A stretch of DNA of 64,000 nucleotides, taken from NCBI GenBank assembly GCA_016841445.1, contig JAENZD010000001.1, positions 682,001-746,000 of the forward strand. The letters are read 5' to 3'. Positions 1-64,000 of this stretch are shown here, piece after piece. The notes below the pieces were generated by a model that saw only the letters and a list, made by a program, of their open reading frames with translations, was not told the DNA's origin and made no database searches. This stretch comes from Anaerolineaceae bacterium (GTDB taxonomy: Bacteria > Chloroflexota > Anaerolineae > Anaerolineales > Anaerolineaceae). A program made the translations under genes and the position numbers. Each line of letters begins with the position of its first letter. Position 1 is the stretch's first letter.

Positions 1-658
1 CCAGGATATGCTGCGCTTGAATTGCATCCAATAACCGATCCCCGATTGCCTTATCCACCTGTTCAAGGCATGGGATGGATTTGAGCAAAAAAGCAACCTG
101 AACATCAACTTGGGGCAGGCGGATCACGAGGTCACAGGCTGTGATGTCCCCCTCAATTTCATTATGTTTGAAAAATTCACGAATGAAACCGACCATATCC
201 AGGTAGATATCACAGGCATGGTACGAAAACCTGTTGGCTAGGGGCATCCAGGGGATAGCAAAGGGATTCATTCCGCAGGCTAAATCCACAATGCTGGTGA
301 CTGGTGCAATCGATTCCAAGCATGTTTGGAAGAAGTGATCTAAAATTGGCAGCCGTTCCGCTGTGGAGGCATGGGACTGCATCATTCGGGTGCAGAAGTC
401 CTTTACTTGATCTGACTTGAGATCTCTGGGTAAACCAGAAACAAGCTTTTGGGGCTTCTCATAATCGATTCTCTGTCTGAAATATGCACCTCCAACCTGG
501 TGCAGCTTGTTGCGAATTGCTTTAACCGCTGATTTCCCCGAAAGCCCCTTTTTTAGGGCATCTTCGGTTAATCGACTGACAAGCTCTCGAGAAATAAATT
601 GATATTTTGGGTTTGCCTGAACTTTTTCAATCAGGGTTTCTAAGCGCTCGTTAGCCAT
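1..658 (-). CDS. 16S rRNA (guanine1405-N7)-methyltransferase-like protein (partial)
   Basis: The protein is open from the ATG at 658 to the left edge; about 219 residues are visible and the C-terminus is missing. It resembles the FmrO/ArmA/RmtB family, which methylates N7 of G1405 in 16S rRNA using SAM. Visible marks are the N-terminal helical rRNA-binding part with AVKAIRNKLHQVGGAY at about residues 44-59, the HAST.ERLP.LD stretch at 96-108, the SAM motif VDLACGMNPFAIPWMP at 124-139, HACDIYLDM at 148-156 and FLLKSIPCLE at 190-199. The ATG overlaps the end of the upstream tgt-like gene by 8 bases, so it is the last visible gene of a minus-strand operon. Members of this family in producers and pathogens give aminoglycoside resistance; whether this chromosomal copy does is unknown. 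Confidence 0.88.
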   Translation of the reverse strand, partial: MANERLETLIEKVQANPKYQFISRELVSRLTEDALKKGLSGKSAVKAIRNKLHQVGGAYFRQRIDYEKPQKLVSGLPRDLKSDQVKDFCTRMMQSHASTAERLPILDHFFQTCLESIAPVTSIVDLACGMNPFAIPWMPLANRFSYHACDIYLDMVGFIREFFKHNEIEGDITACDLVIRLPQVDVQVAFLLKSIPCLEQVDKAIGDRLLDAIQAQHIL

Positions 659-1751
659 CAGAATTTCTCAGGTTTTCCGTGAGTTGGGTCATGAACCGAA
701 GATTATGGAGTGTAGCCAGCCGCCGGAATAGCCAGTCTCCGGTCTTAAAGAGATGATGCAGATATCCCAGGCTGAAGTGTTGGCAAACCGGGCAATCGCA
801 ATATTCGGAGATCGGGCGGGAATCTTTAATGAAATTTTTGTCCTGGATGTAAACATATTCCATCCAATCATTAACAGGGGTAAGCGGTTCATTTGGGGAG
901 CTCTTGAAGCGCATCAGGCGAGCATGCCTGGCGTCTCTCGTGGGCAGGGCAGAATCAAAGATATCGTAACCGATTTCATAAGAGCGTTTCAAGTTGTAGG
1001 GATGGCCAATGCCGAGAGCATGCATAGGGTATTCAAGAGGTACAAGTTCTCGCGTTAGAGAGACCATGTCTGTTAATAGATTACCTTTAGAATCAAGCGG
1101 CCATCCTCCGTACCCGAAACCATCAAAGCCGATCTCAAGAAGACCCTCAGCGCACTTTTTTCGCAAGTCCGGGTAACCACCGCCTTGAATAACGCCAAAG
1201 ATCAAAGGACGGTTTTCTACCTCAATTTGCCGTTGATCCACTTGATGTTGAAATTCTTCTTTACAGCGTTTTGCCCAGGCTAACGTGCGTTTCACGGAAA
1301 TTTCCTGTTCCCCGCGTGGGGCATCCACATGTGTGCAGTCATCCAGGCAGATGACGACATCAGTGTCATAACTGAATTGGAGCTGAACACTCTTCTCAGG
1401 TGTGAGGATAAATTTGCGGTTTTTTCCTTCAGGTCGAAAGATGATACCCTGGTCTGTCAGGGTGCCAAATTTATCCGATTCATGGATCAGTGAATAAGCC
1501 TGGAACCCGCCTGAATCAGTGATGATCACATCCTCCCAGCCCGTAAAACTGTGCAAGCCGTTAAACGCCTGGATCGTGCTTGAGCCGGGTCTCTGCATCA
1601 GGTGGAAGGTGTTCATCACCAAAGCCTGGATACCGACTTGCTTCAAATCCTGGGAATCGACCGCCCTGACGAAACCTGTTGTGGCGTCTGGGAGGAAAGC
1701 TGGAAAATAAAGGGTTTTACCCCGAATGGTTATTTGCGAACGGGATGCCAT
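651..1751 (-). CDS. divergent tRNA-guanine transglycosylase (queuosine pathway)
   Basis: 366 residues, the normal size for bacterial TGT, which swaps guanine 34 of GUN-anticodon tRNAs for preQ1. The proposed acid/base Asp lies in TDSGGFQ (D79) and the nucleophile in FDSALPTR (D266). GVIQGG is at 186-191, and the zinc site is C318, C320, C323 and H349. The loop that is normally GGL(A/S)VGE reads GGWPLDS at 215-221, and PTRDARH replaces PTRNARHG, so base or tRNA recognition may differ. It follows the rsmI-like gene after one base and overlaps the rRNA methyltransferase gene downstream. TGT family membership is sure; classical queuosine activity is less so, and no other que genes are visible here. 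Confidence 0.85.
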   Translation of the reverse strand: MASRSQITIRGKTLYFPAFLPDATTGFVRAVDSQDLKQVGIQALVMNTFHLMQRPGSSTIQAFNGLHSFTGWEDVIITDSGGFQAYSLIHESDKFGTLTDQGIIFRPEGKNRKFILTPEKSVQLQFSYDTDVVICLDDCTHVDAPRGEQEISVKRTLAWAKRCKEEFQHQVDQRQIEVENRPLIFGVIQGGGYPDLRKKCAEGLLEIGFDGFGYGGWPLDSKGNLLTDMVSLTRELVPLEYPMHALGIGHPYNLKRSYEIGYDIFDSALPTRDARHARLMRFKSSPNEPLTPVNDWMEYVYIQDKNFIKDSRPISEYCDCPVCQHFSLGYLHHLFKTGDWLFRRLATLHNLRFMTQLTENLRNSDG

Positions 1752-1752
1752 C

Positions 1753-2454
1753 TTATGAACGCCCTTGCTTTCGATTGAGGTTAAGGATCAGAATGAATTC
1801 TCTTTTTTGACCTGTAACGGAAGCCAGGATATCGACGACTTTTCCCCGATAGATGTGTTCGTTTTTCAGGGTCATATCACAGGCCAGGAGGATTTCCTGC
1901 TGCTTTCCAAAAACAGCAGCTACCTCATTTAGCAGTTTTGTTAAACGGTAGGGTGTATCCATTAATATCACAGGACCATTTTCTCCCTTATATTTTTCAA
2001 GGAAAGGCGCACGTAAATGGTCTTTCCTGGGAGGGAAGCCGGCGAATACAAAGCGGTCGATTGGGAAATCGCATAAGGATAAAGCTGCCATCAGGGACGC
2101 TGGACCCGGAATAGGTGAGACCGGTATCTCCATTTGATACAATTGCTCGAGCAAGTGCTGACCTGGATCTGCAAAAACGGGTGTGCCCGAATCAGAAATG
2201 ATGGCCATCGTTTCCCCTTTCGCGATCCGAAAGGCGATGTTTGACGCTTCTTCTTTTTCATTGTGTTCGTTCAGAGTGAGCAGGGTATTTTCAATCCCAA
2301 GTTTGTGCAATAAACGGTCTCCCTGGCGATATTCCTCGCAGATAACGGCGTCCACCTTTTTGAGGATATCCAGAGCACGCAATGTGATATCTTTGGGGTT
2401 GCCGATAGGTGTGGCAACAATGAATAATTTTCCGGTTTTGGATTGATTTGGCAT
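1753..2454 (-). CDS. rsmI: RsmI-like SAM methyltransferase (16S rRNA C1402 2'-O-ribose)
   Basis: 233 residues of the tetrapyrrole-methylase fold. LFIVATPIGNPKDITLRAL opens the protein, followed by SDSGTPVFADPG at about 87-98, PIPGPASL at 114-121 and a GFPPRK motif at 139-144, all hallmarks of RsmI/YraL. RsmI 2'-O-methylates C1402 in helix 44 of 16S rRNA. The protein is about 50 residues shorter than E. coli RsmI and lacks its C-terminal helical extension. The usual EDTR signature reads EEYR. It is the first gene of a three-gene operon with a one-base gap to the tgt-like gene. No Shine-Dalgarno sequence is visible before the ATG. Confidence 0.85.
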   Translation of the reverse strand: MPNQSKTGKLFIVATPIGNPKDITLRALDILKKVDAVICEEYRQGDRLLHKLGIENTLLTLNEHNEKEEASNIAFRIAKGETMAIISDSGTPVFADPGQHLLEQLYQMEIPVSPIPGPASLMAALSLCDFPIDRFVFAGFPPRKDHLRAPFLEKYKGENGPVILMDTPYRLTKLLNEVAAVFGKQQEILLACDMTLKNEHIYRGKVVDILASVTGQKREFILILNLNRKQGRS

Positions 2455-2461
2455 GATATTA

Positions 2462-2467
2462 ATTGTA
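2462..2467 (-). promoter_or_regulatory. putative extended -10 promoter of rsmI-tgt-rmt operon
   Basis: On the minus strand TGTTACAAT gives a TG-extended -10 hexamer TACAAT whose last base lies 7 bases before position 2455. The predicted start of transcription is therefore at or next to the ATG at 2454, and no ribosome binding site is present. This points to a leaderless or near-leaderless mRNA. No convincing -35 box is seen. Confidence 0.35.
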
Positions 2468-2624
2468 ACATCCCTGTTCAGTAGTTGGTGTGAAAATCCA
2501 ATACTTGATTTGGATCATTATGACATTAATGAATTTTCCCGCTCACGAAGTACAGAATGTTCTTCCGGAAAGAATTCGTTAGGGAAAATAACCGATTTTA
2601 ATAACTTAAGAGAATTGTTTTCAC

Positions 2625-2653
2625 TGGTCAACTCAAACAGGTTATGGCATAAT
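2625..2653 (+). promoter_or_regulatory. putative promoter of murJ
   Basis: TGGTCA at 2625-2630 and CATAAT at 2648-2653 are separated by 17 bases, and TGG precedes the -10 as an extended element. This would start transcription about 30 bases before the murJ ATG. It is a pattern match only. Confidence 0.35.
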
Positions 2654-2689
2654 CAGATCAATATCTGTTCGTAAATTGAAAGAGCTTTT

Positions 2690-4231
2690 ATGAAAAAAGC
2701 CAGCCGCTTGACCCGTATTTCATTACTGCTTGCCATTTTTTTTGGTGCCGATAAGCTGCTGGGAGGATTACGAACGGTTATCATTGGTCGCCAATTCGGG
2801 GTATCTGAAGAATTGGATGTCTTCAATGCAGCCAACAACCTGCCGGATTTATTATTTGCATTGATCTCTGGCGGTGCATTGGCAATTGCTTTTATTCCCG
2901 TGATATCTGAAGTTCTGACGAAAGAAGGGCGCAAATCTTCCTGGAAGCTCTTTTCAGGTGTTGCGAACCTGGCATTTATTGTAACTGGATTGCTCGCAGT
3001 TATTGTAGCATTACTGGCTGGTCCGTTGGTTCGTGGGGAATTAGGAATCGCTCCTGGATTCACTTCTGAGCAGCAAAATTTGGTTGTTCAATTAATGCGT
3101 TTGAACTTGATTGCCACCCTGCTCTTTTCGATCAGCGGTTTGGTGATGGCGAGCTTACAGGCTAACCAACATTTCCTGCTGCCAGCACTCTCACCGCTGT
3201 TATATGATGCAGGGCAGATTTTCGGAGCAATTATCCTTGCGCCAAAAGAGGGTTTCCAAATTGGTGGTTTAACTTTACCGGCGTTTGGACTGGGTATTCA
3301 TGGGCTGGTGTATGGGGTCATTATTGGTGCTGGGTTGCATTTGCTGATCCAGGTACCAGGCTTGATCAAATATAAATTTAAATGGACCCCTCGTATCGAT
3401 TTTAAGGATTCCGCCTTTCGAAAAGTCATGCGGTTAATGGGGCCTCGCCTGGTGAGTATGATTTTTATTCAACTCATATTTCTCGCAAGAGACAACCTTG
3501 CATCTCGTCTCCCAACGGGATCGGTGACAGCCTTAAGCAATGGCTGGTTGATCCAGCAGGTTCCGGAAACCCTGATCGGTACGGCCATTGCGACGGCTTT
3601 GCTGCCCACACTTTCTGAACATGTCGCCAGTGAGGATCAACTCGGTTTCAAGAACATGATTGAACGTGGACTAAAGGTGATGATCGCATTAACGCTGCCC
3701 ATCGCTGTTATCCTGTCCTTGGTCAGTTTGCCGTTGATCCAGGCTGGATTTGGATACCCACTGGAGGATGCTCAATTGGTCTTAAGTGCGACCCAGGGGT
3801 ATCTGGTGGGTTTATTGGGGCACAGCATCGTTGAGTTGGGCGTTCGATCATTTTATGCCAATCGAAAACCAATTGTGCCAATGTTGGTTTCTGCAGGTGG
3901 ATTTGTTGTTTACCTTGGGTTTGCGATCTTGCTGATGGGACGATGGGCATCTCGTGGTATTTCTTTAGCCAATTCGATTTCGTATAGTATTCAAGCCTTT
4001 GTACTGATTTGGCTGTTGAATAGCAAGCTTTCAGATAAATTCAATCTTAAGGGGACAGTATTCAGAAGCCTTTCAAGTGCAGCGCTTGCCGGATTCAGTG
4101 CATGGTTAATTTTCTACATCCTTCCATTACCATTCTCTGCCTTGGTAATTTCGTTGGGAGCAATGGGGGTTTCTGCGGGAATTGCTTTGATACCCATCTG
4201 GCGGGAAGTCAAGTTGCTCGTTCACCTTTAA
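2690..4231 (+). CDS. murJ: MurJ/MviN lipid II flippase
   Basis: 513 residues, strongly hydrophobic, with about 14 predicted membrane spans typical of the MOP superfamily. The N-terminus (ISLLLAIFFGADKLLGGLRT, then FGVSEELDVFNAANNLPDLL and an SGGALAIAFIPV stretch) matches the MviN/MurJ pattern of TM1-TM2, including the conserved D.F..A...P..L and GAL..AF.P motifs. MurJ flips lipid II across the cytoplasmic membrane for peptidoglycan synthesis. It stands first in a two-gene plus-strand unit, 24 bases before a membrane-anchored protein of unknown function. A wall-less or monoderm envelope would make the exact substrate uncertain, but family assignment is firm. Confidence 0.9.
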   Translation: MKKASRLTRISLLLAIFFGADKLLGGLRTVIIGRQFGVSEELDVFNAANNLPDLLFALISGGALAIAFIPVISEVLTKEGRKSSWKLFSGVANLAFIVTGLLAVIVALLAGPLVRGELGIAPGFTSEQQNLVVQLMRLNLIATLLFSISGLVMASLQANQHFLLPALSPLLYDAGQIFGAIILAPKEGFQIGGLTLPAFGLGIHGLVYGVIIGAGLHLLIQVPGLIKYKFKWTPRIDFKDSAFRKVMRLMGPRLVSMIFIQLIFLARDNLASRLPTGSVTALSNGWLIQQVPETLIGTAIATALLPTLSEHVASEDQLGFKNMIERGLKVMIALTLPIAVILSLVSLPLIQAGFGYPLEDAQLVLSATQGYLVGLLGHSIVELGVRSFYANRKPIVPMLVSAGGFVVYLGFAILLMGRWASRGISLANSISYSIQAFVLIWLLNSKLSDKFNLKGTVFRSLSSAALAGFSAWLIFYILPLPFSALVISLGAMGVSAGIALIPIWREVKLLVHL

Positions 4232-4255
4232 ATAGATTAAGGTATAATCCTGCCC

Positions 4256-5368
4256 ATGAATGAAAATGATGTTAATATGAAAAAACCAGTGGAAAAAGAA
4301 AAAAAGGAGCGGCAGAAAAAGAAATTTTTCCAAAAGCGCTCCTCATGGATTTTTCTAAGCGTATTGATTGCCTTGATAATCCTGCTGGGGGGCGTAGTTT
4401 ACGGTTATTTTTCAGGCATTAACGATCGGGTTTCTCTGGCTGAATCACAAGCTTTGCCTAAGATTCAAGCGCAAATCGAGGATGCCAGATTGGATATCGC
4501 AGAAGGTCGATACCAGGTTGCCCTTGGTCGGCTTGATTGGATCCTTGAAGAGATGACACCCTATTTAACAGAAGCAGAATTAGCTGAGGTCGGGGAGCTC
4601 TACAGCCACACTTTATTGATGCTGTCGTCATCCGGTTCCCCGACACCTTTCCTGACACCCACACCCACGACACCAGCATTCACGCCGACTCCCGATTTGC
4701 GAGGGGAGGAGGAATTGTACAATACAGCCCAACAGCAGTTAGCCGCTGAAGATTGGGCTGGTGTTATTTCATCCTTGGAAGCATTGCGTAATAAGAATTT
4801 GGAATACCGCTCTGTCCAGGTGGATGGTATGCTGTACGTTGCGCTCCGCAACCGCGGTGTTCAGAAGATTCTTGTTGAAGGAAGCCTTGAACCCGGGATC
4901 TATGACCTGACTTTGGCTGAACGATTTGCACCGCTGGATTCTTCCGCTGAAGGGTTCCGAACCTGGGCTCGTTTTTACCTCACGGGCGCAAGTTATTGGG
5001 GTGTGGATTGGTCGCAAGTCGTATATTATTTTGAACAGGTATATCCTGCCCTTCCCAACCTCAAAGATGGGACGGGGATGACCGCAACGGAACGTTTCCG
5101 GATAGGTGCGATTGAGTATGCGGTTCAGCTTGCGAATGCAGGTGATTTTTGTGCTGCGCAGGCATATATGGACCAGGCAATGACTTTGACATCTGATCCT
5201 GAAGTCCAGCCCACACAACAGTGGATTGCTGACGAATGTTATGACATCGAACATCCACCGAAAAGGGAAACGGAAACGCCGGAAGTCACACCAACCCCGA
5301 CCCCCACGCCGGAAGGAACGGCGACGGAGCCAACGGTGGAACCGACAACAGACACACCCGTGCCATAG
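4256..5368 (+). CDS. membrane-anchored protein with Pro/Thr linkers, unknown function
   Basis: 370 residues. A highly basic N-terminal tail (Lys-rich, residues 9-28) precedes one membrane span at about 30-52, so the long C-terminal part should lie outside the membrane. Residues 60-125 are helical. A Pro/Thr linker (TPTPTTPAFTPTPD) lies around 128-147. A second helical region with TPR-like Ala/Leu/Tyr spacing follows, and the tail is again Pro/Thr/Glu-rich (TPTPTPTPEGTATEPT). Such linkers are common on exported proteins of Anaerolineae. I do not recognise a family. It sits 24 bases behind murJ and before a bidirectional terminator, so an envelope role is possible but unproven. Confidence 0.7.
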   Translation: MNENDVNMKKPVEKEKKERQKKKFFQKRSSWIFLSVLIALIILLGGVVYGYFSGINDRVSLAESQALPKIQAQIEDARLDIAEGRYQVALGRLDWILEEMTPYLTEAELAEVGELYSHTLLMLSSSGSPTPFLTPTPTTPAFTPTPDLRGEEELYNTAQQQLAAEDWAGVISSLEALRNKNLEYRSVQVDGMLYVALRNRGVQKILVEGSLEPGIYDLTLAERFAPLDSSAEGFRTWARFYLTGASYWGVDWSQVVYYFEQVYPALPNLKDGTGMTATERFRIGAIEYAVQLANAGDFCAAQAYMDQAMTLTSDPEVQPTQQWIADECYDIEHPPKRETETPEVTPTPTPTPEGTATEPTVEPTTDTPVP

Positions 5369-5402
5369 TCTGGAAATGACTTAATCCTGATCTTATTTGT
5401 AA

Positions 5403-5436
5403 AAAATGAACATCTGCCTTAAAGCAGATGTTTTTT
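5403..5436. terminator. bidirectional intrinsic terminator
   Basis: CATCTGC (5411-5417) and GCAGATG (5424-5430) form a perfect 7-bp stem with loop CTTAAA, followed by six T at 5431-5436. An A-run at 5401-5406 gives a T-run on the other strand. It lies between the convergent genes 4256-5368 and rimO. Confidence 0.85.
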
Positions 5437-5486
5437 GTTTAAGGGATTCTAGGAAACTCAAGTGTCAATTATGGAGTGGTCGTTGA

Positions 5487-6839
5487 TTATGAAGTATTAA
5501 GTAATTTACCAACGAGGTCATGAGTGATGGCGCTGTTAATCTGGACCGTCACTAATTTCCCTACAGGTGCTAATCCTTCAATGATCACCAAACCGTCTAT
5601 TTCAGGCGCGTCACGATATGACCTGCCTATCGCGATCTGGTTTGCTTCATCAAGCCCTTCCACAAGGACATCAATGGTTTTACCAATAAAACGCTGGTTT
5701 CGGGCAAGGGAAATTTCAGCCTGGATTTGCATCAGGTGCTCAAGCCTTTCCTGTTTGACATGCTCAGGGATAGGATCGCCCAGAGGTTCGGATGGAGCGC
5801 CAGGTTCGAAGGAATATGCAAATATTCCGACGTGGTCAAATTGGATATCCTGAACAAAATCAACCAGGTTTTGGAATGCTTTTTCATCTTCGCCTGGATA
5901 TCCCACGATAAAAGTTGTTCGCAAGGCGATCTCAGGCATCACCGATCGAACGTGCTTGAGCGTGTCTTTGACAGCAACAATGTCACTGGGGCGTCTCATT
6001 GCTTTAAGGACATCCGTGTCTGCGTGCTGGAGGGGCATATCAAGATAAGGCAGTATTTGCGGTTCTGACGCCATCAGATTGATAAGCGGTTCATTAACAT
6101 AGCCGGGGAAGGTGTACATCAGGCGAACCCATGGGATATCAGGGACTTGTTTGACGAGCTCCTCCAGCAATTTTTGTAAACCATCTTTCAAATCAAGGTC
6201 GTGCCCATAGTCAGTTATATCCTGGGCGATCAGGATGATTTCCTGGACCCCATGATCTTCTAATACCTTGGCATCATTGATGATTTTTTCCATGGGACGG
6301 CTAACCAGGTCCCCTTTGATGAGAGGGATCAAGCAGTATGCACAGGCTCTACGGCAGCCATCAGCGATCTTGAGATATGCGCTTCCACCTTGAACGGCAG
6401 CACGGTGAGTTCCTTTTTCGTCTTTCCCTACAGTTGGAGCATTTGGAAAATGCGTATATGGAATAGCTCTTCGAGAATTTTGTGTTTCATCGATGATATA
6501 CATGATATCCATCCAGCGGCGAGTACCAATCATCCCATCCACATTGGGAACAGCACTCAATATTTCGCTGCGATGCAGTTCTGTCATACAGCCTGCAGCA
6601 ATTAATTTCTGCCAGGGCAATTTTTCGCTGGCGAGATCGGTCATAACGGCGATGGCTTCCTCACGGGCAGCACTCAGGAAACCGCAGGTGTTCACGATCA
6701 AGAATTCTGCTCCTTCCGGTGCTGATGCAGGCACTAATCCCTGGCGGTTCAGCAGTTCTGCCATTGATTCAGAATCAACCAGGTTCTTTGCACATCCAAG
6801 GGAAACAAGATAATACGTGTCTTTTGCTCGTTTGGTCAT
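5487..6839 (-). CDS. rimO: ribosomal protein uS12 methylthiotransferase RimO
   Basis: 450 residues from the ATG at 6839 (MTKRAKDTYYLVSLGC). The frame stays open a further 136 codons upstream, but that stretch lies over the rodZ-like gene in another frame and has no family similarity. The three N-terminal cluster cysteines lie in SLGCAKNLVDSE, NTCGF and AAGCMTE. The radical-SAM CX3CX2C is in GCRRACAYC, and the C-terminal part is a TRAM domain. RimO adds a methylthio group to an aspartate of S12 near the decoding site, using two [4Fe-4S] clusters and SAM. It starts 7 bases after the rodZ-like gene, so they are co-transcribed. Confidence 0.92.
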   Translation of the reverse strand: MTKRAKDTYYLVSLGCAKNLVDSESMAELLNRQGLVPASAPEGAEFLIVNTCGFLSAAREEAIAVMTDLASEKLPWQKLIAAGCMTELHRSEILSAVPNVDGMIGTRRWMDIMYIIDETQNSRRAIPYTHFPNAPTVGKDEKGTHRAAVQGGSAYLKIADGCRRACAYCLIPLIKGDLVSRPMEKIINDAKVLEDHGVQEIILIAQDITDYGHDLDLKDGLQKLLEELVKQVPDIPWVRLMYTFPGYVNEPLINLMASEPQILPYLDMPLQHADTDVLKAMRRPSDIVAVKDTLKHVRSVMPEIALRTTFIVGYPGEDEKAFQNLVDFVQDIQFDHVGIFAYSFEPGAPSEPLGDPIPEHVKQERLEHLMQIQAEISLARNQRFIGKTIDVLVEGLDEANQIAIGRSYRDAPEIDGLVIIEGLAPVGKLVTVQINSAITHDLVGKLLNTS

Positions 6840-6846
6840 GATAGAT

Positions 6847-8211
6847 TTATGGAAAAGTTGTGGTGGTTGGTGTTGTCGATGGACTGGGCGTGATCGTCGG
6901 TGAAGGGGTGATTCCGGGGGTATCGGTAATGGTCGGTGTGTTGGTAGGCGTTGGCAAAACCAGGCCATTTTCAGTAAAAATGAGAACAACAACCTGCCCA
7001 AACAGCCCTGCTGAGCCAATATCTTCTTCATTAAAATAAATCTGGAGGGCACCTGCATTGCCCGTAAGGACCTCAAGCGAATCCTCAGCTGAATAGTCAT
7101 AGGCATTTCCGGGAAGCAGCCGGCCAACGAAAATGACTTCAGAGTCAGCAGTGATCTGGACCCAGGCTTGCTGGCTGGGAATGATGACGATATTAATTGG
7201 GTTGGTGTTGGGCAGCGGGGTGAAAAGAACCACAGTTTCGTTCTCAATGGCTGCTTCAGTCGATAAAACTTCTTCTGTAAACTCTATTTCCGTTAACAAT
7301 GGGGTTGGAGAACCTGTTGCCAGAAGAATATCGGATACTTCAGGGATATCTGTAGATGTCGTACCAGTTTGACCGTCAGCTAAGATTCGATTGACTCCCC
7401 AGATTACAAAGGTTGCAAAAGCGATGAAAATTACGAGGATGAACAACAGGTCAAGCGAAAAAAAATTCTTTACCCGCAGACCTGTTTTTGAAAGCGTTTT
7501 TGCAGAACGATGCTGCTTTGGCTTTCCTCCAACCTGGTTCAACAAGCGCTTTTCCTGTAGACCTTCTGCATAATCTAATAGCAATTGATCTGTATCCAGG
7601 TTTAGAAAACCCGCGTAATTCACGAGCATCCCTTTGGCTTGAACAGGCGAAGGCAGCTGATCAAACTTTCCAGATTCAATCGCGTTTAGGTATTCATGCC
7701 TGATGTGAAGATGTTTTTCAATCTCAGCTAAAGAAAGGCTGAGCAGCTCACGCCTTTCCCTGATTTGTTTACCAACACTTGAAAATTGTAGTGGCAACAA
7801 TTTATTTGTAGTCGCAGGGAAATCCTTAGGTGGAAGAACAGCGTTTGGTGTTTGCTCGTCCTGAATCTTTCCTAATGGATCAATCGGACTTTCCATGGGT
7901 GGAGGGGAGCCAACGCCAGAAGATTCATTCTCAACCGCAACTGCTGTCTCCTCAATACCTTCTTGTTCATTTTCAGACTCTGGGGATGTTTCTTCCTTGT
8001 TCATCAGATCATTAAGATCGACGCCTAATTCACTTGCGTATAGTCTTAAGAATCCACGCATTTGCGCCTTTGATGGTAGGGTTTCTGTATCCCCTTCTTC
8101 TATTGCCTCGAGGTATTTGATCCGGATATGTGTCTTCAGGGCGATTTCTTCAAGCGAAATCTCCCTTGACTCACGGATTTCTTTTAATTTTTTACCGGGT
8201 AATTGAACCAT
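6847..8211 (-). CDS. RodZ-like protein with two HTH_25 domains
   Basis: 454 residues. HTH domain 1 spans about 5-70 (LKEIRESREISLEEIALKT) and HTH domain 2 about 145-213 (IRERRELLSLSLAEIEKHL); they are clearly homologous to each other. An acidic low-complexity linker lies between them. One membrane span follows at about 252-274 and an extracytoplasmic DUF4115-type domain (SQQAWVQITADSEVIFVGRL) near 345-425. The tail is Thr/Pro-rich. RodZ proteins normally carry one cytoplasmic HTH that contacts MreB and organises elongation; duplication of that module is the odd feature. Position before rimO and after rplI suggests one transcript, although a terminator separates it from rplI. Confidence 0.82.
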   Translation of the reverse strand: MVQLPGKKLKEIRESREISLEEIALKTHIRIKYLEAIEEGDTETLPSKAQMRGFLRLYASELGVDLNDLMNKEETSPESENEQEGIEETAVAVENESSGVGSPPPMESPIDPLGKIQDEQTPNAVLPPKDFPATTNKLLPLQFSSVGKQIRERRELLSLSLAEIEKHLHIRHEYLNAIESGKFDQLPSPVQAKGMLVNYAGFLNLDTDQLLLDYAEGLQEKRLLNQVGGKPKQHRSAKTLSKTGLRVKNFFSLDLLFILVIFIAFATFVIWGVNRILADGQTGTTSTDIPEVSDILLATGSPTPLLTEIEFTEEVLSTEAAIENETVVLFTPLPNTNPINIVIIPSQQAWVQITADSEVIFVGRLLPGNAYDYSAEDSLEVLTGNAGALQIYFNEEDIGSAGLFGQVVVLIFTENGLVLPTPTNTPTITDTPGITPSPTITPSPSTTPTTTTFP

Positions 8212-8236
8212 ATGCTAATTATATTCGAAATAGAAA

Positions 8237-8268
8237 CCGGCCTTGTGATTCATTAATTCACAGGCCGG
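8237..8268 (-). terminator. intrinsic terminator of rplI
   Basis: CCGGCC.TGTGA (8237-8248) pairs with TCACAGGCCGG (8258-8268), with one bulge and a loop of about 9 bases. Read on the minus strand the hairpin is followed by TTTCTATTT. It lies between the rplI stop and the rodZ-like start. Confidence 0.75.
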
Positions 8269-8293
8269 CCCTTTAATGTTTTAGGTACAAAAA

Positions 8294-8911
8294 TTATGCG
8301 TTTGCTTCGTTGCTTTCTTCTTCCTCAAGAAATTCTTCGGTTTCTTCTAGAACTTCTTCAGTTTCTTCAACAACTTCTTCTACAACCTCAACTACTTCAT
8401 TGGCTTCTTCAGCAACTTCTGCTACTGCTTCCTCCGTTGTTTCGGCTACTTCCTGTCCAGGGATTTCACCTTCCCTGTGAACGACAACAGTGACTTCAGG
8501 AACAAGATCCATTGTCAGGTGAACAGGGACCTTAAACGTGCCCAACTGTCGGATCGGCTCTGATTCAACCTGCCGCTTTTCCAGGGAGATTTCATATTTT
8601 CCTCGGATCGCTTCGATGATATCCTCATTGCTGACTGAACCATACAGGCGACCCGTCTCACCAGCTTTGACGGCAAAGGTCAGCTTCTTTCCTGCGAGCA
8701 CCTCTGCTACATCACTTAATTCCTCATTCAATGCAGCACGTCGTACCGTTGCTTTTTCTGAGATACGGTCTGCTTGCTGCATCGCACCTTTGGTCGCGGG
8801 GATCGCAAATCCCTGAGGAATCAGGTAATTCCGACCATAACCAGCGGCGACTTTCTTAACCTCACCAGCCCGACCTAATTTATATACATCTTTGAGTAAC
8901 AAAACCTTCAT
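8294..8911 (-). CDS. rplI: 50S ribosomal protein bL9 with long acidic tail
   Basis: 205 residues from the ATG at 8911 ([20 protein letters not shown]), preceded by AAAGGG about 10 bases upstream; longer in-frame starts add a non-homologous leader. Residues 1-148 are a complete bL9: the N-terminal globular domain with GYGRNYLIP, the connecting helix and the C-terminal domain ending VVVHREGE. bL9 binds 23S rRNA near the base of the L1 stalk and helps keep the reading frame. Residues 149-205 are an extra tail made almost only of Glu, Val and Ala (for example [17 protein letters not shown]), which normal bL9 lacks. Confidence 0.93.
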
Positions 8912-9093
8912 CTTTACAAGCCCTTTCTTTTTTTTGAGTGTCTTGTCCGAAGGGTACAACGGACAAGCAAAGGAGATTTTACCAGATATGATTGTGATGG
9001 GCAATCAATTGACCGCTTTATTTTTATTCGGGATTGAACCAGCAATATCAGGTATACTTGTGAACAATTGAGATGATATTTCATGAGGTGTAA

Positions 9094-10746
9094 ATGTCTG
9101 TAGAAAATCAAAAACAACGTTGGGAAAAAGAGACTTATGAACCCCTGGTGAACCGCTATCCGGAACGGAAACGTACTTTTGAGACATCCTCAGGGTTACC
9201 TTTACCACCCGTGATGGTTCCTCCGGAAACCTTTGATTACATGAATTCGCTCGGATTTCCAGGTGAATTCCCGTTTACACGTGGGGTTCAGCCCACGATG
9301 TACCGCGGTCGTTTGTGGACGATGCGCCAGTATGCGGGATATGCCACTGCTGAGGAATCCAACCAGCGCTACCGCTTTTTGCTGGACCAAGGGCAGACAG
9401 GGCTTTCGGTTGCATTTGATCTCCCAACACAAATTGGATATGACGCAGATGACCCACTGGCATTAGGTGAGGTAGGGAAAGTTGGAGTCTCCATATCATC
9501 CATTGAGGATATGGAGACATTGTTCAAGGAGATTCCCTTAGATAAAGTCTCTACCAGCATGACGATCAATGCGCCAGCGGCAATCCTGTTAGCGTTTTAT
9601 ATCGCTGTGGCAAAGAAACAAGGCGTATCCCTTAATAAATTACGCGGCACGATTCAAAATGATATCCTCAAGGAATATGTCGCACGCGGGACTTATATTT
9701 TCCCACCTGAACCTTCAATGCGTTTGATCACGGATGTGTTCAAGTTCTGTCAAACTGAGGTGCCCCGCTGGAATACGATCAGCATCTCTGGTTACCATAT
9801 CCGGGAAGCTGGGTCGACAGCTGCCCAGGAAATTGCTTTCACACTCGCAAATGCGATCGCCTACATCCAGGCAGCGGTTGATGCCGGATTGGTAGTTGAT
9901 GATTTTGCCAACCAGCTTTCCTTTTTCTTCAATGCCCATAACAATTTCCTGGAAGAGGTTGCCAAATTCAGGGCGGCGAGACGGTTGTATGCTCGTATTA
10001 TGAAAGACAGGTTTGGGGCGCAGGATGAAAACTCATGCAGGCTTCGTTTTCATACTCAAACTGCAGGATCAACATTAACCGCACAGCAGCCGGAAAATAA
10101 TATTGTTCGGGTGACGCTGCAAGCACTGGCTGCAGTGATGGGTGGCACGCAGTCCTTGCATACGAACAGCATGGATGAAGCCCTTTGGCTTCCGACTGAA
10201 AAGTCTGTGCGGGTTGCCCTGAGGACTCAGCAGATCATCGCTCATGAATCGGGTGCGGCTGATACCGTAGATCCGTTAGCCGGTTCCTATGTTGTTGAGT
10301 CTCTGACCGATCAAATTGAGGCGATCGCTGAAGCGTACATCCAGAAAATAGATGCAATGGGCGGCGCTCTTTCAGCCATCAATAATGGTTTCATGCAGCA
10401 GGAGATACAGGAAGCCGCTTTTAAGGTGCAACGAGCGATTGAAAATGGTGAGGAAATCGTGGTAGGTGTGAATGATTTCCAAGTGGAAGAGAAAATTGAA
10501 CTGGAATCTCTGGAAGTTGCTCCCCTTGTCGAGGAAAACCAGCAAGAAAGATTGGCGAGATTACGAGCGTCGAGGGATAATGAGAAGGTAACTGCGCTTC
10601 TCTCAGAATTAAAGGCTGCAGCTCAAAGCGAAACCCCTTTAATGCCGCTGTTCATTCACTGCGCTGAGCATAAGGTGACCTTAGGCGAGATGTGTAGTGT
10701 ATTGAGGGAAGTCTGGGGTGAGTATCGAGCACCATCTTTCATATAA
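9094..10746 (+). CDS. methylmalonyl-CoA mutase, catalytic large subunit
   Basis: 550 residues covering only the TIM-barrel half. The B12-binding domain is absent and is not encoded next door, so a separate small subunit must be elsewhere. Key residues of methylmalonyl-CoA mutase are conserved: Tyr in MRQYAG (Y80, equal to Tyr89 of the Propionibacterium enzyme), Arg in [12 protein letters not shown] (R198, equal to Arg207) and His in [10 protein letters not shown] (H235, equal to His244). Tyr and Arg at these sites favour methylmalonyl-CoA over isobutyryl- or 2-hydroxyisobutyryl-CoA. The position equal to Tyr75 is Gln (RGVQPTMY), so some substrate doubt remains. It converts (R)-methylmalonyl-CoA to succinyl-CoA, and the epimerase gene follows 17 bases later. 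Confidence 0.85.
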
Positions 10747-10763
10747 ATGGAGGATCCTATTCA

Positions 10764-11171
10764 ATGATAAAGATTAAGAAGATCAACCATATAGCTGTTG
10801 TCGTTAATGATATTGAGTCTGCCCTAAAATTTTGGCGAGATGATCTTGGCTTGTCGCTGGACCATATAGAAGATGTCCCCTCTCAAGCATCGAGGGTGGC
10901 ATTTTTCTCTGTGGGCGAAGGAGAAGTTGAACTGGTCGAGCCGACAGAGCCGGATTCAGGCCTCGCCAAGTACCTGGAAAAACGGGGGGAGGGGATGCAC
11001 CACCTTTGTATAGAGGTTGTTGATATTGAGGGGATGTTGATCAAATTAAGGGCGAAGGATGTGAAATTGATCAATGAAACACCGCTCGAACTTCCTGGAC
11101 GGCGAATGGCTTTCATTCATCCTAAGTCGACCAACGGTGTCCTTGTAGAATTATATGAGATTATCGAGTAA
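10764..11171 (+). CDS. mce: methylmalonyl-CoA epimerase
   Basis: 135 residues of the vicinal-oxygen-chelate fold. Metal ligands are seen in INHIAVVV (His), GMHHLCIEV (His) and GVLVELYE (Glu). It interconverts (S)- and (R)-methylmalonyl-CoA and feeds the mutase encoded 17 bases upstream. The start ATG has GGAGG about 10 bases in front (aaatggaggatcct). Pairing with the mutase makes the function nearly certain. A biotin-dependent propionyl-CoA carboxylase is not in the window. Confidence 0.9.
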   Translation: MIKIKKINHIAVVVNDIESALKFWRDDLGLSLDHIEDVPSQASRVAFFSVGEGEVELVEPTEPDSGLAKYLEKRGEGMHHLCIEVVDIEGMLIKLRAKDVKLINETPLELPGRRMAFIHPKSTNGVLVELYEIIE

Positions 11172-11203
11172 AGTAAGTAGAGTTCACCAAACGAAAGGTT
11201 ATC

Positions 11204-11728
11204 ATGGCAATAAATGTAAAGAAATGGGCAAGTTCTCCAGCGATGGTGATTAACCCCAAGAAAAACTACACGGCAGTCATCCATACAGAGAACGGTGATA
11301 TCACAATTAACCTGTTTGAAGATAAAGTTCCTCAGACCGTCAATAATTTTGTTTTTCTCTCAAATGAGGGCTTTTATGATGGTACATTCTTTCACCGCGT
11401 CCTCCTTAATTTTATGGTACAGGGCGGCGACCCAACAGGCACCGGCTCAGGCGGACCGGGTTACCAGTTTAAGGATGAGTTTCACAAAGAGTTGAAGCAT
11501 AATAAGCCAGGGATTCTCTCAATGGCCAATGCTGGCCCCAACACCAATGGCTCCCAATTCTTCATCACGCATGTACCGACACCCTGGCTGGACGGTAAAC
11601 ATGCCGTATTTGGGGAAGTTTTAGATGGGATGGATGTGGTGCATTCTATACCCGCAAGGGATCCTATGGATGTGAAGGCACCTGCTGTTACGATTAAGTC
11701 GGTGGAGATTTTAGAGGAAGAAAAGTAG
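11204..11728 (+). CDS. cyclophilin-type peptidyl-prolyl cis-trans isomerase
   Basis: 174 residues without signal peptide, so cytoplasmic. Cyclophilin core motifs are present: [20 protein letters not shown] (active Arg in FHRV and Gln in MVQGGD), [20 protein letters not shown] and [12 protein letters not shown]. The catalytic Trp position is conserved as W in PWLDGKH. A 30-residue N-terminal extension precedes the core. It follows the epimerase gene by 32 bases and ends before a strong terminator. Confidence 0.92.
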
Positions 11729-11801
11729 AACGTCTCTACAATAAGGAAAAGTTTTCTCTACAGTTATAATAAGCAAAATTTGTGATATTTTGATCCACAC
11801 C

Positions 11802-11835
11802 CAGCTCTCTCCCTGCCAGGGAGAGAGCTGTTTTT
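11802..11835 (+). terminator. strong intrinsic terminator
   Basis: A perfect 13-bp stem (11802-11814 with 11818-11830, the two arms reading CAGCTCTCTCCCT and AGGGAGAGAGCTG) has a 3-base loop and is followed by TTTTTAATTTTT. It ends the mutase-epimerase-cyclophilin unit. Confidence 0.92.
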
Positions 11836-11860
11836 AATTTTTATTTTCCTATTAATTTCC

Positions 11861-13048
11861 TCAGATGATGAATAATTCAGTCTGAGGTGCTGTCAGGAAT
11901 TCTGCGCCATGTTCAGAGATAACGATGTCCTCTTCGATACCCACATAACCGTATCCTTCAACCATCAGTCCAGGTTCAAGTGTGTAGACCTGGCCGACCT
12001 CAATGGGTAGGAAAGGCGTTTTTCCGTAGCGATCCCAGGAGGGACCGAGAATGCCCCCACCATCGTGTGCCAGCCGACCTAATTGGTGCCCGGTTGCATA
12101 TTTGTATTCTGGGAAGCCGGCATTAATCACCACTGAACGAGCAGCGGAGTCCACCTCGATTCCCGTTTTCCCAGGTTTAATCGCATTAAAGGCAGCCATG
12201 ATAGCCTCCACCACAGTTTTGAATCCTTTTTGGACTGATGGTGGCGGCTTGCTTTCCCCTGATTTTAGGAAATAGACCATACGCTGGATATCTGCACAGT
12301 AATCTTCCTGCTTAACACCAAAATCAAAGTGCAAAAGGTGACCGGGCTGAATTTTCAGGTGGGTTGGTGCATTATGCCCAATGGGAGAATCTGGACCGGT
12401 ATTGACTGCCGGGTTGCTATTCTTTGGCCAGGCGAAATCCAGACATCGCGCTTCAACCATGGCTTGCATCATTTCCCCGACTTCCATTTCTGTCATGTCT
12501 GTTTTTAGCTGGTGAAAAGCTTGCTGGTAAATTTCCATTGTAGAGCTTACAGCTGTTTTAATTCGTTGGATTTCAGTTTTGGTTTTTCTGCCGCGCAAGG
12601 CTGCGATGACCTTTTCTGCTGAAATGATCCTACCAGCATAAGGCGTTCCCTCCAGAATCATCATGAGGTTTAGGTACATTCCATGAGACAAGCCATCCGC
12701 CAGGACATCATTCTGTGACATGTCCACACCAATTGACTGGGGATTAAGCCTATCCAATTCCTGCATCAGCATGGGTTGAATGCTCTCATCGTAGGGGATC
12801 ACCTTGTCAAATGCCCCAGTATTCCGTGCGGTTTCAACCTCGAACTGGCCGACGATTGCGATCTTTTCACCACTTGCACTGAACAGCAAGGCACTCTGCC
12901 AGGTCAGATCGGTATCACCATAGATTAGCGGAAGGATAGGGTCACCGCCTGCGCTGGTTTCCCGCACAAAAATCAGCCACAAGTCCAATCCTTTTTCTTG
13001 CAGAATTTCATTTGCCTGGTTTGTTTTTTCCATCACGATTGGGTTCAT
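11861..13048 (-). CDS. M24 family metallopeptidase (Xaa-Pro aminopeptidase-like)
   Basis: 395 residues: an N-terminal creatinase-type domain and a C-terminal pita-bread domain. The five dinuclear-metal ligands are visible: Asp in LHFDFGV, Asp in YCADIQR, His in GHQLGRLAHDGG, Glu in YTLEPGL and Glu in GIEEDIV. Family members cut N-terminal residues before proline, or have lost peptidase activity (creatinase). The gene is first downstream of the pyroglutamyl-peptidase gene, 6 bases apart, so the operon looks devoted to peptide breakdown. ATG at 13048 is followed by a second ATG six codons in, so the exact start is uncertain. Confidence 0.85.
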   Translation of the reverse strand: MNPIVMEKTNQANEILQEKGLDLWLIFVRETSAGGDPILPLIYGDTDLTWQSALLFSASGEKIAIVGQFEVETARNTGAFDKVIPYDESIQPMLMQELDRLNPQSIGVDMSQNDVLADGLSHGMYLNLMMILEGTPYAGRIISAEKVIAALRGRKTKTEIQRIKTAVSSTMEIYQQAFHQLKTDMTEMEVGEMMQAMVEARCLDFAWPKNSNPAVNTGPDSPIGHNAPTHLKIQPGHLLHFDFGVKQEDYCADIQRMVYFLKSGESKPPPSVQKGFKTVVEAIMAAFNAIKPGKTGIEVDSAARSVVINAGFPEYKYATGHQLGRLAHDGGGILGPSWDRYGKTPFLPIEVGQVYTLEPGLMVEGYGYVGIEEDIVISEHGAEFLTAPQTELFII

Positions 13049-13054
13049 AAATTC

Positions 13055-13678
13055 CTAATTCCTTCTAAAATTTTGAGCCAAATGATTGATCATTATCCGG
13101 GCAGCGTTAAGGTCCAGCTCCAAGCTGAGAGAAGGTAAGGTCTTGTCAGATTTAGCAGCTTCTTCAGGCAAAGCGGGGAGATGAATAAAGCCTGCCTGGG
13201 TTGGCTTGGTTTGTGAGCTGATTTCATGCATCATGGTATAGAACACAAGGTTGCAGAGATAGCTGCCTGCTGTAAGTGAAATTTCTGCTGGGATGCCTTT
13301 TTCCTGCAATAGCGTCAGCAAAGACCTGACAGCTAAGGTTGTGAAATATGCAGCTGGACCATCCTCGATGATAGGTTGGTCAGAGATTTGTTTTCCGCTG
13401 TTATCAGGGATCCTGAAATCCATCAGGTTGATCGCAACCTGCTCCAATCCAATTTTAAACCGGCTGGATGCTAGCCCAAAGGCAAGAATCGCATCTGGCT
13501 GATCTTTCCGGATTGTTTCGGTAATAATGCCAGGGGCTCGCACATGGTCAACAGGTAGCACAAGTGTCCGCAAATCTACACCTAAGAATTTTTCAGTAGA
13601 TAAAGCTTCCACGATTTTTTGGCTGGGATTAACAGAATGAGTGCTGAAGGGTTCAAAACCTGTGACTAGAATTCTCAT
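13055..13678 (-). CDS. pcp: pyroglutamyl-peptidase I (C15)
   Basis: 207 residues, the normal length. It removes N-terminal pyroglutamate from peptides. The catalytic triad is visible: Glu in GLEQVAINLMD, Cys in TAGSYLCNLVFY and His in GFIHLPALPE. The N-terminus MRILVTGFEPF is the classic C15 opening. Its ATG overlaps the stop of the DUF309 gene by one base (TAATG), so translation is probably coupled. It sits 6 bases before the M24 peptidase gene. Confidence 0.92.
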   Translation of the reverse strand: MRILVTGFEPFSTHSVNPSQKIVEALSTEKFLGVDLRTLVLPVDHVRAPGIITETIRKDQPDAILAFGLASSRFKIGLEQVAINLMDFRIPDNSGKQISDQPIIEDGPAAYFTTLAVRSLLTLLQEKGIPAEISLTAGSYLCNLVFYTMMHEISSQTKPTQAGFIHLPALPEEAAKSDKTLPSLSLELDLNAARIMINHLAQNFRRN

Positions 13679-14067
13679 TAAAGTATTTCCTTCTGGTCTG
13701 GAATAATTGACATAATATACTTTTCAATAATGGATTTTGGGTGTGTGTTTGCTTCAATATCACTTAGCATTTTTCTGATGGTCTCTTGTATGTGCTCAAG
13801 GTCAAAACCATAGAAGCCTGACTCGAATGTAGTCAACCATTTCAGAGCATGCTCAAAGAATTTCCTGGCTGCATGTGGTTTTTCCTGGGACAGCCGGAAA
13901 AATCCACCGCTAATGTGCAGCAAAATCCGAAAGAATTCTCGCTTGGGACCATATGTTTTTCGCCAGGCATCTTCAAAATATTCGTGCGCCTTATAGAATG
14001 ATCTCTCTCTAAAGGAAACGAGTCCCATCCTTACATTTTGGGGTATTTCGTGATTCTGGTTGCTCAT
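13678..14067 (-). CDS. DUF309 family protein
   Basis: 129 residues from the ATG at 14067; a TTG one codon earlier is less likely because GAGG ends 7 bases before the ATG. The signature HEYFEDAWRKTYGPKREFFR at about 30-49 and the helix with GGFFRLSQEKPHAARKFFEHA match DUF309, a small all-helical family of unknown function. It heads the peptidase operon and overlaps pcp by one base. No function can be given. Confidence 0.8.
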   Translation of the reverse strand: MSNQNHEIPQNVRMGLVSFRERSFYKAHEYFEDAWRKTYGPKREFFRILLHISGGFFRLSQEKPHAARKFFEHALKWLTTFESGFYGFDLEHIQETIRKMLSDIEANTHPKSIIEKYIMSIIPDQKEIL

Positions 14068-14172
14068 CAATATTCCTCTAAAGGATTATAGCATTGGATC
14101 ATGTAGGTGAGCGTCAGGTCTAAAGATCACTCCAGGAAAGTTGCGTTTTAGCATTGTGTTAGCGCCATGTGC

Positions 14173-14178
14173 TATAAT
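14173..14178 (+). promoter_or_regulatory. putative extended -10 promoter of the ssnA-F420-Mo hydroxylase operon
   Basis: TGCTATAAT contains a consensus TATAAT at 14173-14178 with the TG extension. It lies about 50 bases before the ssnA ATG, in the 160-base gap between divergent genes. No good -35 at the right distance is seen. It is the only promoter-like site noticed for the following 18 kb of closely packed genes. Confidence 0.45.
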
Positions 14179-14227
14179 TTTTTAATAGAAAAGATTTCAT
14201 TATTATCAGGTTCATTGAGAGGTAAAG

Positions 14228-15583
14228 ATGATTATTTACAATGGCAAAATGGTTACGTGGGGGCTAAAAAATGAAATATTAACGGATAGCCAGGGGCTGT
14301 TAATTAGAGACGGTTTGATCAAAAAAATTGCCCCTCAAAAAGAATTGTTGCATGAATATCCGGATGAAGATCAGCTTGATGCAGAGGGGCAGTATGTTAT
14401 GCCTGGCAATATTTGCGCTCATACGCATTTTTATGGTGCATTTGCAAGGGGGATGGGGATACCCGGAAACCCACCTGCAAATTTTGTACAAATCCTTGAA
14501 AAATTATGGTGGAATCTCGATAAGGCACTCGATGATGAAGGTATCCGGTATTCTACGCTGGTGTGCCTGGTGGATGCTATCCAACATGGCACAACAACCT
14601 TGATCGATCACCATGCCTCACCCAATGCTATCGAGGGCTCACTGGATATCATTGCCGATGCTGTAAATATGGCGGGAATTAGGGCATCGCTTTGTTATGA
14701 GGTAACGGACAGGGACGGTTTCGAAAAAGCGGATAAAGGCCTGCAGGAAAACCTGAGATTCATCCAGCGCATTCAAAAACGAGATCCTGCTGATCAAAAT
14801 TTGAGAGCACATTTTGGCCTGCATGCCAGCCTGACCCTTTCCGATCGGACACTGGAAAAGGCCCGTCAGATGAACCCTGAAGGAATTGGTTTCCACATCC
14901 ATGCTGCAGAAGGTATCGCAGACGAGATGGACAGCCTCGAGAAATCAGGGATGCGGGTGATCCATCGGTTGGATGCGTTGGGTATCTTGCGTCCCCAAAC
15001 GATTCTTGCCCATGGTGTTCACCTGGATGATAAAGAAATCCAGCGATTAGCTGAAAAAGGATCCTGGCTGACCCATCAGCCGCGATCAAATATGAACAAT
15101 GCGGTTGGGGTCGCACCGGTCGAGAAAATGTTAACAGAAGGTGTTCGGATGGGTATGGGAAATGATGGCTTTTCAAACACGATGTGGCAGGAATGGAAAG
15201 CCGCTTATCTCTTGCACAAATTAGCTAATAATGACCCTCAGCGTATGGGCGGTATGACCGTGACTGAGATTGCTGTTAAAAATAATGCAAAATTAGTGGG
15301 CGAAATATTTGATGGCTTGCCGGTTGCGGAAATTTCTGAAGGTGCAGCAGCAGACTTGATATTTGTGGATTATCATCCTTTTACACCTTTGACAGCAGGA
15401 AACTTGCCCTGGCACATCCTGTTTGGGTTCCAGGAGAGCATGGTGACTGCAACAATCGCTGCGGGGAAACCTCTCATGTACAAACGTGAACTGTTGACTC
15501 TTGATGGCGCAGAGATTGCAGAAAAAGCGATGGAAATATCTAAAAAAACATGGCAGCGATTTGAACAGATTGCCACCGGATAA
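14228..15583 (+). CDS. ssnA: SsnA-type aminohydrolase
   Basis: 451 residues of the metal-dependent amidohydrolase superfamily. Metal ligands appear as HTHFYG (H65, H67), HIHAAE (H225, E228), AHGVHL (H262) and GMGNDGFS (D313). The stretches LEKLWWNLDKALDDEGI, TLIDHHASPNAIEGSL, CYEVTDRDG and RSNMNN closely follow E. coli SsnA rather than general guanine deaminase. SsnA is a marker of the selenium-dependent molybdenum hydroxylase system; its substrate is not established, but cyclic C-N bonds or exocyclic amines of purine-like rings are likely. It opens the long operon, ending 12 bases before npdG. Confidence 0.85.
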   Translation: MIIYNGKMVTWGLKNEILTDSQGLLIRDGLIKKIAPQKELLHEYPDEDQLDAEGQYVMPGNICAHTHFYGAFARGMGIPGNPPANFVQILEKLWWNLDKALDDEGIRYSTLVCLVDAIQHGTTTLIDHHASPNAIEGSLDIIADAVNMAGIRASLCYEVTDRDGFEKADKGLQENLRFIQRIQKRDPADQNLRAHFGLHASLTLSDRTLEKARQMNPEGIGFHIHAAEGIADEMDSLEKSGMRVIHRLDALGILRPQTILAHGVHLDDKEIQRLAEKGSWLTHQPRSNMNNAVGVAPVEKMLTEGVRMGMGNDGFSNTMWQEWKAAYLLHKLANNDPQRMGGMTVTEIAVKNNAKLVGEIFDGLPVAEISEGAAADLIFVDYHPFTPLTAGNLPWHILFGFQESMVTATIAAGKPLMYKRELLTLDGAEIAEKAMEISKKTWQRFEQIATG

Positions 15584-15595
15584 CCAGGAGAGAAA

Positions 15596-16285
15596 ATGGA
15601 ACAGGAACAAAAGAAAATCTACAAAATTGGTATCATTGGGGGTACAGGAAATGAAGGAAAAGGTCTGGCGTACCGCTGGGTTCAAGCAGGTCATGAAGTG
15701 ATCATTGGATCTCGCCAAAAGGAAAAAGCCCAAAAAGCTGTAGATGAGGTGTTTTCGCATTTGGAAGGCTTTGAAGGCATTAACCTGGCAGGTATGGAAA
15801 ACAGGGATGCGATCAAAACTTGCGACATTGCCGTGATCACGGTGCCATATGCTGCTCAGCGCCCAACGCTTGAAGATTTGAAGGATGATTTGCAGGGCAA
15901 GATCCTGATTGATGTGGTAGTTCCTATAGTGCCGCCAAAAGTCACGAAAGTCCAAATGCCGCCCGACGGTTCGGCTGCACAGGAAGCCCAAAAAATCCTT
16001 GGCGACGGATGCCAGGTAGTCGATGCTTTTCAGAACATTTCCCATGAACGACTATTAGGCAAGGGGGATGTCGATTGTGATGTATTGGTGTGTGGCAAGG
16101 GGAAAGCAGCTCGAGAAGTTGTTCTCGGTTTGGTCGCTGATACTGGTTTAAGAGGGTGGGATGCTGGATCAATTGAAAATGCGGTGGTCGTTGAAGGCAT
16201 GACTTCTATCCTGATAGGGTTGAATATTCAACACCATGTTCACGCATCGGGAATCCGGATCACTGGAATACCCGAAAGGGAATGA
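15596..16285 (+). CDS. npdG: F420-dependent NADP oxidoreductase (NpdG)
   Basis: 229 residues. The N-terminal dinucleotide fold has IGIIGGTGNEGKGLA at about 11-25, with IIGSR at 36-40 whose Ser/Arg suit NADP binding. VITVPYAAQ and VVDAFQNIS agree with NpdG, which passes hydride between reduced F420 and NADP. SD GGAG lies about 7 bases before the ATG. It is followed after one base by cofE. It is the natural bridge between F420 made by the next genes and the NADP pool. Confidence 0.9.
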   Translation: MEQEQKKIYKIGIIGGTGNEGKGLAYRWVQAGHEVIIGSRQKEKAQKAVDEVFSHLEGFEGINLAGMENRDAIKTCDIAVITVPYAAQRPTLEDLKDDLQGKILIDVVVPIVPPKVTKVQMPPDGSAAQEAQKILGDGCQVVDAFQNISHERLLGKGDVDCDVLVCGKGKAAREVVLGLVADTGLRGWDAGSIENAVVVEGMTSILIGLNIQHHVHASGIRITGIPERE

Positions 16286-16286
16286 T

Positions 16287-17054
16287 ATGGCGCTGACCCT
16301 AACGCCTCTTCCATCGCTACCTATCATATCACCAGGGGATGATTTGGCTGCATTGATTCTGGATACACTGGAACAAAACCATCTTTCATTAGCAGATGGG
16401 GATATCCTGGTCATTGCACAGAAAATCATTTCAAAGGCAGAGGGACGCCTGGTCAACCTGACAACAGTGCAGCCTTCGGATCGTGCCAAAGAATATGCTG
16501 AAATCACAGGCAAGGACCCCCGCTTGCTGGAGTTGATCCTTTCTGAAAGTAAATCTGTCTTACGAACCCGGGAAAACCTGATCATTGTAGAACACCGCTT
16601 GGGTTTCATCAGTGCAAATGCAGGGATTGATCATTCCAATGTTTCTGGACCTTGGGGCAATCCTGAAGATTGGGTATTGCTGCTGCCAGAGAACCCGGAT
16701 TTTTCTGCCGAAAACTTGCGGAAAGCAATTGAGAAAGCATGCGGCTGCAGGATTGGCGTGGTGATTATCGATTCTCACGGGCGGGCTTGGCGGTTGGGGA
16801 CGATTGGAACAACCATTGGGTTATCCGGGATGCCAGGATTGGTGGATTTACGCGGGCAGCCTGATTTATTCGATTACCGGCTGCGCATGACCCAGGTGGC
16901 TGCTGCGGATGAATTGGCTGCAGCTGCATCACTCATCATGGGACAGGCGAAGGAGGGTACGCCCGTTGTTCATGTTCAGGGGTTCCCTTATCCACTGCGG
17001 GAGGGAAGCCTGCAGGAACTTATTAGACCAGAAGAAATGGATTTATTCAGGTGA
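16287..17054 (+). CDS. cofE: coenzyme F420-0:L-glutamate ligase (CofE)
   Basis: 255 residues from the ATG at 16287 (MALTLTPLPSLPIISPGDDL), chosen because AAAGGG lies 6 bases upstream; longer in-frame starts run into npdG. Conserved parts are DGDILVIAQKIISKAEGR, SANAGIDHSNV and VVIIDSHGRAWRLGTIGTTIG. CofE adds gamma-linked glutamates to F420-0 with GTP. The C-terminal FMN-oxidoreductase domain of actinobacterial FbiB is absent, as in archaeal CofE, so dehydro-F420 reduction, if needed, must be done elsewhere. Confidence 0.93.
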   Translation: MALTLTPLPSLPIISPGDDLAALILDTLEQNHLSLADGDILVIAQKIISKAEGRLVNLTTVQPSDRAKEYAEITGKDPRLLELILSESKSVLRTRENLIIVEHRLGFISANAGIDHSNVSGPWGNPEDWVLLLPENPDFSAENLRKAIEKACGCRIGVVIIDSHGRAWRLGTIGTTIGLSGMPGLVDLRGQPDLFDYRLRMTQVAAADELAAAASLIMGQAKEGTPVVHVQGFPYPLREGSLQELIRPEEMDLFR

Positions 17055-17061
17055 GTGAATT

Positions 17062-17604
17062 ATGCAAGCGATAATAAGCCGGTTAGACCCGAAAACATCA
17101 ACGATTGTCACAGACCTCTGGCAGAAATTGTACAATGAATGCGGATTGAATGCAATTTACACTATCCCAACACCGCATGTGACCTGGTTTGCTGCTGATG
17201 AAATTGATCTCGATCCTTCTCTCCCATTAATATCTGAAATTGCTGAAGAGACGAAGGAATTTACGCTGCATACGTTTGGTCTGGGGATTTTTTCAGGTGA
17301 AAGACCAATTCTATACCTGCCAATGGTGAAGACACTCGAAATGATCCGGCTTCACTGTAAGATATGGGAACAGCTTGGACCACATGCACAAGCTGAGAAG
17401 CTGTATTATTCACCAAAAATGTGGGTGCCGCATATCACCCTCGCGCTGAAAGATCTCACGAAAGAAAACATGGCTTGTGCAGTGAATGCGATTGGATTTG
17501 ATCCTATTGAACTTTATGTTGTTATTGATAATTTGATTGTGGCGGAATACGAGGAGACCAGCTTAGGAGAACTGCTTTTTCAATACGATTTCAAGGGTAA
17601 ATGA
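17062..17604 (+). CDS. 2H phosphoesterase (2'-5' RNA ligase-like)
   Basis: 180 residues with the two histidine motifs of the 2H superfamily, PHVTWF (H39, T41) and PHITLAL (H124, T126), spaced as in LigT/YjcG-type proteins. Members cut or join 2',5'- or cyclic phosphodiesters. It lies between cofE and cofD with gaps of 7 and 13 bases, so it belongs to the F420 operon. A cyclic-phosphate or nucleotide by-product clean-up role there is only inference. Confidence 0.75.
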   Translation: MQAIISRLDPKTSTIVTDLWQKLYNECGLNAIYTIPTPHVTWFAADEIDLDPSLPLISEIAEETKEFTLHTFGLGIFSGERPILYLPMVKTLEMIRLHCKIWEQLGPHAQAEKLYYSPKMWVPHITLALKDLTKENMACAVNAIGFDPIELYVVIDNLIVAEYEETSLGELLFQYDFKGK

Positions 17605-17617
17605 AAGTGGAGATCTG

Positions 17618-18562
17618 GTGAAGGTTGTCGCACTGGCAGGCGGTGTAGGTGGTGCAAAACTGGTGGATGGATTGGCGAAGATCCTCAGCCCAGATGTATT
17701 CAGTGTGATCGTCAATACCTGTGATGATTTTGAGTATTTTTCGCTTAGAATCAGCCCGGATGTTGACACGGTTTGCTACACTTTGGCTGACATTGCAAAC
17801 CCGGAAACAGGATGGGGACGTAAAGATGAAACCTGGATAGCATATCATGAGATCACCAAGCTTGGTATTCCGAACTGGTTCAAAATAGGCGATAAAGACC
17901 TTGCAACCCATCTTCTAAGGACAACAAGGCTGAAGGAAGGGAAACGCTTATCCAGGATAACGGATGAACTCTGTAAGGGTTGGGGGATTAAGCATAAAAT
18001 CTTTCCGATGACGGATGACATGGTCAGGACTATCGTAAAAACCACAGATGGGAACGCATTGGGTTTCCAGGAATATTTTGTACATCAAGCCTGCCGACCA
18101 GTGGTAAGTGAGTTTGATTTCCAGGGTGCGGCGAATGCCAGACCGGTTGTGGCGGCACTGGACGCGATTGAAGACTGCGATATTGTGGTAATCGCACCCT
18201 CAAATCCCTGGGTCAGTATTGATCCGATTCTTGCTGTACCCGGCTACAAGGAAGCGATCTTGAAAAAACCCGTAGTGGCAGTCTCGCCCATTGTTGGTGG
18301 GAAAGCGATTAAAGGACCTGCTGCCAAGATGTACGAAGAACTTGGCATTCAACCCTCAGCGAGCGCGGTTGCAGAGCACTACAAAGATTTTTTAGACGGA
18401 TTTGTTTTTGATAACATAGATAACAATGAATTGAGAAAAATCCAGCGATGGCGTATAATTCCTTTAGTCACAGACATTGTTATGAAAAACAAACAGGATC
18501 GGGTTCGTCTGGCTGAGGAAATAGTGACGTTTAGCGAAACGATTCTCAACAGGAGCCGATAA
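17618..18562 (+). CDS. cofD: 2-phospho-L-lactate transferase (CofD)
   Basis: 314 residues from a GTG at 17618, with GGAG 5 bases upstream. The start MKVVALAGGVGGAKLVDGLA has the family glycine loop at 8-15. NTCDDFEYFSLRISPDVDTV, DKDLATHLLRT and VIAPSNPWVSIDPIL are typical. It transfers the phospholactyl (or PEP/phosphoglycerate) group from the activated guanosyl donor onto FO to give F420-0 or its variants. Which three-carbon unit is used cannot be read from the sequence. cofC follows 4 bases later. Confidence 0.94.
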   Translation: MKVVALAGGVGGAKLVDGLAKILSPDVFSVIVNTCDDFEYFSLRISPDVDTVCYTLADIANPETGWGRKDETWIAYHEITKLGIPNWFKIGDKDLATHLLRTTRLKEGKRLSRITDELCKGWGIKHKIFPMTDDMVRTIVKTTDGNALGFQEYFVHQACRPVVSEFDFQGAANARPVVAALDAIEDCDIVVIAPSNPWVSIDPILAVPGYKEAILKKPVVAVSPIVGGKAIKGPAAKMYEELGIQPSASAVAEHYKDFLDGFVFDNIDNNELRKIQRWRIIPLVTDIVMKNKQDRVRLAEEIVTFSETILNRSR

Positions 18563-18566
18563 ACGT

Positions 18567-19181
18567 ATGAGTCTTTGGGCGATCGTACCAATAAAACCTT
18601 TGCGACGCGGAAAATCTCGACTTTCAACCATTTTATCTGAGGAAGAAAGAGCCCAATTAAATCACCAGTTATTTATAAATACAATAAATGTTCTCCGAGA
18701 TGTTAAATCAATATCGGATATTCTTGTTGTCAGCCGTGATTCAGATGTGCTGACAGAAGCACGCGACATGGATGTGCGGACGGTAACTGAGAACGGCACC
18801 CCTGAATTGAACAATGCACTGCGTCGTGCCTCTTTATTTTCCAAGAATTTTTCAACAGAAGGTGTTCTGATCGTTCCGGCTGACCTTCCATTATTAACTC
18901 CGCATGATGTTGAATCCTTTCTTCAAGCCCGAACGCAACCTCCCATGATCGTTATCAGCCCTGACCGCCGGCGAAAAGGAACAAATATGCTCTTGATTGA
19001 CCCGGCCGATTTGATCTCGTTTTCATATGGACAGGATTCATTTGAAAAGCATCAGGAACTTGCGAGTTTACGAGGGGCTCAAGTTATTACCTTTGAGAAT
19101 GAAAGGATCGCCCTTGATTTAGATGTTCCGGAAGATTTTGAGCTTCTGAGAGAAAGAGCATTTGTACCAAGTTTTATCTAA
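18567..19181 (+). CDS. cofC: 2-phospho-L-lactate (or PEP) guanylyltransferase (CofC/FbiD)
   Basis: 204 residues of the nucleotidyltransferase fold. The opening IVPIKPLRRGKSRLSTIL is the GTP-binding loop; VPADLPLLTP carries the metal-binding Asp and VISPDRRRKGTNMLLI is the conserved second half. It makes the guanosine diphospho donor for CofD. CofC and CofD are adjacent, and together with cofE they supply all FO-to-F420 steps. FO synthase genes (cofG/cofH) are not in the window. Confidence 0.92.
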   Translation: MSLWAIVPIKPLRRGKSRLSTILSEEERAQLNHQLFINTINVLRDVKSISDILVVSRDSDVLTEARDMDVRTVTENGTPELNNALRRASLFSKNFSTEGVLIVPADLPLLTPHDVESFLQARTQPPMIVISPDRRRKGTNMLLIDPADLISFSYGQDSFEKHQELASLRGAQVITFENERIALDLDVPEDFELLRERAFVPSFI

Positions 19182-19211
19182 ACCAATAGTTCTTTAGTAG
19201 AAGGAAGAAAC

Positions 19212-20210
19212 ATGTTAAAGAGAGTTGCTTTATATTTGCAGGATGCACACGACCTACGTGATGGCCTCGATTATGTTCGCTATGCTGAAGAGAAGGGATT
19301 TGAGGCTGTTTGGCAGGCTGAAAGCCGTCTTGTAAGGGACGCGATTGTCCCCATGGCTGCTTACGCTGCGGTTACAGACGAGATTAAAGTCGGTTCCGGG
19401 GTGATTAACAACTGGACACGCAATATTGGATTGCTGGCAGCCACATATTTGACTTTGGATGACCTGGCACCTGACCGGATCATCTGCGGGATCGGTGCCT
19501 GGTGGGATCCGCTGGCGAAAAACGTCGGGATTGAACGCGAAAGCCCATTGACCGCCATGGAGGAAACGGTGCTTGTGATGCGCCGGCTTTTAAATATGGA
19601 ACGAGTGTCTTTTGACGGTGATTTTGTGCATGTTAATAATATCGAATTGGATGTTGTTCACGGCAGGCGAGAACCCCGGAATGTCCCAATTTATATCGGA
19701 GCAACTGGGCCCAAGATGCTCCAGCTAACGGGCAGGATTGCAGATGGGGTTGTTCTCAACTACTGCGTTCCGCCAGAATACAACCATAAAGCATTGGAGC
19801 AGCTGCAAAAAGGGTTGAAAGAATCAGGCAGGACGTTGGATGACCTGGACCGCCCGCAATTGGTCGTTTGTTCTGTGGATGAGGATGGCGATAAGGCAAT
19901 TGAAACCAGCCGGGAACTGTTAACACAGTATTTAGCCCAGCAGCCTCATATTGCCAAAGCATCGGGCGTTTCGATGGACGTAGTGGCAGAAATTCAATCC
20001 ATCCTCGGCTGGCCGGCGACCCATGAACAGATCATGAAAGCCAAACACTTTGTCCCGGATGACCTGGTTCACCGTATTACAGCAAGCGGTACACCGGATG
20101 AAGCCCGTGCCAAAGTCCAGGAGTACATGGATAATGGTGCGACATGCCCGATCCTTTACCCTGTTGGTGGCAATCTGAAAGTACTGATCGATACCTTCGC
20201 TACAAAATAA
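19212..20210 (+). CDS. LLM class F420-dependent oxidoreductase
   Basis: 332 residues of the luciferase-like TIM barrel, closest in pattern to F420-dependent 5,10-methylenetetrahydromethanopterin reductase (Mer)-like proteins: [62 protein letters not shown] and [10 protein letters not shown]. An F420 cofactor is supported by the neighbouring F420 genes. The substrate is unknown, and no tetrahydromethanopterin genes are seen. Good SD (AGAAGGA). The next gene starts one base after its stop. Confidence 0.82.
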
Positions 20211-20211
20211 T

Positions 20212-20682
20212 ATGACTCATAAGCAGCCTGGATCGAAATCCTGCTTTGTTTGCGGTAGAGAGAACCCTGTTGGTTTGCTGATGGATTTTTACACATCAGA
20301 ACCGGGGCATTGCCGTACTGAAATTTCCATCCCCAAAGAATACGAGGGCTATCCCGGAGTCGTTCACGGTGGCATTGTTGCTGCGATCCTGGATGAGACA
20401 GGTGGTAGGGCACATATGACTGAACCGACAATTTTTATGGTCACCGCTCAGTTGAACGTGAGATACCGTAAACCTGTGCCATCAGGGTCCCGACTCGAAG
20501 TTATTGGCATCGCTGGTGAGCGGCGCGGTAAAGTGTCGCATGCTCACAGTGAGATTCGGGGGGAAAAAGGTGAGGTTTTAGCGGAAGCAGAGCTTGTTCT
20601 TGTGGATATACCTGAGGAGCAAATCGAAGCGGTAGATCCTGAAAAGTTAGGCTGGCGTGTTTATCCTGATAAGGAGAAATGA
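20212..20682 (+). CDS. PaaI-type hotdog-fold thioesterase
   Basis: 156 residues. The hotdog core has GVVHGGIVAAILDETGG at about 45-61, with the conserved HGG and acidic Asp/Glu of PaaI/YbgC-like acyl-CoA thioesterases, and LNVRYRKPVPSGSRLEV. The N-terminus carries a Cys pair (CFVCG) often seen in this subgroup. It probably hydrolyses a CoA thioester. It starts one base after the LLM gene and ends overlapping the next gene by one base, which ties an acyl-CoA step to the hydroxylase operon. Confidence 0.78.
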   Translation: MTHKQPGSKSCFVCGRENPVGLLMDFYTSEPGHCRTEISIPKEYEGYPGVVHGGIVAAILDETGGRAHMTEPTIFMVTAQLNVRYRKPVPSGSRLEVIGIAGERRGKVSHAHSEIRGEKGEVLAEAELVLVDIPEEQIEAVDPEKLGWRVYPDKEK

Positions 20683-21455
20683 TGATAAAAGATTATTTTC
20701 GACCTAAATCAATCGAAGAAGCTGTTGGTCTATTACAAGATCCTCAGAAAAAGCGTACGCCGATTGGTGGGGGAACGACGGTCAGCAGGCATCAGGATGG
20801 TCTCTCGGGTGTGGTTGATTTACAGAATGCCGGTCTGGATTTCATTCTGGCAACCGGGCAATATATCCAGGTTGGTGCAGCAACAAGACTTGAAACGGTC
20901 CTCAGCTATCCTGAAATCGATCTTGAAATGAAACGGGCAATTAAAATCGAAGCAAATCAAAATATCAGGAATGCTGCCACACTTGGCGGGTGGTTAATAA
21001 GCAGTGATGGGCGTTCAATCCTTTCTACACTGCTGCTGGCAATGGATACGATCATGTCTTGGGAACCGGGTACTCAGAAAATCCACTTTGGGGATTGGCT
21101 GCCGTTACGAAGCGATGTCTCCCCGGGTGTGCTCCTGCATGAGTTGGCGTGGTTAAAAGGACTGAACGTAGCATTTGAATATGTGGCACGCTCACCTAAG
21201 GACCAGCCGGTTCTGATAGCTGCGGTAGCTCAGTGGGGATCGGGACGTACCCGGGTTGCCCTGGGTGGCTTTGGCGATGCACCCATCATCGCACTCGACG
21301 GTCCGGATGACAACGGGGTAGATCTTGCCAGCCGGGATGCGTACATAGCCGCAGAAGACGCATGGGCAACTGCTTTGTACAGACGTGATGTGGCTGCCAA
21401 ATTAGCCATGCGCTGTTTGAACCGGATAAATGCCATCAAAGGAAATGAGGTTTAA
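20682..21455 (+). CDS. molybdenum hydroxylase FAD-binding subunit (enzyme A)
   Basis: 257 residues from the second ATG (20682), placed 5 bases behind AAGGAG and overlapping the previous stop. FRPKSIEEAVGLLQ at the start, IGGGTTVSRHQ for FAD pyrophosphate binding and IRNAATLGGWLISSDGRS, the second FAD loop, fit the xanthine dehydrogenase FAD domain. It is shorter than typical (about 290) and lacks a clear C-terminal CO-dehydrogenase flavoprotein domain end. It pairs with the fused iron-sulfur/molybdenum subunit that follows. Confidence 0.85.
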   Translation: MIKDYFRPKSIEEAVGLLQDPQKKRTPIGGGTTVSRHQDGLSGVVDLQNAGLDFILATGQYIQVGAATRLETVLSYPEIDLEMKRAIKIEANQNIRNAATLGGWLISSDGRSILSTLLLAMDTIMSWEPGTQKIHFGDWLPLRSDVSPGVLLHELAWLKGLNVAFEYVARSPKDQPVLIAAVAQWGSGRTRVALGGFGDAPIIALDGPDDNGVDLASRDAYIAAEDAWATALYRRDVAAKLAMRCLNRINAIKGNEV

Positions 21456-21456
21456 G

Positions 21457-24400
21457 GTGGAAATCAAACTGAATATTAATCAGCAGGAATACCCGCTAAA
21501 CCTTCCAGCAGGAGAGCGTTTACTGGATACCTTGCGCAGGCTTGGTTTTTTCAGTATTAAGAATGGGGGCTGTGAAAAAGGGGAATGCGGTGCCTGCACG
21601 GTGTTGCTGGATGGAAAACCGGTTAACAGCTGCACTATGCTGACAGCGCAGGCCGAAGGTCATCTTCTTTCAACAGTGGAAGCGATGGGTGCACACCCGG
21701 ACCATGGTTGGAAAAAGACTGAGGGTTTGCATGTCATCCAGCAGGCATTTGTAGAAACCGGCGCTATCCAGTGCGGCTACTGCACGCCAGCCATGGTATT
21801 GGTCGCGAAGGCGTTGATAGATCAGAACGCGAACCCGGATGAATGCGAGGTCAGGGACGCGCTTTCAGCTGTGCTTTGCCGATGTACGGGTTATCTAAAA
21901 CCCGTACAGGCGGTCTTACGCGCAGCAGCGATTTTACGAGGCGAGCAAGTTCCGCCCATCGACGAACCCATCAACATCAATGAGGTGATTGATTTTGATG
22001 GAATACCTGATGATAAAGGGACATCTGTGCCTTGTAGTGGTGGAACTTTGACAGAGACAAAAGTGTTCCCGAAGCTTAAGGTTGTAGATGCGCGATCACC
22101 CATGAAAACGGTTGGTCACGCCGAACCAAAGGTCGATGCTGTGAAGTTGGTTCAGGGAAAACCAGCCTTCACGGCTGATTACGAAAAACGTGATTTGTTG
22201 TACGCGAAAGTTCTCCACAGCCCGTACGCGCATGCCAGAATTAAGAAAATCGATACGACGCAGGCGAAAGCCCTACCCGGTGTTGCTGCAGTCCTAACTT
22301 GGCAAGATGTCCCGAGGGTGGCATATTCAACAGCCGGTCAGTCGCATCCTATACCAGGACCGCTTGACACATTTTCGTTGGGCAACAAGATGCGATTTGT
22401 CGGTGATAAGGTTGCATTTGTCGCTGCCGAGACCCCTGAAATTGCTGAAGCAGCATTAAAATTGATCAAGGTGGATTATGAAGTCCTCCCGCACCTCCTA
22501 GACCCTTCAAAGGCGATGGACGAAGGTGCACCGGTGATCCATGATGAAGAAGATTACGTCAATTTTGCTGATTCTGATCCAACACGAAACCTGGCAGCGG
22601 AAATCCGGATTGATATCGGTGATGTTGAAAAAGGTTTCAAAGAGGCAGATCAGATATTTGAAGAAGAATACGAAGTTCCGAAAGTTCACCAGGCTTATAT
22701 TGAACCGCATGTCGTCATGAGCTATTGGGATGAGGATGACCGGCTGGTAATCATCACCAGCACCCAGGTGCCGTTCCATGTCCGGCGGCAAATTGCACCT
22801 GTTTTAGGTCTTCCTATCAAACGCATCCGGGTCATCAAACCTCGGATCGGAGGTGGTTTTGGAGGTAAGCAGGAGGTGATGATCGAGGATGTAGCAGGTC
22901 ACCTGACGATTGCGAGCGGACGACCCGTGATTTATGAAATGACCCGAGAAGAGGAGTTCATTGCAGCTCGCCCCCGGCACCCGATGCGGATTAAAATAAA
23001 AACCGGTGTTAAGGATGATGGTACGATCACAGCCAATGAAATGTACTGTCTGAGTGATACCGGTGCATATGGTTGTCATGCGCTGACAGTCGCCGGGAAT
23101 ACAGGGCATAAATCGATGGCCCTGTATGTTGGTGATGGACCTTATCGAAAAGACCCTAACATCCGGTTTTACTCAGATGTCGTTTATACCAACACGGTTC
23201 CATCAGGAGCTTACCGCGGTTACGGTGTTCCCCAGGGATTCTGGCCAGTTGATCGGCACATGGAATCCATTGCTCGTGCCCTTAAAATGGACCCCATTGC
23301 ATTTAGGTTAAAGAATGCATTACACGCGGGTGAAATTCATCCATTTAGTAAGGCGTGGAGTGAAGGACGTGAACCAAAGCCTGAGACTATTTATACAATC
23401 GGTCTGGAAGAATGTGTCAGACAGGGGCGGATGATGATCGGCTGGGATCAGAAATACCAGAACCAACAATGGCATCTCGTCCCCGGCAAAGATCATTTGC
23501 GGAAAGGAATTGGTGTGGCAATGGTCATGCAGGGAACAGCGATCCCGTACCTGGATATGGGCGGCGCCAGCATCAAGATGAATGACGATGGTTCTTTTAA
23601 CCTGCTGGTAGGTGCTACCGATCTGGGGACTGGTTCAGACACTGTACTGGCCCAAATGGCTGCCGAGACTTTAGGTGTTCCTTTGGATGATATTTTGGTT
23701 TATTCTTCTGATACGGATTTCACCCCCTTTGACAAAGGTGCATACGCTTCCAGCACCACATATATATCTGGTGCGGCAGTGGTCAAAGCAGCGGAAAAAG
23801 TTGCTGAACGGATCCGAGTTCGTGCTGCCATGATGTTCGCTGAAGAAGGTATTGACGTTGAAACGACTGACATCACACTAGCGGACGGTAAGGCTTATGC
23901 TCCAACAAATGACATATTAACATTTGAGGATATTGCATTGAATTCCCTCCATCAAATCGACCAGGAACAGATCATGGGCGTTGCCTCCCACATGTCACCG
24001 GTGGCACCTCCGCCTTTTGCTGCTCAATTTGCAGAGGTGACGGTTGATATTGAGTCTGGCATGGTGACGGTTGATAAGTTGGTGATGGCAGTAGATTCCG
24101 GTGTGATCATCAACCCCGTCACGGCCTCAGGCCAGATTGAGGGGGGCATGGCTCAGGCTTTGGGGTATGCTGTAAGTGAGGAGATGGTTTTTGATGATAA
24201 AGGCCAACTCCGTGAAAAGGATTTTGTCGATTATCATATTTTTCGAGCAGACGAAATGCCTGAGATGACAACTGTGTTTGTGGAAACGTATGAGCCTTCG
24301 CATCCCTTTGGTGCAAAAGCTGTAGCAGAAATCCCCCTGGATGGGGTAGCACCGGCGGTGGGTAACGCGATACTCGATGCCTGCGGTGTATCCCTGAAAA

Positions 24401-24468
24401 AGATCCCCGCGATCCCCGAAAGGATCTGGCGTGAGCTCAATGTGGATCATCCTGAAAGGGAGGCTTGA
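21457..24468 (+). CDS. molybdenum hydroxylase, fused [2Fe-2S]-molybdopterin subunit (enzyme A)
   Basis: 1003 residues from GTG at 21457, which has GAGG 6 bases upstream and follows the previous TAA by one base; an ATG four codons earlier is the alternative. Cysteines 39, 44, 47, 59 bind the plant-type [2Fe-2S] and 106, 109, 141, 143 the second cluster. From about 190 on is the large molybdopterin domain with GGGFGGKQEV, SGAYRGYGVPQG and HPFGAKAVAE, whose last Glu is the catalytic base. The loop normally GQG near the apical Mo ligand reads DLGTGSDT, so the Gln is replaced. A Mo hydroxylase of the xanthine dehydrogenase family; substrate unknown, N-heterocycles likely. SDMH genes nearby suggest a labile selenium ligand. 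Confidence 0.88.
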   Translation: MEIKLNINQQEYPLNLPAGERLLDTLRRLGFFSIKNGGCEKGECGACTVLLDGKPVNSCTMLTAQAEGHLLSTVEAMGAHPDHGWKKTEGLHVIQQAFVETGAIQCGYCTPAMVLVAKALIDQNANPDECEVRDALSAVLCRCTGYLKPVQAVLRAAAILRGEQVPPIDEPININEVIDFDGIPDDKGTSVPCSGGTLTETKVFPKLKVVDARSPMKTVGHAEPKVDAVKLVQGKPAFTADYEKRDLLYAKVLHSPYAHARIKKIDTTQAKALPGVAAVLTWQDVPRVAYSTAGQSHPIPGPLDTFSLGNKMRFVGDKVAFVAAETPEIAEAALKLIKVDYEVLPHLLDPSKAMDEGAPVIHDEEDYVNFADSDPTRNLAAEIRIDIGDVEKGFKEADQIFEEEYEVPKVHQAYIEPHVVMSYWDEDDRLVIITSTQVPFHVRRQIAPVLGLPIKRIRVIKPRIGGGFGGKQEVMIEDVAGHLTIASGRPVIYEMTREEEFIAARPRHPMRIKIKTGVKDDGTITANEMYCLSDTGAYGCHALTVAGNTGHKSMALYVGDGPYRKDPNIRFYSDVVYTNTVPSGAYRGYGVPQGFWPVDRHMESIARALKMDPIAFRLKNALHAGEIHPFSKAWSEGREPKPETIYTIGLEECVRQGRMMIGWDQKYQNQQWHLVPGKDHLRKGIGVAMVMQGTAIPYLDMGGASIKMNDDGSFNLLVGATDLGTGSDTVLAQMAAETLGVPLDDILVYSSDTDFTPFDKGAYASSTTYISGAAVVKAAEKVAERIRVRAAMMFAEEGIDVETTDITLADGKAYAPTNDILTFEDIALNSLHQIDQEQIMGVASHMSPVAPPPFAAQFAEVTVDIESGMVTVDKLVMAVDSGVIINPVTASGQIEGGMAQALGYAVSEEMVFDDKGQLREKDFVDYHIFRADEMPEMTTVFVETYEPSHPFGAKAVAEIPLDGVAPAVGNAILDACGVSLKKIPAIPERIWRELNVDHPEREA

Positions 24469-24470
24469 TT

Positions 24471-25847
24471 TTGCCGATAAGAAATACACCAAAACTGCGG
24501 GTGGATAACCAGGTCTATGTGATTGGTCATGTCAACCCCGATACGGATGCCATTGCTTCAGCGGTGGGTTATGCCTGGCTTCTGCGGGAACGGGATGGAA
24601 TGAATGCCATTCCTGCTCGGTCTGGCGCGATCAACCGTCAAACGTCCTGGGTTCTGCGAACGCTTGAACTTGAAGCACCTATCCTGTTTAATGATGCTTC
24701 ACCCAGGTTTGAATCCGTCATGCGGCGTCTGGATACGGTAACACCTGATAGACCATTAAGCGATGCCTGGGCAATCCTGAACAGGACAGGAGGCGTTGCA
24801 CCGGTCGTAAACCCTGATGGTACGCCTTATGGGGTGGTTTCAGGGAAATCCTTATTCAATTTTATGAGCCGCCATGTTGGACCGCATCCACGGTATGGGG
24901 ATATGACCATAGCAGAATTCTTGGAAATCCCCTGCAGTGAGGCTGCAGAGACTGAAATCAGCAGATATAACGCATCCACTCGCATCCGCGATGTGATAAA
25001 CCGGCTCTTACGCGAAGAGGTCGATGAATTCTGGGTGTTGGATGATAACCAGCGCTACCTCGGAATTTGCCGGCAGCGAGACCTCCTTGACCCGCCCCGG
25101 ATGAAGATCATCCTGGTTGATCACAATGAACCCCAGCAGGCCCTGGGCTCATTAAATGAAGCGGATTTAATTGAGATTCTTGACCATCACCGTCTGGGAA
25201 ACCCGTCCACTTATGAACCCATCCGTTTCACTGTGGACATCGTGGGCAGTACCAGCACCCTCGTTTCCGAGATGATTGAAGATGCAGGTTTGAGCGCACC
25301 GCCGAAATTTGCCGGACTGATGCTGGCAGGCTTGCTTTCCGATACCCTCATCATGACTTCCCCCACAACCACAGAAAGGGACAGGCTTGCAGCAGAAAGG
25401 TTGGCACGCTGGGCATTTGTTTGGGGATCGTGCCTTGAGGACGAGACCATCCAGACATTTGGTCAAAAGGTGCTTTCAGCTGGTTCAGGTTTATCCAGCC
25501 GTGATCCGGTGGATGTTGTGACGTCGGATATGAAAAAATACGAAACAGATAATATTCGGTTTGCCATAGCCCAGGCAGAAGTCTCTGATTTATACGAGCT
25601 CAATGAATTCCTGGCACCACTGGGTGCTGCCCTGCAGGAACTAAAGGAACGGCGCAGCCTTGATTTTGCCATGTTGATGGTAACAGATATTGTTAAAGGC
25701 AACAGCCGCTTATTAATGGTCGATGCACCGTTGGTGCTTGATGAACTCCCTTACCGTCCACTGCAGGATGGTACCCGGCTGGCTGAGGGTGTGGTATCTC
25801 GGAAAAAACAGCTCCTGCCGGTTGTGTTGAGTTTACTTGAGGCTTGA
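24471..25847 (+). CDS. ppaC: family II Mn-dependent inorganic pyrophosphatase with CBS domains
   Basis: 458 residues from TTG at 24471, with AAGGGAGG 7 bases upstream; a TTG two codons earlier overlaps the previous stop and is too close to the SD. DHH-family motifs: GHVNPDTDAIASA at the start, VDHNE, EILDHHRLGN, and a C-terminal SRKKQLLPVV that binds pyrophosphate. A CBS-domain pair lies between about residues 65 and 205, but no DRTGG domain is evident. CBS-PPases are controlled by adenine nucleotides. It hydrolyses PPi, which MocA-type cytidylyl transfer, CofC and other steps in this operon release. Confidence 0.88.
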   Translation: MPIRNTPKLRVDNQVYVIGHVNPDTDAIASAVGYAWLLRERDGMNAIPARSGAINRQTSWVLRTLELEAPILFNDASPRFESVMRRLDTVTPDRPLSDAWAILNRTGGVAPVVNPDGTPYGVVSGKSLFNFMSRHVGPHPRYGDMTIAEFLEIPCSEAAETEISRYNASTRIRDVINRLLREEVDEFWVLDDNQRYLGICRQRDLLDPPRMKIILVDHNEPQQALGSLNEADLIEILDHHRLGNPSTYEPIRFTVDIVGSTSTLVSEMIEDAGLSAPPKFAGLMLAGLLSDTLIMTSPTTTERDRLAAERLARWAFVWGSCLEDETIQTFGQKVLSAGSGLSSRDPVDVVTSDMKKYETDNIRFAIAQAEVSDLYELNEFLAPLGAALQELKERRSLDFAMLMVTDIVKGNSRLLMVDAPLVLDELPYRPLQDGTRLAEGVVSRKKQLLPVVLSLLEA

Positions 25848-25848
25848 A

Positions 25849-26634
25849 ATGGAAATCTTTGATTTATTACGCCAATCCACGGACCAAGGTGAACCTGCTG
25901 TATTGTGTACTATTGTAGAAACAAAAGGCGCGGTGCCGCGCCACGCAGGTACCAAGATGATTGTGTTTCGAGATGGCCGGACAGAAGGCACCGTCGGAGG
26001 CGGCGAGACCGAGAAATTGGTTCGTGATGCAGCTTTGGAATCATTGATTGATGGAAAAACACGATTGCTGAGTTATGACCTGATCAATGTTGAAAAAGGC
26101 GATCCGGGTGTGTGTGGTGGATCGGTAACCATCTTTGTGGAACCCTATTTAATGCGTCCGACAGTTGTTGTTGTCGGTGCAGGACACGTTGGTAAGGCTG
26201 TCGTGCATCTCGCAAGTTGGCTGGGATTCAGAGTTGTTCTGAGTGATGACAGGGCGGAATTATGCTCTGAAGAATCTCTTCCTGGCGCAGACCAGTATCT
26301 TCCGATTTCTATGTCTCAATTATCCGGGCATCTGGAAATCAATCAACAAACCTATTTTATCCTTGTTACAAGAGGCGTGGAGGTGGATGTTGAGGGATTA
26401 CCGGCATTATTAGATACAGATGCGTCTTATATTGGATTGATTGGTTCGAAACGACGCTGGCAGCATACCCGGGAGAAATTGCTGGAGAATGGGGTTGGTG
26501 AGGATCTGATTTCCAGGGTGAAATCTCCCATTGGCTTGGATATCCGTGCGGAAACCCCCGATGAAATTGCGGTCAGCATTATGGCTGAGATAATTGCCCT
26601 GAGGAATAGGGCAGAACGGCATTATCGGAAATAA
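25849..26634 (+). CDS. xdhC: XdhC-family molybdenum cofactor insertion/sulfuration protein
   Basis: 261 residues from the ATG at 25849, preceded by TGAGG; a TTG four codons upstream overlaps the PPase gene. The N-terminal part has LCTIVETKGAVPRHAGTKMI and GTVGGGETE, the C-terminal Rossmann part VVVVGAGHVGKAVVHLASW, and YIGLIGSKRRW with ETPDEIAVSIMAEI. XdhC binds Moco, helps exchange its oxo for sulfido (or selenido) ligand and hands it to the hydroxylase. Only one XdhC is present for two hydroxylases. Confidence 0.92.
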   Translation: MEIFDLLRQSTDQGEPAVLCTIVETKGAVPRHAGTKMIVFRDGRTEGTVGGGETEKLVRDAALESLIDGKTRLLSYDLINVEKGDPGVCGGSVTIFVEPYLMRPTVVVVGAGHVGKAVVHLASWLGFRVVLSDDRAELCSEESLPGADQYLPISMSQLSGHLEINQQTYFILVTRGVEVDVEGLPALLDTDASYIGLIGSKRRWQHTREKLLENGVGEDLISRVKSPIGLDIRAETPDEIAVSIMAEIIALRNRAERHYRK

Positions 26635-26653
26635 TGATTAACGGAGCTGTTTT

Positions 26654-28093
26654 ATGATGTGGAAAAATTATGTAATGGCAGAAACCATTGAGCATGCTGT
26701 GAATTTAATGGCTGAGTATGGGGAAACAGCAAGGATCATCGCAGGTGGCACAGACTTGATTTTGGAAATCGAACGGGGAACCCGCAAAGGGATTGAAACG
26801 ATCATTGATATCACCAAGATTCCTAGCCTGGATGATATATTTGAGGACCAAAGTGGTGTCATTCACATCGGGCCGCTGGTGACACACAACCATGTTGTAG
26901 GCTCCAAGCTCATGCGAGAGAAGGCGTTTGCGGTTCTACAAGCCTGTTGGGAGGTAGGATCACCCCAAATTCGCAACCGCGGAACTGTTGCAGGTAATTT
27001 AGTGACAGCCTCACCCGCCAACGACACTATCAGCCCTTTGATGGCGATGGATGCAAAAATAAATTTGCTTTCGCCACGAGGAGCCCGTGTTGTGCCGTTA
27101 TCGGACTTTTATTTAGGAGTCCGGAAAACGGTAATGGAACCTGATGAGGTCATCACGGATATCTTTTTTGATGCGCCAGGGGAAAATGTTAAGTCATTTT
27201 TCATCAAGACCGCTCTCAGGCGCGCCCAGGCGATTTCGGTTATAAACATCAGTGTCCTGCTTGAAGTTGTTGATAAAAGGATAATGGATGCCAGGGTAAC
27301 CCTTGGGGCAGTAGCACCAACAATTATTCATGCTGAAGACGCTGAGGTGTTTTTGAGGGGAAAAGACTTGAATGAGGATGTGATTTCCAAGACGGCTGAA
27401 AAGACAGCGGCTGCTGCCAAACCGATTTCAGATATCCGGGGCTCAGCAGACTATCGAAGCTATATGGTTGGCGTGATTGCGAAACGAGCACTTACAGCGA
27501 TCTGCCAGGGCGTTGAAAAAGACCAAATACCGCAGGATCCGGTGCTCCTGATGGGTTCCGGAATCCATGTCGAAAAGCCGAAAGTCCCCTGGAATGGGGA
27601 AGAAATCCAAACCTGGATCAACGGCAAAGAATACCGCTTTAAGACCGGGTTTGAAAAGACACTCTTGAACCTGATCCGGGATGAAGCAGGGTTGCAAGGG
27701 ACAAAAGAGGGATGCGCAGAGGGCGAATGCGGCGCTTGTACTGTTTATTTGGATGGCAGAGCTGTAATGAGCTGTCTCGTACCGGCACCAAGAGCCCACG
27801 GATCCGAGATTATCACCGTGGAAGGTCTTAGCACAGAAGGTCAGATCCACCCTGTTCAGCAATCATTTGTTGATTATGGTGCGATCCAATGTGGATACTG
27901 TACACCCGGTTTTATCATGTCAGCCGCCAAATTACTGGAAGAGCGTCAAACCCCTTCACAGGCAGAAATTCGGCAGGCAATCACCGGTAATCTATGCCGC
28001 TGTACGGGTTACTATAAAATTATCGAAGCAATTGAGAAGGCAAGCCAAACCGTTGCTAACGAAGATGAATACTTAAGCAAAAAGGAGCGATGA
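26654..28093 (+). CDS. molybdenum hydroxylase, fused FAD-[2Fe-2S] subunit (enzyme B)
   Basis: 479 residues. Residues 1-290 are the FAD subunit (IIAGGTDLILEI at 28-39, IRNRGTVAGNLVTASPANDT at 106-125, CO-dehydrogenase flavoprotein C-terminal domain). Residues 305-465 are the [2Fe-2S] subunit with Cys 354, 359, 362, 374 and Cys 413, 416, 448, 450. The two are usually separate proteins, and the fusion order differs from enzyme A, where the iron-sulfur part is joined to the Mo subunit. ACGGAG lies 7 bases before the ATG. It overlaps the Mo subunit gene by one base (TGATGG). Confidence 0.88.
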   Translation: MMWKNYVMAETIEHAVNLMAEYGETARIIAGGTDLILEIERGTRKGIETIIDITKIPSLDDIFEDQSGVIHIGPLVTHNHVVGSKLMREKAFAVLQACWEVGSPQIRNRGTVAGNLVTASPANDTISPLMAMDAKINLLSPRGARVVPLSDFYLGVRKTVMEPDEVITDIFFDAPGENVKSFFIKTALRRAQAISVINISVLLEVVDKRIMDARVTLGAVAPTIIHAEDAEVFLRGKDLNEDVISKTAEKTAAAAKPISDIRGSADYRSYMVGVIAKRALTAICQGVEKDQIPQDPVLLMGSGIHVEKPKVPWNGEEIQTWINGKEYRFKTGFEKTLLNLIRDEAGLQGTKEGCAEGECGACTVYLDGRAVMSCLVPAPRAHGSEIITVEGLSTEGQIHPVQQSFVDYGAIQCGYCTPGFIMSAAKLLEERQTPSQAEIRQAITGNLCRCTGYYKIIEAIEKASQTVANEDEYLSKKER

Positions 28094-30303
28094 TGGCGAC
28101 AATCGGAAAATCAGTCGTTCGTTTGGATGTTGAGGGCAAGGCAACAGGTGCCACCCAGTACCCAGGAGATATCAATCTGCCGGAACAGGCTTATATGAAG
28201 ATCCTGTTTGCGGATCGTCCCCATGCAATAGTCAAATCGATCGATACTTCACAGGCTGAAGCGATGGATGGCGTTTTGGTGGTCCTGACTGCAAAAGATG
28301 TGCCGGTGAACGAATACGGACTCGGTGTACCTGACCAACCCGTTCTGTGTGGGCCGGGTTCAACAAAACCTTACACAGACCGTGTCCGTTTTGTAGGTGA
28401 CCAGGTAGCACTGGTTGTGGCTGATTCGTTGGAAACTGCAGAAAAAGCATTGGATAAGATCAATGTCGAGTATGAGGACCTGCCTGTAATCACATCGGTA
28501 GACGAAGCGTTAGCAGAAAATGCGGTTTTACTGCACCCTGATCTCGGTTCAAATCTGTTTGTACACGATCAAATCATTCATGGTGATGTGGATAAGGCAT
28601 TTGAAGAATGCGATGTCATAATTGAGGATGAGTATCATACACCAATGCAGGAGCATGCCTATCTTCAACCTGAAGCTGGTTTATCGTATATTGATCCTCA
28701 AGGTCGTATCACGGTTGTTGTGGCAGGGCAGTGGACACGTGAAGACCAGGAACAGATTGCACATGCCCTTGACCTGCCGGAGGATCAGATTCGTGTGGTC
28801 TATCCTGCCATAGGTGGTGCTTTTGGTGGCCGGGAGGATATGTCGATCCAAATAGTTCTCGCCCTGGCGGTAATGCGTCTGCATGAACGAGGGGTAGACC
28901 GCCCAGTGAAAATCATCTGGAGCCGGGAGGAATCAATTATTGGGCACCATAAGCGGCATGCCTATACCATCCATGGGAAATGGGGCGCAACAAGGGAAGG
29001 CAAGATACTGGCTGCAGAAGTTGACCTGTATGCAGATGGAGGTGCATATGTTTACACTTCACCCAAGGTGTTGGGGAATGCCATCATTCAATGTACGGGA
29101 CCCTATGAAATCCCAAATGTGCGGGTGAACGGAAATGCAATATATACCAATAATTTACCGGGTGGTGCTTTCAGGGGATTCGGAGGGCCGCAGGGTGCTT
29201 TTGAAACTGAATTACAAATTACAAAATTAGCGCACGCTTTAGGGATAGACCCTGTTGAGTTCCGGATGCGAAATCTGATCAATGATAATTCAATAATGTC
29301 TGTAAATACAAAACCACCGAAAGGTGTAACGATCAAACCAGTGTTGGAAGCGTGTGCAGAGCATGCTGGCTGGGAAAACGCAGCCAGCGGATGGCAATCA
29401 CCGCCCGTCATGAAAGCAAATGGTGGTGTCAAGCGGGGCAGGGGTATTGCCTGTGCTTTTAAGAATATCGGTTTTTCTTACGGGTACCGTGAAAATTGTT
29501 GGGCTAAAATCGAACTTCATGGCAAATCAGAAATTGAGCGGGCGGTCTTGTATCATGCCGGCGCAGATGTAGGCCAGGGGGCACATTCCGCCTTTAGACA
29601 ATTTGCTGCCGAGGCACTTGACATTCCACTGGAGAGGATTGAAACGGTCCTGTCAGATACTGCATTCACAGCAAACGCTGGCAGTTCTTCGGCTTCCCGT
29701 ATGACCTTCATGGCAGGCAATTCGATTATTGGCGCAGCTAACGCTGCACTTATAAAATGGCAGGCAGAGGAACGCCCGGCTATTGCTGAACACACCTATT
29801 ATACACCGCCCACTTCAGCTTTGGATCCAGAAACAGGGGAGTGCTATCCGAATATTTCTTACGGGTATGTTGCAGAGGCGGTGGAGCTTGAAGTTGATAC
29901 TGAAACCGGAGACATCCAGCTTCTGAAGGTCATTTGCGCAAATGATGTTGGGAAAGCTATCAATCCCATGCAGGTTGAAGGGCAGATTGAAGGTGCTATT
30001 GTTCAGGCTGTGGGATATGTCCTGATGGAAAATTTCATCCAGGAGGACGGGTATGTGAAAACAAGCATGATGTCCAACTACCTGATCCCAACCGTTCTGG
30101 ATATTCCTTTGAAAGTTGAATCTTTGATCCTTGAACTGGCTGACCCGCTTGGACCTTTCGGAGCCCGTGGTATGGCTGAAATGCCTTACCTGCCGCTAGC
30201 ACCAGCAATCATGCATGCTCTATTTGACGCAACGGGTGTTTGGTTCAACGATTTCCCGCTGACACCGGAGCGTGTGCTGAGAGGGCTTGGAAAAATTAAG
30301 TGA
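28093..30303 (+). CDS. molybdenum hydroxylase, molybdopterin-binding subunit (enzyme B)
   Basis: 736 residues from the second ATG (28093), 5 bases behind AAAGGAG. Xanthine dehydrogenase-type large domain: IGGAFGGREDMSIQ, GGAFRGFGGPQGAFETE, DVGQGAHSAFRQFAAEAL (the canonical GQG Gln is kept, unlike enzyme A) and GPFGARGMAEMPY with the catalytic Glu. GSSSASRMTFM near 560 matches the region before the Moco-binding loops. It partners with the FAD-[2Fe-2S] fusion just upstream. Substrate unknown; the SDMH context favours purines or similar N-heterocycles. Confidence 0.88.
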   Translation: MATIGKSVVRLDVEGKATGATQYPGDINLPEQAYMKILFADRPHAIVKSIDTSQAEAMDGVLVVLTAKDVPVNEYGLGVPDQPVLCGPGSTKPYTDRVRFVGDQVALVVADSLETAEKALDKINVEYEDLPVITSVDEALAENAVLLHPDLGSNLFVHDQIIHGDVDKAFEECDVIIEDEYHTPMQEHAYLQPEAGLSYIDPQGRITVVVAGQWTREDQEQIAHALDLPEDQIRVVYPAIGGAFGGREDMSIQIVLALAVMRLHERGVDRPVKIIWSREESIIGHHKRHAYTIHGKWGATREGKILAAEVDLYADGGAYVYTSPKVLGNAIIQCTGPYEIPNVRVNGNAIYTNNLPGGAFRGFGGPQGAFETELQITKLAHALGIDPVEFRMRNLINDNSIMSVNTKPPKGVTIKPVLEACAEHAGWENAASGWQSPPVMKANGGVKRGRGIACAFKNIGFSYGYRENCWAKIELHGKSEIERAVLYHAGADVGQGAHSAFRQFAAEALDIPLERIETVLSDTAFTANAGSSSASRMTFMAGNSIIGAANAALIKWQAEERPAIAEHTYYTPPTSALDPETGECYPNISYGYVAEAVELEVDTETGDIQLLKVICANDVGKAINPMQVEGQIEGAIVQAVGYVLMENFIQEDGYVKTSMMSNYLIPTVLDIPLKVESLILELADPLGPFGARGMAEMPYLPLAPAIMHALFDATGVWFNDFPLTPERVLRGLGKIK

Positions 30304-31112
30304 GACCTTATGTGCTGATTTGGGGAGGGGGCGATCTTGCCAGCGGTGTTGCCTTACGTTTATACCGGGTTAGTATTTCCCTGCTGGTCATTGAGACCCC
30401 GCAGCCTTTAGCTGTTCGGCTTTCCGTTTCTTTCGCACAGGCTGTGTATGATGGTTTGACTGAAATTGAGGGGATCAAAGTTCAACGTATTGAACACTTT
30501 GCTGCGTCTGTTGGCGTTTGGGAAAAAGGTGCGATTCCAGTGTTGGTTGACCCGAATTTAGCCCAAAGCCAGGATCAAAAACCACTGGTTTTGGTTGATG
30601 CTCGAATGCGGAAACGGTTTGAGCCTCTGGACCTTGGGTTTGCTGATCTGGTGATTGGATTAGGTCCAGGTTTCACTGCTGGTAAAAATTGTGACGCAGC
30701 GGTGGAGACGAACCGCGGCCACTTTTTAGGGCGTGTTTATTGGACGGGCAGTCCTGAGCCGGATACAGGGATCCCGGGGCAGGTTCAAGCATATGCAAAA
30801 GAACGTGTGCTGCATGCACCCCAGGCAGGCGTTGTAGAAAATCACGTCAAGATTGGGAAACTGGTAAAGAAAGGTGATGTTATCTTAACGGTGGCTGATG
30901 AGGAAGTGATATCACCCTTCGACGGTGTCGTCCGAGGCTTGATCCATGAGGGGATTGACGTTAAACAGGGGATGAAGGTGGGGGATGTTGATCCTCGCCC
31001 AGAGCCATTTCGATGTTGGACTGCGTCTGAGAAGTCGCTGGCGATTGGCGGGGGTGTTCTTGAAGCGATTCTGGCAAAAGCGTCTATTCGGAACAACCTC
31101 TGGGGGGAATAG
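30300..31112 (+). CDS. yqeB: selenium-dependent molybdenum cofactor protein YqeB (EF2563 family)
   Basis: 270 residues from GTG at 30300, overlapping the hydroxylase stop by 4 bases. The start VLIWGGGDLASGVALRLYRV is the signature of the YqeB/EF2563 family. VLVDARMRKR, GLGPGFTAGKNCDAAVETNRGH and the C-terminal lipoyl-like fold (GKLVKKGDVILTVADEEV) also agree. Comparative genomics (Haft and Self) linked this family, with SsnA and orphan SelD, to molybdenum hydroxylases with a labile selenium ligand. Its biochemical step is not settled. It sits directly behind enzyme B and 5 bases before yqeC-mocA. Confidence 0.9.
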   Translation: MRPYVLIWGGGDLASGVALRLYRVSISLLVIETPQPLAVRLSVSFAQAVYDGLTEIEGIKVQRIEHFAASVGVWEKGAIPVLVDPNLAQSQDQKPLVLVDARMRKRFEPLDLGFADLVIGLGPGFTAGKNCDAAVETNRGHFLGRVYWTGSPEPDTGIPGQVQAYAKERVLHAPQAGVVENHVKIGKLVKKGDVILTVADEEVISPFDGVVRGLIHEGIDVKQGMKVGDVDPRPEPFRCWTASEKSLAIGGGVLEAILAKASIRNNLWGE

Positions 31113-31117
31113 GTTTC

Positions 31118-32461
31118 GTGATCCTAACCGCTGCCTTGAGACTAAAACCCGGGGATCTGATTGCTTTTGCCGGGGCAGGTGGAAAAACGAGTGCTATGTT
31201 TGCGCTGGCGCAAGAGCTTGAAAAACCAGTCATACTGTCAACGACCACCCATATGGGCGCGTGGCAGGCGGCTTTAGCTGACTCTCATCTCATCATCCAT
31301 GAACCTCGTGACCTGAAACTTCTGCAGATCAATGATAAAGGCACAATCCTATTGACCGGTCCGGCTGGTGGAGATGACAGGCTGTCTGGATTGGATGAAA
31401 TTCTGATGGACGAACTGGGTGATTTTTGTCAGCAGCGTGGTCTGACACTGCTAGTGGAGGCGGATGGCGCACGCCAGAGACCATTGAAAGCCCCTGCAGA
31501 ATATGAACCTGTAATTCCCGGTTTTGTAACTAAGGTTGTCGTTCTGGCAGGCTTATCTGGATTGGATAAACCGTTAATAGATGATTTTGTTCACCGGCCT
31601 GACCGTTTTTCGGAAGTGTGCGGGCTGCCTGTCGGTAACAGGATCGGGGTCGATGATCTTCTTGGCGTATTGTCTTCTGAAAAGGGTGGATTAAAAAATA
31701 TCCCGGATGGAGCGATAAAGCTGTTGTTTCTCAACCAGTCAGATGATCCAATTTTGGCTGCAAAAGGGAACAAGCTCGCAAATAAGCTTCTTAACCATTA
31801 TGACCGAGTTTTGATAGGTTCGCTGCACCGTCCTGGGCAGGAAGGTGTAATTTTTGGCGTACACACACAAACCGCTGGCGTTATCTTAGCCGCTGGGGGA
31901 AGTGAAAGATACGGCGAATCCAAACAGCTTTTGGATTGGGATGGGATGCCTTTTATCGTCAGGGTTGTACAGGCAGCATTCCAGGCCGGCCTGGACCCAA
32001 TTACGGTCATCACAGGTGCAGAACATGAAAAAATCAAGCTTGCACTGCGTGATTTCCCTGTTCGGATTATTTTCAATCCTGATTGGAAAGAAGGACAGTC
32101 AAAATCAGTGATAAAGGGAATTCAGACTTTACCAGAACGTTGTGACAATGTGGTTTTCTTGTTGAGTGACCAACCCCAGGTTTCACCCTTATTGATTCGG
32201 GCACTGATTGAATCCCGGGCACAAAAGCACTCGATTGTCACTGTGCCAATGGCTGGCGGCAAACGTGCGAACCCTGTTCTATTTGGAAGTGAAGCTTTTG
32301 AGATCTTGAAAACCGTCACAGGAGACCAGGGCGGCCGGGCGGTATTTAATCAATTTAAGGTTGAGTGGCTGCCGTGGGTCGACTCCCGAATCCAGATGGA
32401 TGTGGATGAACCAGGGGATGAAAAGGCCTTATTTCAAGCTTACTTCGTGAAAAAAGATTGA
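31118..32461 (+). CDS. YqeC-MocA fusion: SDMH accessory protein plus Moco cytidylyltransferase
   Basis: 447 residues from GTG at 31118. Residues 1-240 are YqeC: FAGAGGKTSAMFAL is a P-loop-like motif (17-30), then LSTTTHMG and LVEADGARQRPLKAP. Residues 252-447 are a MocA/MobA-like nucleotidyltransferase: GVILAAGGSERYGESKQLLDW, VFLLSDQPQVSP with the metal-binding Asp, and GDQGGRAVF. MocA makes molybdopterin cytosine dinucleotide, the cofactor form used by xanthine dehydrogenase-family enzymes in bacteria. Fusion of the two supports a joint role in maturing the hydroxylases encoded upstream. Last gene of the long operon. Confidence 0.88.
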   Translation: MILTAALRLKPGDLIAFAGAGGKTSAMFALAQELEKPVILSTTTHMGAWQAALADSHLIIHEPRDLKLLQINDKGTILLTGPAGGDDRLSGLDEILMDELGDFCQQRGLTLLVEADGARQRPLKAPAEYEPVIPGFVTKVVVLAGLSGLDKPLIDDFVHRPDRFSEVCGLPVGNRIGVDDLLGVLSSEKGGLKNIPDGAIKLLFLNQSDDPILAAKGNKLANKLLNHYDRVLIGSLHRPGQEGVIFGVHTQTAGVILAAGGSERYGESKQLLDWDGMPFIVRVVQAAFQAGLDPITVITGAEHEKIKLALRDFPVRIIFNPDWKEGQSKSVIKGIQTLPERCDNVVFLLSDQPQVSPLLIRALIESRAQKHSIVTVPMAGGKRANPVLFGSEAFEILKTVTGDQGGRAVFNQFKVEWLPWVDSRIQMDVDEPGDEKALFQAYFVKKD

Positions 32462-32593
32462 TAGAGCAGTTTTCTAAAAGGCTACCCCACGCTACACGTT
32501 TTACTAATTAACCAGCAATACCTTAAGTCTGGCATACCCGGAAGAAAACGGGTTGCAGATGAATATATTTTTTTTCGAAATATGTCTCCGGGT

Positions 32594-33745
32594 CTATTTT
32601 TCCTGAAATATTATAATTGAATTTTCAAGAAGGATCATACCTCCAGGGTCCTCTCCTACAGGTAAATCAGGAGCCAATGGAAAGGTCTTGCCCGGGATCC
32701 ACCAGCAGCCGCTGGTGACATGTAATGAGGAACCATCCTGCAGTGTGAACACGTATTGAATGGTTGTTTTCCCGTAAGTCGGCGCGCCGATCAGGGTAGC
32801 TCGACCGTTATTAGATAAAGCACCTGCGATGATCTCTGCCGCGCTGGCGGTATATCCGTTTGTCCAGATCACGATGGGTAAGTCTGAAAAGAGTCCACGC
32901 TCCTCTACTGCGAAAACAACCACATTTTCACCTTTGAACTGCCTGTGAATGATCTCGCCTTCTGAAAGAAACAACTTGGTGATTTCAATACCGCTTTCAA
33001 CCAACCCGCCACCATTATCCCTGAGGTCAAGGATAAAAGCATTGGCACCAAGTTCGATCATCTTATTGATCCCGGTCACCATCTCATCTGTTGTTGTCTC
33101 TGCGATCCTGTTGACCTGCACCAAGCCAATAGATGGGGCATCCGGCACCAGGTTCCAGGAAACGGAAGGCAGGTTAATGACTTTTCGTTCGATGGTGTAG
33201 GTCAGTCTCTCACCATTACGCATTACTTCGATTTCAATTATTTCATCCAAAGGACCACGAAGTTGGGCAATGATAGAAACCTCGTCATTTTCATCTGTTA
33301 CAATCAGGTTACCCACTCGAACCAGACGATCACCATCCTGTAGCCCCGCATATTTTGCTGGAGAATCGGGCAGCGGGTAAATCCGCCATTGGGCATCAAG
33401 ATCACGTTCCAACCTCAGCCCAATCCCTCCAAAACTGCCTGTGAGCTCATCGGCCTGGACTTCTGCTTCTGCTGGTTCTACGAAAAAGGTATAAGGGTCT
33501 TTCACGGTTTCAAGCATTCCACGGATCATCCCGTATTCCAGTTTATCCTCCTGAGGGAGGTTGTGGATGGCGTTTTCAACCAGAATATCCCTTGCTTCGT
33601 GTAAAAGACTGAATTCGCCCTGGTTTCTATTGATCAGGGAATACCCCAGGTAACCCAAACCCATCGCAAGGCCGACGATCAGGACTTGCAGAGTGAGAAG
33701 GATCCAATGATTCTTAATAAAAGACCGCATTTTGGAGAAAATCAT
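32594..33745 (-). CDS. S41 family C-terminal processing peptidase
   Basis: 383 residues. One N-terminal membrane anchor lies at about 15-35 (WILLTLQVLIVGLAMGLGYL), with the rest outside the cytoplasm. A PDZ domain lies around 95-185 (SFGGIGLRLE, PAKYAGLQDGDRLVRVGN). The protease domain has LDLRDNGGG, the nucleophile Ser in NGYTASAAEIIAGAL and the general-base Lys in APTYGKTTIQ. Members cut proteins at the C-terminus or degrade tagged exported proteins. An ATG five codons in is an alternative start. It is divergent from glmS. Confidence 0.9.
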   Translation of the reverse strand: MIFSKMRSFIKNHWILLTLQVLIVGLAMGLGYLGYSLINRNQGEFSLLHEARDILVENAIHNLPQEDKLEYGMIRGMLETVKDPYTFFVEPAEAEVQADELTGSFGGIGLRLERDLDAQWRIYPLPDSPAKYAGLQDGDRLVRVGNLIVTDENDEVSIIAQLRGPLDEIIEIEVMRNGERLTYTIERKVINLPSVSWNLVPDAPSIGLVQVNRIAETTTDEMVTGINKMIELGANAFILDLRDNGGGLVESGIEITKLFLSEGEIIHRQFKGENVVVFAVEERGLFSDLPIVIWTNGYTASAAEIIAGALSNNGRATLIGAPTYGKTTIQYVFTLQDGSSLHVTSGCWWIPGKTFPLAPDLPVGEDPGGMILLENSIIIFQEK

Positions 33746-33842
33746 CCTTGCACCTGCTTAAAACAGCAAATAGAGTATAATAATTCCATCTTATTATACT
33801 TGTTGGTAATAAGGCAATGATTACTCAGTGACATGATGGGAT

Positions 33843-34037
33843 AAAAGCGCCTGGCCCGGTCAGAATGACGGGTGACGAGGATGGAGGTTCCCTGGTGCGG
33901 ACCAGGGTTAACTGAAGGAACTTCAGGAAAATCGAAAGATCGGCGGATGCCTCCCGCTGCAAGAGCAGTTGTCTTCCCAAGTTTGACACAAATGATTCCT
34001 GTCCATCGTGGCCTCGAAAAAGGGCATTCTTTTGGAC
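33843..34037 (+). ncRNA. glmS ribozyme: glmS ribozyme/riboswitch
   Basis: The 5' core reads AAAAGCGCC, with predicted self-cleavage between A33846 and G33847. Then come P1 (CCCGGTCA/TGACGGG), the highly conserved TGACGAGGATGGAGG, and ATCGAAAGATCGGCGGATGC followed by CTCCCG (33931-33955 region), as in Bacillus and Thermoanaerobacter glmS ribozymes. P3 is CTGC/GCAG. GlcN6P acts as a cofactor that triggers cleavage and loss of glmS mRNA. Two extra hairpins (CCCTGGT/ACCAGGG and CTGAAG/CTTCAG) sit between GGAGG and ATCGA, where model ribozymes have almost nothing. The 3' end is approximate. Confidence 0.93.
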
Positions 34038-34071
34038 GCCTGTACTGTTCAATATCTCAGGAGGTATGACT

Positions 34072-35913
34072 ATGTGCGGCATTGTTGGCTATATTGGTGA
34101 TCGCGATTCGACACCCATCATCTTGAATGGGTTAAAACGACTGGAATACAGGGGCTATGATTCGGCTGGTGTGGCAGTGCTCGATAATGGTTCTATTGAA
34201 ATCCGTCGAGATGCCGGAAAATTGAGCCACCTGGAGGCTTTGGTCAATGATACGCCCCTTCACGGCAAGATTGGCATCGGGCATACTCGTTGGGCTACCC
34301 ACGGCGAACCGAATATCCGCAATGCACATCCTCATATCGGCTCAACCGGAGAATTTGTTGTTGTCCATAATGGAATCGTTGAAAATTACCTTGAACTGCG
34401 AGAGGAGCTGGTGGCAGAGGGTACGGTTTTCAAGTCCGAGACTGATACGGAGACGATCGTACACCTGGTGGAAAAATTCTATGCCAGTGGGAGCAATTTA
34501 GAAGAAGCCGTGCGCCAGACCCTCAGTCATATCAGAGGCGCACACGGGATTGTTGTGATGTCCTCCCGTGAACCGGATAAGATCGTAGCCGCCAGGGTGG
34601 GGAATGCCGGGGGTGTGGTGATCGGTTTAGGTAAAGGCGAAAACTTTGTAGCTTCCGACCTGCCTGCGATCCTGGAGCACACACGCAAGGCAATCTTCCT
34701 TGAATCACACCAGATGGCTGTGATCACAAAAGATGATGTGCGGTTGATGGATATCAAGGGGACCCCGATTGCTTTCACGGTTCAAAAAATTGCCTGGGAT
34801 CCGGTCGCAGCAGAAAAAGGTGAATATCGTCACTTCATGCAGAAAGAAATCCATGAACAGGTGCGCTCGCTGACGGATACCCTGGCGGGACGTGTTGATT
34901 TTGACAAGGGGCGCGTGGTTTTACATGAATTAAAGCTGGATGTTGAAAGAGCAAAAAAGATCAAGCGGATCATCATCACCGCTTGCGGTACAGCCGGGCA
35001 TGCCGGGATGGTTGGCAAGATCTTGCTTGAGCGGATCGCCAGGATCCCAACAGAAGTCGCAATCGCATCTGAATTCCGCTATGCCGATCCCCTCTTAGAC
35101 GAGGATACAGTTGTTTTGGCGATCAGCCAGTCGGGTGAGACAGCGGACACTTTAGCAGCGATGGAAGAGGGACGCTCAAAGGGTGCCATGCTCTGGTCAA
35201 ACGTCAATGCAATTGGTTCTCAAGCGATGCGCATCGCTGATGGCTGCATTTCAATGCAGGTGGGGCCGGAGATCGGTGTTGCCTCCACCAAGGCTTTTAC
35301 AGCGCCTTTATTGGATATGTACCTGTTAGCAGTTTACCTTGCTGATTTGAGTGGGACGATATCGCCTGAAAAACGTTTTGAATTGGTGAGTGACCTGGCC
35401 GGGATTCCATCACTGGTTGGACAATGTTTGGATAGAGAACCAGATGTGCTCCGGTTAGCGCAGAAATTCAAGAATATGAACCATATGCTTTACCTCGGCA
35501 GAGGCATCAATATGCCGATTGCTTATGAAGGCGCATTGAAGTTAAAAGAAATTTCGTATATCCATGCGGAAGGTTACCCGGCGGGGGAGATGAAGCATGG
35601 ACCGATCGCGTTGATCGATCGAAACATGCCGGTGGTAGCACTTGCGCCAAAAGACCCCTGGTATGACAAGATGATCAGCCAGATTGAGCAGGCTATGGCG
35701 CGCGGCGGGGAGGTGATCGCGGTGGCAACCGATGGCGACACGCTGATCCCTGATCTGACGGATAACATATTCTGGGTACCTGAAACACCATGGATGCTAA
35801 GCCCGGTCATCACAAGTATCCCTCTCCAGCTATTTGCTTACCATATCGCTTCATTGTTAGGATTAGATGTTGACCAACCTCGCAACCTGGCGAAGAGCGT
35901 GACGGTGGAATAA
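34072..35913 (+). CDS. glmS: glutamine-fructose-6-phosphate aminotransferase (isomerizing)
   Basis: 613 residues from the ATG at 34072, not the ATG two codons earlier: TCAGGAGG is 7 bases before 34072 but only one before 34066, and removal of Met must expose the catalytic Cys of MCGIVGYIG. The class II glutaminase domain (HTRWATHGEPNIRNAHPH, VVHNGIVENY) is followed by two SIS domains (GTAGHAGMVGK, AISQSGETADTLAA, EIGVASTKAFT, HGPIALI) and the C-terminal LAKSVTVE. It makes glucosamine-6-phosphate for cell-wall sugars and is controlled by the ribozyme in its leader. Confidence 0.97.
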   Translation: MCGIVGYIGDRDSTPIILNGLKRLEYRGYDSAGVAVLDNGSIEIRRDAGKLSHLEALVNDTPLHGKIGIGHTRWATHGEPNIRNAHPHIGSTGEFVVVHNGIVENYLELREELVAEGTVFKSETDTETIVHLVEKFYASGSNLEEAVRQTLSHIRGAHGIVVMSSREPDKIVAARVGNAGGVVIGLGKGENFVASDLPAILEHTRKAIFLESHQMAVITKDDVRLMDIKGTPIAFTVQKIAWDPVAAEKGEYRHFMQKEIHEQVRSLTDTLAGRVDFDKGRVVLHELKLDVERAKKIKRIIITACGTAGHAGMVGKILLERIARIPTEVAIASEFRYADPLLDEDTVVLAISQSGETADTLAAMEEGRSKGAMLWSNVNAIGSQAMRIADGCISMQVGPEIGVASTKAFTAPLLDMYLLAVYLADLSGTISPEKRFELVSDLAGIPSLVGQCLDREPDVLRLAQKFKNMNHMLYLGRGINMPIAYEGALKLKEISYIHAEGYPAGEMKHGPIALIDRNMPVVALAPKDPWYDKMISQIEQAMARGGEVIAVATDGDTLIPDLTDNIFWVPETPWMLSPVITSIPLQLFAYHIASLLGLDVDQPRNLAKSVTVE

Positions 35914-35965
35914 GATTTCTTAATAGGAAATAGTAATGGTAATATTTAGTCTTTTTGGAATACAT

Positions 35966-36067
35966 TTATTTAAATAGATCATTTTTTACAATAAAAACAT
36001 CGTGTTTTCCAAGCTCCAAAATTTTCCCATCCTCAATAACAGCGATTCGGTCAATGAAACTTGTACT
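35966..36067 (-). pseudogene. remnant of an ABC transporter ATP-binding protein (C-terminal end)
   Basis: On the minus strand the frame reads FIDRIAVIEDGKILELGKHD followed by 10 more residues and a stop at 35966-35968. This is the usual C-terminal end of MsbA/HlyB-type ABC ATPases (DRI.V.. G.I.E.G.H). An in-frame stop lies at 36068-36070 and nothing recognisable continues upstream, so only about 33 codons survive. It shows that a transporter gene once lay between glmS and proB. The remaining 450-base gap (35914-36366) is AT-rich and holds nothing else recognised apart from a promoter-like site. Confidence 0.65.
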
Positions 36068-36326
36068 TTAGAGGCGATGGGATATATGAATTCATGTTTT
36101 TCTTTTTAAGATGGCCAGATCAAACCGCATTGGCATTCAAATTTTTTGCAGTAGACCGTTATAAAATGGTCAAAATTGGTGAAAACGGTGATCAACGTAA
36201 CGATAACACGCTCAAAATTTAGGCTATTTAGACAATATGTTTAATCATTGGCACGAGGAATCCCGGTAATATCTACGACTTGTCCGACTTTTCCCAAATC
36301 TGGGACATACTCCCTATTTTCTCGCC

Positions 36327-36332
36327 TATAAT
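36327..36332 (+). promoter_or_regulatory. putative promoter -10 of proBA
   Basis: A perfect TATAAT (36327-36332) lies 35 bases before the proB ATG. The best -35-like hexamer, GGGACA at 36302-36307, is 19 bases upstream, which is long. No attenuator or operator is recognised. Confidence 0.4.
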
Positions 36333-36366
36333 GGAGCCAATCAAGAGTTAGTGTAAGGTTACATAA

Positions 36367-37479
36367 ATGGCATATGAAAGAGTAGTGATTAAAGTAGGTA
36401 CGTCCACCCTCACAGACGGTGGTAAGGAACTCTGCCTGGCGCGGATGGTGGACCTGGTACGTCAGCTCACCGCGGTCAAGGCGGCGGGGAAGCAGGTCGT
36501 GCTGGTCAGCTCAGGTGGCATCGCGGCTGGTCGGGAGATGCTGGCTTACCCTGAGCTGCCCCATTTTCTACCGGGCAAACAGATGCTGGCTGCCGTTGGG
36601 CAGCCTCGTTTGATGGCAGTCTATACCCAGCTCTTTTCCCTCTATAAGCAGCCGATTGCCCAGGTACTCCTGACCCGGGATGACCTGGCAGACAGGCGGC
36701 GCTATTTGAACGCGCGAAACACCCTGGAAGCACTGCTCAGTTATGGAATCATCCCGATCATAAATGAGAACGACACGATCGCCACTGAAGAGATCCGCTT
36801 TGGTGATAATGACAACCTTTCAGCCCTTATTACAAATGTCCTGGAAGCGGACCTGCTAATATTGCTGACCGACCAGGATGGCGTCTACAATGCTGATCCC
36901 ACAGTCAATCCGGACGCAGAATTGATCAGTCTGGTGGACACACCCGAAATCCCGAAAGCGCTGATCAATGCAGCCGGTGGGAGCAGCAATGGTTTGGGGA
37001 CGGGTGGTATGAGCAGCAAGTTGAGTGCAGCTGAACTCGCCCGGCACAGCGGCGCAGTGGTCGTGGTTGCCAACGGTGTGACGGAGCAGGTCATCGAGCG
37101 GATCGTGCTGAAGGGGGAATCTGTAGGCACAACCTTCCTGCCCCTCACGACTCACCTGGAGCACCGCAAGCGGTTTCTCCTGGCAGGTATCACTGAAGCG
37201 GTCGGGCAGTTGAAACTGGACGAGGGCGCGGTGAAAGCGCTGCGTAAAGGCGGCAGCGTCCTGCCTGTCGGGATCATTGCTGTGGTAGGCGATTTCTCCC
37301 GCGGTCAGAGTGTTACTGTTCTGGACCCAGAGGAGCGCAAAGTGGCTGTTGGGCTGTGTAATTACAGTGCTGCAGACATTCGCAAAATCGCCGGCCAGCA
37401 GTCCGATCAGATTGCTGAGATTCTCGGTTATGCTTATGGTGCGGAAGCTGTGCACCACGACAACATGGTCCTGCTTTAG
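36367..37479 (+). CDS. proB: glutamate 5-kinase
   Basis: 370 residues: amino-acid kinase domain (VIKVGTSTLTDG, VSSGGIAAGREML, INENDTIATEEIRFGDND, LLTDQDGVYNADP, GTGGMSSKLSAAELA) and a C-terminal PUA domain from about 280. It phosphorylates glutamate as the first step of proline synthesis and is usually feedback-inhibited by proline. proA follows 17 bases later. The gene is visibly richer in GC (many GCG, CTG, GCC codons) than its neighbours on both sides. Confidence 0.96.
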   Translation: MAYERVVIKVGTSTLTDGGKELCLARMVDLVRQLTAVKAAGKQVVLVSSGGIAAGREMLAYPELPHFLPGKQMLAAVGQPRLMAVYTQLFSLYKQPIAQVLLTRDDLADRRRYLNARNTLEALLSYGIIPIINENDTIATEEIRFGDNDNLSALITNVLEADLLILLTDQDGVYNADPTVNPDAELISLVDTPEIPKALINAAGGSSNGLGTGGMSSKLSAAELARHSGAVVVVANGVTEQVIERIVLKGESVGTTFLPLTTHLEHRKRFLLAGITEAVGQLKLDEGAVKALRKGGSVLPVGIIAVVGDFSRGQSVTVLDPEERKVAVGLCNYSAADIRKIAGQQSDQIAEILGYAYGAEAVHHDNMVLL

Positions 37480-37496
37480 GAGAATAGGAAGCCGCG

Positions 37497-38768
37497 ATGA
37501 TTGACCTGAAGAACATAGCCATCCAAGCCCGCGCAGCCGCCAACCGGCTGCGGACGCTGAAACGCGACCAGAAGGACCGGGCTTTATGCATCCTTGCAGA
37601 TTTATTGCTTGCTGAAAAAGATACCTTGCTGGAAGCTAATGCTACTGATGTTGTCCTGGCTGCAGAGCAGGGACTTTCGACTGCAATGATCGACCGTTTA
37701 CGATTGGATGAATCCCGCCTGACTGGGATGGCTGGGGATTTGCACACGGTTGCTGGGCTCGATGACCCGGTTGGGGAGGTGTTTGATAAGAAAACACTGC
37801 CAAACGGACTGGTTGTTCATAAACAGCGTGTCCCCATCGGCGTGCTGGCCGTAATCTATGAGTCGCGGCCGAATGTGACTGTAGACGTCTCCAGCCTTGC
37901 ACTCAAATCCGGCAATGCGGTCATCCTGCGCGGTGGCAAGGAAACCCTACACACCAACCGGGCACTGGTGAAAGTCATTCATACTGCCTTGAAAAGGGTG
38001 GGGCTTCCTGAAGACGCCGTCCAGTTCATTGATTCAACGGATCGGAGCCTGGTGATGGAATTATTACAAATGTATGAAACTGTGGACATGCTCATCCCGC
38101 GCGGCGGCGCGGGGCTTCATCGATTTTGCCGGGAGAACAGCCGTATCCCGGTCATTACGGGTGGAATTGGCATTTGTCATCTCTTCGTGGATGAGAGTGC
38201 TGACCTGGACGCTGCCCTGAAGGTCATCTGCAACGCCAAGGTGCAGCGGCCGACTGTCTGCAATGCGCTGGATACGGTTCTCGTGCACCGGAAGGTGGCG
38301 CTGGACTTTGTTCCCAGGCTGGTCGCTTATTTGCGGGAAGCCGGGGTTGAATTGCGCCTAGACTCAGAAGCACTAGCCTGCATGGCGAGCCATTCCGAGT
38401 TGGGATCGGGTGTGATCGCATCCGGCCCAGATGATTTTGATACGGAATGGCTTTCGCTGGTATTGGGGGTTAAATTGGTGGACGATCTGGATGCAGCAAT
38501 GGCGCATATCGAAGCACACAGCACCGGTCATTCCGACGGCATCCTGACCCGCGATGACGAGAATGCAGGTCGTTTTGTGCAGTTGATTGATTCAGCCGCT
38601 GTTTATGTGAACGCCAGCACCCGCTTCACCGACGGTGCGCAGCTTGGTCTGGGTGCCGAGGTGGCGATCTCCACTCAGCGACTGCACGCCCGCGGCCCCA
38701 TGGCGCTGGAAGCTCTGACGACCTATAAATGGGTCATCCGGGGAGAGAACCATATCCGTCCGGATTAG
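37497..38768 (+). CDS. proA: glutamate-5-semialdehyde dehydrogenase
   Basis: 423 residues of the aldehyde dehydrogenase superfamily. VPIGVLAVIYESRPNVTVDV, GNAVILRGGKE, MLIPRGGAGLHRFC, and the catalytic Cys in RPTVCNALDTVL (CNALDT is the ProA signature), then GHSDGILT and AVYVNASTRFTDGAQLGLGAEV. It reduces glutamyl-5-phosphate with NADPH to the semialdehyde that cyclises towards proline. Like proB it is GC-richer than the flanking genes, and the pair is bordered by AT-rich spacers. Confidence 0.96.
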   Translation: MIDLKNIAIQARAAANRLRTLKRDQKDRALCILADLLLAEKDTLLEANATDVVLAAEQGLSTAMIDRLRLDESRLTGMAGDLHTVAGLDDPVGEVFDKKTLPNGLVVHKQRVPIGVLAVIYESRPNVTVDVSSLALKSGNAVILRGGKETLHTNRALVKVIHTALKRVGLPEDAVQFIDSTDRSLVMELLQMYETVDMLIPRGGAGLHRFCRENSRIPVITGGIGICHLFVDESADLDAALKVICNAKVQRPTVCNALDTVLVHRKVALDFVPRLVAYLREAGVELRLDSEALACMASHSELGSGVIASGPDDFDTEWLSLVLGVKLVDDLDAAMAHIEAHSTGHSDGILTRDDENAGRFVQLIDSAAVYVNASTRFTDGAQLGLGAEVAISTQRLHARGPMALEALTTYKWVIRGENHIRPD

Positions 38769-39052
38769 GTAAAAATTTTATAATCACCTAATGAGGGAAA
38801 TCAATAACAAGGTTGAAAAATTAGAATAAGGTGTACGGGTTCTAAATCACTAGCAGAAGCAGAAGTTAAAATGTATTTTAAGGATATGTGATGGGGAAAT
38901 CGTATTTAATATTTGATTTTCTAATGGCAATTTCAATAGAAAATGGGTAAAATACACCTCGTGCAAAAATAAGGAATAAAATTTCTTGTTTTTTGAAAAA
39001 CAAGATAATTAAAGAAAATTGCTTCATTTTTGAAGCTTGAAAGGAAAAATAC

Positions 39053-40090
39053 ATGTCAGATGTGACCAAAGAGCAAGTTGTCCAGGCGCTCAGACAGGTT
39101 CAGGATCCAGAACTTCGTAAGGACCTGGTAACTCTCAATATGATCAAGGACATCCAGATCGAAGGTTCTAAGGTCTCTTTTACTGTTGAGCTAACGACTC
39201 CAGCCTGCCCATTGAAAGCGCAAATTCAAAAAGATGCTGAAAACGCTGTCTTGGCTGTTGAAGGTGTGGAAACTGTGGATGTTACCATGGGCGCGAACGT
39301 TCCAGTGGATAAAAAAATTGAGAACCTCACAATAAAAAATATTATTGCTGTTGGTTCTGGCAAAGGCGGCGTTGGAAAATCCACGATGGCAGTTAATCTT
39401 GCTGTTGCCCTGGCAGATTGCGGCGCAAAGGTCGGCTTGATGGATGCGGATATCTATGGTCCAAATGTGCCTACCATGATGGGCGTGGAGGCTCTGCCGC
39501 CCACCCCCCAGGGAAAGAAAATCCAACCAGCAGAAGCCTATGGTGTGAAAATCATGTCGATAGGTTTTATGGTGACCCCCGGCCAGCCTTTGATCTGGCG
39601 AGGGCCTATGCTCCACTCAGCGATCAAGCAGTTCCTGATGGATATCGACTGGGGTGACCTGGATTACCTGATCGTTGACCTCCCCCCTGGCACAGGTGAT
39701 GTGCAGCTCTCACTGGCACAAACAGTGCCGTTGAGCGGTGGGGTAATCGTGACGATGCCCCAGCAGGTCTCCTTTGATGATGCAGCTCGGGCTGTTTCGA
39801 TGTTCAAGAAGCTCGAGGTCCCCATTTTAGGCGTCGTTGAAAACATGAGCTACCTCGAGATGGAAGACGGCTCTCGAAGGCGGATCTTTGGTGAAGGCGG
39901 CGGTGAGAATCTGGCACGAGTAGCTGGTGCACCATTGCTGGCGAGCATCCCGATCGATGAAAAAGTACGTGAAGGCGGTGACCTGGGTGGACCGGTGGTC
40001 GTCAAAGACCCGGAATCACCCGGTGCAAAAGCCATGATCGCAATGGCACAATCCGTTGCAGCCCGGATGAGCATGGAGGCCAGGCAATAA
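39053..40090 (+). CDS. Mrp/ApbC-type P-loop ATPase (Fe-S carrier family)
   Basis: 345 residues. Residues 1-85 are a MIP18/DUF59 domain with PDPEL-like VQDPELRKDLVTLNMI and TTPACPL. The deviant Walker A is GSGKGGVGKST (101-111); DADIYGPNVPTMMG and LDYLIVDLPPGTGD follow. The family delivers [4Fe-4S] clusters. The C-terminal CX2C that normally follows ENMSY and bridges a cluster between subunits is missing; the sequence here is ENMSYLEMEDGSRRRIFGEG. GAAAGGA precedes the ATG, and the RicT-like gene follows after 31 bases. Confidence 0.92.
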   Translation: MSDVTKEQVVQALRQVQDPELRKDLVTLNMIKDIQIEGSKVSFTVELTTPACPLKAQIQKDAENAVLAVEGVETVDVTMGANVPVDKKIENLTIKNIIAVGSGKGGVGKSTMAVNLAVALADCGAKVGLMDADIYGPNVPTMMGVEALPPTPQGKKIQPAEAYGVKIMSIGFMVTPGQPLIWRGPMLHSAIKQFLMDIDWGDLDYLIVDLPPGTGDVQLSLAQTVPLSGGVIVTMPQQVSFDDAARAVSMFKKLEVPILGVVENMSYLEMEDGSRRRIFGEGGGENLARVAGAPLLASIPIDEKVREGGDLGGPVVVKDPESPGAKAMIAMAQSVAARMSMEARQ

Positions 40091-40121
40091 CATTGAAACC
40101 CTGGCATGATATAATCAATTT

Positions 40122-41129
40122 ATGAGTCAAAACAATATTATTGGTGTTCAATTTGAAGATGTGGGAAAAATCTACTACTTTGATGCTTCGCGCTACCCGG
40201 AGTTAAAACCGGGCGATCCAGTGATCGTTCGGACCAGTCGGGGTCTGCAGTTAGCGCATATTTCCCAGGTGCGGATTGACGAAGAAAACCTGGATTTAAG
40301 TTCCTTTAAATCGGTAGAGCGTCCTGCTACACCTCAGGATTTGCTGCAGCGCAAAGCCCTTGCCCTGCGGGAATCGGAAACCAAAGAGCGAATCCTGAAT
40401 TATCTGAATGAGAATGGGCTGAGCGGGGTGAAGATCGTGTCTGTTGAGTATTCATTGGATGGCGATCGTTTGTTCATCCTGGTCAACAGCGAAGCATCGG
40501 TTAATTACAATATCAAAAAACTACATTCGGATATCCAGAAAATGGAGAAGGATGTTCACCTCGAGATTCGCCAGATTGGACCGAGAGACGCCGCAAAATT
40601 GATTAGAGGAATGGGTGCATGCGGTTTGGAAACCCGCTGCTGTTCGAAATTCCTGACGGAATTTAGCTCGATCTCAATCCGGATGGCGAAAACCCAGGAT
40701 ATTTCCCTGACCCCTTCCGAAATTACCGGGATGTGCGGTAGACTGCGCTGTTGTTTGAGCTATGAGTATGAACAATATGTGGAAGCGATCAAGACCTTGC
40801 CAAAGCGCAAACGAAGGGTAATGACCCCTAAAGGTGAAGGGCGGGTGGTTCAAATTTTGCCCCTTCGACAGTCAGTGATTGTTGACTTGCCGGAAATCGG
40901 ACCGCGACAGTTTTCAAAAGAGGACCTTGACCGGGCTGAAAAAGTGGCGAATGGGGAGGTTGTAGAACCTGCGCAAGAAGTCCCTTCAAAGCCTGAAGTT
41001 CAGGTCAGCCGGGCGGAAGACCAGCAAGTTACTCGCAATGATAATTCAGATCAATCCAATAGAAATTCTCGATCCTCAAAACGAGGGCGTGGCAGGGGAT
41101 CACGACGATCTAATCCTCGAAAAAAATAA
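40122..41129 (+). CDS. PSP1/RicT-like regulatory protein
   Basis: 335 residues. The PSP1 domain (about 1-225) opens with GVQFEDVGKIYYFD and contains KLHSDIQKMEKDV, then a Cys-rich stretch, GACGLETRCCS and GMCGRLRCCLSYEYEQY, which in Bacillus RicT (YaaT) binds [4Fe-4S] clusters. RicT with RicA and RicF helps RNase Y process mRNA and affects phosphorelay and competence. RicA/RicF are not seen here. The C-terminal 60 residues are disordered and end in an RGRGSRR-type basic tail suited to RNA binding. Confidence 0.85.
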   Translation: MSQNNIIGVQFEDVGKIYYFDASRYPELKPGDPVIVRTSRGLQLAHISQVRIDEENLDLSSFKSVERPATPQDLLQRKALALRESETKERILNYLNENGLSGVKIVSVEYSLDGDRLFILVNSEASVNYNIKKLHSDIQKMEKDVHLEIRQIGPRDAAKLIRGMGACGLETRCCSKFLTEFSSISIRMAKTQDISLTPSEITGMCGRLRCCLSYEYEQYVEAIKTLPKRKRRVMTPKGEGRVVQILPLRQSVIVDLPEIGPRQFSKEDLDRAEKVANGEVVEPAQEVPSKPEVQVSRAEDQQVTRNDNSDQSNRNSRSSKRGRGRGSRRSNPRKK

Positions 41130-41160
41130 GCTTGCTGCCGGCATTGAGGTGTTGAATTAA

Positions 41161-41889
41161 ATGGAATTTACAGAAGGTTGGGAAAGCCCAAAAGAAATCC
41201 TCGTTATCCTGGCGCACCCGGATGACCCTGAATTTTTCCTTGGCGGGTCAATTGCAAGATGGATCAAATTAGGACATACTGTTCGGTATGTCCTGCTGAC
41301 GAAGGGGGACAAAGGTGCTCAAGACGAATCGATTACGTCGCAGCAGGTCGCTGAAATCAGGATCCAAGAGCAGGATGCTGCTGCTGAAGAACTTGGTGTG
41401 AGTTCTGTTGAATTTTTTGATTATGAAGATGGTTGCATCATCCCGGATTTGGAAATGCGTAAAAATGTCGTTCGGGCTATTCGGAAATATCAGCCCCAGA
41501 TCCTGGTGACCTGCGATCCAGGCAACCTGTTCCCAAGCCAACAATATATTAACCACCCCGACCACCGCTATGCAGGGCAAGTTGTCATAGATGCGGTCTT
41601 TCCAGCGGTCGGTAACCGCTTATTCTTCCCTGAACTATTGGCAGAAAGATTCCTGCCTTTTGAGGTTGAAGAAGTTTGGATGAGCCTGACAAACGAACCG
41701 GATGTTAAATTGGATGTCACAGAATTCTGGGGGATAAAAATCAATGCACTTAAGAAACATGCCTCTCAAATTGGTGATCCACTGGATTTTGAGAGGCGTA
41801 TGGAAGATCGCTTACAAAAGGATGATAATCAGGCGTTTACTTATGAAGAGCAGTTTCGAAGGATCAAGTTTAGGAGGAAAATCGAATGA
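41161..41889 (+). CDS. LmbE/PIG-L family N-deacetylase-like protein
   Basis: 242 residues. The zinc site is in LAHPDDPEF (AHPDD at the N-terminus) and the late His in INHPDHRYAG. The family removes N-acetyl groups from amino sugars or conjugates (MshB, GlcNAc-PI deacetylase, BshB). Here the substrate is unknown. It overlaps the downstream M20 hydrolase by 4 bases (ATGA), suggesting the two act on related amides. Confidence 0.85.
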   Translation: MEFTEGWESPKEILVILAHPDDPEFFLGGSIARWIKLGHTVRYVLLTKGDKGAQDESITSQQVAEIRIQEQDAAAEELGVSSVEFFDYEDGCIIPDLEMRKNVVRAIRKYQPQILVTCDPGNLFPSQQYINHPDHRYAGQVVIDAVFPAVGNRLFFPELLAERFLPFEVEEVWMSLTNEPDVKLDVTEFWGIKINALKKHASQIGDPLDFERRMEDRLQKDDNQAFTYEEQFRRIKFRRKIE

Positions 41890-43064
41890 AATTTCTTGAT
41901 GAAGCTCTGAAAATGAAAGATGAAACTATTTCTTTCCGGCGCGATTTTCACCGGCACCCGGAATTGGGATTACTAGAAAATCGAACCGCCGGGATTGTTG
42001 CTGACCATCTTAGAAACCTGGGAATGGATGTTTCGACTGGAATTGCTGAAACAGGTGTGGTTGCGATCTTACGAGGGCAATCTGAATCGCCGGTTCTGCT
42101 GATGCGCTTTGATATGGACGCTCTCCCGATCCTGGAGGATACAGGTCTGGATTTTGCGTCGGAAGTGCCGGGTGTGATGCATGCTTGCGGTCATGATGGA
42201 CATTTGGCGGTCGGTTTGAGCGTGGCAAAGCTCTTATCGGCGAGGAAAGCGGAACTTCCGGGTACGATCAAATTTGTCTTCCAACCTGCTGAAGAAGGCG
42301 CAGGTGGTGCTGAGAAAATGGTGGCGGAAGGCGTTCTGGAGAATCCAAGACCGGATTATTCAATTGCTATGCACGTTTGGAACCAGAAACCCCTCGGCTG
42401 GTATGGCTTGAAAACTGGACCGGTCATGGCAGGTGCGGAAATCTTTTCAATCAATGTTAAAGGCAGGGGCGGTCACGGTGCTTCCCCTCATAACACCGTT
42501 GATCCAGTGGTGGCGGCTGCCCAAATTGTGACCAGCCTTCAGGTGATCGTCTCGCGTAACATCAGCCCTTTGGATAGTGCGGTTGTAACTGTAGGTTCCA
42601 TAAACGCCGGTACAGCTTTCAATATCATCCCACAGGAGGCCACCATCCAGGGGACTATCCGGACATTTGAACCGGAGATACTGGAGAAAGTTAAGGAGCG
42701 TTTGGAAGCAATTGTGACTCACACAGCTGAAGCCATGGGATGTACTGCTGAAGTGGATATCAAGAAGGTTACCTATCCTGTTGCTAATAACCCAGAAGTG
42801 ACCCATGTGATGAAGATCGCTGTTGAGACCATCAATCCACAGGCAGAGATTGACCAGTCGTTCCTAACGATGGGTTCTGAAGATTTTTCATTTATGATGC
42901 AGGGTATTCCCGGATGTTTTATGATGGTTGGCTCAGCAAATGCTGAAAAGGGGATGAATTTTGACCATCACCATCCAAAGTTCAATTTTGATGAAGACTG
43001 TCTGCCATATGCAGTGGCAATTATGGCACAGGGTGCGATAGAGATTTTATCCCGATCACTTTAG
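41886..43064 (+). CDS. M20 family amidohydrolase (hippurate/IAA-amino acid hydrolase type)
   Basis: 392 residues. RRDFHRHPELGLLENRTA opens the catalytic domain. Metal-binding residues are in HACGHDGH, QPAEEGAGGAEKM and, near the C-terminus, MGSEDFSFMMQ and DHHHPKFNFDED. A dimerisation domain sits in the middle (GRGGHGASPHNTVDPV). It hydrolyses N-acyl amino acids or similar amides. Translation is coupled to the LmbE-like gene, and GGAGG lies before the ATG. Confidence 0.92.
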   Translation: MKFLDEALKMKDETISFRRDFHRHPELGLLENRTAGIVADHLRNLGMDVSTGIAETGVVAILRGQSESPVLLMRFDMDALPILEDTGLDFASEVPGVMHACGHDGHLAVGLSVAKLLSARKAELPGTIKFVFQPAEEGAGGAEKMVAEGVLENPRPDYSIAMHVWNQKPLGWYGLKTGPVMAGAEIFSINVKGRGGHGASPHNTVDPVVAAAQIVTSLQVIVSRNISPLDSAVVTVGSINAGTAFNIIPQEATIQGTIRTFEPEILEKVKERLEAIVTHTAEAMGCTAEVDIKKVTYPVANNPEVTHVMKIAVETINPQAEIDQSFLTMGSEDFSFMMQGIPGCFMMVGSANAEKGMNFDHHHPKFNFDEDCLPYAVAIMAQGAIEILSRSL

Positions 43065-43251
43065 TCTTTTCCTACCTTTGAGCCCCCTTTTGGGGATGAA
43101 GATAATCTTTATTACTTTGGATACAAAAAGAGATCATTTTGTTCCCACTGGCATGCTCCCTCACGAAGACATTCAGGTTGGGTTATCTATGATCCTTCCG
43201 AACCTGATGAAAACTGATAAATTTGCATAAAACCCAAAACACTGTGAATGG

Positions 43252-43300
43252 TATACTTTATCTGGATTTTATTCGTTTGATCAGCCATATTGGCTGATCA
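43252..43300 (+). promoter_or_regulatory. extended -10 promoter and palindromic operator before the MOP transporter
   Basis: TGGTATACT gives an extended -10 (TATACT 43252-43257). Twenty bases on, TGATCAGCCA (43278-43287) and TGGCTGATCA (43291-43300) form a perfect 10-bp inverted repeat with a 3-base spacer, just downstream of the expected start of transcription and 28 bases before the gene. It could be a repressor site or, because TTTT follows, a weak terminator/attenuator. Confidence 0.45.
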
Positions 43301-43327
43301 TTTTAATAGTGTGCTGAGGATCGAATA

Positions 43328-44662
43328 ATGGTAACACCTGAAGATGCGGAAAAAATGATTAGACCTCTTTCAATGAAAAGAGTTTTAAAAACATGGTTGC
43401 CCCTGCTTGCAAGCTGGCTCTTGATGAGTATGGGCATACCGCTCATCAACGCCATAATAGCCCGATTGGAAAATCCTGAGATCAACCTGGCTGCATTTGG
43501 CGGGGTCGTATTTCCGATATCATTAACCATTGAAGCACCGATTATCATGCTCTTGGCAGCATCAACAGCGCTCAGCAGGGATTGGATATCCTACAAGCGA
43601 TTGAGAAAGATAACCCTTGTGATGGGTTTGAGTTTATCTGCGTTGCATTTGATCATTGCCGTCACACCGTTGTACGATTTCATTGTGAATGTTATTTTGG
43701 ACGTCCCACCGGAGGTGGTTGAGCCTGGTCGCCTGGGTTTGATCGCCATGACACCCTGGACGTTTGCGATCGCATACCGACGGTTTCAGCAGGGTGCCAT
43801 GATCCGCTTTAACCATTCTAAAATGGTAGGTGAAACAACCATTATCCGCTTCCTGACCACAAGCCTCGTTTTGGCTGTTGGCATGATGCTAAAAACGATC
43901 CCTGGTGCACTTCTGGGAGGACTCTCCCAGGGGATAGGTGTGACCGTTGAATCCCTTTATACTGGTTTGCGGGTTCGGAAGATCCTGCCAGAAATCAAAG
44001 CAGCCCCACTGGCGGAAAAGCCCCTAACGCTAAAGCGATATGTATCATTCTATGTGCCTTTGATCCTGACATCATCTGTTTGGTTGCTTTGGATGCCCAT
44101 CATAAGCGCAGCTGTTTCCCGAATGCCGGATCCCCTTGAGTCGTTGGCGGTATGGTCCGTTCTGACGGGGTTGCTGTTTGCTTTTCGCAGTCCTGGTGTG
44201 GCCTATAACGAAGCGGTTGTGGCTTTATTAGAAGAACCCCGTTCTTATCCCGTATTACGTAAGTTTACCTGGTTGATGTCCCTGATTACGGTTGTGATAG
44301 CAAGCCTGGTTGTACTGACCCCATTTTCAAGTTTCTGGTTCAAAACGATTGCCAACCTGCCGTCAAACCAGGCTGAAGCCGCTCGAGGTGCCCTTGGTAT
44401 GGGTATCCCCCTGACCATATTCAGCCTGCTGATCCATTTTTATCAGGGCATCATTGTGAATTTGGAAAAAACCAGAGCCGTGGCTGAGGCTGTAGGGGTG
44501 TTTATGGTTGCGTTAGCGGTTGTACTGGTGATTGGGGTTGTGATGGGATCCATTAAAGGCATTTATATCGCGTCTGCTGCCTTTACATTTGCACACATTG
44601 CACAAGCTGTCTGGTTATGGATCAGAAGTAGGAAACCCCGCAAGCAATTAGCTGCGAACTAG
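43328..44662 (+). CDS. MOP-superfamily (MATE-like) membrane transporter
   Basis: 444 residues with about 12 hydrophobic spans and no soluble domain. The N-terminus (LKTWLPLLASWLLMSMGIPLINAIIARL) and the repeat-like second half (VSFYVPLILTSSVWLLWMPIISAAVSRM) give the two-bundle layout of MATE/MOP proteins. Strong sequence signatures of NorM-type drug pumps are not obvious, so the substrate is open; lipid-linked or small-molecule export are both possible. It stands alone with its own promoter and a perfect palindrome, which suggests tight regulation. Good SD (GAGGA, 8-base spacing). Confidence 0.65.
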   Translation: MVTPEDAEKMIRPLSMKRVLKTWLPLLASWLLMSMGIPLINAIIARLENPEINLAAFGGVVFPISLTIEAPIIMLLAASTALSRDWISYKRLRKITLVMGLSLSALHLIIAVTPLYDFIVNVILDVPPEVVEPGRLGLIAMTPWTFAIAYRRFQQGAMIRFNHSKMVGETTIIRFLTTSLVLAVGMMLKTIPGALLGGLSQGIGVTVESLYTGLRVRKILPEIKAAPLAEKPLTLKRYVSFYVPLILTSSVWLLWMPIISAAVSRMPDPLESLAVWSVLTGLLFAFRSPGVAYNEAVVALLEEPRSYPVLRKFTWLMSLITVVIASLVVLTPFSSFWFKTIANLPSNQAEAARGALGMGIPLTIFSLLIHFYQGIIVNLEKTRAVAEAVGVFMVALAVVLVIGVVMGSIKGIYIASAAFTFAHIAQAVWLWIRSRKPRKQLAAN

Positions 44663-44669
44663 TAATGGT

Positions 44670-45674
44670 TTAGAAATCCCTTTGGAGTAAGCTCTCAGTA
44701 AGCTCAAATATCGCTATCGCATAGTCGTTCTGGTGCGAGAACAAACCTTTGACAATTGTGAACGCTTTCTCGGTAAAGGATTTTGCTTGGTCCTGCACGC
44801 TTTCCATTGCACCGCAGGTTTTAAGGACTTCTGTCATTCGTGTTAATTTTTCTGAGCTGGCTTGTTCTTCTTGCCACATAGATCTAAATTCAGGCGAATG
44901 AACCAGCCCATATAAGACGGGCAAGGTTTTCTTTTTACTCAGGAGATCGCTGGCAGCGGATTTGCCTGTTACCGCTGGATCTCCCCAGATTCCCAAAAGG
45001 TCATCTTGCATTTGAAATGCCAACCCCAGGTTTTCCCCAAAATGATAGAGCGTCGATAGGATGGTATCATCCCGCTCAGCTGCCAAACCGCCCAACCAGG
45101 CGGTAAAACCAATAAGGGCAGCCGTTTTTCCGCGAACCATTTCCAGGTAGTCTGCTTCGGTAACTGCTCTTTCCTTTTCAAAGGTGATATCCATATGCTG
45201 GCCTCGCGTCAGGTGCAGGCAAACCTGATTGAACTTCAGTGAGGCTTTCACCGCTGAATCAGGATTGAGGGTTTCACGCAAGCCCAGCATGGTTAGTTGG
45301 GAAATACTGAACAATGCATCACCAGCATTGATCGCCAGGGGAATTCCCCAACGCTGCCAAAGAGTGGAACGTCCATGTCGTATTTCAGATTTGTCTTCAA
45401 TGTCATCATGAATCAGGGTGAAATTATGCAAGAGTTCGATCGCCAGCGCACCAGGCATAACTTTTTCTGGATCGGTCCCCAACGCTCCCGTGAATAGTAG
45501 TGAGAAGAGAGGACGCAGTCGCTTGCCCCCGCCTTTATCATCGGCCCAACCCATATGGTAGGTCAGCATGGTCCTGAGCTCTTCGCTCCCGTCAAAATCC
45601 ATCCGTTCAAAGGTGGACTGCAATTCATTTTCAATTTTGGGAATCCAATTTTTCTGAAAGGCGGAAAGAGTCAC
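44670..45674 (-). CDS. polyprenyl (geranylgeranyl/farnesyl) diphosphate synthase
   Basis: 334 residues of the all-helical trans-prenyltransferase fold. First Asp-rich motif HDDIEDKSEIRHG (DDIED), second QDDLLGIWGD, plus GGKRLRP near residue 53. It condenses IPP with allylic diphosphates in the cytoplasm; chain length cannot be set from sequence alone. It follows the type 2 IPP isomerase gene by 12 bases, giving an isoprenoid operon. Confidence 0.92.
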   Translation of the reverse strand: MTLSAFQKNWIPKIENELQSTFERMDFDGSEELRTMLTYHMGWADDKGGGKRLRPLFSLLFTGALGTDPEKVMPGALAIELLHNFTLIHDDIEDKSEIRHGRSTLWQRWGIPLAINAGDALFSISQLTMLGLRETLNPDSAVKASLKFNQVCLHLTRGQHMDITFEKERAVTEADYLEMVRGKTAALIGFTAWLGGLAAERDDTILSTLYHFGENLGLAFQMQDDLLGIWGDPAVTGKSAASDLLSKKKTLPVLYGLVHSPEFRSMWQEEQASSEKLTRMTEVLKTCGAMESVQDQAKSFTEKAFTIVKGLFSHQNDYAIAIFELTESLLQRDF

Positions 45675-45686
45675 GGTTTTTCCCCT

Positions 45687-46718
45687 CTAATCAATGGGTT
45701 GAAGCTTATCGAGTGTTAGTTCATCCAGGGTGCGGGTACCGCTGGCAAACATGGCGATCCGAACCTGCTCAACGATCATCCGCATCGCGCTAATAGCTGA
45801 TTCCAGGGAATCGTTCGCTGCCTTCAGGAATGTGCCTGCCATCCCGCCCATACTGGCACCCAGCGCTAGAGTTTTAGCGATGTCGATTCCATTTTTAAGT
45901 CCGCCGGATGCAAAAACCGGTTTATCCTTGAAAATTGAGCAAGCGTTGCGAACCGAATCCGCTGTTGGGATACCCCAGCCTACAAAGGCCCCTGCCGTAT
46001 GAGCGGCGTAAGGGTCACTAATGCGGTGCATCTCAACCTGGGACCAGGATGTGCCACCTGCACCAGCCACGTCGACCGCATCCACCCCGGCATTGTAAAG
46101 TAATTGAGCGGCTTCCAATGAGATACCCCAGCCGACTTCCTTGACGATCAGGGGAACGGGTAGGGTACGGCGAATCCTGGCGATCTTCTCGACTAATCCG
46201 TTGAAATCATGATTTCCTTCTGGCTGCAGCGCTTCCTGCAGCGGATTGAGATGCAAAACAAGTGCATCGGCTTCGATCATTTCAACTGCATGCAGGCATT
46301 CCATTGGACCAAAGCCTGTATTAAACTGGACTGCGCCAAGGTTTGCAAACAGAAGGATATCCGGTGCATAGCGGCGAACCTGGAAGGAATTCGCCAGTGA
46401 GGGATCTTCAAGGGCGGCACGCTGTGAGCCCACACCCATCGCCAGGCCAACCTCCTGGGCAGCTTCGGCTAAAGTGCGGTTGATCCGTGCAGCTTCTGCA
46501 GTACCCCCTGTCATCGATGAGACGAGTACGGGCACCGGTTGGTGCTTGCCGAAAAGAGTTTGGGAGAGGTTGACATCCTCCAAAGCCATCTCAGGCAGCG
46601 CCTGGTGGATGAAGTGATAGCGCTCCAGCCTGGTAGTCAGGGCGCTGGAGACATCCTTTTCGAGGTTAATACGGATATGATCTTTTTTTCGTTCAGGTAA
46701 TTGCGTGTCTTTTTTCAT
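45687..46718 (-). CDS. fni: type 2 isopentenyl-diphosphate delta-isomerase
   Basis: 343 residues. Typical FMN-enzyme parts are RKKDHI near the N-terminus, SSMTGGT, AMGVGSQRAALEDP, LHLNPLQEALQPEGNHDF, VKEVGWGIS, DVAGAGGTSW and ASGGLKNGIDIAK. It interconverts IPP and DMAPP with reduced FMN and Mg. Placed 12 bases upstream of the prenyl synthase on the same strand, and divergent from the acyl carrier protein gene. Confidence 0.95.
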   Translation of the reverse strand: MKKDTQLPERKKDHIRINLEKDVSSALTTRLERYHFIHQALPEMALEDVNLSQTLFGKHQPVPVLVSSMTGGTAEAARINRTLAEAAQEVGLAMGVGSQRAALEDPSLANSFQVRRYAPDILLFANLGAVQFNTGFGPMECLHAVEMIEADALVLHLNPLQEALQPEGNHDFNGLVEKIARIRRTLPVPLIVKEVGWGISLEAAQLLYNAGVDAVDVAGAGGTSWSQVEMHRISDPYAAHTAGAFVGWGIPTADSVRNACSIFKDKPVFASGGLKNGIDIAKTLALGASMGGMAGTFLKAANDSLESAISAMRMIVEQVRIAMFASGTRTLDELTLDKLQPID

Positions 46719-46756
46719 CTCTTGGGGTTAAACATGGTTGAAGTTGACCCAAAACC

Positions 46757-46784
46757 TTGACACTAGGCCAAGGCGCGTTAGAAT
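46757..46784 (+). promoter_or_regulatory. promoter of the acyl carrier protein gene
   Basis: TTGACA (46757-46762) and TAGAAT (46779-46784) are separated by 16 bases. Transcription would start about 25 bases before the ATG. This is the best sigma-70-like promoter in the window. Confidence 0.65.
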
Positions 46785-46815
46785 TTGTTTAATCATATCA
46801 CAGATAGGAGTAGTA

Positions 46816-47052
46816 ATGTCAGATACGTTGGATAAAGTCAAAGAAGTTATTGTTGACGTTTTGAAAGTGGATGTTGGAAATGTAACCGAGGAAACCCGTT
46901 TTATTGAGGATCTCAAAGCTGATTCGATGGATCAATTCTTCCTGATCGATGGGTTTTGCGAGAAATTTGATATCACCATTTCGGATGAAGATGCTCGTAA
47001 AATTCAGACAGTTAATGATGCCGTGACGTATATCGATGCTAAACTTGAGTGA
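46816..47052 (+). CDS. acyl carrier protein
   Basis: 78 residues from the ATG at 46816 (MSDTLDKVKEVIVDVLKVD), behind ATAGGAG; longer in-frame starts overlap the promoter. The phosphopantetheine Ser is in LKADSMDQFFLIDGF; the usual DSLD reads DSMD, and the helix II region (QFFLIDGFCEKFDI) deviates from standard fatty-acid AcpP. It may be the housekeeping ACP or a specialised one. No fatty-acid genes adjoin it; a strong terminator follows. Confidence 0.85.
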   Translation: MSDTLDKVKEVIVDVLKVDVGNVTEETRFIEDLKADSMDQFFLIDGFCEKFDITISDEDARKIQTVNDAVTYIDAKLE

Positions 47053-47146
47053 ATTGTGAAATGTGAATGGGGGAGAGGTGATTCAAGATAGATTGGTGAT
47101 TCATATGTGATACCATATCTGCGCTCACTAAACTTGTAGAAATTGA

Positions 47147-47169
47147 CCCCCGAGAATTCGGGGGTTTTT
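47147..47169 (+). terminator. intrinsic terminator after acyl carrier protein
   Basis: CCCCCGA (47147-47153) and TCGGGGG (47158-47164) make a 7-bp stem with a 4-base loop, followed by five T. It separates the ACP gene from the convergent membrane-protein gene. Confidence 0.88.
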
Positions 47170-47205
47170 GATGTAGAGTTAGTTCCCAACCCGCCTGCGT
47201 TTTGA

Positions 47206-47829
47206 TTAAATCCAGTGCAGAATCCCGGCGAAGACCACCATCATCAGTGTATCCAGCGCAAAGAGTGAACCAATCACACGGCGTTGGATCTTAGGTTGCC
47301 AGTCATAGGCCAGGAAGGAGACCACGAAGAAGGGGATGTAGGTGGTGATGAAGACTGGGAGTGCACCCCACCAGGGATAGACCCAGTGGAAAGCTGGTGT
47401 TTTTGCCAGGAAGATCTCAATGATCGAGAACAAGGCAGCATTTGCTATAGCCATCACAATCCGGTTGTTTAATCCCAGTATCTTGGCTTTGGGGTCCTCA
47501 GGCAAAAGTTTACTGAGCAGCAGTCCAGCAATTGAAAACATGAAACTTAACTCAATCCCCACACCGATCAGGATCAGGAAACTGGTTCCGGTTGGGACGG
47601 TCCACAGGGCGTGGCCACTGAAATGCTGGATCAGGGCGTTGACGATTTCGTAGAACCAATGCACGCCATAGAGCGCCAGCCCGGCCGCGATGCCCTTGAA
47701 ATTGCCCTTTTGGTATTCATTGGTATAGACATAGATCACCAGTGCCAGCAGGGTGATGATGACCCATTGGAAGTTTTCCCCCGAGCGCAGTATGGCCAAT
47801 GCCTGGTCGGTCAGTTCGGGTTGGTTCAT
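47206..47829 (-). CDS. integral membrane protein, unknown function
   Basis: 207 residues with about six membrane spans (for example WVIITLLALVIYVYTNEY, FLILIGVGIELSFMFSIAGL, ALPVFITTYIPFFVVSFLAY). A His/Trp-rich segment (GVHWFYEIVNALIQHFSGHALW) between spans 2 and 3 could bind a metal or heme, but no family is recognised. SD GGAGGAACC precedes the ATG. Monocistronic between a terminator and a divergent lipoprotein gene. Confidence 0.7.
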   Translation of the reverse strand: MNQPELTDQALAILRSGENFQWVIITLLALVIYVYTNEYQKGNFKGIAAGLALYGVHWFYEIVNALIQHFSGHALWTVPTGTSFLILIGVGIELSFMFSIAGLLLSKLLPEDPKAKILGLNNRIVMAIANAALFSIIEIFLAKTPAFHWVYPWWGALPVFITTYIPFFVVSFLAYDWQPKIQRRVIGSLFALDTLMMVVFAGILHWI

Positions 47830-48062
47830 GGTTCCTCCATGTAGAGTTGGATTATAGGATTGGTTGCCAACTCACCAGACTGATGGATTGGTTTTTCTAA
47901 AAGAAAGTATAACCGATTTTTCTTGCTGAAACTTTCCCGAACTTTTCAACATTTTGATAACTAAATAGCAATAAATAACATTTAATGATCATCATTTCTC
48001 ATAGGCACTGATATACAGTAAAATGAAATCATGTGATATTTAATTCATTGAAGGATTCAACT

Positions 48063-48515
48063 ATGAAAAAAATGATTAAACCCTTGCTTTTTATTTTGAC
48101 TTTCATTTTTCTTCTTTTCCTTTCTTCTTGCGCAAGAGTGGTCGGGCCGGATTATGATGCCCAATTAGCGGAAACGGAGTGGATTCTGTTTGCGTATGGT
48201 GACGTTGAGGCACCCACCCAGGTGGTTGATGGGACGGTTGTCACACTCCAGTTCAAGCCTGATGGGTTAGTTGGCGGATCTGGTGGATGTAATGTTTACA
48301 GCACTAAATGCGAGGTTTCGGATGGGGCGATCACTTTTGGTGATATTGAAGCGACTTTAATGGCTTGCCTGGATGAAGAAGTAACAACGCAGGAATCTAA
48401 TTACTTTTTTGCTTTGAGGGAAGCAACTCGTTATGAAAGATCGGGGGATAAACTGAGGATATGGTATGGTGAAGAGCAGAGCGTTTTGAACTTTGATATC
48501 CTTGAAACACCTTGA
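48063..48515 (+). CDS. META-domain lipoprotein
   Basis: 150 residues from the ATG at 48063, behind GAAGGA. A lysine-rich start, a hydrophobic stretch and lipobox LSSC with Cys 23 mark a lipoprotein. Residues 35-145 form a META/DUF306 domain (ETEWILFAYG, LQFKPDGLVGGSGGCNVYST, ATLMACLDEE), as in HslJ-like outer-surface proteins. The function is unknown; it is sometimes linked to stress or adhesion. Confidence 0.85.
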   Translation: MKKMIKPLLFILTFIFLLFLSSCARVVGPDYDAQLAETEWILFAYGDVEAPTQVVDGTVVTLQFKPDGLVGGSGGCNVYSTKCEVSDGAITFGDIEATLMACLDEEVTTQESNYFFALREATRYERSGDKLRIWYGEEQSVLNFDILETP

Positions 48516-48531
48516 GGTGGAATAATAATTC

Positions 48532-48546
48532 TGGTAACCCTTACCA
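48532..48546. promoter_or_regulatory. palindrome TGGTAA-CCC-TTACCA (copy 1)
   Basis: Perfect 6-bp inverted repeat with a 3-base centre, about 100 bases upstream of the membrane gene at 48648. GTAACCCTTACCAAA is near-identical to the sequence before the paralogous gene at 51145. Likely a shared regulator site. Confidence 0.4.
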
Positions 48547-48647
48547 AAAAATGGGGAAAAAGGAGGATTACTCCCTAATCAAGAATTGCTACATCGCGTG
48601 ATAAAATTTAATTAATCACACGAAATTGCTAATGAAAGGTTAAATTT

Positions 48648-49046
48648 ATGCGAGAACAAGAATCTAATGTGAAGCTCATTAAATTAATGCGCTGGACGGC
48701 ACGTGTGTTGAGTGTTCTTGTGCTGATCCTGGCCATAACGATCTTAGTTACTCCTGGGACGGAAGTTGAAGGTCAAACGCCTTCAGTGGCTTATTGGATT
48801 TTGCTGGTCATGTGGTGCGTGGGAGTTTTGGGATTGCTGATTGCCTGGCGTTGGGAGCTGGCAGGGGCAATTATCGCAATATTTGCACTGATCACCCGTG
48901 ATATGTTCTATTTCAGCCTGAGCCGGCAATCCTTTGTGGATTTTGGGATGGTTTGGCTGCCCATTTTGATCCCTGCTCTGATTTTTGCCCTGGTGTGGTG
49001 GCTGGATAAAAAGGCCAAGGAAAAAATGTTCGAGGCTAGATCCTAA
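48648..49046 (+). CDS. small four-span membrane protein (paralogue A)
   Basis: 132 residues with four predicted spans (VLSVLVLILAITILV, VAYWILLVMWCVGVLGLLIA, AIIAIFALITRDMFYF, WLPILIPALIFALVWWL). It is clearly related to the protein at 51145-51561: both have R W.AR near residue 15, TP in the first loop, L.AW.WE in the third span and a Lys-rich tail. Family of unknown function. AAAGG lies about 8 bases before the ATG. The next gene follows after 37 bases. Confidence 0.75.
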   Translation: MREQESNVKLIKLMRWTARVLSVLVLILAITILVTPGTEVEGQTPSVAYWILLVMWCVGVLGLLIAWRWELAGAIIAIFALITRDMFYFSLSRQSFVDFGMVWLPILIPALIFALVWWLDKKAKEKMFEARS

Positions 49047-49083
49047 TATCTTTTTTGATATCTGAAAGGATGGGGTTGTCCTA

Positions 49084-49527
49084 ATGCGAGAGACACCAAA
49101 TCTCATTGGAGCAGTAACAACCATCGTAATTTATTGTCTGTATATCTTGCTGTTTGGCTTTAGGATCATTGGACTGCCGAAACTGGGGCACTGGTTAGCC
49201 TCCCTGCAATTCCTATCGGTGCTCCCATTTGTTTATCTGCTTTTCACCGTAAGAAAATATAACCGCCCAATTATTTTCATCATCCAGGTTTTGCTATTTC
49301 TTACCTTTCTGGTCCTGGAATTGATCATTGATTATCTTTTTAAATTTGATTTCCGCCAAACGCGCTGGATGGTGATCGCTTACGTGACTTATTTCTTCGC
49401 AGCTTCGGGAGGGCTTTTGGGTTTGGTCGCCTTAATGGAAAACCGAATTTGGACGATCTTAGGGGTTGGTCTGTTCCTGGTAATGGGTGCAATGGCTTTC
49501 ATATCAAGAGCGGTTACTGGTATTTAA
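49084..49527 (+). CDS. small membrane protein, unknown function
   Basis: 147 residues with four to five predicted spans (AVTTIVIYCLYILLFGFRII, IIFIIQVLLFLTFLVLELII, YVTYFFAASGGLLGLVAL, TILGVGLFLVMGAMAFI). No motif is recognised. It lies 37 bases behind paralogue A, likely on the same transcript, and just before an IS remnant. Confidence 0.65.
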   Translation: MRETPNLIGAVTTIVIYCLYILLFGFRIIGLPKLGHWLASLQFLSVLPFVYLLFTVRKYNRPIIFIIQVLLFLTFLVLELIIDYLFKFDFRQTRWMVIAYVTYFFAASGGLLGLVALMENRIWTILGVGLFLVMGAMAFISRAVTGI

Positions 49528-49557
49528 CAATTTTTGGATAAAAGAAGAGAAAGTATG

Positions 49558-49702
49558 GAATGGACTGCACCCCCAAAAGTTGGACAATAAATCCAACCGA
49601 GGAGGTGCAGTTTTTTATGACAAAGTTCAGTGTAGAAGAATGCAGTCGAACTGGTTATGGAGGGAGCCAGTCTGGGTGAAGCAGCCCGACAAAAAGTGAT
49701 CA
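49558..49702 (+). mobile_element. IS3-family (IS150-type) left-end remnant
   Basis: The terminal sequence TGGACTGCACCCCCAAAAGT at 49560-49579, followed by TGGACA, matches the ends of IS3/IS150-group elements. The start of orfA follows at 49617: MTKFSVEE in the first frame, then, after a frame slip, AVELVMEGASLGEAARQKVI, which resembles the HTH of IS150 OrfA. The rest of the element is gone. CTGCACC/GGTGCAG and GTTGG/CCAAC nest into a hairpin followed by TTTTTT, so the end also looks like a terminator. Confidence 0.65.
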
Positions 49703-49722
49703 GTCCCCAAGTAATCTGGAAA

Positions 49723-50196
49723 TTAAGGAATTACTGCGCTGATTCCACTAACGAACAAAACTGCAACACCCAATAAGGCATTGAGGAACAATAGGCCAGC
49801 ATAAACATTCTTCTGTTGGGGTTTGAATTGCTCGAATTTTGGTCCCAAAATAAAACCTCGAATGATAGCAACGATGATCATGGCAAAGATCAGCAGGTGT
49901 TTGATCGAAATCAGTGTCTCATAAGTAGTGGCAAAGCTCATGAATCCGCCATACGCAGGATTTTGTCTCCCCAGCAGCAATCCTGTTATCCATAACCCAA
50001 TGATGCTGATCAAGGCAATGACCCTGAGACGGTTTTGGTAGCGGGTGACGATGGTTTTTTCATTTTTAGCTTTATTACCTTTGTTCATGAATGCTGGCAT
50101 AAAAATGAGCAAAGTTGTGAGCAAGCCACCGATCCATAACGCAGTAAAAAGGTCATGAAGGGATTTTATGATCCCAAAGATCAAATATTTTGGCAT
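49723..50196 (-). CDS. CopD-like membrane protein
   Basis: 157 residues with four spans. LHDLFTALWIGGLLTTLLIF and ISIKHLLIFAMIIVAIIRG carry the conserved His of the copper-resistance D (CopD) domain. Members are tied to copper import, but many stand-alone copies have unknown roles. It lies next to the Crp/Fnr regulator gene on the same strand, about 100 bases downstream of it. Confidence 0.75.
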   Translation of the reverse strand: MPKYLIFGIIKSLHDLFTALWIGGLLTTLLIFMPAFMNKGNKAKNEKTIVTRYQNRLRVIALISIIGLWITGLLLGRQNPAYGGFMSFATTYETLISIKHLLIFAMIIVAIIRGFILGPKFEQFKPQQKNVYAGLLFLNALLGVAVLFVSGISAVIP

Positions 50197-50295
50197 TTAG
50201 ATTTCTCCTATTAAACTAATTAACAGAGCGTAAGATACCAGGAAATTGCCAGAAATTCTTCGATAAAAGTCGAATTTATGGAATGAATTATCATA

Positions 50296-50973
50296 TTATT
50301 CCCGGGCGATTTCCTCCAATTCGGGGCGATTAATGATGATGATCTTTTCTCGCGTCACTTCAATGATCCCCTGATTTTCCAGTTTATTGAGGTTGCGGTT
50401 GACGACATCCAGTACTGTCCCGATTTGGTTAGCAATTTCAGATTGCGTTTTCCATGAATGGCGAATCAATACATCATCCTCAGCTTCAATTAGAAGAAGG
50501 CGCGCTAACCTCGCTTCGACATTATACAAAGATAAATTTTCCACCTGGGTCAAGAGGTGCTGAATGTGTTTTGATAGATTCATAATGATAACACGGGAGA
50601 ATGCCGGGTAATTTTCTATCAGACCTTCAACCTGTACCCGTGAAACTTTGAACACCATGGCGTTTTCCAAAGCAATCAGTGACATGGAGGTTTCTGAGTT
50701 TGAGAAAACTGCCAGCTCGTTGATCACTTCACCTGGTCCAATTAGCCGCAGAGTCTGTTGGCGTCCGCCTGCAGAGTTTTTCTCGGTTTTCAACCAGCCT
50801 TCGAGCACGAAAAACAGAGAATTTATCGATTGCCCTTCAAGGAAAAGGATTTCATCTTCTTCCAAACGGTGGGGCGTAATGGATTTGGCAAGTTCAGATA
50901 AAACATCATCAGGAAGCGCGTTAAGCAGTGGAAAGTCCCGAATTTGATCTATTGTAATATGTGTATTCATCAT
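50296..50973 (-). CDS. Crp/Fnr family transcription regulator
   Basis: 225 residues: cyclic-nucleotide-binding fold at about 15-130 (DEILFLEGQSINSLFFVLEG, LIGPGEVINELAVFSN) and a C-terminal winged HTH (TQSEIANQIGTVLDVVNRNL). The usual cAMP-binding RxS in the cap is absent (GEVINELAVF) and no N-terminal Fe-S cysteines are present, so neither cAMP nor oxygen sensing by cluster is supported. A second ATG one codon in is possible. It could be the factor for the palindromes at 48532 and 51113. Confidence 0.88.
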   Translation of the reverse strand: MMNTHITIDQIRDFPLLNALPDDVLSELAKSITPHRLEEDEILFLEGQSINSLFFVLEGWLKTEKNSAGGRQQTLRLIGPGEVINELAVFSNSETSMSLIALENAMVFKVSRVQVEGLIENYPAFSRVIIMNLSKHIQHLLTQVENLSLYNVEARLARLLLIEAEDDVLIRHSWKTQSEIANQIGTVLDVVNRNLNKLENQGIIEVTREKIIIINRPELEEIARE

Positions 50974-51103
50974 CTTAAGGTTTTCAATGTAAAAATGAAA
51001 CAGTCAATGATGTAAATCATATCAGAATTCTCACTTATTGTTCTTTCTACCCGGATGCGTGTCTTGAATAATGATGTGGATGAATATTCACTGAATTACA
51101 TGT

Positions 51104-51131
51104 TACAATAATTTTAGTTACCCTTACTAAA
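51104..51131 (+). promoter_or_regulatory. extended -10 with palindrome TTTAGT-TACCCTT-ACTAAA (copy 2)
   Basis: TGTTACAAT places a -10 (TACAAT) at 51104-51109. The 6-bp inverted repeat at 51113-51131 then covers the expected transcription start, and AGGAGGT for the next gene follows at once. GTTACCCTTACTAAA matches copy 1 (GTAACCCTTACCAAA) in 13 of 15 bases. The position fits repression. Confidence 0.45.
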
Positions 51132-51144
51132 CCAGGAGGTAATC

Positions 51145-51561
51145 ATGGTTAGTCAGTTCAAGAGACCCGCGAGCGTCTTATGGCTCCGTTGGGTTGCGCG
51201 AATCTGGAGTATTGGGGTTATCGTGATCGCATTGTTGTTTATTTTTACACCAGATGAATACGCAACAGGTGAACCACTGGCATTCCGAGAAATTTTTATG
51301 TTGAGCTTGTGGGGGTTAGCTATTCTGGGTTTGTTGCTTGCCTGGATTTGGGAGCGGTTTGGGGCAATTTTCACAATTGTTGTTATATTCTTACGGGAAA
51401 TTGCATTCTACCTGCTGTACAAAGAATGGATCGTTAATTTCCTTCTGATATGGGCAGCAGTTATCCCACCTGCGATCTTATTCTTGCTGGCATCTTCTAT
51501 CGAAAGAAAAGCGAAAAAAAAGGCAGCTCAAAAGCCGGGTTGGGATGTGCTGGAGATGTGA
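51145..51561 (+). CDS. small four-span membrane protein (paralogue B)
   Basis: 138 residues with four spans, homologous to the protein at 48648-49046: LRWVARIWSIGVIVIALLFI, the TPDEYATGEPLAFREI loop, LGLLLAWIWERFGAIFT and FLLIWAAVIPPAILFLLASS. The tail is Lys-rich. Very good SD (AGGAGGT). Function unknown. It is expressed alone from the promoter with the palindrome. Confidence 0.75.
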   Translation: MVSQFKRPASVLWLRWVARIWSIGVIVIALLFIFTPDEYATGEPLAFREIFMLSLWGLAILGLLLAWIWERFGAIFTIVVIFLREIAFYLLYKEWIVNFLLIWAAVIPPAILFLLASSIERKAKKKAAQKPGWDVLEM

Positions 51562-51672
51562 TTTGATACGCTTAGCAATTTTAAGATTTATTGATTTTCC
51601 CCGATTTTTTATGATATTTTCTCTACAAATTTCTTATTATCTGGCTAAGATGATTTCTTGAGTAATGATGTT

Positions 51673-51897
51673 TCATTTCTCTTTGTCTGATTTGTCGTAA
51701 AAAGCGATATCAGCGGCAATAAGTGCCGCAAAAATCCGGTCGATCTGCTCCAAATTTTGCTCTGGCTTAGAGAAAAACACCAGGATGTCATCCAGGGTGA
51801 TAAATTTTTTTTCCCTGCCTAGTTGAACAAGGCGTGCAAGTGGGGAATAATCCTCTTTAAAATGTCCTGTTGGGTTATTATTTTCATCCTGCTGCAT
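51673..51897 (-). CDS. stand-alone sigma-70 region 1.1-like protein
   Basis: 74 residues. The central part, LARLVQLGREKKFITLDDIL then VFFSKPEQNLEQIDRIFAAL and IAADIAFYD, follows the pattern of sigma-70 region 1.1 (leucine-rich helix, G...G.LT..E/D I, then P....EQID.I...L...GI.). No other sigma region is attached, and the flanking frames carry none. In housekeeping sigma factors this acidic domain shields DNA-binding parts and occupies the RNA polymerase cleft. As a free protein it might bind polymerase or act as a DNA mimic; this is inference. The match is by pattern only. Confidence 0.55.
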   Translation of the reverse strand: MQQDENNNPTGHFKEDYSPLARLVQLGREKKFITLDDILVFFSKPEQNLEQIDRIFAALIAADIAFYDKSDKEK

Positions 51898-51972
51898 CGT
51901 GACCTTGCCTGACTGTTTCGTTTATTCTTGAAATTGATCAATGACTTCAAATCTTCTTCTATAAGGATATTA

Positions 51973-52122
51973 TTATTTCCCTAAAACATCAAGATGCAAC
52001 ACATGATTATGACAAAAGTGATTTTGAAAAACAGTTCGGATTTTTTCTGGATCAGAGATTTTCTTAATGTTGTCCATGAAAATGTGCAGAATCTTTTTGA
52101 TCGGAAAATCAGTAATATTCTC
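51973..52122 (-). pseudogene. possible gene remnant or small protein, unidentified
   Basis: A minus-strand frame between stops reads as protein-like sequence: DFPIKKILHIFMDNIKKISD, then PEKIRTVFQNHFCHNHVLHL and DVLGK before a stop at 51973-51975. The only ATG (52077) would give 34 residues. AGGAG lies in front of an ATT codon at 52116. A His/Cys-rich end is notable, but no family is recognised. The 440-base gap 51898-52337 otherwise holds a short hairpin (CTCTCTC/GAGAGAG near 52136) and the sufE promoter. Confidence 0.3.
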
Positions 52123-52272
52123 CTAAACCTCAGGACTCTCTCACCGGAGAGAGGTGGTTTGTCACGTTGATACTAGTTTAATCAGGCTTTACGGTAGTCA
52201 ATTAAACTGGGATAATTGTTATAAAATGATGGAAACTAATGAAATTATATTCAGCATTCTGCATAGTCATGC

Positions 52273-52278
52273 TATAAT
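52273..52278 (+). promoter_or_regulatory. extended -10 promoter of sufE-ferredoxin
   Basis: TGCTATAAT contains a perfect TATAAT at 52273-52278 with TG extension, about 60 bases before the sufE ATG. No IscR-like site was recognised. Confidence 0.5.
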
Positions 52279-52337
52279 ACGTTCCTCATTCGGTTCATGG
52301 AATAGAAAAGATTTCATTTTTAGTTAGCTGGAAATTT

Positions 52338-52781
52338 ATGAAAAGTATTGAGGATATTGAACAAGAGATCAAGGACGAATTTAATCGATTACCTGATGTG
52401 GATACAAAATATGCTTATCTGTTCCAGGTCAGTGAGCGGCTCCCTGCTATGGACCTATCTCTTAAAAACGACCAGAATAAAGTTGTAGGGTGCCATTCGG
52501 ACTTGTGGTTCCACTTATCTTCCACTGAAGGAAAATATCACCTCTCAGCAGATAGCGATTCAATGGTCATTAAGGGGATCGCTGCCTTGCTGGTTCGCCT
52601 GATCGAAGGTCGAAGTGCCGCGGAAATTCAAAGAATAAACCTTGATTTCATTGATGAAACCGGTATTTGGAAGTTACCCTCTGAAAGGAATAATGGATTG
52701 TTAGCGATGCTTGAACACATCCAATCCCAGGTAAACCAGGCTGATGACCATAAGATTGTGAAAGTTGAGGATCCAACCTGA
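52338..52781 (+). CDS. sufE: SufE-like Fe-S assembly sulfur acceptor
   Basis: 147 residues. The SufE fold is shown by KYAYLFQVSERLP, the sulfur-accepting Cys in KVVGCHSDLWFHL, SDSMVIKGIAALLVRLIEGR and LPSERNNGLLAMLEHI. SufE takes persulfide from a SufS-type desulfurase. No SufS lies nearby. It overlaps the ferredoxin gene by one base (TGATGG), so the pair is co-translated. Confidence 0.9.
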   Translation: MKSIEDIEQEIKDEFNRLPDVDTKYAYLFQVSERLPAMDLSLKNDQNKVVGCHSDLWFHLSSTEGKYHLSADSDSMVIKGIAALLVRLIEGRSAAEIQRINLDFIDETGIWKLPSERNNGLLAMLEHIQSQVNQADDHKIVKVEDPT

Positions 52782-53314
52782 TGGCAGAAAAATTAAGTTA
52801 CAGAATGCTGCAAATTGGAGGCGTACCGGCGGGTATTTTGGGAATCGATGAGCTTTTCCAGAAGTTATTTGAAGAAAACATCAAACCGGAAGATGAAGAT
52901 CTAGCAGACCGGTTGATCAAAGGGGTGAGAGAGCATAACTACATCCCGAAGCCAGCCCTAAAAGACTACCAGGTGGTTTTGATGGACGAATACAATCAAT
53001 TTTATGGGGTGAAAAAAGGTGGAACTGGGGTCGTAACTCGGGATTATGGGCAGTGGGAAGGGCATCCAAGGGAGAACATTCCCTGGTTCCCGACAGTTTC
53101 TCCTGAGCTCTGTAATGGCTGTGAGAAGTGCTTGGAAATCTGTCCTAAAGATGTATTTGTGATGAGTGACACAGGAAAGGCAGTGGTTAACGAACCATTC
53201 TTGTGTATAGTGGGGTGCTGTATCTGCAAAAGTGCCTGCGATCCGGAGGCAATCCTGATGCCTACTCGGGAGATGCTGGATTCCTACCGGCATGGACAGC
53301 GCAAAAGCACATAG
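52781..53314 (+). CDS. 4Fe-4S dicluster ferredoxin-like protein
   Basis: 177 residues. About 95 N-terminal residues of unknown fold (MLQIGGVPAGILGIDELFQK) precede a C-terminal ferredoxin domain with CNGCEKCLEICPKDVF and CIVGCCICKSACDPEAI, each offering four Cys for two clusters. It probably moves electrons in the cytoplasm. Coupling to sufE suggests it is either an electron donor to, or a client of, cluster assembly. Confidence 0.82.
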   Translation: MAEKLSYRMLQIGGVPAGILGIDELFQKLFEENIKPEDEDLADRLIKGVREHNYIPKPALKDYQVVLMDEYNQFYGVKKGGTGVVTRDYGQWEGHPRENIPWFPTVSPELCNGCEKCLEICPKDVFVMSDTGKAVVNEPFLCIVGCCICKSACDPEAILMPTREMLDSYRHGQRKST

Positions 53315-53382
53315 AAATGAATTTGGGGTTATTACCTTTTAGGCATCAAAGATTCATTACTTAAGAACTAACCAATGACAAC

Positions 53383-54252
53383 TTAAATTTTTGGGAGAAG
53401 GTCTGGAATTTCTTCCGGGTAATTTGCAACCTGTACACCAGCATTCTTCAAGGCTTTGATCTTTGATTCAGCGGTGCCTACACCCCCTTCGATGATCGCG
53501 CCGGCATGTCCCATGCGTTTATTGGGTGGGGCAGCTTGTCCGGCGATGAAACCGATCACGGGTTTGGTCATATGCTCGGAAATGAATGCCGCCGCTCTTT
53601 CCTCATCCTGCCCACCAATCTCACCGATCAATATCACCTTATCTGTTTGGGGATCCCCTTCAAAATGAGAAAGAATATTCCTAAAATTATTTCCAATGAT
53701 GGGATCACCGCCGATCCCTACACAGGTGCTGGTACCAATCCCAGCTTGTTTAAGGGCGTACATCACTTCATAGGTCAGTGTGCCTGAGCGAGAGACGATA
53801 CCGACTGACCCCTTCTGGGTGATCGTACTGGGGATGATTCCAACCTTTGCATAAGGTGGTGCGATGATTCCCGGTGAGTTAGGACCTATCAGCATGACGT
53901 TTTGACGATCAATCACAGCTTTAACCCGCAGCATTTCCTTTACTGGGATACCTTCCGTAATGCATACGATCAACGGGATGCCAGCGTCAGCTGCTTCAAG
54001 AACAGCATCAGCGGCAAAACGAGAAGGTACAAAAATGACGGTTGCATTTGCCCCAGTCATCTCAACCGCAGTTTTGACACTATCAAAAACTGGAACCTTA
54101 CCGCCCAGTACCCAATCGCCTCCCTTGCCAGGGGTGACACCAGCAACGATGTTTGTACCATAGGATAACATCTGCCCAGCATGGAAATTGCCCTCGTTCC
54201 CTGTTATCCCCTGGATCATTAATCGGGTTTCGGAATCGATCAATATGCTCAT
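53383..54252 (-). CDS. sucD: succinyl-CoA synthetase (ADP-forming) alpha subunit
   Basis: 289 residues. CoA-binding Rossmann domain ([18 protein letters not shown] as [26 protein letters not shown]) and the catalytic His in [17 protein letters not shown], which is phosphorylated in the reaction. It makes ATP (or GTP) from succinyl-CoA, linking with the methylmalonyl-CoA route found at 9-11 kb. sucC is upstream with a 4-base overlap. A malate-CoA ligase role is a minor alternative. Confidence 0.93.
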
Positions 54253-55391
54253 GCTGACAACTCCTGCGATAATGAAACAGCTTTTTCCGCAGCTTCTTCC
54301 AGGGAATCTGCAGTTATTAGGTTAGAATCAGCTAATATTTGCTTTCCCTCTGCTTCATTTGTTCCAACCAAGCGAATCACAAATGGAATATTGGTGTCAA
54401 AATCAGCCAGGGTCTGCTGGATACCTAGTGCAACCTCATCACAACGGGTGATGCCCCCAAAAATATTGATCAGTATCGTCTTGACCTGCTTATCCGTCAG
54501 CATGATCCGTAATGCAGCAGCCACCTTTTCAGAACTGGCACCCCCTCCGATATCAAGAAAGTTAGCGGGTTGACCGCCCTTATGCTGGATGATATCCATG
54601 GTTGCCATAGCAAGCCCTGCTCCGTTGACAAGGCAGCCGATATTTCCATCAAGCTTGATATAGGATAAACAGAATTTACGAGCCTCTGATTCCTGGGGTG
54701 ATTCAATGGTGATATCCCTACGATCCAGTAATTCTGGGTGCCTGAACAGGGCATTATCATCGATGATGATTTTGCCATCAAGCGCGACCAGCCGTTTACC
54801 AGTTGTGATGACCAGCGGATTGATCTCTGCCAGCGTGGCATCCAGATCGGTATAGACATTATATAAACTACGGGAAAGTGCAATAAATGAGCGCCATAAT
54901 TCCCGGGGTATCTCAATGTCTGTTGCGAGGTTCCTGGCCTGGAAGTCCCTGAGACCTAATAATGGGTTGATGTTGACGCGAAAGATCTTCTCAGGTGATA
55001 ACCTGGCAATCTCTTCGATGTCAACACCCCCCTCAGCACTGGCGATTAATAGGGTTTCTCCTTTTTCGCGATCAACGGTCATACCGAAATAAATTTCTTG
55101 CTGAATGCTAACGGCTTCTTCAATCAAAAGCCTGCGGACAGGGATGTCTTTGATCCTTTCGCCCAGGATTTTTGATGCTACATCCTCTGCTTCATCGGGT
55201 GACTTGACCAGTCTGATCCCACCTGCTTTTCCCCGGCCACCAACCAATACCTGAGCTTTAAGCACAACAGGCCCATTAATTTCTTCAGTGATTAGTTTCG
55301 CTTCTTCTGGTGTTGAAGCTAGCCGACCTCTGGGTATAGGAATTTGATAATTGGAAAAAATGTCTTTGGATTGATATTCGTGGAGTCGCAT
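54249..55391 (-). CDS. sucC: succinyl-CoA synthetase beta subunit
   Basis: 380 residues. ATP-grasp N-terminal part ([37 protein letters not shown]), metal-binding stretch AEINPLVIT and C-terminal ligase part with [32 protein letters not shown] and [14 protein letters not shown]. It forms the nucleotide-binding half of the enzyme with SucD; the stop overlaps the sucD start by 4 bases. Confidence 0.94.
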
Positions 55392-55482
55392 ATATTGTTT
55401 AGGTTATTAATAATTTGTTAACCGATTATACCATGCGTATGGATTTTGAATTCTATTTGGTATGTGATTTTTTTTATTAAAA

Positions 55483-55512
55483 CAGGATGCCCGGGTATTT
55501 GTGAGCATCCTG
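55483..55512 (-). terminator. terminator of the SPFH operon
   Basis: CAGGATGC (55483-55490) and GCATCCTG (55505-55512) form an 8-bp stem. On the minus strand TTTTAAT follows. It lies downstream of the SPFH gene stop. Confidence 0.65.
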
Positions 55513-55528
55513 TAAATTTATACAAATT

Positions 55529-55556
55529 GTAGAGATGCCGTAAGAGGCATCTCTAC
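55529..55556. repeat. palindromic repeat GTAGAGATGCC/GGCATCTCTAC
   Basis: A perfect 11-bp inverted repeat with a 6-base loop (GTAAGA). The GTAGAGA...TCTCTAC form resembles dispersed palindromic elements common in intergenic DNA of cyanobacteria and some Chloroflexota. Only one copy was seen in this window. It could also help terminate the SPFH transcript. Confidence 0.5.
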
Positions 55557-55582
55557 ACCGATTTCTAGAAAGCGTTAGTCAA

Positions 55583-56635
55583 TTAGCCGTTCAGGAAATT
55601 CTCGAGGGAGTCTTTGCTGATACGGTAAGCACTCCCGATTTTTCGCGCTTTCAAATCGCCTGCCTCAATCGCTGCGACGACATCTTCAGCTGCGACTTTG
55701 AGGAATTGTGCTGCTTCTGCTGGGGTCATGACGTCAGGCATACCTCCTGCGGCTGCGCCGCCAGCTGCGCCAGCCGTACCAGCCTGGTTTTGACTGACAT
55801 TGTTCAAAGCACCACCTATGGCGTTGCCGATTCCCATCCCAGCGCCAATCCCAGCAGTGAGGCCTGCACCGCCGCTTGGGTTCTGAGCCGCCTCACGCAT
55901 CGCATCTGCTGCCTGCAGTTGGGTATAGGTCTGCATATCGAGCACGCCCATTGCACGTAATTCTTCCGCTGATTTGGATGACGGCTTGAGGTTGCCAATG
56001 TAGAACGATTTGAGGGTCAAACCAATGGCTGCAAAGTCGTCCTGGACCATGGCGCGTACACCTGCTGAAAGCTCATTGGTCTGGGCGATCAATTCCATCA
56101 CATTGCTCTTGGCTGTGGTTTCACCCAAAAGATCCTGCAGTTTCGAGAGCAGCATGGTGCGCATACGGTTTTCGATATCACCCGTGCGATAGTAGCCCTG
56201 CTGACCAACAACCTGGTTCACAAATTGCTGTGAATCGCTTACCTGGAAACTGTAGGTGCCGAAACCCTGCAGCAAGGCAACACCGAGTCCAACACCGGGA
56301 TTGCGAACGATAATGGGTTGAGGTGTTCCCCATTTCTGGTCAACAAACTCTCGTTTGGAAACAAAATACACTTCAGCTGTAAAAGGTGTCCGATCATTGA
56401 ATGCCTTGCTGACAAAGTCAATCAACAGCGGGATATTAGCGGTTGTAATGGTATGCCTTCCTGGTCCAAATACGTCCAGAGCTCGACCATCACGCATAAA
56501 GACCACTTCCTGCGCTTCACGAACGATTACTTGTGAGCCAATCCGCAGATCGGCGACACCGCTTTCGGGAAAACGATGGACGATCTCGTCTTTCATCTCA
56601 CGTGGATATTCAACAACATCAAAAATTCTAGCCAT
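55583..56635 (-). CDS. SPFH/Band 7 protein fused to a C-terminal excisionase-like HTH
   Basis: 350 residues. Residues 1-220 are the SPFH domain of the YdjI/virion-core-like group (VIVREAQEVVFMRDGRALDV, FGPGRHTITTANIPLL). A Gly/Ala/Asn-rich linker follows (about 245-300). The last 50 residues (VMTPAEAAQFLKVAAEDVVA, IEAGDLKARKIGSAYRISKD, SLENFLNG) form an HTH_17/excisionase-type helix-turn-helix. YdjI relatives usually end in a zinc ribbon instead. No membrane span is evident. SPFH proteins build membrane-linked scaffolds; an attached DNA-binding-like domain is unusual. It follows the coiled-coil gene at 57214 by 51 bases. Confidence 0.85.
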   Translation of the reverse strand: MARIFDVVEYPREMKDEIVHRFPESGVADLRIGSQVIVREAQEVVFMRDGRALDVFGPGRHTITTANIPLLIDFVSKAFNDRTPFTAEVYFVSKREFVDQKWGTPQPIIVRNPGVGLGVALLQGFGTYSFQVSDSQQFVNQVVGQQGYYRTGDIENRMRTMLLSKLQDLLGETTAKSNVMELIAQTNELSAGVRAMVQDDFAAIGLTLKSFYIGNLKPSSKSAEELRAMGVLDMQTYTQLQAADAMREAAQNPSGGAGLTAGIGAGMGIGNAIGGALNNVSQNQAGTAGAAGGAAAGGMPDVMTPAEAAQFLKVAAEDVVAAIEAGDLKARKIGSAYRISKDSLENFLNG

Positions 56636-56686
56636 AAGATTTCACTCCATATTCTGGTCTAATTAATTTCACGTATTTCTTTCTGT

Positions 56687-57214
56687 TTATGATTCTCCAG
56701 CGATCCCTTTCAAGACCTCTGAACGCTTATTGAAGGCATCCACGCACTGCTGGCTGACACTTCTCAGGTGCCTGATCGCTGCATCTAAGCCTTCTGTGCC
56801 AATAGACGTTTCTACGTTATCGACTGCAGACCCGACTTCATCGGACATTGCCAATAGGGCATAATCATATTTATAGGCATCATCCAGTTCCTCTTCTTTG
56901 ATCTTGATTGCATCAAAGATCCCGGCATAGCCGTAGGATGCTGTGCGTACCCGATCAATAAATTGCCGAATTTTTAGCACAGATGCTTCAAGATCATCGA
57001 TGTAGCCCAGCTCTCCCTGACTGATTAGATCTCTCTGTAGGCCAGAAATACGCTGGTAGTGGGTCTCAAATTCATCTGCGACCTTGTCGCGAAGAAGCTT
57101 GTCCGACATGCGGCGGTCTCCTCGTTGGATATACCCTTTAAAACCAGGTACCTTAGCTAGGAGTTTCTTTATAAAATCCTGCTCGCCGGTTACACGATCT
57201 AAAATATCACTCAT
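56687..57214 (-). CDS. coiled-coil protein upstream of SPFH gene, unknown function
   Basis: 175 residues from the ATG at 57214, with GGAGG 5 bases upstream; an ATG seven codons earlier lacks a good SD. The sequence is almost all helical, acidic and free of membrane spans or Cys-rich motifs: GFKGYIQRGDRRMSDKLLRD, then VADEFETHYQRISGLQRDL, and a long helix to the end. I do not recognise a named family. Same strand and short distance to the SPFH gene suggest a partner or client of that scaffold, in the way PspA-like proteins pair with YdjI-type proteins. Confidence 0.7.
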   Translation of the reverse strand: MSDILDRVTGEQDFIKKLLAKVPGFKGYIQRGDRRMSDKLLRDKVADEFETHYQRISGLQRDLISQGELGYIDDLEASVLKIRQFIDRVRTASYGYAGIFDAIKIKEEELDDAYKYDYALLAMSDEVGSAVDNVETSIGTEGLDAAIRHLRSVSQQCVDAFNKRSEVLKGIAGES

Positions 57215-57394
57215 TGTTCCTCCATTGGTAAACAATTTTGTCTAAGACGTTTAACGATCAATTTAATTATACAAACTCTTGATGTGCATAGCAATATAAA
57301 ATCTTAGGTATTTTCAACATTTCATAACCATATTCATTATATAGCATCTTTATAATAGTATATAATATAAATTGAAGATTTCAAAGGAGCGACG

Positions 57395-57547
57395 ATGAAA
57401 AAACTTCCTTATGAACAGGGGGCAGGTTTAGTTGAGTGGATCTTAATTATTGTTTTGGCATTTATGATTTTAGTAACGATTTTCTTGCTGTTCAGACCTG
57501 CTATGGGTATGTGGATTCAAAATTTACTTGATTCTGTTCAAAATTAG
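57395..57547 (+). CDS. Flp/TadE-like small pilin
   Basis: 50 residues (MKKLPYEQGAGLVEWILIIV start, then a hydrophobic helix and a short polar tail ending NLLDSVQN). EQG with A-G-L-V-E following gives the class-4b prepilin cleavage pattern, Gly before and Glu at +5, next to an aromatic residue as in Flp (G.TAIEY). A 20-residue hydrophobic helix follows. AAAGGAG lies 5 bases before the ATG and TATAAT at 57361-57366 fits a promoter. No tad genes adjoin it. It ends 45 bases before comF. Confidence 0.7.
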   Translation: MKKLPYEQGAGLVEWILIIVLAFMILVTIFLLFRPAMGMWIQNLLDSVQN

Positions 57548-57592
57548 GCATCATCATTGTTTATTAGAAAGAAAAATCATTCGGTGAAAACT

Positions 57593-58336
57593 ATGATTTC
57601 AGATCTGATTAACAAAGGTTTCTGGACTGCCCTTGATTGGATATACCCACCATTGTGTGCGGGGTGTGGGCAACCCGGTTTCCGTTTATGTCCTGATTGT
57701 CTGTCAAAAATAAAAATCCGAGGAAATGATTATTGTGTAGTCTGCGCTCAAAAATTAAAAGAATTTGATAGGGTGTGTCAGAAGTGCAAGACCGATCCAC
57801 ACTCTTTCACAGCAATTCGTTGCTTGAGTGATTATGAAGGAGTCATCAGAGAATGCATACACAGCCTTAAGTATCAAAAAAACCTCAGCTTGGGCGATAT
57901 CTTTGCTGATATGCTGGCCGAACTGGTGCTCGAAGAAAAATGGGAGATCAACCTGATTTTACCTGTGCCCCTCAGCACTCAGCGAAAAGCAGAACGAGGC
58001 TATAATCAGGCTGCTCATCTCGCAAAACCTCTGGCTGCACGACTTGGTGTGGCTTATCATCCTTATGGATTAAAACGGGTGCGTAATACCCGATCCCAGG
58101 TTGGTCTTTCCGCTGAAGAAAGACACTTGAATGTAAATGGTGCATTTGAAGCGCTGCCGGACATCGTCTCTGGTAGAAGGGTTTTGGTTGTTGATGATGT
58201 GATGACCACTGGTTCAACCCTTTCCGCATGTGCAGATACTTTATTTAAAACAGGTGCCCACACGATATTCTGCCTGGCGCTTGCAGGTTATCCTGAAAAG
58301 AGAAATGTGGCCGCAATGTTCGACCATCTAGTATAA
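57593..58336 (+). CDS. comF: ComF family phosphoribosyltransferase-like protein
   Basis: 247 residues from the ATG at 57593; GTG at 57584 and TTG at 57557 are alternatives. N-terminal zinc-finger Cys pairs (CAGCGQPGFRLCPDC and CVVCAQ...CQKC) precede a phosphoribosyltransferase fold with VLVVDDVMTTGSTLSACADT. ComF is needed for uptake of transforming DNA in naturally competent bacteria but is widespread; its reaction is unknown. The pilin-like gene just upstream makes a DNA-uptake link tempting. Confidence 0.9.
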   Translation: MISDLINKGFWTALDWIYPPLCAGCGQPGFRLCPDCLSKIKIRGNDYCVVCAQKLKEFDRVCQKCKTDPHSFTAIRCLSDYEGVIRECIHSLKYQKNLSLGDIFADMLAELVLEEKWEINLILPVPLSTQRKAERGYNQAAHLAKPLAARLGVAYHPYGLKRVRNTRSQVGLSAEERHLNVNGAFEALPDIVSGRRVLVVDDVMTTGSTLSACADTLFKTGAHTIFCLALAGYPEKRNVAAMFDHLV

Positions 58337-58367
58337 TTTTGTTAACCCAATCGAAATGGAGGCTTAA

Positions 58368-58940
58368 ATGACTGTCAAGATTGATATCTTCACCAAGAAT
58401 TTAGATCTAACCGATCGGCTAAATGATTACGTCATCAAGAAAGTTGAAAAGCTGGAAAAGTTTTTAGATGAGGTTGATGAATGTCGTGTTGACCTTTCTC
58501 ACACGAAAACGGCAAGAAATGCTAGCGACAGGCATGTTGCCCAATTAACACTGCGAGGTAAAGGTTTTATCTTACGCTCTGAAGAGCGGTCAGACAGTAT
58601 CTTTTCTGCAGTTGATGCAGCCCTTGATAAGATGAGACGGCAGGTCCGAAGGTATAAAGGTAAACGAGAACGGGGTCGAGGGGACGGTCAGACCATTGCC
58701 GATGCAATAAACCTGGTTTATCCAGATGAGGTGCCAGTAGAGGATGAGGAACAGGCGGTTATTGCTCGCAGGAAACGATTTGTATTGGCTCCAATGGATG
58801 AACTTGAAGCGATTGAGCAGATGAAGTTGTTAGGTCATGAAAACTTCTTCTTATTTTATAATGCAAACACAAGTGAGTTTAATGTGCTTTATAAGCGTCG
58901 GGATGGGACATACGGGATCATCATCCCGATTCTTGGTTGA
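58368..58940 (+). CDS. hpf: ribosome hibernation promoting factor, long form
   Basis: 190 residues. N-terminal HPF/RaiA domain (NLDLTDRLNDYVIKKVEKLE, then KFLDEVDECRVDLS) and, after a linker, the C-terminal dimerisation domain (RRKRFVLAPMDELEAIEQMK, FFLFYNANTSEFNVLYKRRD, GTYGIIIPIL). The long form joins two 70S ribosomes into inactive 100S dimers in slow growth. GGAGG precedes the ATG. A hairpin terminator follows. Confidence 0.94.
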   Translation: MTVKIDIFTKNLDLTDRLNDYVIKKVEKLEKFLDEVDECRVDLSHTKTARNASDRHVAQLTLRGKGFILRSEERSDSIFSAVDAALDKMRRQVRRYKGKRERGRGDGQTIADAINLVYPDEVPVEDEEQAVIARRKRFVLAPMDELEAIEQMKLLGHENFFLFYNANTSEFNVLYKRRDGTYGIIIPILG

Positions 58941-58963
58941 TCTTTAGTATAATCATAATTTGG

Positions 58964-58997
58964 CTTGTACAAAAACCTTGTACAAGTCATTTATTTT
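58964..58997 (+). terminator. terminator of hpf
   Basis: CTTGTACAA (58964-58972) and TTGTACAAG (58978-58986) form a perfect 9-bp stem with a 5-base loop, followed by the T-rich TCATTTATTTTT. Confidence 0.75.
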
Positions 58998-59057
58998 TAA
59001 AAGATGACCCGGTTTAATATGATAGAATTTAATTGATACTAGATATGGAGGAACAAT

Positions 59058-59696
59058 ATGGTTGATGATTGCAATGATCCTTTAGCCTTAGCAGCAGATT
59101 TATTTTGCGAAGAAGAGATGGATTTAGACAGCATTGAGGATTCCGTTGAAAAGATTCTCACTGCAGTTGGGGAAGACACAACTCGGGAAGGGCTTGTGCG
59201 GACCCCTCACAGGGTTGCGAAAAGTTATCAGGAGCTGTTAGAGGGATACCGCATGGATCCGAGAGCACTAATTAACGATGCCGTGTTTGATATTGCCTAT
59301 GATGAAATGGTCATTGTGCGGGACATCGAGTTTTCCAGTTTATGCGAACACCACATGCTCCCATTTATGGGGCGAGTGCATGTTGCCTATATTCCATCAG
59401 ATAAAGTGATTGGACTATCGAAAATTCCCAGGATTGTTGACCTATTTTCCAGAAGACTGCAGGTCCAGGAACGCATGACCAAACAGATCGCGGATTATAT
59501 TGATGTCGTGCTGAAGCCTCAGGGTGTTGCGGTTGTCGCAGAAGGTTTGCATATGTGCATGATGCTGAGAGGTGTCAAGAAACATGAGGCTCGGATGACA
59601 ACCTCCGCGATGTTGGGTGTCTTCAGGGACGATTTGTCTACTCGAATGGAATTCCTGGATAGTATCTCACGCGGTGCAAAAGAGCTGCATATTTAG
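59058..59696 (+). CDS. folE: GTP cyclohydrolase I
   Basis: 212 residues. Zinc ligands are in SLCEHHMLPFMGRVHVAYIP (Cys and His) and LHMCMMLRGVKK (Cys). TREGLVRTPHRVAKSYQELL and GLSKIPRIVDLFSRRLQVQE are typical. It converts GTP to dihydroneopterin triphosphate for folate or other pterins. GGAGGAAC lies before the ATG. folB is convergent 7 bases away. Confidence 0.96.
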   Translation: MVDDCNDPLALAADLFCEEEMDLDSIEDSVEKILTAVGEDTTREGLVRTPHRVAKSYQELLEGYRMDPRALINDAVFDIAYDEMVIVRDIEFSSLCEHHMLPFMGRVHVAYIPSDKVIGLSKIPRIVDLFSRRLQVQERMTKQIADYIDVVLKPQGVAVVAEGLHMCMMLRGVKKHEARMTTSAMLGVFRDDLSTRMEFLDSISRGAKELHI

Positions 59697-59703
59697 GATT
59701 GGA

Positions 59704-60048
59704 CTATCGGTTGATCTCAACCCCGACTGCACCAGCTGCTGAGACTGCATTTGGTTTTTCAATTCTGAGCCACAAACTTAGAATCCGATCATCTTCTAGG
59801 ATTTTGTCAGCAAGGGCCTGACTCAAGGCTTCAACCGTGTAAAAGTGGCTCTTATCGATAATTTCGATGATCAATTTTGCCAATGTTGAATAATTAACAG
59901 ATTGGTTGATATCATCAGTTAACGCGGCCTTTGAAATATCTGCACCTATCCTGGCGCTGACCCTGATTGGCTGCGGTTTCCTTTGTTCATGGGGATGGAT
60001 CCCTAAAATGCCAGAAGTTTCTAAATTATCGATAAATATAGTATCCAT
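59704..60048 (-). CDS. folB: dihydroneopterin aldolase
   Basis: 114 residues. Opening IFIDNLETSGILGIHPHEQR (in canonical form L.V.GI.G.HP.E), VNYSTLAKLIIEII, the Glu of FYTVEALSQALADKI and a final LRIEKPNAV agree with FolB. It cleaves dihydroneopterin to the hydroxymethyl-dihydropterin used by FolK, whose gene lies at the right edge. Convergent with folE. Confidence 0.9.
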   Translation of the reverse strand: MDTIFIDNLETSGILGIHPHEQRKPQPIRVSARIGADISKAALTDDINQSVNYSTLAKLIIEIIDKSHFYTVEALSQALADKILEDDRILSLWLRIEKPNAVSAAGAVGVEINR

Positions 60049-60105
60049 AATTGGCTCACTTTCCTGTTTCGTATATTGTACCGAGAAATTTGAAAATGAG
60101 GGAAC

Positions 60106-61512
60106 ATGAAGATCGTCATTTTCTCAATCAACCCGATTTTCCCCGATAAAGTTACCGGCGGGGCTTCAAAACACCTTTACCATATTGCCCGTCACCTTGG
60201 GGAGATGGGACATCAGGTTGAGATTCTTTGTGCCGGATCACTTGATGAGGAATCAAAATTTTATTGGGCGGACCAGGTTACAGTATTACCTGTTCTGCCC
60301 TTTCATTTGCCCTTCCCACAACCTTACGCTGTCAGCGGGGGCGAGTTGGCATTGATGGTCAGCCGGTTATTTCAATCGCTGGAAAAAGCAGATCGATTTT
60401 ATATCCATGACGGAGAATGGTTGATACCTGGGGTTTATGATGGCATCCCAACCACAACCTCATTCCGGGATAATATCTATCCGGAGTCTGTCTTGGGATC
60501 TTTCGTGACTAAAGCTGATGAAATCATCTGTATTTCACAGTATTCTGCAGATGTGATCATAAGCACGGCAGGTCAATTCTATCCGGGGATTTCCGAGCGG
60601 TTGCATCTTATCAATAATGGGATCGATCTTTCAGTTTTCTCACCAAAAGATCCTTCAAGTTTAGCAAATGAATTAGGCTTAGATCGTCAAAAATACAGGA
60701 TACTGCTGCACCCGCATCGCCAGGAACCTGGCAAAGGTTTATCAGAAACCGTGCAGGTTGTGAGTCAACTTGTCTATCAATATGGTTTTTCGAATCTCAA
60801 GGTTCTGGTTCCAAGAGGGATCAAAGAAATGGTATCAGCGGGGGAATCAGATTATCATCAAGAAATGTTAGACTTAATGGAATCACAGGGTGTTGTGGAC
60901 CATTTTGTATCAATGCCGTGGCTGCCCAATGAACGGATGCCGGAATTATACAGCCTTGGGGATCTCACACTGTGCATGGGCAGATTTGTGGAGACATTTG
61001 GTAATGTTGCCTATGAGTCCCTGGCATGTGGGACACCCAGCATCGTCGCGAGAGTTGGTGTTCACCGAACTTTGCTTCCGGATGAGCTTATCGAAAAAGT
61101 CCATTATGGTGATGTGGATACTGCTGCTGCTTTAGCTGTAAAAATCTTGCGATCAGGAAAACAAATTCAACCTGGTGTCCTCGACTATCTTAAGAAAGAA
61201 TTTGATTTTGAGAAGCAGGTGCACTCCTATGGTGAGATCATCACTGGATGTAAGAAAAAGAAGAAATTCAGCTTTACGCCCTCAGGATCCGATGGGAACA
61301 AAAAATATGTCCTTGCACCCTGGTGTTATTTTCATGAGAATAAGATCTTTAATGATTTTAAATCTTCCTTTGAGGACGCCAGAGATTTATCAGAACTGCT
61401 CAAGAGATCAGATTGTATGTATAAAAAAGATGCTTTTGTGAATGGAATAACAGAAAATCAATGGGAGTCTTGGATCAATAAGACATGGATTGTCCCGAAT
61501 TATAAAGATTAA
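60106..61512 (+). CDS. glycosyltransferase family 4-like protein
   Basis: 468 residues with a GT-B layout. An N-terminal GT4-type domain (TGGASKHLYHIARHLGEMGH, QVEILCAGSL) and a C-terminal domain with HPHRQEPGKGLSETVQV, VDHFVSMPWLPNERMPELYS, LTLCMGRFVETFGNVAYESL and CGTPSIVARVG, in which Glu of ETFGNVAYES is the usual EX7E site. The final 90 residues have no recognised domain. It transfers a sugar from an activated donor to an unknown acceptor. It is followed 11 bases later by an SDR gene. Confidence 0.87.
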   Translation: MKIVIFSINPIFPDKVTGGASKHLYHIARHLGEMGHQVEILCAGSLDEESKFYWADQVTVLPVLPFHLPFPQPYAVSGGELALMVSRLFQSLEKADRFYIHDGEWLIPGVYDGIPTTTSFRDNIYPESVLGSFVTKADEIICISQYSADVIISTAGQFYPGISERLHLINNGIDLSVFSPKDPSSLANELGLDRQKYRILLHPHRQEPGKGLSETVQVVSQLVYQYGFSNLKVLVPRGIKEMVSAGESDYHQEMLDLMESQGVVDHFVSMPWLPNERMPELYSLGDLTLCMGRFVETFGNVAYESLACGTPSIVARVGVHRTLLPDELIEKVHYGDVDTAAALAVKILRSGKQIQPGVLDYLKKEFDFEKQVHSYGEIITGCKKKKKFSFTPSGSDGNKKYVLAPWCYFHENKIFNDFKSSFEDARDLSELLKRSDCMYKKDAFVNGITENQWESWINKTWIVPNYKD

Positions 61513-61523
61513 GAAAGGTAAAT

Positions 61524-62231
61524 ATGTTCGATTTTTCAGATAAGGTCATTGTTGTCTCAGGTGCTGCAGGTAATCTTGGTAGGGCTGTGGTAAACGCTTT
61601 TATTGAAGCTGGGGGAATAGTTTGTGCTCTGGATCATCGCCAAGGTCGGCTGGCGGCGGTGAAGAATGCTAATCAAGAAAAGCTCTTATTATTTGAAGGC
61701 GCAGATATTACCGACCGGGAAGGGATGATCCGGCTGGCTGAAAAAATTAAAGCAGAAGCAGGGAGAGTTGATGTTGTCGTGAATACGGTCGGTGGGTTCA
61801 TTTCAGGTGAGCGAGTGGACGAACTTTCACCAGAAACCTGGCAAAAAATGATGAATGTTAATGTCCACTCGCTGCTTAATATTGCCGCCGCATTTATCCC
61901 TGAGATGATAGCAAGCGGGAGAGGAAAAGTCATAACGATTGGATCCCGATCAGCGATAACTGGAAGTGCAAAAACTGGTGCATACGCAGCGGCAAAAGCA
62001 TCAGTGCTGCGGTTGACGGAAAGTATGGCTGAAGAATTGAAGTCATACAACATCCAGGTGAATTGCGTACTCCCTGGGACAATTGACACACCTGAAAATC
62101 GGAAAGCGATGCCTAATACAGAACGATCAGAATGGGTGACCCCAGATCAGGTGGCAGGTGTTATTCGTTTCCTGGCATCACCAGCAGCTGATGGGATCAA
62201 TGGTGCAGCTGTTCCCGTTTGCGGGGGATAG
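61524..62231 (+). CDS. short-chain dehydrogenase/reductase
   Basis: 235 residues of the classical SDR fold: VSGAAGNLGRAVVNAF (cofactor glycine motif; G-A-A-G-N-L-G), VVNTVGGF in place of NNAG, catalytic Ser in ITIGSRSAITG and YAAAK with Tyr/Lys. The C-terminal part NCVLPGTIDTP is typical. Oxidises or reduces an unknown alcohol/ketone with NAD(P). Its stop is 5 bases from that of the convergent SDR downstream. Confidence 0.88.
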   Translation: MFDFSDKVIVVSGAAGNLGRAVVNAFIEAGGIVCALDHRQGRLAAVKNANQEKLLLFEGADITDREGMIRLAEKIKAEAGRVDVVVNTVGGFISGERVDELSPETWQKMMNVNVHSLLNIAAAFIPEMIASGRGKVITIGSRSAITGSAKTGAYAAAKASVLRLTESMAEELKSYNIQVNCVLPGTIDTPENRKAMPNTERSEWVTPDQVAGVIRFLASPAADGINGAAVPVCGG

Positions 62232-62236
62232 CTTCT

Positions 62237-62968
62237 TTACAAGTATTGTCCGCCGTCGACTGTGAGGAAAGCGCCGGTAATGAAATCGCTTTGGATCAGG
62301 TGAAGTGCATGGTGAGCGGCTATTTCTGGGCTTCCGGTGCGGTTCAGGGGAACATATTTGCTCGCATAGTTTTGCAAGTCAATATCCTCTTTACCAGCCA
62401 GTGGCAGCATAACACCCAAACCGAGTGCGTTAACTGTGATCTGCGGCGCCAGCTCAAGCGCAAACATACGGGTCATTTCTACCAAAGCAAGCTTTGTCAG
62501 GCGATATGCAAAGTGATCAGGGCGGTGCTGTAAGATCTGGGCATCAGCGATGTTGAGCACACGTCCCTCACGTCCTTCTGTTAGCTGCTTGGCAAATGCT
62601 TTGGTGAGCAAGAATGGTGTCTCTAGGTTGATCTGGAACTGCTGTTCCCATGCCTCACGGCTGGTTTTTAAACCTTCACCGGGCAGGTAAATGGCAGCAT
62701 TGTTAATCAGGATGTCAACACATTCAAAATGACGCTGAATTTGGGGAAATAATCCTTGCACTGATCCAATATGACTAAAATTTGCCTCAACTATGATGGC
62801 TTTCACACCCAAAGACCTGGCTTTTCGTGCGGTTTCTTCAGCGGGTTTCTCAGAACTATTGTAATGAATGGCCAGATTGACACCTTTTTCTGCCAATGCC
62901 AGCGCAAAGGCCTTTCCAAGCCGGATACCACCGCCGGTCACCAATGCAGTTTTATTCTTAAGATCCAT
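62237..62968 (-). CDS. pteridine reductase-like SDR (FolM/PTR1 type)
   Basis: 243 residues from the ATG at 62968 (MDLKNKTALVTGGGIRLGKA), behind AGGTGG; the longer in-frame start runs into the folK part. The cofactor motif TGGGIRLG with Arg-Leu in place of the usual Gly pair, HYNSS after beta-2 and YRLTK as the catalytic Tyr/Lys fit the PTR1/FolM subgroup that reduces dihydropterins or dihydrofolate with NADPH. NLAIHYNSSEKPAEETARKA is close to PTR1. It overlaps the end of the Lgt-FolK gene by 11 bases, supporting a pterin role. General SDR activity remains possible. Confidence 0.8.
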   Translation of the reverse strand: MDLKNKTALVTGGGIRLGKAFALALAEKGVNLAIHYNSSEKPAEETARKARSLGVKAIIVEANFSHIGSVQGLFPQIQRHFECVDILINNAAIYLPGEGLKTSREAWEQQFQINLETPFLLTKAFAKQLTEGREGRVLNIADAQILQHRPDHFAYRLTKLALVEMTRMFALELAPQITVNALGLGVMLPLAGKEDIDLQNYASKYVPLNRTGSPEIAAHHALHLIQSDFITGAFLTVDGGQYL

Positions 62969-64000
62969 TTTCCACCTCTTCTGATAATTTAATTTCGGAT
63001 TTATCTGGACACTTCTCCGATATTTCTTGAATAGATCTTCCCGATGCCGGATGCCGAAAATCAGGGGCAATTTCTGAAAGCGGTTCAGCAATGTACCGAT
63101 ATCTTTCTATGTCCGGATCAGGGATGCTTATTGAGTGATATTTAAAAACATGTCCATCATAAGTCAGGATATCCAAATCGAGAGAAACTTTTCGTTTATT
63201 GCCCGGCAAGCGTTTGAAATTTTGTTCAATTGTTTTTAATTGTTTTATTAATTTAGGAAAGGTGTTAGCGGTTTCGATTTCAATAATTTGATTTAGAAAA
63301 TCCGCTGATTTCTCTCCAGCTTTTACATCTTTCGTTAGATAAATACTCGATAACCGGCGGACTTTGAACATGGCAGAAATTTGTTCGAGCGCAAGGACGA
63401 GGTTCTCCTGGGGATTCAAATTGGATCCCATGCTGATAAATACGCTGATATGTTTCTGCGGTTGATATCGGCGTTTATAGAAACCGAATAAACACCCTAG
63501 AAGGATAAATAAACTTAACAACTGGGGAATATCGATCATTGCGATTAATATTTTTTGCTCAATAAAAGCCCGGGTGAAAATTGTGATCAAACTGATGCCA
63601 GCTATGGTACTTAAGAATAAAAGGCCACTCTGGAAATACCCGGTCTGTTTTAATTGTGATGTTTTGAAGAAAAACCAAATCAACAAACCTATTCCCAGGA
63701 GTAAACCATAAATTTGAACTGGATGACGGTTTGTACCCCATAAAAGGATACCCCATGGAAGTTGGGTTGGCAGGCCAAATTGATCCCCGTTAGCTAGATT
63801 TGCTAGATGCAGACCACCGAACAAGAATATGATCAAAGGGGTGAGCGTATCCAGTGTTGGCCATAAAGGCAGATGGTTTCTCTGGGCGGTGATCAAAGCT
63901 GTGAGAACACCTGTTAGTAATCCAAAACTGGTATTCAACATTGTGGGGGATAAAGTAAAAATACTGAGGGGCCTGGCCAGAAAGGTTTCAGGATTCTGTA
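62958..64000 (-). CDS. Lgt-like membrane domain fused to FolK (partial at right edge)
   Basis: The frame is open from the stop at 62958 to the window end; an ATG at 63941 exists, but 19 more in-frame codons before it look coding, so the gene probably starts outside. Numbering from that ATG, residues 1-160 are membrane spans with GLHLANLANGDQFGLPTQLP and PWGILLWGTNRHPVQIY, the pattern of prolipoprotein diacylglyceryl transferase, but the catalytic GR.GNF reads HLANL. Residues 163-310 are FolK (VFISMGSNLNPQENL, VSLDLDILTYDG with the metal-binding Asp pair), which pyrophosphorylates hydroxymethyl-dihydropterin. The tail overlaps the pteridine-reductase-like gene. Confidence 0.78.
   Translation of the reverse strand, partial: QNPETFLARPLSIFTLSPTMLNTSFGLLTGVLTALITAQRNHLPLWPTLDTLTPLIIFLFGGLHLANLANGDQFGLPTQLPWGILLWGTNRHPVQIYGLLLGIGLLIWFFFKTSQLKQTGYFQSGLLFLSTIAGISLITIFTRAFIEQKILIAMIDIPQLLSLFILLGCLFGFYKRRYQPQKHISVFISMGSNLNPQENLVLALEQISAMFKVRRLSSIYLTKDVKAGEKSADFLNQIIEIETANTFPKLIKQLKTIEQNFKRLPGNKRKVSLDLDILTYDGHVFKYHSISIPDPDIERYRYIAEPLSEIAPDFRHPASGRSIQEISEKCPDKSEIKLSEEVENGS

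Follow-up and report, generated by a model that had tools for sequence, protein, structure and literature searches.

The locus lies on the forward strand of the window (the whole 64,000-nt stretch of Anaerolineaceae DNA that was analysed), where the leader of glmS holds a predicted glmS ribozyme core at positions 33837-33979, built from P1, P2 and the P2.1 and P2.2 pseudoknots. The 3' strand of an outer helix, P0, is followed after 86 nt by the start of the glmS open reading frame on the same strand. The second ATG of this frame (34072), from which the protein begins MCGIVGY, may be its true start, and a simple scan of 33650-34080 found no sigma-70-type promoter. The recognised parts, in window positions, are as follows.

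33837-33841 (+), 5' strand of P0, UGGGA, immediately 5' of the cleavage site (class-level partner-swap test)
33846-33847 (+), predicted cleavage site, A(-1) at 33846 and G(1) at 33847, in AGCGCCTG (core numbering from PMC7125110)
33848-33853 (+), 5' strand of P2.2, C2 G3 C4 C5, bulged U6 and G7 (pairing in 52 glmS leaders)
33854-33873 (+), P1 hairpin (both-side changes at 5 of 6 pairs)
33874-33880 (+), GACGAGG, with G26, the P2.1 5' strand C28 G29 A30 and the presumed catalytic guanine at 33877 (kept in 74 of 74 glmS leaders)
33883-33887 (+), 5' strand of P2, GGAGG (P2 100% paired in 52 leaders)
33890-33907 (+), extra hairpin H1, CCCTGGT-GCGG-ACCAGGG, 7 bp with loop GCGG (covariation at 7 of 7 pairs)
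33908-33911 (+), linker UUAA, its UA invariant and the following A in at least 90% of alignment A2 (glmS-leader alignment)
33912-33926 (+), extra hairpin H2, CTGAAG-GAA-CTTCAG, 6 bp with loop GAA (covariation at 5 of 5 counted pairs)
33927-33935 (+), GAAAA-UCGA, an invariant A-rich join and then the P2.1 3' strand (33932-33934), with ATCGA at 33931-33935 (alignment)
33940-33948 (+), 3' strand of P2.2 and active-site segment U51-C52-G53-G54-C55-G56-G57-A58-U, TCGGCGGAT (alignment)
33950-33954 (+), 3' strand of P2, CCUCC (alignment, coordinates read from the sequence)
33955-33971 (+), P3 hairpin, with no P4 motif after it (P4 motif test on 74 glmS leaders)
33975-33979 (+), 3' strand of P0, UCCCA (class-level partner-swap test)
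34066-35913 (+), glmS, glutamine--fructose-6-phosphate transaminase, 615 aa as listed (TIGR01135, 773 bits; PF01380)

A sequence-only reading had proposed a glmS ribozyme carrying two extra hairpins at this place, and the features that it named, including cleavage at 33846/33847, were found where it put them. The scan with the Rfam model that it suggested did return a match to RF00234 5' of glmS, at 33835-33995 (E 1.7e-6 in the local search, 3.1e-6 genome-wide), with a score of 34.2 bits that stays below the gathering cut-off of 37; no Rfam family reaches its gathering score anywhere in the window. The alignment to RF00234 sets additional bases between the GGAGGUU segment and the UCGGCGG segment. 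Of the extent first given, 33843-34037, the core stands, and the right end was drawn too far, as the recognisable parts stop at P3 and the P0 3' strand near 33979.

Searching 101 Anaerolineaceae genomes with RF00234 revealed a match at E 0.01 in 84 of them and one over the cut-off in only 30, such that the Rfam cut-off misses many of these ribozymes. From the 136 matches in the family, 132 loci were counted (G013:C4, G100:C33, G088:C15 and G025:C10:380526 were left out), and these were sorted by downstream gene (tblastn queries: GlmS of the window, GlnA of locus L001), with one glnA assignment made by hand (the L043 tandem), into 74 before glmS, 56 before glnA and 2 before neither. Ribozymes of the glmS and glnA classes occur together in at least 45 of the 84 genomes. 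The alignments held 48 leaders (A1; 46 glnA and 2 other), 52 glmS leaders (A2) and 30 of 42 non-redundant leaders (A6), and two models were made, R1 from 28 leaders and R2, which represents the glmS-class core, from 27. Locus L101 was unparsed and L017 was left out of some counts, and no count rests on a mixed-class alignment (A3), which mis-registered P1.

Evaluating the glmS class across these leaders revealed the same core throughout, with RGCGCNNG (AGCGCNNG) and GACGAGG in 74 of 74 leaders and A at position -1 in 73, the exception being L065 with G. All four core helices pair across the 52 aligned leaders, P2 without exception, P2.1 with invariant pairs apart from one cell, and P2.2 with four of its five pairs invariant (C2-G56, G3-C55, C4-G54 and G7-C52 formed in 52/52). 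The fifth, 5-53, is C-G in 20 of the 52 and unpaired in 32, and two states are found among the 74 leaders, C5 with G53 (25) and A5 with A53 (49). The A5/A53 state departs from the model core and may carry a cost; like the sub-threshold Rfam score, the missing P4 motif and the negative promoter scan, it was counted against the explanation that we prefer. The window itself is C-G here, so that its element has A(-1)G(1) together with the complete P2.2 (C2-G56, G3-C55, C4-G54, C5-G53, bulge at 6, G7-C52), and it also has the P2.1 pseudoknot with the catalytic guanine. We take this guanine to be G29, presumably the equivalent of Tte G33. The segments named in PMC7125110 as active site or cofactor pocket (28-30, 43-45, 2 and 56) are all present in the window element, whose position-6 bulge is a U, which in the core construct reportedly gave about 1.5 times the activity of A (PMC7125110).

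The window's genome carries a second RF00234 match, this one over the cut-off at 43.9 bits (L001:1501-1718, minus strand, equal to G000:C2:221762-221979), that lies about 80 nt 5' not of glmS but of a type I glutamine synthetase gene, glnA (TIGR00653, 529 bits); a search with this GlnA at E 1e-20 found no other match in the genome. The element has the core pseudoknots, P3, P3.1 and P4 (the pairing as judged at class level, the P4 motif in L001 itself) and lacks the canonical P2.2 register with its bulge at 6. The glnA-class core, RGCGRCUG (hereafter the AGCGRC class), was found in 55 of 56 leaders, the exception being L101, where the match begins late, and C5-G54, U6-A53 and G7-C52 are paired in 48/48 leaders with position 4 unpaired. 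A one-base insertion before P2.2 was considered and dropped, as a bulge at position 4 explains the register. Where PMC7125110 inferred shifts of the P2.2 bulge from double mutants, the shift is a fixed natural state in the glnA class. The variable base of xACGAGG, which PMC7125110 and PMC11602151 number as position 26, a base-triple residue, is G in 34 of 54 glnA leaders, A in 10, T in 7 and C in 3. Reading this base as the catalytic guanine, and hence catalysis as lost from the class, was abandoned, given that it is position 26 and that G29 is conserved. Among glnA leaders, 45 of 55 have a terminator-like hairpin in the last 130 nt upstream of the start, compared with 10 of 55 after one round of shuffling; for glmS leaders the figures are 24 of 74 and 12. 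The window genome's own glnA leader showed no such hairpin. In L043 (395-602 and 2480-2648, plus strand), a glnA-type ribozyme, glnA, a glmS-type ribozyme and glmS follow one another in tandem.

In 84,980 species genomes, a pattern scan returned 99 stretches, and among the 80 listed, 77 match R1 (L215 weakly). The first recognised gene within 2,600 nt of these 80 listed loci was glnA at 54, an Ada-like gene at 3 and a small-protein gene at 2, leaving 21 with none, of which 11 adjoin a glutamate synthase-like gene, one (L203) has such a gene further down, five are incomplete loci and four are taken to be chance matches. The last comprise loci labelled Sphingomonas, Deltaproteobacteria and Lachnospiraceae, which do not match R1, and a Bacteroidia locus at 24.1 bits. 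Glutamate synthase was named with Pfam for L223, L218 and L149 and with tblastn from L223 and L218 for the others, and the scan and model-search sets overlap and are not independent (for example, L272 = L188 and L228 = L134); matches in G272 and G141 from one of these searches are not among the loci. In L149, which belongs to the sister family f2, the core 5' of the glutamate synthase-like gene is of the glmS type (AGCGCAUG), so the AGCGRC class is not alone in having this target.

Where f2 loci have neither glmS nor glnA, an Ada-like gene lies downstream in 11 of 12 (Pfam on one); it combines an AraC HTH with an O6-methylguanine methyltransferase. In L137-L144, L166, L186 and L188 of f2, a terminator-like hairpin of the GGCAUGCC type closes the AGCGRC unit, as judged by eye, ahead of the Ada-like gene, which therefore counts only as a possible target. 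In L113, L127, L219 and L257, the AGCGRC ribozyme precedes a short ORF of about 44-58 aa whose end resembles ETIEILLADKIATGG, with no match in Pfam (three tested) or NCBIfam (two tested). Another neighbour is 6S RNA (RF00013), found above threshold upstream of the AGCGRC ribozyme on the same strand at 4 of 40 family glnA loci, at 10 of 20 further loci (among which L272 and L188 are one place) and at L139; the linked loci are L134, L264, L140, L137, L188, L143, L186, L216, L218, L139, L042, L099, L062 and L075. In L134 and L264 the two RNAs are about 26-40 nt apart, which leaves little room for a promoter between them, but in L143, L186 and L216 the distance is at least hundreds of bases. The ribozyme might share a transcript with 6S RNA and trim it; in the window's genome, 6S RNA is located elsewhere and not by the ribozyme.

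The genes downstream bear on whether the AGCGRC class has changed its cofactor, for example to another amine such as glutamine, and not merely its target gene. Its position before glnA, glutamate synthase-like and small-protein genes would suit such a change, as would the rearranged P2.2 with position 4 unpaired and a position 26 that is not G in 20 of 54 glnA leaders. We nevertheless consider it unlikely, as the class retains G1, C2, G29, the strands of P2.1 and G56/G57 and as GlcN6P, itself made with glutamine, could by itself signal the supply of glutamine. The glmS and glnA classes share the catalytic guanine, the cleavage dinucleotide, P2.1 and the pocket segment, and on this ground both most likely act by GlcN6P-dependent self-cleavage. 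Repression of glutamine synthetase when GlcN6P is plentiful would then be a sensible circuit.

Model ribozymes use a P4 periphery, a support outside the active core, for folding. The two classes differ here, as a search for the motif of a GNRA-capped P4 with an A-rich internal loop was positive in 37 of 54 glnA leaders and in 0 of 74 glmS leaders of Anaerolineaceae (shuffled tails, 0/550 and 1/740, respectively). The sequence-only claim that all hallmark stretches are present hence applies to the core segments and does not extend to the P4 motif of the model ribozymes. Across 30 glnA leaders, covariation supports P3, P3.1 and the two parts of P4; the cells are 90.5% paired, both-side changes occur at 20 of 23 pairs, and the covariation score was reached by 0/500 shuffles (lower P4 being weakest, at 79.3%). 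Together with the motif, this indicates that the glnA class kept the canonical periphery. What is missing from the glmS leaders by this test is P4, and the result on P3.1 applies to the glnA class.

P0 is found in both classes, where the strand just 5' of the cleavage site pairs with a strand 3' of P3. Mean stem score was 16.53 in 74 glmS leaders versus 12.51 (sd 0.31) with swapped partners, the top swap of 50 giving 13.3, and 14.26 versus 13.03 (sd 0.21) in 54 glnA leaders, where 0/50 swaps reached the observed value. On the glnA-class alignment, P0 is 90.8% paired, and this percentage and the covariation score exceed all 500 shuffles; support there is moderate, as the covarying-pair count was reached by 205/500 shuffles and the pair-type count by 132/500. 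P0 across the cleavage site is described here as a feature of these leaders. Because P0 spans that site, because the P4 motif is missing from the glmS leaders and because one of 74 has G at -1 (L065), the element could be imagined as a degenerate, non-cleaving GlcN6P aptamer in which P0 takes the part of the closing P1 helix in an ordinary riboswitch and controls glmS without cleavage. This we regard as less probable still than a changed cofactor, as G1, C2, G3, C28, G29 and A30, like the bases they pair with, show almost no variation, and as retention of the cleavage dinucleotide, with its A(-1) in 73 of 74, is not obviously expected without catalysis. A cleaving ribozyme thus remains our reading of the core into which the two hairpins are set.

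Folded alone, the window leader is uninformative (z 0.34), and neither hairpin's reality would show from the single sequence. The alignment of related leaders that the sequence-only reading had proposed beforehand bore out its two hairpins, as H1 and H2 together have 98.2% of cells paired in 52 glmS leaders and both-side changes at 12 of 12 counted pairs. In H1 every one of the 7 pairs is formed in 52/52 leaders, and the 5 pairs counted in H2 have 95.7% of cells paired. Neither the paired percentage nor the covariation score was matched by any of 500 shuffles, the number of covarying pairs was matched by 1/500, and slid controls reached at most 54.4% paired. In the glnA-class alignment (48 leaders), this pair of hairpins is 98.7% paired with covariation at 11 of 11 pairs, RNAalifold recovered both unprompted, and they are present in all 100 leaders of alignments A1 and A2. 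Conserved bases lie mainly elsewhere than in the stems; among the 52 glmS leaders, the UAA between the hairpins is nearly invariant and the GAAAA before UCGA is invariant, while a nearly fixed G-C step marks the loop of H1, and H2 ranges from a short stem to long forms. With stems that vary while pairing is kept and fixed bases mostly at joins, we read H1 and H2 as a structural insert, in keeping with the earlier suggestion that they stabilise the core. The companion suggestion of an added ligand-responsive part found no support; a second sensing domain (for ligand, protein or tRNA) in H1 or H2, making a composite switch, is the least probable of the alternatives, for although the hairpins are in every A1 and A2 leader and the H1 loop step is nearly fixed, the stems vary freely with only joins and one or two loop bases fixed, and the glmS and glnA classes have this pair of hairpins in common.

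Extending the search with R2 to 400 Chloroflexota genomes revealed matches in 123, of which 76 have a long span (106-180 nt) and 47 a short one (68-81 nt) with a direct join, these calls resting on match span with sequences read for part of the long ones. The span is as expected for the H1/H2 insert in 74 of the 76 long-form genomes, G184 and G385 (106 nt) being doubtful. Given the 47 short forms, the insert is not phylum-wide; it marks a large branch of Chloroflexota, other orders and classes included. In L201 (G184), a Chloroflexota glmS ribozyme has its additional bases after AUCGA in the P2.1/P2.2 loop, which is another insertion site.

The window class resembles the RF00234 models from T. 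tengcongensis and B. subtilis in its double pseudoknot of P1, P2, P2.1 and P2.2, its cleavage dinucleotide, its GACGAGG and UCGGCGG segments and its place before glmS; it differs from them in having two hairpins instead of a short join, possibly in the P0 helix across the cleavage site and, across the family's glmS class, in the missing P4 motif. In a large branch of the Chloroflexota, the core is thus enlarged by two covarying hairpins. To our knowledge, glmS ribozymes are quite uniform and almost always confined to glmS leaders. McCown, Roth and Breaker in 2011 reportedly described Deinococcus-Thermus variants with extra stems in the catalytic core and altered supporting substructures, and all but two of their 463 examples are said to precede glmS. 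In the open-licence literature, outside which the main surveys fall (McCown 2011, 2012), we found no glmS-type ribozyme before glnA or glutamate synthase, which does not establish absence from print, and no report of glmS ribozymes in Anaerolineae; few reports for Chloroflexota turned up there, consistent with the sequence-only description of the phylum as little studied. The glnA RNA motif or glutamine riboswitch (RF01739, named in PMC3766115) is likewise tied to glutamine metabolism by name and ligand. It is a different RNA from the glnA-linked glmS-type ribozyme, as RF01739 had no match in the glnA loci scanned (4 + 40), whereas RF00234 was found in many.

With the fold, its covariation, the insertion, the absent P4 motif and the P0 pairing all observed in these leaders, we hold it highly probable that the window element is a glmS ribozyme that self-cleaves with GlcN6P as cofactor and in which H1 and H2 are structural. 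GlcN6P would bind the glmS mRNA leader and serve as cofactor for self-cleavage at 33846/33847, and the cleaved mRNA would be degraded, such that an abundance of its product lowers glmS expression. H1 and H2, which sit where the Rfam consensus links P2 to AUCGA by a few bases, probably brace the P2/P2.1 junction together with the conserved UAA and GAAAA joins, and in Anaerolineaceae the two hairpins and P0 may replace the missing P4 periphery.

For the second class, we give roughly even chances to a scenario in which a diverged AGCGRC lineage, with a shifted P2.2 bulge and P4 kept, was recruited to glnA and glutamate synthase in Anaerolineae, where amino-sugar status, or possibly another amine, would reduce glutamine synthesis through self-cleavage and where, in the lineages with 6S RNA close by, cleavage might free or trim that RNA. 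Having one paralogue without P4 and another with P4 before glnA and glutamate synthase-like genes, these bacteria provide a natural test of how a core folds free of P4; the shifted P2.2 is likewise a natural test of how far this helix can move with activity kept, and the glnA linkage one of whether a cofactor-dependent ribozyme can be reused in another pathway.
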